NCBI GenBank assembly: GCA_947361225.1
Contig: CANAIK010000018.1
Span: forward strand, 1-33,022
Source: an uncultured bacterium
Lineage (GTDB): Bacteria > Cyanobacteriota > Vampirovibrionia > Gastranaerophilales > Gastranaerophilaceae
DNA: 33,022 nucleotides
Reading direction: 5' to 3'
The notes below the pieces were generated by a model. That model was not told where the DNA came from. It saw only the letters and a program-made list of their open reading frames with translations, and did no database searches. The translations under genes were made by a program, and so were the position numbers. Of the stretch, positions 1 to 33,022 are shown piece after piece (the stretch's first letter is position 1; the number at the start of each line of letters is the position of its first letter).

Positions 1-463
1 TAATGTCTTTTTGTTCTAAGCCTTGTTCTCTTCTATCTTTCGCAAAAGAAATTACCTCGGAAAAATTTCCTTTTGTTTTTCTCGTATTAACCCATTGCAA
101 CCCATTGTCGTCTAACAAAGGAGAAACGCTTGCCAGCGGAATGTTGAAAAGATACTTCATTTCTCCTGTGGGACGATATTCTTTATCAATATCGGGGATT
201 CCAAAGTTAATTTTTGTTACATCCTTACCTTGCATACGGGTTATATCCAAACATCTTGTGCCTTTTCCCCCTGCTGCAACAAAAACTTCTATATCATCTC
301 TTATGTCGTCATAGCGTCCTTGTGTAGACGCACAAATTTCTCTTGCTGTTTTGTCGAAAGGAATAATTATATTTCGACCTATTGCCATACCTGAATTTTC
401 AGTTGATGTTGCTACTCTAACACCCTTAAACGCATTTTGGTTTTGGATTGAGCTAATTTTCAT
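1..463 (-). CDS. Nucleotidyltransferase-like protein, left tandem copy (C-terminus outside window)
   Basis: Open from an ATG at 463 down to the window edge, about 154 codons with no stop. It is a paralogue of the next gene (632-1846), collinear throughout: it begins MKISSIQNQNAFKG and has the nucleotide-binding loop VAAGGKGTRC followed by MQGKDVTK. The loop is closer to the canonical GxGTR of NTP-transferases than that of its neighbour (GKGKR), but the usual Pro after the loop is replaced (LDIT against LPLT). Bases 1-55 are identical to 1384-1438 while the flanking sequence is clearly diverged, which suggests gene conversion. The 5' leader is also homologous to that of the neighbour. Likely role is transfer of a nucleotidyl group to a sugar phosphate; substrate unknown. 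The C-terminal half cannot be judged. Confidence 0.75.
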   Translation of the reverse strand, partial: MKISSIQNQNAFKGVRVATSTENSGMAIGRNIIIPFDKTAREICASTQGRYDDIRDDIEVFVAAGGKGTRCLDITRMQGKDVTKINFGIPDIDKEYRPTGEMKYLFNIPLASVSPLLDDNGLQWVNTRKTKGNFSEVISFAKDRREQGLEQKDI

Positions 464-577
464 AGTTTATAAATCCTGCTTTCTATTAAATAATACAGCT
501 ATTCGTTTGTTTTAAAACCACTAAATAAAAAAAATTGTTTAAATAGAATAAAAGTATTAATTAATGTTAAACTTATT

Positions 578-611
578 AAAACCCCTTTGAGAATTTTCAC
601 AAAGGGGTTTT
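578..611 (-). terminator. Intrinsic terminator between the tandem nucleotidyltransferases
   Basis: Perfect 12-bp inverted repeat (AAAACCCCTTTG, 578-589; CAAAGGGGTTTT, 600-611) with a 10-base loop. It lies just after the stop of the minus-strand gene 632-1846, and on that strand the stem runs into a TTTTAATA tract. It probably separates the two copies into independent transcripts. Confidence 0.75.
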
Positions 612-631
612 AATATTAAAAAATTAATTTT

Positions 632-1846
632 CTAGTCGTTTACTACGCCTGCAACGTGCATTCCTTCAATATCTTTAACTTCAACTTGGGAAGTTTTTGG
701 AAGAGTATCTGTTGCGTCTATATAATCAGCTAGTTTTCTAGCGCTTTTGAATGTATCAACTGCCTTGGGTGTAGCAAGAATGGTGGTTTGCGCTCCATCG
801 TTATAACAAGTAGCTGCAGCTGAGCGTTTAAAAGCCTCTTGCATTCCTCGAGGAAGATAAGTAAGAAAACGACCTTTGGAGAATTCTTCTGTTAGTTTCG
901 CCATTGTATCAGGTTGACCTGCATCTTCCCAGTCTTTTACAATTTTTATTGTGCACATATCAGTCCCGAAGTGCTCTTGTACTTTTGTTGACGCAAGTGC
1001 AAAGTCATAGGGTTCACTGTCGTCTCTTGCAATAAACATCGGATCTTCTTCGATTTTATCTAATAGCCAGTCCATTGCTTCTTTTTTCATTACAAAGGTT
1101 CCTGTGTTTGCTACACAGTTTCCATCGTCTGTTGCAAAGTCTTTTGCAAGTTCAACTGTTTTTGGTTTTTCCAGGAATTTGTCAAGTTTGTAGATGTCGT
1201 CTTTTCCTGTTGGAAGGGCTTTTAGACACCCAAAGTTGTTAACTGTTTCTTCGGGGGTTCTTTTAACTCCAACTAAACCTAGAACTTTGGAGTCGTCTTT
1301 AATTACATCTCTTAGGTAGTCAAGTATTTCGAATTCTTCGTCTTCGCCTTGCACTCCAAAGAAATTGTCTCCGCACATAAAGATAATGTCTTTTTGTTCT
1401 AAGCCTTGTTCTCTTCTATCTTTCGCAAAAGAAATTACTTCAGCAAAACTTCCTTTTGCAACAGGAGCGTTAACGGTTTTTAATCCGTCTTCGTCTAATA
1501 AAGGAGCAGCGCTTGCCATTGGAATATTAAGAACATAAAGCATTTTTCCTGTTGCTTTACCTTGTTTATCAACTTCAGGGATTCCATAATAAACTTTTGT
1601 TACATCATCGCCTTGCATATGAGTTAATGGCAAACATCTTTTGCCTTTTCCTGCCGCCGCAACAAAAACTTCGGTCGTATCAATAATATCAGCATAGCGA
1701 GAACCTTTTTTGTCGCTAATTTTTTGCGCCGTTTCTCTAAAAGGAATAATTACGTTGTCACGGATTTGTTTTCCTGAATTTTTGGAGGATGTTGTTACTG
1801 TTACACCCTTAAATGCGTTTTGGTTTTGAATTGAGTTGATTTTCAT
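632..1846 (-). CDS. NTP-transferase-family (sugar-1-phosphate nucleotidyltransferase-like) protein
   Basis: 404 residues. After an N-terminal tail with the recurrent MKIxxIxxQxxFKG motif (residues 1-14), the nucleotidyltransferase fold starts near residue 59: EVFVAAAGKGKRCLPLTH (nucleotide loop, 61-76), a metal/nucleotide motif FMCGDNFF (156-162), an FLEKPK stretch and VANTGTFVM, matching the EKP...NAGIYVF landmarks of the PF00483 family. The core of the loop is GKGKR instead of GxGTR, so activity or substrate may differ from GalU/RfbA-type enzymes. Length exceeds a minimal GalU (about 300); the extra C-terminal part is unassigned. The start is supported by an AGGAT ribosome site in a leader shared with the left copy. 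It could act on UDP- or dTDP-sugars for surface glycans; the substrate cannot be read from sequence. Confidence 0.7.
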   Translation of the reverse strand: MKINSIQNQNAFKGVTVTTSSKNSGKQIRDNVIIPFRETAQKISDKKGSRYADIIDTTEVFVAAAGKGKRCLPLTHMQGDDVTKVYYGIPEVDKQGKATGKMLYVLNIPMASAAPLLDEDGLKTVNAPVAKGSFAEVISFAKDRREQGLEQKDIIFMCGDNFFGVQGEDEEFEILDYLRDVIKDDSKVLGLVGVKRTPEETVNNFGCLKALPTGKDDIYKLDKFLEKPKTVELAKDFATDDGNCVANTGTFVMKKEAMDWLLDKIEEDPMFIARDDSEPYDFALASTKVQEHFGTDMCTIKIVKDWEDAGQPDTMAKLTEEFSKGRFLTYLPRGMQEAFKRSAAATCYNDGAQTTILATPKAVDTFKSARKLADYIDATDTLPKTSQVEVKDIEGMHVAGVVND

Positions 1847-1887
1847 AATTTTAATCCTACTTTCTATTTACAACACAACTGTTTTTT

Positions 1888-1893
1888 ATTATA
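1888..1893 (-). promoter_or_regulatory. Candidate -10 element for the 632-1846 gene
   Basis: On the minus strand this reads TATAAT, about 42 bases upstream of the ATG. No good -35 box is visible at standard spacing. The homologous leader of the left copy has TTTTAAAA at the aligned place, so the two copies may be expressed differently. Confidence 0.35.
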
Positions 1894-1943
1894 AACCTTG
1901 TGAAGGAAATTTTTTGTTAAATAGGATTAAATGTTAACAAATG

Positions 1944-2663
1944 TTAAACTTTTAAATTATTGCTATTTGTAAATGCCATATAATTTTTCATTGTTAAAGG
2001 TTTTTTGTTTGCTCTAATGAGTTGTCCGGGTTTTAAATGACTCGGATCAAAATAAGGCATATACGGTTTTTCTTCCAATGAAGGGTTTTCTTTTTCCCTG
2101 TGTTTTTGAACAAAATAAGCGCTAACATCACGAATAATAGGAGTAAGAACAGCGCATCCTACAACAGCTCCGATGAATGCTCCTAAAACACCTGTACCGG
2201 CTTTTAGACTGTTTTTGTAATCCAATCTTGCTGCATCGGTTAAATTTTTACCTTCAAAAATTGCTGCATCGGTTAATTTTCCACCTTCAAAAAAGGTATC
2301 TTTCATTGATTGGATATATTTATCGTCTTTTTTAAATAACCCTTTGCTTTTTTTGTCGATTTTTTTCTTAATAAATTTGAGAACATTCTCGTCTTTAATT
2401 TCGATTTTTTCTGCTGCTCTTTGTAAAAATTTAATGATTTTAGATGTCATTAAATAATAAATACCGATATTTGCTACCCCTGTAACGGCTCCAGCGGGAA
2501 CAAGGAATTTTTTATCTTCCTTGGATGTATTTTTATCAACCGCAGCAGCGCAAGTGTTGCTAATTGCAGCAAAAATCATTCCTGCAGCATTTAAGACAAG
2601 CAGTGCTTTTCCTGCGTTTTTAGATGGATTACAAGATTCTAATATTTTAGAAAAATCAGGCAT
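1944..2663 (-). CDS. Lineage-specific membrane protein of unknown function
   Basis: 239 residues, not recognised. Hydrophobic segments are visible near residues 19-41 (ALLVLNAAGMIFAAISNTCAAA), 53-72 (VPAGAVTGVANIGIYYLMTS) and 155-180 (AGTGVLGAFIGAVVGCAVLTPI), separated by a basic, Lys-rich central part. That centre contains a tandem 11-residue repeat, GKLTDAAIFE then GKNLTDAARLD, mirrored in a 33-bp DNA repeat around 2228-2295. The ATG at 2663 overlaps the stop of the upstream gene by 8 bases and is preceded by AAGGAGG, so the two genes are translationally coupled and probably work together. It lacks the N-terminal MKI/FKG motif found on its partner. Confidence 0.7.
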   Translation of the reverse strand: MPDFSKILESCNPSKNAGKALLVLNAAGMIFAAISNTCAAAVDKNTSKEDKKFLVPAGAVTGVANIGIYYLMTSKIIKFLQRAAEKIEIKDENVLKFIKKKIDKKSKGLFKKDDKYIQSMKDTFFEGGKLTDAAIFEGKNLTDAARLDYKNSLKAGTGVLGAFIGAVVGCAVLTPIIRDVSAYFVQKHREKENPSLEEKPYMPYFDPSHLKPGQLIRANKKPLTMKNYMAFTNSNNLKV

Positions 2664-3252
2664 TTTTTACCTCCTTATCATTAGAGGTGTTTTTTGAAAC
2701 AAGATTGGTTATTTTTTTGTTTATATAATTAACCAAAGGAATGTCCAACAAGAAATTTGTAAACATCATAACCAAAATTGCACTTGCGCCGCCTATTGAT
2801 TTTCCCCAAGCCTCTGCGTTTTCTTTATATTTATATAAATTTTGCGCACTGCTTAATTTTTCAGGATTAATAATATCGGCTATTTTAGAACCGGCTTTTT
2901 CTCCCAGTTTTGACATTAATAAAGTAGAGGCAAATATGCATAAAGCTCTTATTGCAACCCCTGTAATTGTTCCGCCGACTGCTTGAGCGTGGGTTCTTAT
3001 TGCTTGGGTTTTAGAACTTTGTCTTGTTCTATTATCCTTTTCGTTTGTTGCTTTTGTTATAACTTCACCGATTCCGATATCAATAGCCGGTGAAACTACC
3101 GCTTCTGCGCTCGACATTACAATTTTTTGCGCAACAACCGAAGCTCCCGCAAGTCCTGCAATTCCAACCTGATGTTTTGAGATGAAATTGAGCGCAGTGT
3201 CTGCTGCTCCTCCTTTAAAATTCTGTTGTTGTCTAATGCTGTTTATTCTCAT
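2656..3252 (-). CDS. Lineage-specific membrane protein with N-terminal MRI...NFKG motif
   Basis: 198 residues from the preferred ATG at 3252, giving MRINSIRQQQNFKGG. An ATG 18 bases upstream would add MDFTKT, but the start at 3252 matches the conserved start of other proteins here and follows a GGATT leader like theirs. Hydrophobic stretches appear near residues 28-46, 94-116 (GGTITGVAIRALCIFASTLL) and 150-170. The protein is small, alanine/glycine-rich in the membrane parts and not recognisable as a known family. It forms a two-gene unit with 1944-2663 and is divergent from leuA. Confidence 0.7.
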   Translation of the reverse strand: MRINSIRQQQNFKGGAADTALNFISKHQVGIAGLAGASVVAQKIVMSSAEAVVSPAIDIGIGEVITKATNEKDNRTRQSSKTQAIRTHAQAVGGTITGVAIRALCIFASTLLMSKLGEKAGSKIADIINPEKLSSAQNLYKYKENAEAWGKSIGGASAILVMMFTNFLLDIPLVNYINKKITNLVSKNTSNDKEVKNA

Positions 3253-3345
3253 AGTTTTTGTAAAATCCAAATTATTTAAATATGCTGAAAGTAAAAATTT
3301 GCTAGTTATAATTGTAGTTTTTACATTTTTTTACATAACAAATCA

Positions 3346-3375
3346 TTGACCCCTAAGTCTTGTTTGGACTAAAAT
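3346..3375 (+). promoter_or_regulatory. Candidate sigma-70 promoter of leuA
   Basis: TTGACC (3346-3351) and TAAAAT (3370-3375), each one mismatch from consensus, with an 18-base spacer. leuA follows with AAGGA at 3411-3415 and ATG at 3426. Confidence 0.45.
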
Positions 3376-3425
3376 CTATTATAGCAAAATATTTTAAAAA
3401 ATAAATAGTTAAGGATATTAAGAAT

Positions 3426-4946
3426 ATGCAAAGAAAACCTTTTTTTTATGATATTACATTAAGGGACGGCAATCAATCTTTAAAAAAGCCCTGGAGTTTA
3501 GAAGAAAAACTCTTTGTTTTCGATAAAATTACGGAACTTAATATCCCTGCTGTTGAAATTGGTTTTCCTGCGTCATCTAAAATGGATTTTGAATGTTGTG
3601 TGGAATTGTCCAAAAAAGCGGGTGACACCCTTGTGTCCGTTTTGGCTCGTGCTAATAAAAGCGATATTGATAAAGCGATTCTTGCTACAAAAGATGCAAA
3701 AAAATCCAGAATTCATACTTTTATAACGCTTTCCCCTTTTCATATGGAACACGTTTTAAATAAACAAAAAGAAGACGTTGCAAAAATGGCGATTGATGCG
3801 GTTGAATATGCTTGCAGTCAGCTTAAAAACGCCTCAAGAACTGTTGATATTGAATTTTCGGTTGAACATTTTGGAGATTGTTCCAATAATCTTGATTTTG
3901 TAATTGAAGTTTTAAAAGAAATTGTAAAAAAAGGCGCAAAGACAATAAATCTTCCTAATACGGTTGAAAGATATCGTCCTTTAAAATTTTTAGCTATGGT
4001 TGAAAGTGTTAAAAACGCTCTTGGGGATGACGTTATCATTTCTTTGCATAATCACAATGATCTTGGAATGGCAACTGCAACAACGGTTGAAGGGTTTTTT
4101 AAAGGAGCAACCCAATTGGAGTGCTGTTTAAACGGATTGGGCGAAAGGGCGGGAAATACTGATTTTTGTCAGGTTGCAACAGCACTTCACAATTGCGGGG
4201 TTGAATCCGGAATTGATTTATCAAAACTTTATGAAACAGCTCTTGTTATATCTCAAATGTCTCAAGTGAAAATTTATGAAAAAGCTCCTCTGATTGGACC
4301 TGAAGCATTGGCGCATCGAAGCGGAATTCATCAGGACGGAGCAATTAAAACAAAAGATTTTGAATTCGGAGCCTATCGACCAATTAATCCGACTTTAATC
4401 GGTCGATATGACGATGAGAAAATCGGTTTCACTTCTCAATCCGGAAAAACTGCGATTTACGATATTATTAAAGGATTAAAATATCCTATTACAATTAAAG
4501 AATCGGTTTATTTGACTCCTTTTGCAAAACAAATTGCGCAATCAAAGGGCGAGTTGACTCCTAAGGAAGTTTTAAATTTGTATTTAGATAAAATTTGCAA
4601 CATTAAGGGTCCTTTTGAACTTATCACCTTTAAACAAGTTGAAAAAGGGGTTTTCGATTTATTTTTCAACTTTAAAAACGAAAGAAAAGAAGTTATCGGA
4701 TTGGGAAATGGTCCTGTGGATGCTTGTTTAAACGCATTGAAAAAAATCGGATTTGAGGTTAAGTTATCCAACTACAAACAATATTCAATAGACGCTGATA
4801 AAGATAGCTCTCAAGCTCAAGCAATGAGTGCAATTTCAATTCTTGATGATAAAAAAGGTGAAATTATAGGAAGGGCAATTGATACATCGACCGCTCTAGC
4901 TAATGTTAAAGCTATATTTAACGCACTTAATCAAATTTATAGTTAG
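3426..4946 (+). CDS. leuA: 2-isopropylmalate synthase
   Basis: 506 residues. Condenses acetyl-CoA with 2-oxoisovalerate, the first committed step of leucine synthesis, in the cytoplasm. The HMGL-like TIM barrel begins at once with DITLRDGNQSLK (catalytic TLRDG, residues 11-15) and includes the metal-site LHNHNDLGMAT and the LNGLGERAGN loop. The C-terminal regulatory LeuA dimer domain is present: GNGPVDACLNALK and the final GRAIDTSTALANVKAIFNAL correspond to the leucine-binding region. Length is close to E. coli LeuA (523). The substitution pattern (LKKPW after RDGNQ) resembles the longer eukaryote/actinobacterial-style synthases slightly, so citramalate synthase is an alternative but less likely. 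It is monocistronic here; no other leu genes are nearby. Confidence 0.88.
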   Translation: MQRKPFFYDITLRDGNQSLKKPWSLEEKLFVFDKITELNIPAVEIGFPASSKMDFECCVELSKKAGDTLVSVLARANKSDIDKAILATKDAKKSRIHTFITLSPFHMEHVLNKQKEDVAKMAIDAVEYACSQLKNASRTVDIEFSVEHFGDCSNNLDFVIEVLKEIVKKGAKTINLPNTVERYRPLKFLAMVESVKNALGDDVIISLHNHNDLGMATATTVEGFFKGATQLECCLNGLGERAGNTDFCQVATALHNCGVESGIDLSKLYETALVISQMSQVKIYEKAPLIGPEALAHRSGIHQDGAIKTKDFEFGAYRPINPTLIGRYDDEKIGFTSQSGKTAIYDIIKGLKYPITIKESVYLTPFAKQIAQSKGELTPKEVLNLYLDKICNIKGPFELITFKQVEKGVFDLFFNFKNERKEVIGLGNGPVDACLNALKKIGFEVKLSNYKQYSIDADKDSSQAQAMSAISILDDKKGEIIGRAIDTSTALANVKAIFNALNQIYS

Positions 4947-4985
4947 GGCAAATTTTTAAATTTTTGTGGTTTATATTCTTTGTCT

Positions 4986-6629
4986 ATGAATATAATTTCA
5001 ATTAAAAATTGTCCTAAAATTTGCTACAAGTCTGTTAACAAAAGAAAAACAGATAATTTGAGCTATACAAAAACACCTTTAATTCAAAAAAATTCAAATT
5101 TTTTGCCTGGTTATCCCTTGCCTGCTTTTTTAGGGGTGAAAAAATTTGAGCCTGTAATAAAACAAGAGAATATCGGTTTAATTGACGATTATTCTAATAT
5201 TGATTCTTTTTGTCAAAAATTAGTACAAAAATTGGATTCTCAAGCTCTTAATCCCACTGAAAAAGATATTGATTCACTGGTTTTAGAGCTTGAACTTGAA
5301 ACCAAGGCGCCCAAAAAGACAATTCTTGAAGTTCTTTACAAACTAACTCAATTTAGCAGTTTTTCTTCAATTGAAACAATCGAAAAAACTTTAGATAAGA
5401 ACAAAGCAAAAATAATGTCTTATGTTTATCCAACTTTAAATATTAACCACAGTCTTGATTATATTCTTAATCAAAAATTTAATTTAAACGAAAAATATCA
5501 AACTTCTTTATATGGAGCTTTTCTTGATGACAATTTATTAAAATCATTCGAGAACAACGAATTCGAAAACAATTTTATGGCGCAATGTTATTTTGATGCC
5601 ACCGAAGCTTTATATTATCTAGACGGATCGGAAATCAAGGGAAAAGACGGAATTTATTACAATAATTCTTTTTTGGTCGGATCGGGGTATTTAAAATATT
5701 GCGCTAAGAGTGTTATTGAAAAAATTCAAGACGGAGCTAATCTTGATGAAGCAATTAACGGGGATTTTCTTTTAAGGGCTAAAAAAATTTCCGATTTTAA
5801 AGGTAAAAGGCTGGTTATTATTAAAAAAGATATTCCCGAAAACGAACAGGATTTAAAATCGGGGATTGTAAAAAATCTTCAATCAAAAACACCCGATGTT
5901 TCTGCAATTAAAGCTACAATTGAAAAATATGCTAATAAAAAACAACAAAATTCAAATGATAACCTTAGGGCAATTGCCCAATATTTAGATATGAACGCTC
6001 AGTTTTTCTCTCCTTTAAGATTGCAAAAATTATCTGTTGATAAATTTAAACAAATAAAAAATTGTGCTGATAAAACTAAAAGAAACTTGTATTATATCCC
6101 GGAAGCTCAAAAAAGCACGGCTTATATTAATTATATGTTTTTAAGAAGTAATAAAATTAATCCTAAGAATGTTATTTTTAATTTTGAACCCGATAAAGTT
6201 ATTAAGAATAAAAACATTATTTTTATTGATGACCTTGCTCTTGGCGGCAATAGTTTAAATGAAGTTGTTTCGGATTATAAATATATTGAATCGGAAGTTA
6301 GTGAGAATTGTAATCTTTATTTAGCTCCTTTTAGCGCACTAAGCGATTATAACCCTCAAGAATCCGATTCTTACTGTTTTTTATCTCAGTTTAGCGAGGG
6401 AAAAAATTTAATAAAAATCCCTGTTGAAGAAGAAATTTATAATTTTAAAGATTCTAAAGAAGAACAAAGAAATTTGCTTAATTATTTGTTTGGTAGTTCC
6501 TATGGAAATTATCAAACCTGTATTTATCTTCCTTATATGCTCCCTGACAACAATTCAAAAATTTCTGCTCAAATTTTCGGGGATTGTTTGTATAAAAATA
6601 CAAGACATTCAAATAAAGGCTTATTTTGA
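4986..6629 (+). CDS. Orphan protein with phosphoribosyltransferase-like PRPP-loop motif
   Basis: 547 residues from the ATG at 4986 (a TTG two codons earlier is less likely). Not recognised as a whole. Near residues 410-424 it reads NIIFIDDLALGGNSL, preceded by basic and hydrophobic sequence; this resembles the PRPP loop of type I phosphoribosyltransferases (hhhhDDhxxTGxT), with the Thr-Gly-x-Thr replaced by Gly-Gly-Asn-Ser. The rest is mixed alpha/beta without obvious membrane segments. The N-terminus (MNIISIKN...) loosely resembles other tagged proteins here and has PAFLGVKK near residue 50. The 3' end overlaps the convergent dehydrogenase gene by 9 bases. Enzymatic activity is unproven; it may be a lineage-specific protein with a degenerate PRTase fold. 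Confidence 0.65.
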   Translation: MNIISIKNCPKICYKSVNKRKTDNLSYTKTPLIQKNSNFLPGYPLPAFLGVKKFEPVIKQENIGLIDDYSNIDSFCQKLVQKLDSQALNPTEKDIDSLVLELELETKAPKKTILEVLYKLTQFSSFSSIETIEKTLDKNKAKIMSYVYPTLNINHSLDYILNQKFNLNEKYQTSLYGAFLDDNLLKSFENNEFENNFMAQCYFDATEALYYLDGSEIKGKDGIYYNNSFLVGSGYLKYCAKSVIEKIQDGANLDEAINGDFLLRAKKISDFKGKRLVIIKKDIPENEQDLKSGIVKNLQSKTPDVSAIKATIEKYANKKQQNSNDNLRAIAQYLDMNAQFFSPLRLQKLSVDKFKQIKNCADKTKRNLYYIPEAQKSTAYINYMFLRSNKINPKNVIFNFEPDKVIKNKNIIFIDDLALGGNSLNEVVSDYKYIESEVSENCNLYLAPFSALSDYNPQESDSYCFLSQFSEGKNLIKIPVEEEIYNFKDSKEEQRNLLNYLFGSSYGNYQTCIYLPYMLPDNNSKISAQIFGDCLYKNTRHSNKGLF

Positions 6630-7613
6630 TCTTGATAATTTGAATTCGTGGTTATCCAGTTTTTCTTTTCTTTCTCCAAGCATTATTTTTTCGGCACTTT
6701 CCAGAATATTTACAATCATATATCCGTTTTCACCGTCTGATCTTGGAGTTTTATCGTTTTCAATGCAATTTAAGAAATGTTGACATTCGAGCTTTAATGG
6801 CTCGATTTCAAGGTAATCAAAAACTTCAATTTCATTATGGGAGCTTTTTTTGTTGTCATAAACCTTTAGTTTTCCTTCTTGAAGTGTATCGTCAAGGATT
6901 GCCGTTGCTTTATCGCCACGAATTAAAAGCGAAACCCTTTTGGTGGGATGAATCCAGCTGTCTGAAATTTGTCCTATTAATCCGTCTTCGAATTCAATTG
7001 TTAAATGCGTAATATCACAAATATTCTCAAATTCACTTGCAACCCCGACAGCATTTAATACTTTTAAGGGAGCTTTTCCCGTAACGTGCGCTATCATTGA
7101 AACATCGTGGGGAGCAAGGTCCCACATAACACTTCTGTCGTTTTTGTAATAGTTAATATTCAACCTATCCGATTGAGCGTATTTAATTTCCCCTAAAACC
7201 CCTTGAGCAATAAGCATTTTAAGTCTGTTAACAGCAGGATGATACAACAAAAGATGTCCAACCAGAAGTTTAACATTCATTTTTTGAGCTAAATCCTTAA
7301 GTTCTTTAGCTTCAAGGGCTGAGGTTGAAATTGGTTTTTCAACATAAACGTGTTTATGACATAAAAGTGCTTTTTTTACGATATTAAAATGCGTATGACT
7401 CGGGGTTACAACGCAAAGTGCTTTAATCTCCGGATTGGATAGAATTTCATCAAAATTTTGGGTTGTTTTAATATCAGGATAAAGTTCCTCAATCATTTTT
7501 AAATTTTCATTATCCAAATCGCAAACACTATGCAAAGCACCCAAATTGTAAAAATTTCTTACGATATTTCTACCCCAAATTCCACATCCTACTACAGCAA
7601 CGCACTTTTTCAT
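6621..7613 (-). CDS. Gfo/Idh/MocA-family NAD(P)-dependent oxidoreductase
   Basis: 330 residues. N-terminal Rossmann fold with VAVVGCGIWGRN (dinucleotide motif, residues 6-16), the family motif VEKPIS (residues 91-96) with the catalytic-site Lys, then the substrate domain including MWDLAPHD (163-170), typical of WlbA/WbpB-like UDP-N-acetyl sugar 3-dehydrogenases. Those enzymes oxidise C3 of a UDP-HexNAc(A) on the route to amino or diamino sugars of surface glycans. The divergent neighbour at 7704 is a glycosyltransferase, which fits a surface-polysaccharide role. Substrate is not certain; inositol or other sugar dehydrogenases of the same superfamily remain possible. Confidence 0.8.
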   Translation of the reverse strand: MKKCVAVVGCGIWGRNIVRNFYNLGALHSVCDLDNENLKMIEELYPDIKTTQNFDEILSNPEIKALCVVTPSHTHFNIVKKALLCHKHVYVEKPISTSALEAKELKDLAQKMNVKLLVGHLLLYHPAVNRLKMLIAQGVLGEIKYAQSDRLNINYYKNDRSVMWDLAPHDVSMIAHVTGKAPLKVLNAVGVASEFENICDITHLTIEFEDGLIGQISDSWIHPTKRVSLLIRGDKATAILDDTLQEGKLKVYDNKKSSHNEIEVFDYLEIEPLKLECQHFLNCIENDKTPRSDGENGYMIVNILESAEKIMLGERKEKLDNHEFKLSRSK

Positions 7614-7703
7614 CTATAATTCCTTTAATAAAAAATCTTTTAATTAAATTTTAATAAACAAATACTTGTTAGTCAAATTTAATGTTTATGATACTATAAA
7701 TTT

Positions 7704-8450
7704 ATGAATAGAACTTATGTATTAAACTGTCCTGTTGATTTATGTGATTGCGAAACTGCGCTTGACAGCGTTTATAGTGCGCTAAATGATAATAAAAATT
7801 TTCATATAGTTACAATTAATCCTGAAATGATTATGAATGCTCAAAAGAATAAAAATTTTTTTGAAATTCTAAATAAATCCGACCTAAATATTCCCGACGG
7901 GGTTGGGGTTAGAATTGCGCTTAAAATGCAGAAAATTAACCAAAATCAAATAAGGGGGGTTGATTTTTCCCGTTGTTTAATGGATTTAGCAGCGAAAAAA
8001 TCGCTAAGAGTTGGTTTTTTAGGCGCTAAAGAAGAAGTTATAAAAAAAGCTAAGGAAAATTTTTTAAAAAAATTGCCCGATCTAAATTTTTGTTATGTTA
8101 GAAACGGATATTTTGATTCAATTGAGGAAATTATTGAGGAAATTAAACTTTCAAGTCCTCAAATTCTTTTAGTTGGCTTAGGTTCACCCAAGCAAGAGGA
8201 AATTATTGTTAAATTAAAAGAAATCCTTAAAGGTTGCGTTTTTGTTGGAGTTGGAGGCAGTTTCGACGTATTTTCAGGATGCACAAAAGAATCTCCGTTA
8301 ATATTTCAAAAATTAGGGCTTGAATGGCTTTATAGAACGGTTTTAGAGCCAAAAAGACTTAAAAGAATTTTTCCTGTTTTGCCATTATTTGTAATCAAGT
8401 GTATAATAAATACTATAATAAAGGGTCAAAAAATTGAAAAAAATAGCTGA
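7704..8450 (+). CDS. WecG/TagA/CpsF-family glycosyltransferase
   Basis: 248 residues, the normal full length. Family landmarks in order: TINPEMIMNAQKN, the DLNIPDGVGV motif (catalytic-site Asp region, about residues 62-71), RVGFLGAKEEV, ILLVGLGSPKQEEI and GVGGSFDVFSG, then a basic/hydrophobic tail (EWLYRTVLEPKRLKRI) thought to contact the membrane. Relatives transfer ManNAc or ManNAcA from UDP to a polyprenyl-PP-GlcNAc acceptor on the inner face of the membrane (enterobacterial common antigen, wall teichoic acid). It opens a tight operon: the next start codon lies inside its 3' end. Which glycan it builds is unknown. Confidence 0.88.
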   Translation: MNRTYVLNCPVDLCDCETALDSVYSALNDNKNFHIVTINPEMIMNAQKNKNFFEILNKSDLNIPDGVGVRIALKMQKINQNQIRGVDFSRCLMDLAAKKSLRVGFLGAKEEVIKKAKENFLKKLPDLNFCYVRNGYFDSIEEIIEEIKLSSPQILLVGLGSPKQEEIIVKLKEILKGCVFVGVGGSFDVFSGCTKESPLIFQKLGLEWLYRTVLEPKRLKRIFPVLPLFVIKCIINTIIKGQKIEKNS

Positions 8451-9237
8451 TTCAATAAGACAAGATATCCTAAAAATGATTCACAATGCCAAATCCGGAC
8501 ATCCCGGCGGGTCTTTATCTTGTGTTGATATTTTGGTTGTATTGTATAAAAAAATTCTTAATGTTCCTGTTGATTGGGATAAATCTCCTGATTTTAAGAA
8601 TCGAGACCGATTTATTCTCTCTAAAGGACACGCAAGTGCAGCGCTTTATGCTACTTTGGCTCATTTTGGCTATTTTTCAAAAAGTCTTCTTATGGGTTTT
8701 AGAATCCTGGGATCTAAATTGCAGGGTCATCCCAGTTCTAAAGTTGGTTTAGCGGGGATTGAAGTTTCAACAGGATCCTTGGGTCAAGGACTTTCAATCG
8801 GCGCTGGAGTTGCACTCGCTCTAAGACTCGATAAGATTAAATCCAAGGTCTTTGTTCTTTTGGGTGACGGTGAAATGCAAGAAGGCAGTGTTTGGGAAAG
8901 TTTAATGAATATTAATAACCAAAAACTTAGCAATTTGGTTGTTATTATTGATAAAAATAATTTACAAATAGACGGATCCGTTTGCGATATTAAATCCCTT
9001 GATCCTTTGGATAAAAAGCTCGAAGCCTTTGGATTTAAGGTTAAATCAATCGACGGACACAACTATATAGAGCTTGAAAACGCTTTTATGGAGGCAAAAA
9101 AAGCAAATGAGCCTTTTGCGATAATAGCAAATACAATTAAGGGAAAAGGCGTTTCTTTTATGGAGAATAATCCCTCCTGGCACGGAAAAGCCCCGAACGA
9201 CGAGCAATTAAAACTTGCACTGGAGGAATTATGTTAA
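8434..9237 (+). CDS. tkt: Transketolase, N-terminal (TPP-binding) subunit
   Basis: 267 residues. Split-type transketolase, the half that binds the diphosphate of thiamine pyrophosphate. Visible: SGHPGGSLSCVDIL (21-34), DRFILSKGHAS, QGHPS, STGSLGQGLS and the TPP/Mg motif GDGEMQEGSVWE (144-155) closing with NN at 175-176. It moves two-carbon units in the non-oxidative pentose phosphate pathway together with the next gene. The start is a TTG at 8434, placed 8 bases after AAGGG and inside the end of the glycosyltransferase gene (17-base overlap); no ATG further in would keep the conserved N-terminus. Rare start plus overlap implies translational coupling. Confidence 0.9.
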   Translation: MKKIADSIRQDILKMIHNAKSGHPGGSLSCVDILVVLYKKILNVPVDWDKSPDFKNRDRFILSKGHASAALYATLAHFGYFSKSLLMGFRILGSKLQGHPSSKVGLAGIEVSTGSLGQGLSIGAGVALALRLDKIKSKVFVLLGDGEMQEGSVWESLMNINNQKLSNLVVIIDKNNLQIDGSVCDIKSLDPLDKKLEAFGFKVKSIDGHNYIELENAFMEAKKANEPFAIIANTIKGKGVSFMENNPSWHGKAPNDEQLKLALEELC

Positions 9238-10184
9238 GTAAAGTTGATGAAATTAAATCTCCAAGAAATATATACGGACAAACTTTATCGGAATTAGGTG
9301 AGAAAAACCCTAATATTGTTGTATTGGACGCCGATTTGTCCTGTTCTACCCAAACTTGTAAATTTAGAGACAAATTCCCGAATCGTTTTTTTAATTGTGG
9401 AATCGCAGAACAAGATTTAATAACAACCGCAGCAGGACTGGCTTATGGCGGGAAAACGGTTTTTGCAAGCACTTTTGCAATGTTTGCAACGGCTCGTTGT
9501 CTGGATCAAATTAGAAATACGATTTGTTATTCAAAACTTAACGTTAAAATCGTTGCAACCCACGGCGGAATTACTGTCGGGGAAGACGGTGCGTCCCATC
9601 AGGCGCTTGAAGATATTTCTTTTATGCGATCTATTCCTGATATGAAAGTTATTGTACCTTCGGATTGCACTGAAGTAGAAGAAGTTATAAGATACGCCGC
9701 TCAAACCAAGGGTCCAATGTATATTAGAATTCCAAGGACGAATCTAAAAACAATTTTCGATAAAAACGAATACAAATTCAACCCCAGAGTCGGTTTAAAA
9801 ATTAAAGACGGAAAAGATTTAACAATTGTAACCAACGGCGAAACGCTAGGCGAAGTTTTAATTGCGGCTCAAAAACTATCTCAGGTTGGAATTGAGGCGG
9901 ATATTCTTCATTATCCTGTTGTTAAGCCTTTTGATTTTATTAGTTTGGTTGGAAGTGCTAAAAAAACAAAAAAAGTTATAGTTGTTGAAAATCATAGTAT
10001 AATTGGCGGTTTGGGCTCTGCGGTTTGTGAATCTTTGAGTGAGAATTATCCTACTAAAGTCCTTAGAATCGGAACGGAAGACACTTTCGGTCAATCTGGC
10101 GAACAAAGACAACTAATGGAGTTCTACGGACTTACGGGAACTAAAATTTATGAAAAAATTATTAAATTTATGGATGTAAGATGA
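9231..10184 (+). CDS. tkt: Transketolase, C-terminal (pyrimidine-binding) subunit
   Basis: 317 residues. Contains the pyrimidine-binding domain with the activating Glu in NCGIAEQDLIT (E60), HGGITVGEDGASHQ, RIPR, and the C-terminal transketolase domain (VTNGETLGEVLIAAQKL ... VVENHSIIGGLGSAV ... DTFGQSG). Its ATG at 9231 overlaps the stop of the N-terminal subunit by 7 bases, so both halves are made together and should form the heterotetramer typical of split transketolases (DXS-like arrangement). The stop overlaps the ftsE start (ATGA). Confidence 0.9.
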   Translation: MLSKVDEIKSPRNIYGQTLSELGEKNPNIVVLDADLSCSTQTCKFRDKFPNRFFNCGIAEQDLITTAAGLAYGGKTVFASTFAMFATARCLDQIRNTICYSKLNVKIVATHGGITVGEDGASHQALEDISFMRSIPDMKVIVPSDCTEVEEVIRYAAQTKGPMYIRIPRTNLKTIFDKNEYKFNPRVGLKIKDGKDLTIVTNGETLGEVLIAAQKLSQVGIEADILHYPVVKPFDFISLVGSAKKTKKVIVVENHSIIGGLGSAVCESLSENYPTKVLRIGTEDTFGQSGEQRQLMEFYGLTGTKIYEKIIKFMDVR

Positions 10185-10855
10185 TAGTAGTTAGAGATTT
10201 AGTTAAACAATATAAAAATAAATATGCGCTAAGGGGGATTAATCTTCATATTCAACCCGGTGAATTCGTTTTTTTGGTAGGATCCTCGGGAGCCGGAAAA
10301 TCAACCTTAATGAAAATGTTATATCTTGAGGAACGTCCCACAAGAGGGAATGTTTATGTTGCGGGGATTGATATTGGAAATTTATCCCCTAATAAAATCC
10401 CTAGTTTGAGAAGATGCATGGGAATAGTTTTTCAAGACTACAAACTTCTTCAAAACCACACGGTTTATGATAATATTGCTTATGTTATAAGAACAATGGG
10501 AATTTCATCAAGAGAAATTGAATCCCGTGTTATGGGCGCACTTAAGGTTGTAGGTTTAGAAGATAAATTTAAATCCAAACCTTGTGAACTGTCGGGCGGA
10601 GAGCAACAAAGGGTTTCAATTGCAAGGGCTATCGTAAACGGACCTCCTTTGTTAATTGCAGACGAACCTACGGGAAATTTGGATCCTAAGAACTCTCTTG
10701 AAGTAATGCAAATTCTAGAACAAGTTAACCAAAGAGGAATTACAATCTTAGTGTCTACCCACGATCAAGCAATGGTTAATTATTTTAGAAAAAGAGTTAT
10801 AACCCTTGATTATGGTCAAGTTGTAAGAGATATTCAAGCAGGAACATATGATTAG
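10181..10855 (+). CDS. ftsE: Cell-division ATP-binding protein FtsE
   Basis: 224 residues, normal length. ABC ATPase with Walker A GSSGAGKS (34-41), Q-loop VFQDY (83-87), signature LSGGEQQ (137-143), Walker B LLIADE (157-162) and switch His in STHD (194). FtsE pairs with FtsX at the inner membrane and, by ATP hydrolysis, activates periplasmic murein hydrolases at the septum. Overlaps the transketolase stop by 4 bases and ftsX by 8 bases, so it is embedded in one operon. Confidence 0.95.
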   Translation: MIVVRDLVKQYKNKYALRGINLHIQPGEFVFLVGSSGAGKSTLMKMLYLEERPTRGNVYVAGIDIGNLSPNKIPSLRRCMGIVFQDYKLLQNHTVYDNIAYVIRTMGISSREIESRVMGALKVVGLEDKFKSKPCELSGGEQQRVSIARAIVNGPPLLIADEPTGNLDPKNSLEVMQILEQVNQRGITILVSTHDQAMVNYFRKRVITLDYGQVVRDIQAGTYD

Positions 10856-11762
10856 AAGACAAAAAAGCCAGAATTTAAAACAAAAAGTAAAATCACACAT
10901 TCCTAAAGATTGGATGAGTGAAGTTAGAATAACTTATAGAATCGCCATGGAAACGGTTAAAGGGATTGCGCAGGCAGGGATTGTTAATATTGCGATTATT
11001 ACAACAATTGCTGCAATTCTAACGATTTTCGGGTCAATTTTTAGAGTAACCTTAGCACTTAACACATTTGTTAACTCAATGGGTTCGGCTCTTGAAATTA
11101 GCGCTTATTTAGCGCCAAGTGCCGATATCGGGGCAACGATTAACAAGGTTAAAACCCTGGATCACGTTAAAAAAGTCACCTTTATTTCAAAAGAGGCATC
11201 TTGGATTCAACTTAGAAAAGAAATCGATGTTCCTGATATTACCAATCCTTTGCCTAATTCAATTCACGTAAAGCTTGACGATACGAAAAATATCCTATCT
11301 GTTATGAATGAGCTAAAAAAAGTCGATGGAATCGACGATACAAGCTATGCTAAGGATTTGGTTCCTAAATTTGAAATGATTAACGCCATTATTAATACAA
11401 CGACGGTTGTTTTTGTAATCATAGTATGTGTTCTAACGATTGCAATAATCAACAATACGATTGAACTTGTAATTCAATCCAGAAAAGAAGAAATCGAAAT
11501 AATGCGTTTAATGGGGGTTTCGAATTGGTATATTAAGGCTCCTTTAATCCTTCAAGGCGCAATATACGGCTTTTTGGGGGCATTAATTGCAATTATTCCG
11601 ATTGATATTGTTCAAAGTTATATCATAAAAATGCACGAATTTTTAATGATATCCATTGACCCCTTGGCACAATTTACCGTATTATTTAGTGTATTAACAC
11701 TTGGTGTTGCTTTTAGTTCGGTCGGTAGTTTTTTAAGTATCAAAAAACATCTGCAGGTGTAG
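10848..11762 (+). CDS. ftsX: Cell-division permease-like protein FtsX
   Basis: 304 residues with the four-helix FtsX plan: a cytoplasmic N-terminus, helix near 46-70 (IVNIAIITTIAAILTIFGSI), an extracytoplasmic domain to about 180, then three helices (TTVVFVIIVCVLTIAII; LILQGAIYGFLGALIAII; FTVLFSVLTLGVAFSSVGSF). The linker ELVIQSRKEEIEIMRLMGVS before the third helix is the characteristic coupling region to FtsE. Starts within the 3' end of ftsE. Confidence 0.93.
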   Translation: MIRRQKSQNLKQKVKSHIPKDWMSEVRITYRIAMETVKGIAQAGIVNIAIITTIAAILTIFGSIFRVTLALNTFVNSMGSALEISAYLAPSADIGATINKVKTLDHVKKVTFISKEASWIQLRKEIDVPDITNPLPNSIHVKLDDTKNILSVMNELKKVDGIDDTSYAKDLVPKFEMINAIINTTTVVFVIIVCVLTIAIINNTIELVIQSRKEEIEIMRLMGVSNWYIKAPLILQGAIYGFLGALIAIIPIDIVQSYIIKMHEFLMISIDPLAQFTVLFSVLTLGVAFSSVGSFLSIKKHLQV

Positions 11763-11765
11763 AAA

Positions 11766-12596
11766 ATGAATAATAATAATCCAAATAAACTTGATCCACA
11801 AAAAATTGTAGCAGAATTTAAAGAAATTCCTCCAATGCCTAATGTTATGGTTAAGGCATTGAGTGTTATAAAAAATCCTTCAACAGGGATTGCGGAATTA
11901 GGAAAAATAATGCAGGTGGATCAAGCAATTGCAACTAAAACTTTGAGTCTTGTGAATTCTGCTTTCTATGGTTTTCGCCAACAGGTTACATCAATCAACA
12001 AAGCTCTTGTTATCCTTGGGATGATGAAAGCTAAGAATATAATTATGAGTTTAGCCTTAAAACCAATGATGACGGCGCAAGGTTCAAGAGAACTATGGGA
12101 GCATTCAATAAAATGTGCGGTTGCAAGTGAGCTTTTGGCTAAAGAATACAAAGTTATTAACCCGGATGATGCTTTTGTTATTGGTTTTTTGCACGATATC
12201 GGAAAAATGCTTTTGAATGCTAAAAATCCCCTTAAGTATTCTAAGGTAAAATACCTTGCGGCTCAAGGAAATCTTGATTTAGTTAATGTAGAAGACATGC
12301 AATTTGGGACAAACCATTGCGTTTTAGGCGCACTTGTTTCTAAAAAGTGGCAGCTGCCTGTTATTCTAACCAATTGCATAAGATATCACCACGATCCTGT
12401 GCAAAGCTCTCTTCCAACGGTTTGCGGGATTGTTTATTGCGCTGATAGGCTGGTTCAAACTAATATGGCAAATCCTTTATTTGATCCTAAGGTTGTAAAT
12501 AAGCTCGATTTTAAAATTAACGATCCTATAGCTCTTAGAGAAACGGTTCTTGCTAAAGCGCAAATATTTATTAAAGAAATGTCAATGTCGAATTAA
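11766..12596 (+). CDS. HDOD-domain signalling protein
   Basis: 276 residues. The HDOD domain fills residues 20-215: IPPMPNVMVKALSVI, VDQAIATKTLSLVNSAFYG, INKALVILG and FLHDIGKMLL (HDIGK 143-147). HDOD proteins resemble HD phosphohydrolases, usually without activity, and act as adaptors in stress, motility or cyclic-nucleotide pathways. No second output domain is attached. It lies 3 bases after ftsX and closes the operon before a strong terminator, suggesting joint expression with the division genes. Confidence 0.87.
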   Translation: MNNNNPNKLDPQKIVAEFKEIPPMPNVMVKALSVIKNPSTGIAELGKIMQVDQAIATKTLSLVNSAFYGFRQQVTSINKALVILGMMKAKNIIMSLALKPMMTAQGSRELWEHSIKCAVASELLAKEYKVINPDDAFVIGFLHDIGKMLLNAKNPLKYSKVKYLAAQGNLDLVNVEDMQFGTNHCVLGALVSKKWQLPVILTNCIRYHHDPVQSSLPTVCGIVYCADRLVQTNMANPLFDPKVVNKLDFKINDPIALRETVLAKAQIFIKEMSMSN

Positions 12597-12607
12597 TTTT
12601 TTCCTGG

Positions 12608-12693
12608 AATAATCCACATTTGTCGTGATAAAAAAATATTTCGGAGTCTAATCTAAATTAAGATCCGAAAAATTTTTTGTTTTGTGGATTATT
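12608..12693. terminator. Nested bidirectional terminator between HDOD gene and pheS
   Basis: Inner hairpin: TTTCGGAGTCT (12639-12649) pairs with AGATCCGAAA (12661-12670) with one bulged G, flanked by A-rich sequence on the left and a T run (AATTTTTTG) on the right, so it can end transcripts from both convergent genes. It is enclosed by a second perfect 11-bp inverted repeat, AATAATCCACA (12608-12618) and TGTGGATTATT (12683-12693). Confidence 0.75.
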
Positions 12694-12735
12694 ATAGTTT
12701 TGGTGGGGTTTGGTTTATAATTTGTTTTAATTTAT

Positions 12736-13773
12736 CTAGAATTGTTTTAAGAATCTTTCGTCATTATTAAAGAATAGTCTTATATCATCGATTGCGTATT
12801 TAAGCATTGTTAGTCTTTCAACGCCCATGCCAAAAGCAAATCCGGAATAAACATTGGGGTCGATATCAACTGATTTTAATACGTTTGGATCAACCATTCC
12901 TGCTCCTAAGATTTCTAACCAACCCGTGTTGGAACAAACCGAGCAGCCTTTTCCCTGACACATAATACATTGAACATCAATTTCAACAGAAGGTTCCGTA
13001 AAAGGGAAAAAACTGCTTCTGTATCTTGTAGGACGGGATGATCCGAAATAAAGTCTTATAAATTCATTCAAAACACCCTTTAATTGCGCCATATTTACGT
13101 TTTTATCAACATACAATCCTTCAATTTGGTGGAAAAGATTGTTTTTTCTGGCGCTCACGGATTCGTTTCTATAAACTCGTCCCGGAGAGATTATTTTAAT
13201 TGGAGGTTTAGAATGCATCATTTGTCGAACTTGTGCGGTTGAAGTTTGACTTCTTAGAATGACATTTTTTGCACTTTTGCAATAGAATGTGTCTTGCATA
13301 TCTTTTGCGGGGTGTTCTTTTGGGAAATTCAACAAATCAAAATTGAATTTTTCAACCTCAACCTCAGGAGAAAGTTCTTCTTCAATTAAAGAAAAACCAA
13401 GAAGATTGAAAATTTCGACAATTTCATTAACAGTTTTGGTTAAGGGGTGAATATTTCCTAAGGGAGTGTAATCGCCGTCTTTTGTAATGTCGATTTTTTC
13501 CTTTAGTAATTTTTCGTTGAGTTCTTTTTCATAGAAAAAGTTATATTTTTCATTGCACAAACAGCTGAGCTCTTGTGAAACTTTGTTTAAAAGAGCGCCT
13601 ATAATTGGTTTTTTGTCATTGGGTAAATCTTTTAAACTTTTCTTTAAATTATTAAGCTCGCTGTTTCTGGATAAATATTTGTTCTTAACTTCATCTAAAC
13701 TTTTTAAGCTGTCAATATTATTAATTTCATTTAATGCATTCTGTTTGATTTGTTCAATAGTATTCTCAATCAT
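12736..13773 (-). CDS. pheS: Phenylalanyl-tRNA synthetase alpha subunit
   Basis: 345 residues from the preferred ATG at 13773 (MIENTIEQIK), preceded by AAGGAG; an upstream ATG at 13842 would add an unrelated hydrophobic tail. N-terminal coiled-coil arm (about 1-85), then the class II catalytic core with HPAKDMQDTFY, LRSQTSTAQVR, the motif 2 segment GRVYRNESVSARKNNLFHQ and the motif 3-like GFAFGMGVERLTMLKY. The CIMCQGKGCSVC insertion is a normal cysteine cluster of many PheS proteins. Charges tRNA-Phe together with PheT, which is not adjacent here. Ends against the bidirectional terminator. Confidence 0.93.
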   Translation of the reverse strand: MIENTIEQIKQNALNEINNIDSLKSLDEVKNKYLSRNSELNNLKKSLKDLPNDKKPIIGALLNKVSQELSCLCNEKYNFFYEKELNEKLLKEKIDITKDGDYTPLGNIHPLTKTVNEIVEIFNLLGFSLIEEELSPEVEVEKFNFDLLNFPKEHPAKDMQDTFYCKSAKNVILRSQTSTAQVRQMMHSKPPIKIISPGRVYRNESVSARKNNLFHQIEGLYVDKNVNMAQLKGVLNEFIRLYFGSSRPTRYRSSFFPFTEPSVEIDVQCIMCQGKGCSVCSNTGWLEILGAGMVDPNVLKSVDIDPNVYSGFAFGMGVERLTMLKYAIDDIRLFFNNDERFLKQF

Positions 13774-13877
13774 AAAATTACTCCTTGAATTATAATAATT
13801 CAAAAATATTTTTTTGTCATTTATAATTTTGATATAGAGCAAAATTTTTACAATCGTTGCGCAATAATTGAATTTAT

Positions 13878-14459
13878 TTAATAATTGTTTAATAAACTCA
13901 AATACGGTCTGTATTTAGTTTTGTCCGGTTTATTTTCATCATTTAGAATTTCTTTTGCATCAATTAGAATTCTGTTTTTATCGACAATGTAATATTTATC
14001 CATTTTGTCTGATAAAACAACAGGATTCATTTTTAAAGCCTCTGCTGCTTCAGCTCTTGTTGGGAATATATGGAATTTTTTTGTTTCTGTATTAATTAGA
14101 ACCGCAGGTTTTTTTGATGAGTTTCCATATCGTTGATTTTCTGCGATTTTGTTTCTTTTTTCAATTTGAGCTAATTTTTTAAGCACATTTGCTTTAATTT
14201 CTTCTTTGTCAAAAACCAGTTCCCCATTTTCTTCTTTAATATTTAAATCCCTCATAAAAAGGTGATTTGTACTACCGCCGTATTGTCTATCGTTTTTAAT
14301 GCATTCGTTTATTATGCTTATTGAAAATCCTGTTTTTTTGGAGGCTTCAGTTGTGCTGTTGTATTTGTCAATTGTTCTTTCTTCTAAATTAATATGAAAA
14401 ACCGGTTTTCCTGCTTTAAAATTCATTGGTTTAGAAAAATTTACAGGTGCTATTCTCAT
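13878..14459 (-). CDS. NUMOD-like modular protein without nuclease domain
   Basis: 193 residues starting MRIAPVNFSKPMNFKAG after a good AAGGA site. Two modules are visible: residues about 19-70 (PVFHINLEERTIDKYNSTTE..., ending YGGSTNHLFM) and about 117-165 (PAVLINTETKKFHIFPTRAE...). Each has a short beta strand ending in I-[ND], then x-EA[AS]-x-x-x-G helix-turn-helix-like sequence, then a G/Y-rich strand. This is the pattern of nuclease-associated modular (NUMOD) repeats, which bind DNA in homing endonucleases, but no GIY-YIG or HNH motif is present. It is a paralogue of 14489-15415 and 26377-27321. Function unknown; DNA binding is an inference. Confidence 0.7.
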   Translation of the reverse strand: MRIAPVNFSKPMNFKAGKPVFHINLEERTIDKYNSTTEASKKTGFSISIINECIKNDRQYGGSTNHLFMRDLNIKEENGELVFDKEEIKANVLKKLAQIEKRNKIAENQRYGNSSKKPAVLINTETKKFHIFPTRAEAAEALKMNPVVLSDKMDKYYIVDKNRILIDAKEILNDENKPDKTKYRPYLSLLNNY

Positions 14460-14488
14460 AAAAAAATTCCTTTCTTGTAGTTTAATTG

Positions 14489-15415
14489 TTAAAATTCTTT
14501 TGTGGCAAAATCTTTTGTTATAGAAACGATTTTTTGTAATAATTTTTCATCTAAGATATTTCCTTCTTTGGTTGATTTTTCAAAAAAATAAGCCGGGATT
14601 AGAACAAAACCCGAACAACGATATTTTTCTTGTTCAACGCAATTGTAAATCACGTCCTTGTCGACATCCAAGAATGAAGAAACGGAATCTAAGTTTTTGA
14701 ATTTTTTTACAGTTTCGTTTTTATCGATTAAGTAGAATCCATCAATATTTTCATTCATTGTATCTATATTTACATATCTGTGCAGAGTTTCTTTTGTTGA
14801 AGTTGCCTCTTTAAAACCTTTTTGTTTCAATATATCCAAATAATGGGAATATTTTGTCTTATCGAGTTTACCTTCCTTATTTATAACTTTTTCTAACGGG
14901 ATTAAAATTTTTTTATCATCAACAATAAGATATCCTTTTACATATACTCTTGCTCTTAAATATTCTTTGTTGAATCTTAGATCAGTGGCAGCTTCGCCTT
15001 TGTTAGGATATCTGCGAGCTTTCTTTGTTTCGATATCCATAAGCACAACCGGTACAGGATTAGTGCCTACAATCGTATTTTTTTCAAGTCTTTGTTTTGT
15101 TTCTTTTATTATTTCAAGTTTTTTAATTATGGATTCTTTGATTTCTTCTTCGTCAAAAACTAACTCCCCGTTTTCTTTTACTTCGATATTTAACTCGTCT
15201 TTTTTCATAAAGACATAATCAAAACTGCCGGTTAGTTGTTTGTTGGCATAAATGCAATCTCTTACCGTGCCTGCAGTGAATCCGGTATCTCTTGAGGCAT
15301 CAGCGCAGCTTTTGTAATATTTTATTGTTCTATCTTTAGTGTTAATCGCAAAAACCGGCAGACGACCACCGCCTTTATAATGCATTTGCTTTGGGGCAAT
15401 ATTTCTAATTTTCAT
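14489..15415 (-). CDS. NUMOD-like modular protein, three modules, no nuclease domain
   Basis: 308 residues, start MKIRNIAPKQMHYKGG with AAGGAA upstream. Three modules: about 18-70 (PVFAINTKDRTIKYYKSCAD...), 120-168 (PVVLMDIETKKARRYPNKGE...) and 222-275 (GFYLIDKNETVKKFKNLDSV...). The first two align one-to-one with the two modules of the downstream gene, including the linker with ENGELVFDEEEIK, so the shorter gene looks like a duplicate lacking the third module. No catalytic nuclease residues are visible. It lies 54 bases after nifS and 29 bases before the shorter copy on the same strand, possibly read through from the nif pair. Function unknown. Confidence 0.7.
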   Translation of the reverse strand: MKIRNIAPKQMHYKGGGRLPVFAINTKDRTIKYYKSCADASRDTGFTAGTVRDCIYANKQLTGSFDYVFMKKDELNIEVKENGELVFDEEEIKESIIKKLEIIKETKQRLEKNTIVGTNPVPVVLMDIETKKARRYPNKGEAATDLRFNKEYLRARVYVKGYLIVDDKKILIPLEKVINKEGKLDKTKYSHYLDILKQKGFKEATSTKETLHRYVNIDTMNENIDGFYLIDKNETVKKFKNLDSVSSFLDVDKDVIYNCVEQEKYRCSGFVLIPAYFFEKSTKEGNILDEKLLQKIVSITKDFATKEF

Positions 15416-15469
15416 ACAAAATTCCTTTTTCGTACTTTAATTAAAACCCCTCAAGAAATTTTTTTGTTA

Positions 15470-16657
15470 TTACATTCCAAGTTCTTTTAATTCTTTTTGA
15501 AAAGGCGAAATCCTCGCCAATTTTTCAATAACCTTGGGAATTTCAATAAGTGCGTAGTCAATTTCATCTTCTTTTGTAAATTTAGATAAAGAAAAACGAA
15601 TTGAACCGTGCAAGGATGTAAAAGGAACTTTTTGCGCTCTTAAAACGTGACTTGGATCTAAACTTCCGCTTGTGCAAGCACTCCCCGAGGAAGCGTAAAT
15701 TCCTAAATCGTTTAAATACAAAAGAATTAGCTCCCCTTCGATGTATTCAAAACCGATATTTGTCGTATTAGGAACTCTGGAGCTGCTTTTGGAGTTTAGT
15801 TTTGCATTCTTAATTTTTTCTAAAAGCCCCGATTCCAGTTTATCTCTTAATCTTCGAACTTCTTTATTCTCGAATTCAAGAGCGTTTTTTGCAAGTTTAG
15901 CAGCCTCCCCTAAACCAACAATAAAAGCTGTGTTTTGGGTTCCTGCTCGAAGTGAGTTTTCTTGATGTCCTCCTAAGATAAAAGGGTCAAAAAGAGTTCC
16001 TTTTTTAACATACAAAGCCCCGATTCCTTTGGGTGCGTGGAATTTATGACCTGAAATCGAATAAAAATCAATATCCGAGTTATCCAATTCAATTGGAATT
16101 TTTCCTGCTGCTTGAACTCCGTCTACAAAAAATTTCACATTTTTGTTGATTTTTTTAACCTCAGCTGCAATTTCTTTAACAGGATAAATCGTTCCTGTTT
16201 CATTGTTTGCGTGCATAACGGATACAAGGATTGTTTTTTCGTTTACTTTGTTTAATAAACTTTCAATATTCAAATCCCCACATTCGTTAACCCCAATATA
16301 GCTTGCGCTATAGCCTTTGCGCTCTAAATCTTCATAAACCGATAAAACACAAGGATGTTCAACCTGGGTTGTTATTATATGGTTATTTTCCCTTGTTCCG
16401 TAATGAGAAACAATCCCTTTAATTGCAGTATTTGCGCTTTCTGTAGCGCAAGAAGTAAAAATTATTGAACTTGAATCACTGACCCCTAAAAGTTCTCCTA
16501 CTTGATTCCTTGCTTGTTCAATCGCTTTAGCGGTTTTTCTTGCAGGGTTATACATACTTGAGGGATTTGCGTAAAGTTCCTCTAAATAAGGAATCATTTT
16601 ATCAAGCACTTTTTTATCTACTTTTGTTGTTGCGTTGTTATCTAAATATATTTCCAT
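15470..16657 (-). CDS. nifS: Cysteine desulfurase, NifS/IscS family
   Basis: 395 residues. PLP enzyme removing sulfur from L-cysteine for Fe-S clusters. N-terminal YLDNNATTKVD, the substrate-site HANNETGTIYP (149-159), PLP lysine K205 in SGHKFHAPKG, and the catalytic persulfide Cys in SSGSACTSGSLDPSHVL (C328), which is the short-loop class I arrangement of NifS/IscS. Begins 2 bases after the nifU stop, so both are cotranscribed and the enzyme should feed the scaffold protein next to it. Confidence 0.93.
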   Translation of the reverse strand: MEIYLDNNATTKVDKKVLDKMIPYLEELYANPSSMYNPARKTAKAIEQARNQVGELLGVSDSSSIIFTSCATESANTAIKGIVSHYGTRENNHIITTQVEHPCVLSVYEDLERKGYSASYIGVNECGDLNIESLLNKVNEKTILVSVMHANNETGTIYPVKEIAAEVKKINKNVKFFVDGVQAAGKIPIELDNSDIDFYSISGHKFHAPKGIGALYVKKGTLFDPFILGGHQENSLRAGTQNTAFIVGLGEAAKLAKNALEFENKEVRRLRDKLESGLLEKIKNAKLNSKSSSRVPNTTNIGFEYIEGELILLYLNDLGIYASSGSACTSGSLDPSHVLRAQKVPFTSLHGSIRFSLSKFTKEDEIDYALIEIPKVIEKLARISPFQKELKELGM

Positions 16658-16659
16658 TT

Positions 16660-17481
16660 TTATTCTTCACTTACAATTAGCTGATCATCGACTAGTTCTT
16701 TGAGTTTTGTTTCAACAAAATTTTTAAGAGTTAATTTTGCATTGTTGCAAGTTGAACAATGTCCTGTTAACTTAACTATAACGTTGTTATTTTGAACATC
16801 CACAAGTTCAATTCCGCCAAAATCCTTATTTAGTTCAGGATTGATAACAGTTTCAACCACATTATTAATTTTAATAATTTTTTGAACGGGACTTAAAGCG
16901 GCAGGGTCTTTTTTGGTGTATTTTTTTAAGATTTTTTCGATATTTTCCTTACAACGTCCGCAAGCAAGCGCCGCTGAGGTTAGTTTTGTAATATCGTCAA
17001 GAGTTTTAGCGTTTTTGTTCTCAATTGCGTCAATAATATCTTTTTCGCTAACTTGAAAACAATGACAAATTATCGGACTTTCGGTTTCTTTATCGTCCTC
17101 AAGTTCGCCCCAATCTTCTCCTAAGTAGTTCTTAAGAGCGTCTTCGAGCGCTTCTCGACCCATGACTGAACAGTGCATTTTTTCGGGCGGCAACCCGTCC
17201 AATTCATCTGCTATTTGTTTATTTGTAATTTTTTTTGCTTCTTCAACGGTTTTACCGATTAACATTTCGGTTAAAACGCTGCTTGCTGCAACTGCCGAGC
17301 CGCAGCCAAAAGTTTGGAATTTTGCGTCTTTTATAACGTTATTCTCAATTTTTAAATATAATTTTAATTTATCACCACAGGATAACGCCCCTGCTTCACC
17401 GATGCAATCGGCGTTTTCAATTTCCCCAACGTTTTTAGGGTTTTTAAAATGTTCTTTAACTTTATCTGAATATTCCCACAT
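16660..17481 (-). CDS. nifU: NifU, three-domain Fe-S cluster scaffold
   Basis: 273 residues with the complete NifU plan: an IscU-like scaffold (residues 1-125) with cluster cysteines C35, C60 and C104; a central bacterioferritin-associated-ferredoxin-like [2Fe-2S] domain with C139, C141, C174 and C177; and the C-terminal NifU domain with the CSTC pair (C242, C245). It receives sulfur from NifS and iron and hands clusters to apo-proteins. No nitrogenase genes are seen, so it is probably the general assembly system, as in epsilonproteobacteria and some anaerobes, not a nitrogen-fixation gene. Confidence 0.93.
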   Translation of the reverse strand: MWEYSDKVKEHFKNPKNVGEIENADCIGEAGALSCGDKLKLYLKIENNVIKDAKFQTFGCGSAVAASSVLTEMLIGKTVEEAKKITNKQIADELDGLPPEKMHCSVMGREALEDALKNYLGEDWGELEDDKETESPIICHCFQVSEKDIIDAIENKNAKTLDDITKLTSAALACGRCKENIEKILKKYTKKDPAALSPVQKIIKINNVVETVINPELNKDFGGIELVDVQNNNVIVKLTGHCSTCNNAKLTLKNFVETKLKELVDDQLIVSEE

Positions 17482-17509
17482 AAAATGCTTTCTTTAAACT
17501 AACTATTGT

Positions 17510-17539
17510 ATTATATCATCTAAAAATCGTACTTGTATA
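17510..17539 (-). promoter_or_regulatory. Candidate promoter of nifU-nifS
   Basis: On the minus strand a perfect TATAAT (17510-17515) stands 29 bases before the nifU ATG, with TATACA (17534-17539, 4 of 6 to consensus) 18 bases upstream. It shares the intergenic space with the divergent gene at 17577. Confidence 0.35.
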
Positions 17540-17576
17540 TGTAAAATTTTTTTAATTTTGTGCGCATAATATTATT

Positions 17577-18038
17577 ATGGATGAAAATATCTATAATTCA
17601 TTAACAAAAAAGCTTATTCTAAACGGGCTTATAAATTCGGATATTGAAAGCGAAAATTTTTTCAATATCGAAGCTGACGAGGATTTTTCCAATTCCCCTT
17701 TTGTTGAAAAAAAAGAAAAAGAAGAAAAAAAACAACCAAAAAAAAGAATTAATCGTTTTGATTTGGAGTTGATTACAAATCCTTTGGAGGATAATAAAAA
17801 AGAAGGATTCGATAAACTTAATAACTTGGAGAAAATTATTTTTAATTTTTTCCCGAAACTCTATAAAGCAAAACTTGCAAAAGAGGCGATTTTGAGGTTA
17901 AAAGAGCTCAATATCGACACAAAAGTGCTTTTTGATAAAACAATTCCTTATGGGGAATCTGAAATAAGGTATAAAGATTTAATTAAATTCTTAAAGTACG
18001 CCAGTGAAATTCAATCGGATATTGAGAAAAAAGTTTAG
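17577..18038 (+). CDS. Hypothetical acidic/basic soluble protein
   Basis: 153 residues, not recognised. An acidic N-terminal third, a Lys/Glu-rich linker near residues 45-60 (KKEKEEKKQPKKR), and a predicted helical C-terminal part from about residue 80. No membrane segment or signal peptide. It is divergent from nifU, and its stop overlaps by 4 bases the stop of the small minus-strand gene 18035-18250. Confidence 0.6.
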   Translation: MDENIYNSLTKKLILNGLINSDIESENFFNIEADEDFSNSPFVEKKEKEEKKQPKKRINRFDLELITNPLEDNKKEGFDKLNNLEKIIFNFFPKLYKAKLAKEAILRLKELNIDTKVLFDKTIPYGESEIRYKDLIKFLKYASEIQSDIEKKV

Positions 18039-18250
18039 CAAATTTCATCAAAAATAGAGCCTTCAAGCATTTTTTTAAGATTTCTTTTGCTATTGTGAAT
18101 GTTTTTTGTTGAAACTGCTTCTTTGTATAGCATATTGAGTTTTGAAGTTATAAATAACTCGGAATTATCTGAGCAAGTCCTTTTTGAGTACAACTTCAAA
18201 TTATTGCCGTTAAGGCTGTAGTTAAAATTTATTCCGTTGATTCTTGACAT
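18035..18250 (-). CDS. Small hypothetical protein
   Basis: 71 residues beginning MSRINGINFNYSLNGNNL, basic, with helical predicted C-terminus. No recognised domain. The start is reminiscent of the RIN...F/Y...G beginnings of other lineage-specific proteins here, which is the main reason to accept it; the ribosome site is weak. It ends exactly against the convergent gene 17577-18038. Confidence 0.4.
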   Translation of the reverse strand: MSRINGINFNYSLNGNNLKLYSKRTCSDNSELFITSKLNMLYKEAVSTKNIHNSKRNLKKMLEGSIFDEIC

Positions 18251-18308
18251 AGTAAGTTTCTTTTCAAGTTTTTAGCGCATTATATATTATAATAAAAACA
18301 AAACATAA

Positions 18309-18346
18309 GTCAAATTTGACAGTTTAAAATTGAAATTATTTACAAT
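18309..18346 (+). promoter_or_regulatory. Candidate argS promoter with palindrome over the -35 box
   Basis: A perfect 12-bp palindrome GTCAAATTTGAC (18309-18320) overlaps a consensus TTGACA (18316-18321). TACAAT (18341-18346) follows at a 19-base spacer, about 30 bases before the argS ATG. The palindrome is a possible operator. Confidence 0.4.
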
Positions 18347-18376
18347 TCTTTAATTTTTTATTAGAATATTTTTATT

Positions 18377-20050
18377 ATGTTAAAAGATTATTTTATTGAA
18401 ATTACAAAAAAAGCTATTGTTGAAGCTTTTGAATTAAAAGAAACCGATTTTGAACTTAAGGCTGAAAGTCCTAAAAACAAAGACTTTGGAGATTTTGCGA
18501 TTAATATAAGCGCCCTTAGCAGGATTCTTAAAAAATCTCCTGTTGAAATTGCGAAGGCTGTTGTTGATAAAATTGAGCAAAAAAACTTCTCAATTAATCC
18601 TGTCGGGGGTTTTATCAACTTTAAAGTCGATAAAGAATTTTTAGGGAAAATTATAGAAGAAATATTGCAAAAAAAAGAAAATTACCTAAAAACCGATATT
18701 GGAAAGGAAGAAAAGGTAAACTTAGAATACGTTAGCGCTAATCCAACCGGACCATTCCACATTGGACACGGACGCTGGGCGGCTTTAGGGTCAGCATTAG
18801 CGTCGATTATGAATTATTGTAATTATAAAGTTACACAAGAATTCTACATAAACGACGCAGGAAACCAGATAAATAAACTTGCAAAATCCTTGGAAATTCG
18901 TGTCCGACAACTAAAGGGCGAGAATATTGAACTTGAAGAAGACTTGTATCCGGGGGAATATTTAATCGATTGCGCTAAAAAATATATCGAAGATAACAAA
19001 GGTTTAACCTATGGCGAATTTGCAAAATTGGATATGTTGAATCAACAAAAAGAATTGCTTAAAAAATTTAGAACTAATTTTGATGTTTTTTTCTCGGAAC
19101 TTGATTTGTATAAAAATAATGAAGTTGATAAAACCTTAGAGGAACTAAGACAAAAAGGAAAGGTTTATCAAAAAGACGGAGCCACTTGGTTTAAAAGTTC
19201 CGATTACAATGACTCCCAAGACAGGGTTTTAGTTAAAACAGACGGCAAAAACACTTATTTAACGGCAGATATTGCTTATCATAAAAATAAATTTGATAGG
19301 GGATTTAATCGTTTAATTAATATCTGGGGAGCCGATCATCACGGCTATATTGAAAGAATTAAAGCGTCAATGGAGGCTTTAGGATACGATAGTTCTAAAC
19401 TTGAAATCCTTTTAGGTCAGCTCGTTAATATTATCCAAGACGGAGAACAAATGAGAATGGGCAAAAGGAAAAAAATGGTAACTCTTGAGGATTTGGTTGA
19501 AGAAGTCGGGGTTGATGCTACAAGATTTTGGATGATTATGCGATCAAGTGATACTGCGGTTGATTTCGACGTTGATTTAGCGAAATCAAAAACAGATAAA
19601 AACCCTGTTTTTTATGTTCAATACGCCCACGCTCGGGCTTGTTCGATTCTAAGAAAAGCAACTCAAAAAAGATTGGATATTGATAATAAAACAGAACTTG
19701 AACCGATTTTTACCCAACAGGAAATCGACGAATTCTATAATAATGTCGATATTCTTCCTTTGTTTGATAATTTATCCCCCGAACAACTCGACGCTTGCAG
19801 ATCTTTAATTCTAAAGCTTGAAGAAGGAAAGGTTCTTTTGTATAACGCTGTAATATATAGAAGTCCTTATATGATTTGTAAATATTTACAGGAACTTGCA
19901 AATTCTTTCCATCATTTCTACAATTACACAAGAGTTTTGTCGGATGATAAAAAAGATTCTTTAAGAAAATTGTCTTTAGTTAATTCTTTTAGAATCATAA
20001 TGGCAAAAATGCTTGATTTGATTGGAGTTAGCGCTTTAGAAAAAATGTAG
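18377..20050 (+). CDS. argS: Arginyl-tRNA synthetase
   Basis: 557 residues. Class I synthetase charging tRNA-Arg. Order of parts: the Arg-specific N-terminal additional domain (1-90), the HIGH motif in ANPTGPFHIGHGRW (HIGH 128-131), a connective domain, YLTADIAYHKNKFDRG, WGADHHGYIERIKA, and MRMGKRKKMVTLEDL in place of the KMSKS loop, as usual for ArgS. The C-terminal anticodon-binding DALR domain begins near FYVQYAHARACSILRKA and ends in MAKMLDLIGVSALEKM. Complete and of normal length. Confidence 0.95.
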   Translation: MLKDYFIEITKKAIVEAFELKETDFELKAESPKNKDFGDFAINISALSRILKKSPVEIAKAVVDKIEQKNFSINPVGGFINFKVDKEFLGKIIEEILQKKENYLKTDIGKEEKVNLEYVSANPTGPFHIGHGRWAALGSALASIMNYCNYKVTQEFYINDAGNQINKLAKSLEIRVRQLKGENIELEEDLYPGEYLIDCAKKYIEDNKGLTYGEFAKLDMLNQQKELLKKFRTNFDVFFSELDLYKNNEVDKTLEELRQKGKVYQKDGATWFKSSDYNDSQDRVLVKTDGKNTYLTADIAYHKNKFDRGFNRLINIWGADHHGYIERIKASMEALGYDSSKLEILLGQLVNIIQDGEQMRMGKRKKMVTLEDLVEEVGVDATRFWMIMRSSDTAVDFDVDLAKSKTDKNPVFYVQYAHARACSILRKATQKRLDIDNKTELEPIFTQQEIDEFYNNVDILPLFDNLSPEQLDACRSLILKLEEGKVLLYNAVIYRSPYMICKYLQELANSFHHFYNYTRVLSDDKKDSLRKLSLVNSFRIIMAKMLDLIGVSALEKM

Positions 20051-20091
20051 TTGATTTTATTTTTTTTCTGTGGTAAATTAGATTTTGCTAA

Positions 20092-20168
20092 GGGCTATTA
20101 GCTCAGGTGGCTAGAGCGCACCCCTGATAAGGGTGAGGTCCCTGGTTCGAGTCCAGGATGGCCCACCA
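20092..20168 (+). tRNA. tRNA-Ile (GAT)
   Basis: 77 bases including an encoded CCA end. Acceptor stem GGGCTAT/ATGGCCC, D-arm AGCTCAGGTGG, anticodon stem-loop CACCC-CTGATAA-GGGTG with anticodon GAT, and T-arm GGTTCGAGTCC. The anticodon arm is the same as in E. coli tRNA-Ile(GAT). Here it stands alone, not in an rRNA spacer, and is immediately followed by a terminator and then by the accessory region. Confidence 0.97.
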
Positions 20169-20169
20169 T

Positions 20170-20200
20170 AAAAGAGACTTTCATCAAGAAAGTCTCTTTT
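20170..20200 (+). terminator. Intrinsic terminator of tRNA-Ile
   Basis: Perfect 13-bp inverted repeat AAAAGAGACTTTC / GAAAGTCTCTTTT with the 5-base loop ATCAA and a terminal T run, starting two bases after the tRNA CCA. Confidence 0.9.
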
Positions 20201-20204
20201 ATTA

Positions 20205-20651
20205 TGAAAATAAGTGCTTTGCGACACTACGAGAAGTTCTAAGATATAGACACCAAAAATAAGCAATCGCCGAAATACAATAATAACAAAGATTATAAAA
20301 GTTCAAGTTATTATTTGACAGGACAGTTGCGAAAGGGCTGTTAAAATGCGAAATTCCCCTCAAACCCCCTGCGTGCTTGAAAATTAGCTGTCGGAAGTAT
20401 TCCAAAATTCACATTTTAATTGTCTTGAAAAGTCCTTGTGTTGTCGAAATTTGTCCGAGCTTGGACAGTTGGCTCAAAACTTTATATAGCCGACTTTTAG
20501 AACGTGTTTAGTTCTTGGGCGGTTAAAATGCGAAATTTGGTACAGGACTTTTGAAATTTTAGTCGGAAATTTTTACAAAAAAGTCGGAAATTAAAATTCT
20601 CTCCTTGGCAATGTTTAATACTAATTGTATTTTTGTAGTAATATAGCAAAT
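20205..20651. other. Gene-free, repeat-rich spacer after the tRNA
   Basis: About 450 bases with no convincing gene; short open frames on the minus strand have no ribosome site or recognisable content. It contains several short repeats: a 16-bp direct repeat (20340-20355, 20522-20537), GGACAGTTG twice (20321, 20463), AGTCGGAAATT twice (20561, 20582), and a TGTCC/GGACA inverted repeat near 20451-20466. Its GC content looks higher than that of the genes that follow. It may be a remnant of an integrated element or a non-coding regulatory region. Confidence 0.5.
20335..20537 (+). repeat. Direct repeat pair (core GTTAAAATGCGAAATT)
   Basis: The core 16 bases are identical at 20340-20355 and 20522-20537. 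Including the preceding five bases (GGGCT/GGGCG) the copies match at 20 of 21 positions. Period is 182 bases. No matching third copy was noticed elsewhere in the window. Confidence 0.8.
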
Positions 20652-21695
20652 ATGTATAAAGATTTTAATGATTTATTTTTCAATACAACCATAAGTCCAT
20701 ACATGGACGTCGCTTTAAAAAATGAAAAAATAATTGAAATAGAAAAATTATTAAATTCAATCAAACCCCAAAAATTATTCAGATATAGAAAATTTACAGA
20801 TTATAATTTAAATGATTTTGATAAAGATGTTATTTCATTATCTAGACCATATTCGTTTAATGATCCATACGATGCACTATTAAAGGTTGATAAAGAAAAG
20901 TTTCTTAGTAGTATTTTTAATATTAGGCATAAAGAAAAAATTGTAGAATTTATAAATAAATATCGGAGTATTTTTGATGCTTTTAATATTGAAGAACCTC
21001 ACAAAACCAACATATTAAAATTTGTTCAAAATATAGAAAACATTCCAAATGAAAACATCACGCAATGTTTTGAAGAAAATAAACCAATTGTTGATTATTT
21101 TTATGATCTAGCAAAAAATGAAGCATTTGCATATTTAAAACAATCTCCAAGAATAGCTTGTTTTTCCGAAGATGTTGCATCAACTCTTATGTGGGCGCAT
21201 TATGCTGATTCGCACAAAGGCTTTGTTATTGAATATAATTTAAATGAATATGTTGGAGCATGTATAAATTGTGATAAAGAAAAAACTTGTACAGATAAAC
21301 ATTGCGAAAGAATATTGCCAGTGCGTTATTCTGATAAAAGATTTGATGCTACCTCATTACTAGTATATGCCATAAATATGAAATTATATTCTTTAATATC
21401 TCCTAATCCTATAATCCCTATGGACGATGAATTAATAGTGCAAAAATCTTTAATTACTAAATCTTTGGACTGGAAATATGAGAAAGAATGGCGTTTAATT
21501 TCATTCAGTAAAAATTATTCTTCTAAACAAATTCAACTTAAACCAAAGGCTATATACTTAGGTTTAGAAATGTCAGATATAAATAAAAAAATTTTAGTAA
21601 ATCTTGCAAAAGAAAAAGAAATTCCAATATATCAAATGAATATAAATTTAGATAGTGAAAAGTATAGTTTAGAATACACAGAATATTTAACTTAA
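20652..21695 (+). CDS. DUF2971-family protein
   Basis: 347 residues from the ATG at 20652; a TTG at 20625 in frame would only add a poor N-terminus. Recognised by the family landmarks: KLFRYRKFTD (41-50), SLSRPYSFNDPYDALL (FNDPYD 69-74), ACFSEDVASTLMWAHYADSHKGFVIEYN (169-196) and the late KSLDWKYEKEWRLISF. The function of DUF2971 is not established to my knowledge; such genes are often met in accessory or defence-associated regions. An unusual insertion after the HKG motif carries C204, C207, C213 and C218 (CxxC-x5-C-x4-C), which could bind a metal. First gene of the post-tRNA island. Confidence 0.75.
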   Translation: MYKDFNDLFFNTTISPYMDVALKNEKIIEIEKLLNSIKPQKLFRYRKFTDYNLNDFDKDVISLSRPYSFNDPYDALLKVDKEKFLSSIFNIRHKEKIVEFINKYRSIFDAFNIEEPHKTNILKFVQNIENIPNENITQCFEENKPIVDYFYDLAKNEAFAYLKQSPRIACFSEDVASTLMWAHYADSHKGFVIEYNLNEYVGACINCDKEKTCTDKHCERILPVRYSDKRFDATSLLVYAINMKLYSLISPNPIIPMDDELIVQKSLITKSLDWKYEKEWRLISFSKNYSSKQIQLKPKAIYLGLEMSDINKKILVNLAKEKEIPIYQMNINLDSEKYSLEYTEYLT

Positions 21696-21751
21696 TATAA
21701 ATACAAAAACTCTTTTTTCACGTATAATTATCTTAACAAAAGCGGGGAAGT

Positions 21752-22029
21752 ATGGCTTCAAATATATTAATTGCAATTAAAAATCTTATAGAAAACCCTA
21801 TTATATCTATAAAATCTTATTATTTTGGTAGAAATAGGGTTAATGGTGTTGGTAATGCTTTAGAAAAATATGTTAAAGATTCACATTTGGTAGATTATAA
21901 AAAAGAACTCATGACACATATTTTGAATGAAAAAATAAATACTATTTTAGAACCAATAGGCTATATAAAAGAGATTACTATACTGAAATTTATGGCAACA
22001 AGGGTGTAGAACTTTTTATAAGGGATTAA
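21752..22029 (+). pseudogene. Remnant of NgoPII-like type II restriction endonuclease
   Basis: An 85-residue frame from a good start (GGGGAAG before the ATG). Its first 45 residues, with SYYFGRNRVNGVGNALEKYVKD, match from memory the N-terminus of NgoPII-family enzymes (GGCC-specific, about 270 residues). After about residue 60 the frame looks out of phase: in the other frame, bases 21940-22029 encode a plausible protein end, ...YKRDYYTEIYGNKG to a stop at 22027-22029. So the gene seems to have lost most of its body and to carry a frameshift. No cognate methyltransferase lies in the window. Family assignment is from the N-terminal pattern only. Confidence 0.5.
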
Positions 22030-22074
22030 TTAAAAAAATATAAAGCGAAAAGATAAAATTTGGAGAAAATTTAA

Positions 22075-22758
22075 ATGAATAACAATGATAAGGCTTGCAT
22101 ATTTATTAGCTTGGTTTTTGTATTTCCAATGATGTTATTTTTGACTGCCTTATTTTTTGATGTCAATATAATTCAAGCTATAAAAGAGCCTAAACTTTTA
22201 TTTAAACCAGTTTGTACAAGCATAACAATAACTGCTTTAATGACTATTTTGCCATTGTTATGTGCGCATGTTGAAACGTGGTTCAAAAAAATCTATAAAG
22301 AAAATACTGAATTTATACAAACTGGTTTAAAATTTAATAGCATTGTTTTTGAAACATTATTTAAAATAATTATTGTTGGAAGTTTTATATTGATTCTCTC
22401 TTATGGATTTATAATTGAGCCCTTATGTAAAAAATTTAACTGGGGAAATGATAATCCAAAAAGCATATTCAGAAAACCTGATTTAATGTATCAAGGATAT
22501 GTGTATGCCTTTCCTTGTCCCGATTTTGAATGCACAAGTAAAAATTATAAGGTTGTTGCAGATATACAGCATGGTGATATTCAAAAAATTTATTTTAAAA
22601 ATGGCGGCTATTTAGAGATAGATAATTGTGATGGAAATGGTTTAGGTGGAGATGATTATTATTGCGAAGAAGCAAAAACTGGAGAAATATGGGGTTTTGA
22701 GTATTATGGAGAATTGGTAAAAAATAAAAATAAACAAAAGCCTTTATTAATTAAATAA
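22075..22758 (+). CDS. Hypothetical three-helix membrane protein
   Basis: 227 residues, unrecognised. Hydrophobic helices near 8-30 (IFISLVFVFPMMLFLTALFF), 45-66 and 95-115 (LFKIIIVGSFILILSYGFII), then a soluble C-terminal domain of about 110 residues with several cysteines (FPCPDFEC, IDNCDGNG, YYCEE) that probably faces outside and could hold disulfides. GGAG ribosome site 9 bases upstream of ATG. It follows the restriction remnant; the two convergent genes downstream have no obvious terminator between them. Confidence 0.6.
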   Translation: MNNNDKACIFISLVFVFPMMLFLTALFFDVNIIQAIKEPKLLFKPVCTSITITALMTILPLLCAHVETWFKKIYKENTEFIQTGLKFNSIVFETLFKIIIVGSFILILSYGFIIEPLCKKFNWGNDNPKSIFRKPDLMYQGYVYAFPCPDFECTSKNYKVVADIQHGDIQKIYFKNGGYLEIDNCDGNGLGGDDYYCEEAKTGEIWGFEYYGELVKNKNKQKPLLIK

Positions 22759-22815
22759 GAATTAATAAAAGAATTTAAGTTATTCAATAGATATTTTAAA
22801 GTAGTTTATAATTGT

Positions 22816-23535
22816 TTAAGTTCGTTCAAATTTTGCATTATTATATTTGCTTTCCCACTTCATTTTGGTTAATGAAGCTTTGATTTCATTAGAATGGTGT
22901 GCATAAATATATTCTTCATTTGGGAATAGTTGACCCCAAAAAAATTCTGTAAAATCAATTACGGTATTTAAAACCCAACAGGCACATGGGTATCTCCAAA
23001 AGCCAAACAATTCACTTGATTCTTGTTGCTTTCTAAGTATTCTATACTTGTTTTTTAATAACATTTCTGGATTTTTATTTTTTTTATAATTTGGTTTTTT
23101 ACTCCAATATGCCTTAAAGTGAACAATTTCATTTCGAAAATCTATAAGAGCTTGAGCATTTTGATATATCTTAGTTCCTTTATTGATGTCAATTCCTTTT
23201 GTATATTTTAAAAAAATATTATATTTTTCCAAAATTGGTTTTCTGTCTATATCAAAATCTTTATATAATTTTTGAATAATATTATATTTATCTAATTTTT
23301 CCTTTAAATTTTTATCGTATTCAATATCATTAATTTTTGAATAAAAAGAATTAATAAATGATTCCAAATAGCATACTGATAATAAAATACAGCTTAAAAC
23401 ATAAGACAAACTGGTATATGTAGCATTGCGATTAGTGTCGATTTTATATGCTTGAATTATCATATTATGTGCTGAATTCAAAAAATCTTGATTTAATTCT
23501 ACAAATGAAGAAACTTCAACTCTAGTTGATGTCAT
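22816..23535 (-). CDS. HEPN-like protein with Rx4H motif
   Basis: 239 residues, preceded by AAGGAAC. An N-terminal helix-rich half with a hydrophobic stretch YVLSCILLSVCYLESFINSF (45-64), a typical first HEPN helix that ends in E-[AS]-x-I-N, and a later helix ALIDFRNEIVHFKAYW holding R134-N-E-I-V-H139. R-[NDH]-x3-H is the catalytic signature of HEPN ribonucleases of toxin-antitoxin and abortive-infection systems. No partner nucleotidyltransferase or MNT antitoxin is adjacent. HEPN proteins lacking RNase activity also exist, so toxicity is an inference. Confidence 0.55.
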   Translation of the reverse strand: MTSTRVEVSSFVELNQDFLNSAHNMIIQAYKIDTNRNATYTSLSYVLSCILLSVCYLESFINSFYSKINDIEYDKNLKEKLDKYNIIQKLYKDFDIDRKPILEKYNIFLKYTKGIDINKGTKIYQNAQALIDFRNEIVHFKAYWSKKPNYKKNKNPEMLLKNKYRILRKQQESSELFGFWRYPCACWVLNTVIDFTEFFWGQLFPNEEYIYAHHSNEIKASLTKMKWESKYNNAKFERT

Positions 23536-23938
23536 ATTGTTCCTTTCTGTACTTGCAATAATTAATAATTATACAATGAAATAATATTTTATAACTCAAT
23601 CTCTCTGTTGGATTTAGTCTCAAATTCAATGACCTCCTAAAATAAAATTAGGGAAAGTTCCCAGTGTAAGAGGACTTGAAATTTAATGCACAATAGTTTA
23701 TAGTAATGATATAGATTATTTTTTTAAAATCAATGACAAAAATTTATATACAAATATAGTTAATTGGTTCATTTTCAAGATGACCTATTGTCAAATCGAG
23801 TGTATAAAATACTCAAATTGGGTGTTATTTGACACAAGTGTTATTTTAATCAACCGAGGGGTGGTTTAGAACCCCTTTTATAACTTTTGAACCGAAATTC
23901 ATAAATTCATTTTCGATTCTTTGTTGTTCTTTTTTTAA
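23536..23938. other. Gene-free interval with several hairpins
   Basis: About 400 bases with no credible coding frame. Visible: the palindromic GGGAA-AG-TTCCC (23651-23662); an inverted repeat TGTCAAAT (23789-23796) / ATTTGACA (23827-23834) enclosing a smaller GAG-TAT/ATA-CTC hairpin; and a terminator-like hairpin at 23857-23880. The structures suggest an untranslated RNA or the remains of a mobile element end. Confidence 0.45.
23857..23880 (+). terminator. Terminator-like hairpin without an obvious upstream gene
   Basis: AGGGGT (23857-23862) and ACCCCT (23871-23876) around an 8-base loop, followed on the plus strand by TTTTATAACTTTT. The T tract is on the plus strand only, yet the nearest plus-strand gene ends more than 1.1 kb upstream, hinting at a plus-strand transcript inside 23536-23856. 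Confidence 0.5.
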
Positions 23939-24160
23939 CTATTTTCTTTTGTCAATTAGTCTTAATATATCAATGTTTAGAGAATTTGCTATTTTATTTA
24001 GTGTTTTTAATGTTATATTTTGTTTTCCTGCTTCAATGACTCCAATATATTTTTCGTGAACTCCGATTAATTCTGCAAGCTGCGCTTGTGTCATACTTTT
24101 TATTGCACGTTCAATCTTTATATTATGAGCAATTCTTTTAAACAATTCTAAATCTTCCAT
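23939..24160 (-). CDS. XRE-family HTH transcriptional regulator
   Basis: 73 residues from ATG 24160 (MEDLELFKRIAHNIK); an upstream ATG would add a hydrophobic, unlikely tail. Single Cro/C1-type helix-turn-helix: MTQAQLAELIGVHEKYIGVIEAGKQNITLKTLNKIANSL. No other domain, so it is a minimal repressor-type protein. It is divergent from the TM2 operon, whose promoter lies in the 124-base gap, and likely controls that promoter and itself. Confidence 0.85.
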   Translation of the reverse strand: MEDLELFKRIAHNIKIERAIKSMTQAQLAELIGVHEKYIGVIEAGKQNITLKTLNKIANSLNIDILRLIDKRK

Positions 24161-24228
24161 AATTAAATAATAGAGTATTATAGCTATATATGAACAATAC
24201 AAAATACCTTAAAATGTAGTATTATATA

Positions 24229-24257
24229 TTGACAATAAAAATATTTTTATGTAAAAT
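24229..24257 (+). promoter_or_regulatory. Strong sigma-70 promoter of the TM2 operon with palindromic spacer
   Basis: TTGACA (24229-24234) and TAAAAT (24252-24257) at the ideal 17-base spacing. The spacer holds the 12-bp palindrome AAAAATATTTTT (24237-24248), a possible site for the divergent XRE protein. GAGAGG (24271-24276) and ATG (24285) follow. Confidence 0.65.
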
Positions 24258-24284
24258 ATTATCAGCAAAAGAGAGGCGCTAAGT

Positions 24285-24569
24285 ATGAAAAAGATGACAA
24301 CCACTGCCCATCTAGCTTATTGGTTGGGTTTTTTGGGAATACACAGATTTTATACAGGCTATAAATTAATAGGGGTTATTCAACTATTAACGCTTGGCGG
24401 CTGTTTAATTTGGTATTTTATAGATAATTTTAGTATTGTATTAAATAAATATAAAGATGCCGATGGCAATCAATTGACCGACTTTAATAAAAAAGTTGCC
24501 AATGTTTATTTGGTGCTTTTAATTATGGGTATAGTTAGCGGTTTGGTGAGTGTAATAATTGATGACTGA
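24285..24569 (+). CDS. TM2-domain membrane protein
   Basis: 94 residues. The TM2 signature is clear: AYWLGFLGIHRFYTGYKLIGVIQLLTLGGCLIW-YFID, i.e. two helices joined by the G-x-H-R-F-Y-x-G turn and closed by W-x3-D. An additional third helix (VYLVLLIMGIVSGLVSVII) follows at the C-terminus. TM2 proteins are small inner-membrane proteins of poorly known function, often next to zinc-ribbon or secreted genes. Its stop overlaps the next start (ATGACTGA), so it is translationally coupled to the anchored protein downstream. Confidence 0.88.
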   Translation: MKKMTTTAHLAYWLGFLGIHRFYTGYKLIGVIQLLTLGGCLIWYFIDNFSIVLNKYKDADGNQLTDFNKKVANVYLVLLIMGIVSGLVSVIIDD

Positions 24570-25449
24570 TGAAAATTTAAATCAAGGTAAAGAAAAGAAG
24601 TCTTCTGGCTGCCTATATATTCTAATAGGTTTGTTTTTGTTTTGTATGTTAATTATTTTTTTAGATTCAGAAGACGAATTTGAAAAATTTGTTTCAAACA
24701 CGCAAAGTGAAAATGAAAACCCGTACCTATATTTAGCAAACAAAGATTCAAAAGAATATTGCATAAACATTGATATTAGAGACTATGGGCTTTCTACTTT
24801 TTGCTCTAAAAGAAATTCAAAAATTGAGGAATTTAGTCATTGTTTTTTTCACGAAACGGGTTTAACAAGCGAATATGCAGAAGAGCTTATTAGCACTGCA
24901 ATGATGTATAACACGGGTTCTGCTTATCAAATTTCTGAAAATTGCGCTGCAGATATGGCAAAAGGAACTGTTTGTATTAAATACCACGGCGATGGGGTAT
25001 ATGAAAAAGATAGAAAAAAAATTGATGCGGATGTTTTGGACATAAAAGCATTAATTGAAGAAGCAAACGAGCTAATGGTTTCAACCCAATGTCTTAATTC
25101 TTTTAAAAAAGATAAAAAAACTCAAGATTGTTCCGATAAAGAAATAAAAAAAATAGAAGAAAAATATAATAATCTTGAAAAATATCAACAGGAAAAGAAT
25201 GCACAAGCAAAAAAGAAAGCAGAAGAAGATAAAGAAAAAAGAATACCGAAAGAAGAAAAATTAGCTAAAAAAATAGGTGTTTCAACCTCTTGTTTGGTTG
25301 TTTATGAAAATAACTACGATTATTTTGATGATGAAGAATTATATACGAATTTAAAAGATAAGTGTAGTAAATCTGAATTAGATAAACTAATTGATTATTT
25401 TGATTTTCATCCAAATGAACATTTAGAAGATTTATCAAACGGGTTTTAA
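24562..25449 (+). CDS. Single-pass membrane-anchored, cysteine-containing protein
   Basis: 295 residues from ATG 24562 (MTDENLNQ), which overlaps the TM2 stop. A short polar N-terminus ends in KKSSGC, one helix follows at about 17-36 (LYILIGLFLFCMLIIFL), and the rest should be outside: an acidic domain with many cysteines (YCINIDIRDYGLSTFCSK, HCFFHETG, NCAADMAKGTVC, STQC) followed by a Lys/Glu-rich coiled coil (about 190-225) and a terminal acidic part with two more cysteines. No known domain recognised. Operon partner of the TM2 protein. Confidence 0.65.
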   Translation: MTDENLNQGKEKKSSGCLYILIGLFLFCMLIIFLDSEDEFEKFVSNTQSENENPYLYLANKDSKEYCINIDIRDYGLSTFCSKRNSKIEEFSHCFFHETGLTSEYAEELISTAMMYNTGSAYQISENCAADMAKGTVCIKYHGDGVYEKDRKKIDADVLDIKALIEEANELMVSTQCLNSFKKDKKTQDCSDKEIKKIEEKYNNLEKYQQEKNAQAKKKAEEDKEKRIPKEEKLAKKIGVSTSCLVVYENNYDYFDDEELYTNLKDKCSKSELDKLIDYFDFHPNEHLEDLSNGF

Positions 25450-25497
25450 TTGCGAGCCGTTAAACTTGTGCGTTTGTTAAATTTAGGAAGGATAAAA

Positions 25498-26190
25498 ATG
25501 TCTGAAAATGATAAAAAAAATAATTCAAACAGCGGTTGTGGCTGTGGATATTTAGTAATAATTGCAATTATAGTTATTATTGGACTGTTTTCTGATTTTG
25601 ATAGCTCAAATAATACTACATCATCTAAATCCATTGCTAATGCCAACGATATTAATAATGCTTTATTTGACGGCACGCCTCCTGGGGATCAAGAAAGACA
25701 AGAAACTGCCGATAAAATTATAACTTCACAGGATTATATTAAAAATAAAGCGGCTCCATTATTCGAAGAAGCAAGAAAAATGAAATCAAGAAGACAAGCC
25801 GGCCTTGAAGCGGACGAAAACGCAATAAAACTAATTGAATTCAAAATAGATAGACTAGATTCCTTGCAAGGTAGTGGCAGTTACGAAGGATTTACCCCGG
25901 TTGATGTTGATATTAAAGCTTTAGAAGAAAACTGCAGAAATAATCCTGAAGTAGATTTTTTTGAGTGTGTAAATAAAAAAAATATTAAAACAGCCGTGGG
26001 ATTGAGATGGGAACACATTAAGCTAAAAGAAACATTGGATAGAAAAGATATTTCACAAGAAGAATTTAAAACTTTAGAAAATAAAATTTTGCAATCAAAC
26101 AAAAGGGTTATAATTGAAGCTGATAAAATTATAAATTTGAAAAAAATACCTTATTATTACGCAGATGAATATATGCCGACGATAAATTAA
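25498..26190 (+). CDS. Single-pass membrane-anchored protein, second of the TM2 operon
   Basis: 230 residues from ATG 25498 with AGGAAGG upstream; a TTG start 48 bases earlier is less plausible. It repeats the design of its neighbour: a short polar N-terminus ending in SNSGCGCG, one helix (YLVIIAIIVIIGLF), a Ser/Asn-rich stalk, then a helical, charged domain with two cysteines (CRNNPEVDFFEC). Apart from the N-terminal architecture the two proteins are not obviously similar. Function unknown; it probably acts with the TM2 protein at the cell surface. Confidence 0.65.
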   Translation: MSENDKKNNSNSGCGCGYLVIIAIIVIIGLFSDFDSSNNTTSSKSIANANDINNALFDGTPPGDQERQETADKIITSQDYIKNKAAPLFEEARKMKSRRQAGLEADENAIKLIEFKIDRLDSLQGSGSYEGFTPVDVDIKALEENCRNNPEVDFFECVNKKNIKTAVGLRWEHIKLKETLDRKDISQEEFKTLENKILQSNKRVIIEADKIINLKKIPYYYADEYMPTIN

Positions 26191-26376
26191 TGTAATTTTT
26201 GTTTTTTATAGCGCAAATTATTTTTTTTAAAAATTAATGGAAAATAATACTCTTTACGTGTTTTTAATTCAATATGAGAATAGATTTTATAAAAAACAAT
26301 ATATATTTACCCACAAAACCGCAAAATAAGGGCTAAAAAAGTCCAGAGCGATAATAATGCTACGAATAATCTCATT

Positions 26377-27321
26377 ATGAATCAACTTTTGTTGGCAAAA
26401 AACTATAATTTAGCGTTTTTAGGAAAAAATGTCCCAAAATCCGTGTATGCAGTGGATAAAGAAATGAATTGCACGTGGTTTCCTTCTGCGCACAGGGCTA
26501 GTGTTGTTTTGGGAATCACTGACCCTTGTATTGCAAAGTGTTTAAACGAGGACAAAAGCACAAAATATACAGGTGATTATTGTTTTGCGCTTGCAAATGA
26601 TATTGAAACAACAAAAAAAGACGGCACGGTTGTTGTTGATAAAAATAAAGTTAGTGAATTAAGAGAAAAAGCAAAAATCGTCAAATTAAACAATGACTAC
26701 ACTGGTAGAAAAGCGATTTATGCGATAAAAGCTGATGATTTGAGCGCAACTCGGTTTGAAAAAAATGCAGCTGCTGCAAAAACTTTGGGAATTTTTTCTA
26801 CAAATATTTCTGCTTGTCTTGCAGGAAAAAGAAAGACTGTAGGTGGTTATTATTTTATTCCTGCGTATAAAATCGAGCTTGAAGACGATAACGAAGAGCA
26901 TAAAGTGGATAAAGAAAAGCTTTTAGCGCAAATTGAAGAATTAAAAAATGTAAAAAAAGAACAAAAAACCAAAAATCCCCCTTTTTCTGTTGAAATTTTT
27001 AAAACCGAAGAAGATTCTTGCAAAATCAAAACAGTTGAAGAAAATAAAATTGAAAAACCTAAAAGTTTAGCGCAACTTACTGAAAATGAGCCTTCTGGGG
27101 CAAAAACAAAAGAAAGTGTTAAAAACTCTTCTTTAGAACGTAAATACAAAAAACCCGGCGCAATATATGCACTTAAGGATAATGGCGATTGTTTAGAATT
27201 TAAAGATTTATACGAAGCTTCTAATTATTTTGAAGTTAACGTTAATTTTCTTTATGAAGTAATTAAAAGTCTTGACGGTAAGTACAAAAATATGTTTTTT
27301 GTTTGTGACAAAGACGCTTAA
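26377..27321 (+). CDS. NUMOD-like modular protein, three modules, possible frameshifted N-terminus
   Basis: 314 residues from ATG 26377. Modules at about 21-75 (SVYAVDKEMNCTWFPSAHRA...), 110-160 (AIYAIKADDLSATRFEKNAA...) and 260-312 (AIYALKDNGDCLEFKDLYEA...), each with the I/V-D ... EA(A/S) ... G ... C-[IL] ... Y-x-F pattern shared with the proteins at 13878-15415. A Lys/Glu-rich linker joins modules two and three. The start AFLGKNVPKSVYAV aligns with FKAGKPVFHI and YKGGGRLPVFAI of the paralogues. The ATG has no ribosome site; an upstream frame at 26274 encodes an M-R-I beginning (MRIDFIKNN) and would join if one G of the GGG at 26330-26332 were removed. No nuclease motif. Function unknown. 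Confidence 0.65.
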   Translation: MNQLLLAKNYNLAFLGKNVPKSVYAVDKEMNCTWFPSAHRASVVLGITDPCIAKCLNEDKSTKYTGDYCFALANDIETTKKDGTVVVDKNKVSELREKAKIVKLNNDYTGRKAIYAIKADDLSATRFEKNAAAAKTLGIFSTNISACLAGKRKTVGGYYFIPAYKIELEDDNEEHKVDKEKLLAQIEELKNVKKEQKTKNPPFSVEIFKTEEDSCKIKTVEENKIEKPKSLAQLTENEPSGAKTKESVKNSSLERKYKKPGAIYALKDNGDCLEFKDLYEASNYFEVNVNFLYEVIKSLDGKYKNMFFVCDKDA

Positions 27322-27372
27322 GTTTTTTTGTGATAAGCTAAAACATATAAACAAAATAGGGGATTAAGATAA

Positions 27373-28175
27373 GTGGATAATGAAGTTAAAAAATGACCTT
27401 TTTGTGGGGCTGAAATTAAAGAAGATGCTAAAAAGTGCCGTTTTTGCAATGAATGGCTGGTTGAATCAAAAGAATCCAAAAAATCTAAGAATAAACAGAA
27501 AATTAATGATTTTTTATTAATTTTGATAAAAAAATTCTCTTTATTTCACTTTCTGTTATAGGAATTCTGCTTTTAATCTTTTTAATAATTTTTTTCTTTA
27601 ACTACATTCCAACTTGCACTTCCAATAGAGTTCAAGATGAGCTTACAGCTTATTTAAAAGAAAAATACCCTTCAATTAAAAATGTGGTTTTAAACGAACA
27701 AGATATTGATATAGTATCAAAGGAAAAAAATGGCTATGTTTGTAAAACCACTGCTCAAGCGGATGATGCCCCGTTTGAAATTGAATATTCATATAAAAAA
27801 ATATCTTTTAACAAATTTAACTTTGATTCTAAAATAATTCTTACTGATTGCTACAATTCTTCAATGTTGAATCTTTTGGGGATTTAATTAAAAAAAAGCA
27901 GTTATTGAAAAATTAATGATTTGGCTTCTGATGTTGAAGTTGAGAACTCGGAAATTACAAAATTTGATGAGAATATTCCAAGTTATAAATGTTCCGCTCA
28001 AGCTATAATTACCGCAAAACCCGGACAAGCTTTTGTACTTAATTATTGGGATAGCACAGACGCACAAAGAAAAATCAAATGCGATATTGAATATAAAAAT
28101 ATTTTTTGTGGAAACGGATATACAAGTTGCGTTAATTTAAACGATGTTACAAATTGCAAATATTATGATGATTAA
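27373..28175 (+). pseudogene. Broken zinc-ribbon membrane protein with two repeat domains
   Basis: Reads as GTG start (27373) after GGGGATTAAG, then DNEVKK-stop-PFCGAEIKEDAKKCRFC: the first Cys of a CxxC-x10-CxxC zinc ribbon is a TGA at 27394-27396. The frame is then lost at a seven-A run (27528-27534); in the other frame a membrane helix (GILLLIFLIIFFF) and one domain (RVQDELTAYLKEKYPSI... to a stop at 27887) follow. A second, related domain (ASDVEVENSEITKFDENIPS... to 28175) appears after at least one more slip. The two domains share a Y-x-C-x(2)-A-x-A pattern and look like tandem repeats. Best read as one decayed gene. Confidence 0.6.
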
Positions 28176-28185
28176 AGGGTGAATT

Positions 28186-29186
28186 ATGGATGAAATAAAA
28201 AACATTCAATGTTCGGTTTGCGGGGAATATATTGCAGAAAATAGTGAAATTTGCCCTTTTTGCAACGAACAAATAAAAAAAGTTGAAACAGAACAAGAAA
28301 CCAAAACTGTTGAGGTGGTTAAGCAAAAAACTCCCAACAATAAGACTTTAATTTTGGTTGTTGTATTAATTTGTCTTTTGTTCTAATTTTAGGGGTGATT
28401 GTTTTTCTTCTAAATAAATTTTCTCCTAAAATTAAAATTACAAAACACGCACCGATTGAAAAAAGCAAAAATCCTTTATTTAAAACAGATTATCAAAACG
28501 AATCAATTGATAAGGCTAAAGAATTATTTAAAAAAGAAGAATGCGACAAGGCAGCTCAAATTTTCGATAGAGAAATAGTTAATAAAGAAAACCCTGTTGC
28601 ATATTATTATATGGCAGAAATTTATAACAAAAGGGGCTATACAAAACTTGCGATTAAAACTTACAAAAAAGCGGATGACAAAAAAGCGAACTTTTTCGAA
28701 CCCAAAAAAAGACTCGCTAGCGCAAATATTGAAATTGGCGAGTACGATGAAGCGCTAAACTACGCTCTTAGTGCGCAGAAAATTAATTCTAAAGATATTG
28801 AGCTCTTAGAAACGCTTTTAGTTATATACAGATACTTTGACAGATACGACGATATTATAAATACTCATAAAAAAATAGTTGAAGTTGACAAAAAGAACTG
28901 TAATTCGAATTATTATCTTGCTGATTATTATATGGAAGAAGATAACAACAGATCTGCGATTCCTTATCTTAAAAATTTGCTTGATATTGGATATAACACA
29001 AATATCGCTTATGCTCTTGCGTCAAGTTATTCAAGTATTGAACATTACATAAAAGCAATTGAAATTCTCGATTTGATAATAAAAAATTACCCTTGGGAAG
29101 TTTTAAGCGCAACATATTACAAAGAAAACCTAAAACTTATAAGAGAAAGATATAATTCAATTCATAAAAAACAAAATTCTGTGTAA
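28186..29186 (+). pseudogene. Frameshifted zinc-ribbon, membrane helix and TPR protein
   Basis: Frame one (28186-28386) encodes MDEIKNIQCSVCGEYI and CPFC, a CxxC-x10-CxxC zinc ribbon identical in spacing to that of the previous gene, a Lys/Glu-rich linker and the first half of a helix ending LVVVLICLLF-stop. Frame two (from about 28375) continues the helix (FVLILGVIVFLL) and then a periplasmic TPR domain: about six helical repeats such as AYYYMAEIYNKRGYTKLAIKTYKKA and NYYLADYYMEEDNNRSAIPYLKN. Adding one T to the TTTT at 28376-28379 restores a single protein of about 333 residues. Start has GGGTGA upstream. It is probably a pseudogene or assembly error; the TPR half could still be translated only if reinitiated. 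Confidence 0.7.
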
Positions 29187-29231
29187 ACCCAAAAAAACTT
29201 CAGCCAGACAAGAAGATTCGGATTATTATAA

Positions 29232-29769
29232 TCAATTTAAACTTATTCTTAATTTCTCATCAAAAATTGCATTGCCTCCGACTTTGACGCAAGTGATATT
29301 GTCGTTTTTTATTTCCAGTTCAACAAAAACTAAAGATGGCGTTCCCATAATATTTCCTTGTTCGAATATGAGGTTTTGATAGTTAAAATTGTTCTTTAAA
29401 TACTTAAATAAATAACACGACAATGCTCCGTTTGCCCCTCCTGTTGCGGATTCTTCCTCAATTCCATACAAAGGCGCAAAGTTTCTTGTGTGAGCCGTGT
29501 TTTTATTATCCAAGGTTTTAAGAGTGAAAAAATGAGCGCCAATTGTAGCGTGTCCGCACAAATCAACCTCGTCTTCGGGTCTAAAGAATCTTATTACAAA
29601 TGTTTTTTCGTTAATTTTTTTAACAAACGCAAGGTTCATTTAAACCCTGCTTGGAGGCAATTTCTTTCATTTCAAAATCGCTAAAATCCGCTCTCAAAAG
29701 GACCCCCGCAGGATTCCCGCCCGGACTTTTATCGCAAAAAGAGTTCAGTTTATAATAATCAATATCCAT
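29232..29769 (-). pseudogene. Broken PhzF-family isomerase gene
   Basis: The 5' part (ATG at 29769) encodes DYYKLNSFCDKSPGGNPAGVLL, the start of PhzF-like proteins, up to SKQGLNEPCVC-stop. The remaining frame (from about 29639) continues AFVKKINEKTFVIRFFRPEDEVDLCGHATIGAHFF, the second family motif. One extra T at 29632-29640 explains the break (LNEPAFV expected). After the CGHAT motif about 100 residues of the family's middle are missing, and the sequence resumes with RNFAPLYGIEEESATGGANGAL, normally near the C-terminus. Two independent lesions make it a pseudogene. PhzF relatives isomerise small metabolites. Confidence 0.75.
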
Positions 29770-29877
29770 TATAGAAATAATAATATAGAAAATAAGTTAA
29801 GACAAATGTTGAAATTTAAAAATATTACATTTATATAATTTTTTTTAACATTAAAGTGTTTATGTTAGAATTTATTT

Positions 29878-30435
29878 ATGAATGAACAAGAAAAAATGTT
29901 AAGCGGGGTTTTGTACAACCCTTTGGACGAGAATTTGGTTGAGCAAAGAAATAAATGCAAGATTCTTTGTCAACAATTTAATTCTATGTCTTATCAAGAC
30001 AATATTGCAAAAAAGGAAATCCTAACTCAGATTCTTGGTAAATCTAAGGGAGAATTCACAATCGAACCTTATTTTTGGTGTGATTATGGATATAATATCG
30101 AACTTGGAGAAAATTTTTATTCCAATCACAACCTTGTAATTCTGGATCCGGGGCCTGTTGTTTTTGGGGACAATGTTTTTATTGGTCCTAATTGTTCTTT
30201 CTACACAGCTTTTCACCCTCTTGATTACAAAACAAGAAACAAGGGCTTAGAAACCCAAAAACCTATAAAAATCGGAAATAATGTTTGGTTTGGGGGTAAT
30301 GTCACAGTTTTGGGCGGGGTTACAATCGGAGATAATTCCGTAATCGGAGCAGGAAGTGTTGTTGTAAGGGATATCCCCGAAAATTCCGTTGCGGTTGGCA
30401 ATCCTTGTAGTGTTATAAGAAAAATTGAACAATAA
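29878..30435 (+). CDS. Maltose/galactoside O-acetyltransferase-like (LacA/Maa family)
   Basis: 185 residues. N-terminal Maa domain (NEQEKMLSGVLYNPLDENL..., 1-55) followed by the left-handed beta-helix of hexapeptide repeats: VVFGDNVFIGPNCSFYTAFHPLD with the catalytic His, then IGNNVWFGGNVTVLGGVTIGDNSVIGAGSVV and AVGNPCSVIRKI at the end. Transfers acetyl from acetyl-CoA to sugar hydroxyls. The stop codon shares a base with the ATG of the membrane acyltransferase, so the pair probably modifies a surface sugar together. Confidence 0.9.
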   Translation: MNEQEKMLSGVLYNPLDENLVEQRNKCKILCQQFNSMSYQDNIAKKEILTQILGKSKGEFTIEPYFWCDYGYNIELGENFYSNHNLVILDPGPVVFGDNVFIGPNCSFYTAFHPLDYKTRNKGLETQKPIKIGNNVWFGGNVTVLGGVTIGDNSVIGAGSVVVRDIPENSVAVGNPCSVIRKIEQ

Positions 30436-31508
30436 TGAACTATAACTACAAAATTAATTTATTAAAAGCACTTGCAATCCTGGTTGTGGTTTCAGGGCAT
30501 TTGGAGTTTTCTTTAATTCCTCTTTTTCCTCCCTATTCTTTCCAGGTAATGCTTTTTTTCTTTATCGCAGGTGTTCTTTTTAATCCAAGATATTCTTTTA
30601 TCGAATATTGTAAAAAAAGAGTAAAAAGTTTAATGGTTCCTTATTTTTTGTATGCATTTTTCTATTTAATCATAACAAAAATTTCAACCCCTGTTGTGGG
30701 AAAGTTTTGGGGGATGGATATTAACTTAAAAAATGAGCTTTTGTATCCCTTTTTAACAGGACACCAGCTCGATTTAATCTCCCCTTTGTGGTTTGTTCCT
30801 TGCTTATTTATAACATTAATAATATACAAACTTTTAACCTATATTAAAATTAAAGATTCAATAAAACTGATAATTTATTTGTTTTTAGCGCTTCTAGCTA
30901 TTAAATTGCAAAAATATTCAACAAATATCTCTTGTTTATGGATTCTAAGATCAATGTTTTCTTTGTTTTTTATCCATTTAGGGTTTTTGTATAAAAATAG
31001 AATCGAAGGAAGAATTGATATTTTTAAACCCAAAATATTTTATTTGGTTATAGTTATTCAGTCGCTTTTGTGGCTTACAAACAAGGATTATTCACCGCTG
31101 GATGGCATCGGACTTCATTTTCTTTTGGTCTGGGGTCAATATAATAACTGGATTGTTCCGATTCTAACAAGTTTATCGGGGATTTGGATTAGTTTGTTTA
31201 TTGTTGAAATAATTTCGGATAAAATAAAAAATTGGAGTTTTATCGAAAAAATCGGCAAAAACAGCTATCATATAATGGCAAATCATTTACTTGTTTTTAA
31301 TATAATTACATATTCAATTTTATTTTTTAAAGGAATTTCTTTTGATATTAAGAATGCAAATGACATATACTGGTTCTACAACCCAATTAAAACAACTTAT
31401 TTTTATTTTGTAGCAGGAATTATTACAACCACTTATTTTGGCGAATTTTTAAAGAAAATCAAAGGTTATTTTTTAAATAATAAAGCAAAAAGAGAAAATT
31501 CCCTATAA
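30435..31508 (+). CDS. Acyltransferase-3 family membrane protein
   Basis: 357 residues with about ten hydrophobic helices. The N-terminus KINLLKALAILVVVSGHLEF contains the conserved His of the family, and SFQVMLFFFIAGVLF matches its F-F-x-[IS]-x-G segment. Such proteins O-acylate (usually acetylate) extracytoplasmic glycans or lipids. Starts by TAATG overlap with the O-acetyltransferase. The 3' end overlaps by 43 bases the convergent putative protease gene. Confidence 0.85.
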   Translation: MNYNYKINLLKALAILVVVSGHLEFSLIPLFPPYSFQVMLFFFIAGVLFNPRYSFIEYCKKRVKSLMVPYFLYAFFYLIITKISTPVVGKFWGMDINLKNELLYPFLTGHQLDLISPLWFVPCLFITLIIYKLLTYIKIKDSIKLIIYLFLALLAIKLQKYSTNISCLWILRSMFSLFFIHLGFLYKNRIEGRIDIFKPKIFYLVIVIQSLLWLTNKDYSPLDGIGLHFLLVWGQYNNWIVPILTSLSGIWISLFIVEIISDKIKNWSFIEKIGKNSYHIMANHLLVFNIITYSILFFKGISFDIKNANDIYWFYNPIKTTYFYFVAGIITTTYFGEFLKKIKGYFLNNKAKRENSL

Positions 31509-32149
31509 GATTTTTGTTTTTTTCTTGCATCTTTTTCTAAAAAGTTATTATAATAGCGAATTTGTCTTATTAAATTTTTGATAGGGTTTTTATCTTTAAG
31601 TAAATCAGGATAGCTCATATGAGCCTTTAAGCATTTTTTTGCGTATTTTGCTTCTTGCGTTCCGGGTTCAATTCTCCCTGTTTTTGAAACAACAAACTCC
31701 AAAAAATCATAATCAATTCTTTGATTTTTTTTACCAGACAAAAGATTGTCCAGTTTTTCAACTCCTAGAAATCTTGCCATAGCATACATTTGATTAATAT
31801 GTTGTAATTCGTGCGCAAGTACTGTTTTTGAACCTCCAAGTAGTCCTAAGTATTGGATAAGTTGAATATCATTATCGGGAAAAATAATTTTGCAATTAAG
31901 GGTATCAGCTCCTGCTGCACATTTAAGAGGCAAGGGTTTAAATTCAACCAGGGGCATAATTTCTTTATCTAAACCCATATTAGACCAAACTTCTTCACAC
32001 AATTTTTTAATATGTCGCTGAATTTTAGAATAATTGGATTCCAATGCAAATTGATCGTAAGTTCTAAGTGCTAATGAAACCACGCTATTGGAGCTAATTT
32101 TGGGGTTTGATAAAATATTTGTAGTCTTTGTTAGTTTTTCTATTTCCAT
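31466..32149 (-). CDS. Putative zinc metalloprotease-like protein (HELQH)
   Basis: 227 residues, unrecognised family. The helix KTVLAHELQHINQM carries H113-E114-x2-H117, the zincin motif; a later Glu in YDFLEFVV (about 147-153) could be the third ligand. No signal peptide or membrane helix is seen; the N-terminus MEIEKLTKTTNIL is not clearly of the MKI/FKG type. Other lineages use such HExxH proteins as peptidases of unknown target. Its last 43 bases lie inside the convergent acyltransferase gene. Activity is an inference from the motif. Confidence 0.6.
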   Translation of the reverse strand: MEIEKLTKTTNILSNPKISSNSVVSLALRTYDQFALESNYSKIQRHIKKLCEEVWSNMGLDKEIMPLVEFKPLPLKCAAGADTLNCKIIFPDNDIQLIQYLGLLGGSKTVLAHELQHINQMYAMARFLGVEKLDNLLSGKKNQRIDYDFLEFVVSKTGRIEPGTQEAKYAKKCLKAHMSYPDLLKDKNPIKNLIRQIRYYNNFLEKDARKKQKSYREFSLFALLFKK

Positions 32150-32160
32150 AGTTTTAGTTT

Positions 32161-32198
32161 AAAAAATCGCTTTTTTAATTACAAAAAAGCGATTTTTT
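32161..32198 (-). terminator. Intrinsic terminator after the amphipathic-repeat gene
   Basis: Perfect 16-bp inverted repeat, AAAAAATCGCTTTTTT (32161-32176) and AAAAAAGCGATTTTTT (32183-32198), loop AATTAC. It sits just downstream of the minus-strand gene 32213-32888 and 11 bases before the start of the gene at 32149, so it insulates the two. A T run is present on both strands. Confidence 0.85.
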
Positions 32199-32212
32199 AT
32201 ATTTTTTATAAG

Positions 32213-32888
32213 TTATTGTTGATTTTGTTCTTGTTTTTGTGCAATTATATTTTTTGTGATTATTCCACCGATTAATATTACAGCCGCTGCAATCCCTGCA
32301 ATAATGCCCTTGTGACCTTTGGCAGCATTTTTAATCGGTTCTTCAGACGTCTGTTTATTCTTTGTTATTTCTTTGGCTTTTTCTGTTGCATCTTGTGCAA
32401 AATCTTTAATATTTTCTGTTGCGTCTTGTGCTACTTCTTTAACTTTTGTTGTCAAATCTTTAATCGTAGCTCCGGCTTTGTCTTTTAAATCCTTAACTTT
32501 GGGATTTTGTGCAACTCCTTGAGCTTTGGTTTTAACTTCTTCAATCGCAGCTCCGGCTTTTTCTTTAATATTTTGAACATTGGGATTTTGTGCAACTTCA
32601 TTAATTTTTTGAACCGCACTTGTGGCTGCATTCTTAACGGCTTGTTTTGCCTTTTTAACTTGCGGATTATTGTTTATTGCATTAACTTCCTTTTGTATTT
32701 TTTTGTTTAGCACTTTGTGCTTGGGGCGATTGTATTGCTTTATCAACTGTTTGAACAAAAGAATCGCCAATTTTAGCGGCTTTTTGTTTGATTGCCTGTG
32801 CTTGAGGAGTTTGTGCTACTGTTTTTGCTTTTTCTTTAGCGCTTTCCTTAATATTGTTTAATGTATTAGAAATTCCTTGAATATTCAT
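32213..32888 (-). pseudogene. Frameshifted amphipathic-repeat protein with C-terminal membrane helix
   Basis: Frame one (32888 to 32682) starts MNIQGISNTLNNIKES and reads lysine/alanine-rich helix up to AQSAKQK; frame two (to 32213) continues KIQKEVNAINNNPQVKKAKQAV and so on. Removing one A from the seven-A run (T7 at 32698-32704 on the plus strand) joins them into about 224 residues. The body consists of roughly 27-residue repeats (VAQNPNVQNIKEKAGAAIEE..., VAQNPKVKDLKDKAGATIKD...) resembling LEA or apolipoprotein-like amphipathic helices, and ends in a membrane helix GIIAGIAAAVILIGGII. It may be a true pseudogene, an assembly error or a slippage-expressed gene; function unknown. Confidence 0.6.
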
Positions 32889-32953
32889 AAAACCTAACCT
32901 TTTTTATCTACGTAAATTATAAAACAAATAAATAAAAAAAATTGCTATTTTAT

Positions 32954-33022
32954 TTAATTATTCTTAATAATTTCTTTTTGTTTTTGAAGTTCTTTTTTTG
33001 CTTCTTCTCTAATTTGTTTTTT
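32954..33022 (-). CDS. C-terminal end of a gene extending beyond the window
   Basis: Last 22 codons of a minus-strand frame, KKQIREEAKKELQKQKEIIK..., highly charged and helical, ending in TAA. Too little to identify. It lies 65 bases upstream of the amphipathic-repeat gene and has similar composition. Confidence 0.35.
   Translation of the reverse strand, partial: KKQIREEAKKELQKQKEIIKNN

Follow-up and report, generated by a model that had tools for sequence, protein, structure and literature searches.

The 33,022-nucleotide stretch of Gastranaerophilaceae DNA analysed here (the window) encodes three proteins that are built of tandem NUMOD-like modules and carry no recognized nuclease, and larger arrays of the same module are found in related genomes. 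NUMODs are usually treated as accessories of selfish nucleases. We consider it probable that the array proteins have been retained by the host as nuclease-free, multivalent double-stranded DNA (dsDNA)-binding proteins, with a putative role as regulators or as nucleoid or architectural components, and that they represent the recognition arm of an HNH enzyme resembling I-HmuI or LP65 orf143. On this reading the arrays offer a clear and testable case of the DNA-binding arm of a selfish element being taken over by a host and multiplied in nuclease-free form.

Two of the proteins are adjacent on the minus strand. Protein 1 (P0001; 13878-14459, 193 aa) comprises two modules, the first at 14193-14405 (profile match E 3.9e-18) and the second at 13941-14096 (aa 122-173, i-Evalue 1.5e-8), which is divergent in sequence and has a NUMOD fold in the structural model (pLDDT 92-96). 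Protein 2 (P0002; 14489-15415, 308 aa) has two clear modules, at 15134-15358 (E 8.8e-18) and 14534-14737 (E 5.5e-10), and between them a degenerate module at 14903-15031 (aa 129-171, i-Evalue 0.028) that aligns with module 2 of protein 1. These proteins are paralogues with 42% identity over approximately 195 aa, and each reading frame is preceded, at a distance of a few bases, by an AAGGA-like ribosome site. Protein 3 (P0003; 26377-27321, plus strand, 314 aa) is a distant paralogue with two full modules, at 26440-26658 (E 1.1e-22) and 26713-26922 (E 1.4e-22), and a partial third at 27160-27315 (aa 262-313, i-Evalue 9.7e-9). The module counts are those obtained with the profile from relatives, and all three reading frames are intact. 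A nifS-like cysteine desulfurase (15473-16657, minus strand) lies upstream of and co-directional with proteins 1 and 2 and is regarded as context rather than as a working part of the system. The initial annotation had described two paralogues of two and three modules following nifS and a third protein at 26377-27321, and this arrangement was borne out. Just 5' of protein 3 (window 26274-26376), a 20-codon reading frame, MRIDFIKNNIYLPTKPQNKG, begins with MRIDFIKNN at 26274 in another frame, and protein 3's own frame extends open as far back as 26293. A frameshift, either real or an assembly error, may therefore have split the true N-terminus of protein 3 or truncated its annotated start.

Assignment of the modules to the NUMOD group, also proposed from the initial inspection, was confirmed by both sequence profiles and predicted structure. 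Pfam NUMOD1 (PF07453) matched protein 1 with 24.0 bits and protein 2 with 31.9 bits, each above the curated cut-off of 22.8, and I-HmuI_NUMOD-like (PF22083) matched protein 3 with 44.6 bits, above its cut-off of 27. Matches in NCBIfam and PHROGs were to group I intron or HNH endonucleases, with the best stretches toward the C-terminal end of those profiles. Pfam reported no nuclease family in the three window proteins. Among 35 array proteins, I-HmuI_NUMOD-like was found in 32 and NUMOD1 in 29, together with various helix-turn-helix (HTH) families, and no nuclease family occurred among the 25 most frequent of the 31 Pfam families; the earlier proposal that whole proteins are formed of modules with no catalytic partner is thus upheld. 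An iterated profile over the relatives defined a module of 71 residues with the consensus PVYAIDKNGKYKKFNSRKEAAEALGISKSNISRCLNGKTKTVKGYVFVKASEIEKIDENGEIVVDKEKIKE, the module size within arrays being approximately 75 aa. NUMOD proper occupies residues 1-49, and the remaining 22 residues, a short hairpin and the beginning of a long linker helix, repeat with the module.

AlphaFold2 was applied to modules 1 and 2 of protein 3 with a 48-row alignment, and the resulting model (pLDDT 89.5, pTM 0.57) contains two confidently predicted modules that are loosely placed relative to each other with a long helix between them. In comparisons with VIA-align the closest solved structure was I-HmuI (1u3e; Z 8.6, rmsd 3.1 over 60, located at module 2), followed by Paulinella sCTP-23166 (8b6e; Z 6.5, rmsd 1.9 over 51, of 52 residues), I-TevI (1i3j; Z 5.2, rmsd 2.6 over 46) and AcrVA3 (9kja; Z 4.6); structural matches beyond these four had Z below 4 and were disregarded. 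The model of protein 1 (pLDDT 83.6), in which both modules are folded, returned the same top three in the same order, with Z 7.7 for 1u3e (rmsd 3.1 over 64) and Z 6.6 for 8b6e. A search of the PDB with the module sequence profile also placed 1u3e first (E 4.2e-5, 48 residues aligned), and the best match among the viral predicted structures of BFVD was LP65 orf143. The window modules are accordingly predicted to adopt the beta-hairpin plus HTH fold of I-HmuI.

These comparisons suggest a course of events by which the arrays may have arisen. Each module would correspond to the C-terminal HTH-type DNA-binding domain of an HNH homing endonuclease of the I-HmuI or LP65 orf143 type, laid out as a beta-hairpin, an HTH, a strand and a short hairpin, with an acidic stretch running into the long linker helix that would join one module to the next. 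An ancestral module array is proposed to have steered a nuclease; the nuclease would then have been lost and the array duplicated and amplified, so that present-day proteins may hold dsDNA by a succession of individually weak HTH contacts and act as regulators or as nucleoid or architectural proteins. An origin in a phage HNH enzyme is suggested by sequence likeness to LP65 orf143 (YP_164778.1), an HNH homing endonuclease of a Lactobacillus phage and the best phage relative by both sequence and structure. This protein has three tandem modules that score 29-37 bits against the module profile, and it shares an LDKDKLREI-type linker tail with the arrays. It differs from them in its N-terminal HNH_3 nuclease and weak NUMOD4 match, in being phage-borne and in having only three modules. 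I-HmuI itself resembles the arrays in the fold and profile of its C-terminal NUMOD domain (PF22083), but has one module attached to an HNH nuclease. As the DNA-gripping part has been kept and the cutting part is missing, the arrays most likely grip DNA for a purpose of the host.

Putative multivalent binding of dsDNA is the somewhat favoured activity, as judged from fold and charge. The NUMOD half of the module is basic, with a mean charge of +2.8 and a positive value in 84% of 160 modules, and the module tail is acidic (-2.35). The initial annotation had suggested DNA- or RNA-binding regulators, and of these nucleic acids it is dsDNA, not RNA, to which all that is known of the fold points; a regulatory or nucleoid-structuring role would be one way in which such binding is used. 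HTH folds are often repurposed, and the modules might instead serve protein-protein or RNA contacts, so that the arrays would be scaffolds rather than DNA binders. The near-zero or negative net charge of some whole arrays (-1 for L072 and -5 for L063) is in keeping with this alternative, as is the nature of the residues at the expected DNA-contacting positions, which vary greatly and show no particular basic character. We nevertheless regard the scaffold explanation as rather unlikely given the predominantly basic NUMOD half and the fact that all solved neighbours with Z above 4.5 are DNA-binding or DNA-acting proteins.

The expected DNA-contacting positions were taken from I-HmuI, where the DNA patch in the NUMOD domain consists of K139, R149, K151, D154, K157 and R160 (PMC13001698). 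These residues map to module positions 18, 28, 30, 33, 36 and 39, where residues differ between modules more than at most other positions (variability ranks 14, 1, 3, 6, 16 and 2 of 49, p 0.0001); the excess also holds against polar positions only (p 0.002), and there is no specific enrichment of basic residues at the six positions. Such variability would fit modules with different preferences but also an unconstrained surface. A candidate extension of multivalent binding is modular DNA reading, in which each module would have a base preference of its own and arrays of 2-9 modules would read tens of base pairs, regulating or marking chromosomal loci. We consider this unlikely, and give similarly little credence to its evolutionary counterpart, in which a bacterial lineage would have made DNA-reading repeats out of a phage homing endonuclease's recognition arm. 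In a comparison of orthologues, the patch positions were conserved no differently from other variable positions (p 0.39); this attempt to detect a specificity code gave no signal and thus no indication that a sequence code is maintained. If the base preferences of modules proved to be separable, the arrays would be a natural scaffold of a new kind for recognizing DNA module by module.

Related arrays were sought in genomes with a profile built from 43 modules. The 1.9-Mb genome of the window yielded five matches, all within the three window proteins, which are the only such proteins there; the possibility of many copies in this genome was therefore rejected. Across 288 Gastranaerophilaceae genomes, 27 had a match and 16 had at least three modules. 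Of the single-match genomes inspected, some carry HNH or GIY-YIG enzymes of the ordinary kind, and in others the match is to HTH proteins that are unrelated. In a draw of 386 genomes from the phylum, multi-module matches were confined to Gastranaerophilaceae. A degenerate-peptide scan of 84,980 species genomes, the reach of which is limited by the peptide pattern so that relatives elsewhere are possible, returned 12 distinct loci: most belonged to Candidatus Gastranaerophilales MAGs, one to Cyanobacteria bacterium SIG29, and the others to MAGs bearing only the title 'bacterium'. Arrays in the relatives have two to nine modules and reach 792 aa (8-9 modules), with nearly all of the length made up of modules in most of them, and the genes are often adjacent, with up to six side by side. 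The largest cluster (L059:5612-13056, genome G223) contains six adjacent array genes of 3-6 modules each, or 25 modules in approximately 7.4 kb. Expansion of the family within this lineage, as first supposed, is therefore seen in the long arrays of relatives, but its distribution is patchy and its copy number in the window's own genome is low. Most genomes of the window's genus have no array proteins, which are thus dispensable, a point that speaks against the preferred reading.

Loss without function offers a further explanation, in which the arrays are remnants of decaying homing endonucleases, left over after the nuclease was truncated away. Modules of this type typically belong to homing endonucleases, occurrence in 16 of 288 genomes is sparse, and one module of protein 2 is degenerate, all of which would be expected of decay. 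Selection on the arrays argues against it. Orthologous arrays of two relatives (G077 and G185), rather than the window's own proteins, were compared and gave dN/dS values of 0.14, 0.36 and 0.35; these arrays are under purifying selection, with dN/dS clearly below 1. Three of four neighbouring genes in the same pair had lower values of 0.03-0.07 and the fourth had 0.34. The long open frames also contrast with the HNH enzymes of the family, which have at most one detected module, and module 2 of protein 1, despite its divergence, has a confidently predicted fold. Decay consequently appears improbable. An intermediate combining an HNH nuclease with a module array was sought in Gastranaerophilaceae and rejected: the 17 HNH matches found there, in open frames of 57-299 aa, each had no more than one profile-detected module, which counts against the proposed origin of the arrays.

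The initial description of a new class of proteins was too strong, as nuclease-free NUMOD proteins are already known; in view of the Paulinella sCTPs and a Jeotgalibacillus plasmid protein, the arrays are better described as a new tandem variant. More than 200 single-domain sCTPs of Paulinella bind dsDNA (PMC12176269, a review), and sCTP-23166 shares the module fold with the arrays, its family being likewise nuclease-free and expanded in one lineage. Host takeover of the arrays would parallel these proteins in outline. The sCTPs, however, are eukaryotic, nucleus-encoded, one-module proteins of less than 90 aa that are imported into an organelle, the chromatophore, whereas the arrays are bacterial and have 193-314 aa in the window and the greater lengths and module numbers given above in relatives. 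The sCTP structure 8b6e is the second-best fold match of a module that comes from a non-photosynthetic cyanobacterial lineage. JMA_39980 of Jeotgalibacillus malaysiensis (AJD93316.1) has four NUMOD modules in 422 aa and no nuclease domain, but it is a single gene on a 603-kb Bacillota plasmid (CP009417.1; L161:2272-3540) with irregular module spacing and no array expansion seen. TALE, STAR, MOON and pTERF proteins are also DNA-binding tandem repeats and belong to other repeat families (PMC11417379); the main text of that survey of DNA-binding tandem repeats mentions neither homing endonucleases nor HTH repeats. Nuclease-free NUMOD arrays are not described in the titles and abstracts of the NUMOD1 literature found. 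In gut Gastranaerophilales, the arrays account for some of the genes designated 'hypothetical' or misnamed 'endonuclease'.

The N-terminal peptides of proteins 1 (MRIAPVNFSKPMNFKA, 14412-14459) and 2 (MKIRNIAPKQMHYKGG, 15368-15415), both on the minus strand, share the start M-[KR]-I...F/Y-K-G/A, which had drawn attention in the initial annotation. Its presence on these two proteins is correct, but it is not special to array proteins. In the model of protein 1 the peptide is flexible (pLDDT below 50, residues 1-14). The pattern [LIVMN]xF[KGAS..][GASKR] occurs just before module 1 in 20 of 36 array proteins, compared with 3.6 +/- 1.8 in shuffled sequences. Both blocks of the start, in a looser pattern defined post hoc, are also present in 12 of 265 other genes in array loci, compared with 2 of 1060 internal methionines (p 2e-7); with the strict pattern, a random own-genome sample showed no significant excess (5/354 vs 8/1258, p 0.14). 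Carriers with Pfam matches, picked by eye, include a GAPDH-like protein, a GH77 enzyme, an AAA ATPase, a DHH protein and a nucleotidyltransferase. A start of the form M-[KRQN]-[IV]...xF-[KGS]-[GAS] is common to unrelated proteins of these types and a membrane protein, with examples in the window at 2-463, 635-1846 and 2659-3252 (minus strand) and in relatives at L061:3258-4496, L060:192-1982, L061:10212-11621 and L076:14702-15901. From its sequence, the shared start looks as if it were a lineage-specific N-terminal tag attached to enzymes that are complete without it.

An export or targeting signal at this position would make the arrays delivered DNA-binding effectors, similar to TAL effectors. 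The disorder of the peptide in the model, its enrichment in array proteins and its sharing with unrelated proteins could each be read in that way; occurrence of the same start on proteins of core-metabolism type (GAPDH-like, GH77, nucleotidyltransferase and DHH) argues instead for an intracellular function, and we consider delivery very unlikely. Least probable is a split homing system, in which the array would cooperate with a nuclease encoded as a protein of its own and would continue to drive a mobile element: the modules probably derive from homing endonucleases, but no nuclease reading frame was recognized beside the arrays in the loci inspected by gene order and N-termini, an LP65 HNH query had no match in the window's genome, viral contigs gave no matches and many neighbours are housekeeping genes.

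The array genes on the nifS side are surrounded by housekeeping genes: nifU and nifS come before proteins 1 and 2 and pheS comes after them, all read in the same direction and with gene names assigned from the translations. Of the 28 genomes of the genus, 3 have an array directly after nifS (G000, G201 and G507), which places this arrangement at the level of a subclade, and conservation of the position throughout the genus was rejected. Arrays also lie beside nifS-nifU in a genome of another genus (G267), and a second recurrent position, next to mscL-ychF, is shared by two genera (G279 and G037). These positions fit chromosomal inheritance with frequent loss, and insertion hot spots are also possible. 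Phage-borne arrays were rejected, as no relative was found in viral contigs and the phage matches inspected were HNH or GIY-YIG enzymes. A defence function was likewise set aside, PADLOC having returned its generic model for homing endonucleases plus a weak mad1 match in one relative. In the part of the window that includes protein 3, a tRNA (Rfam) at 20092-20165 is followed by mostly unrecognized reading frames from 20600 to 29200, among them a small HTH protein at 23939-24202, and this stretch looks like a genomic island.
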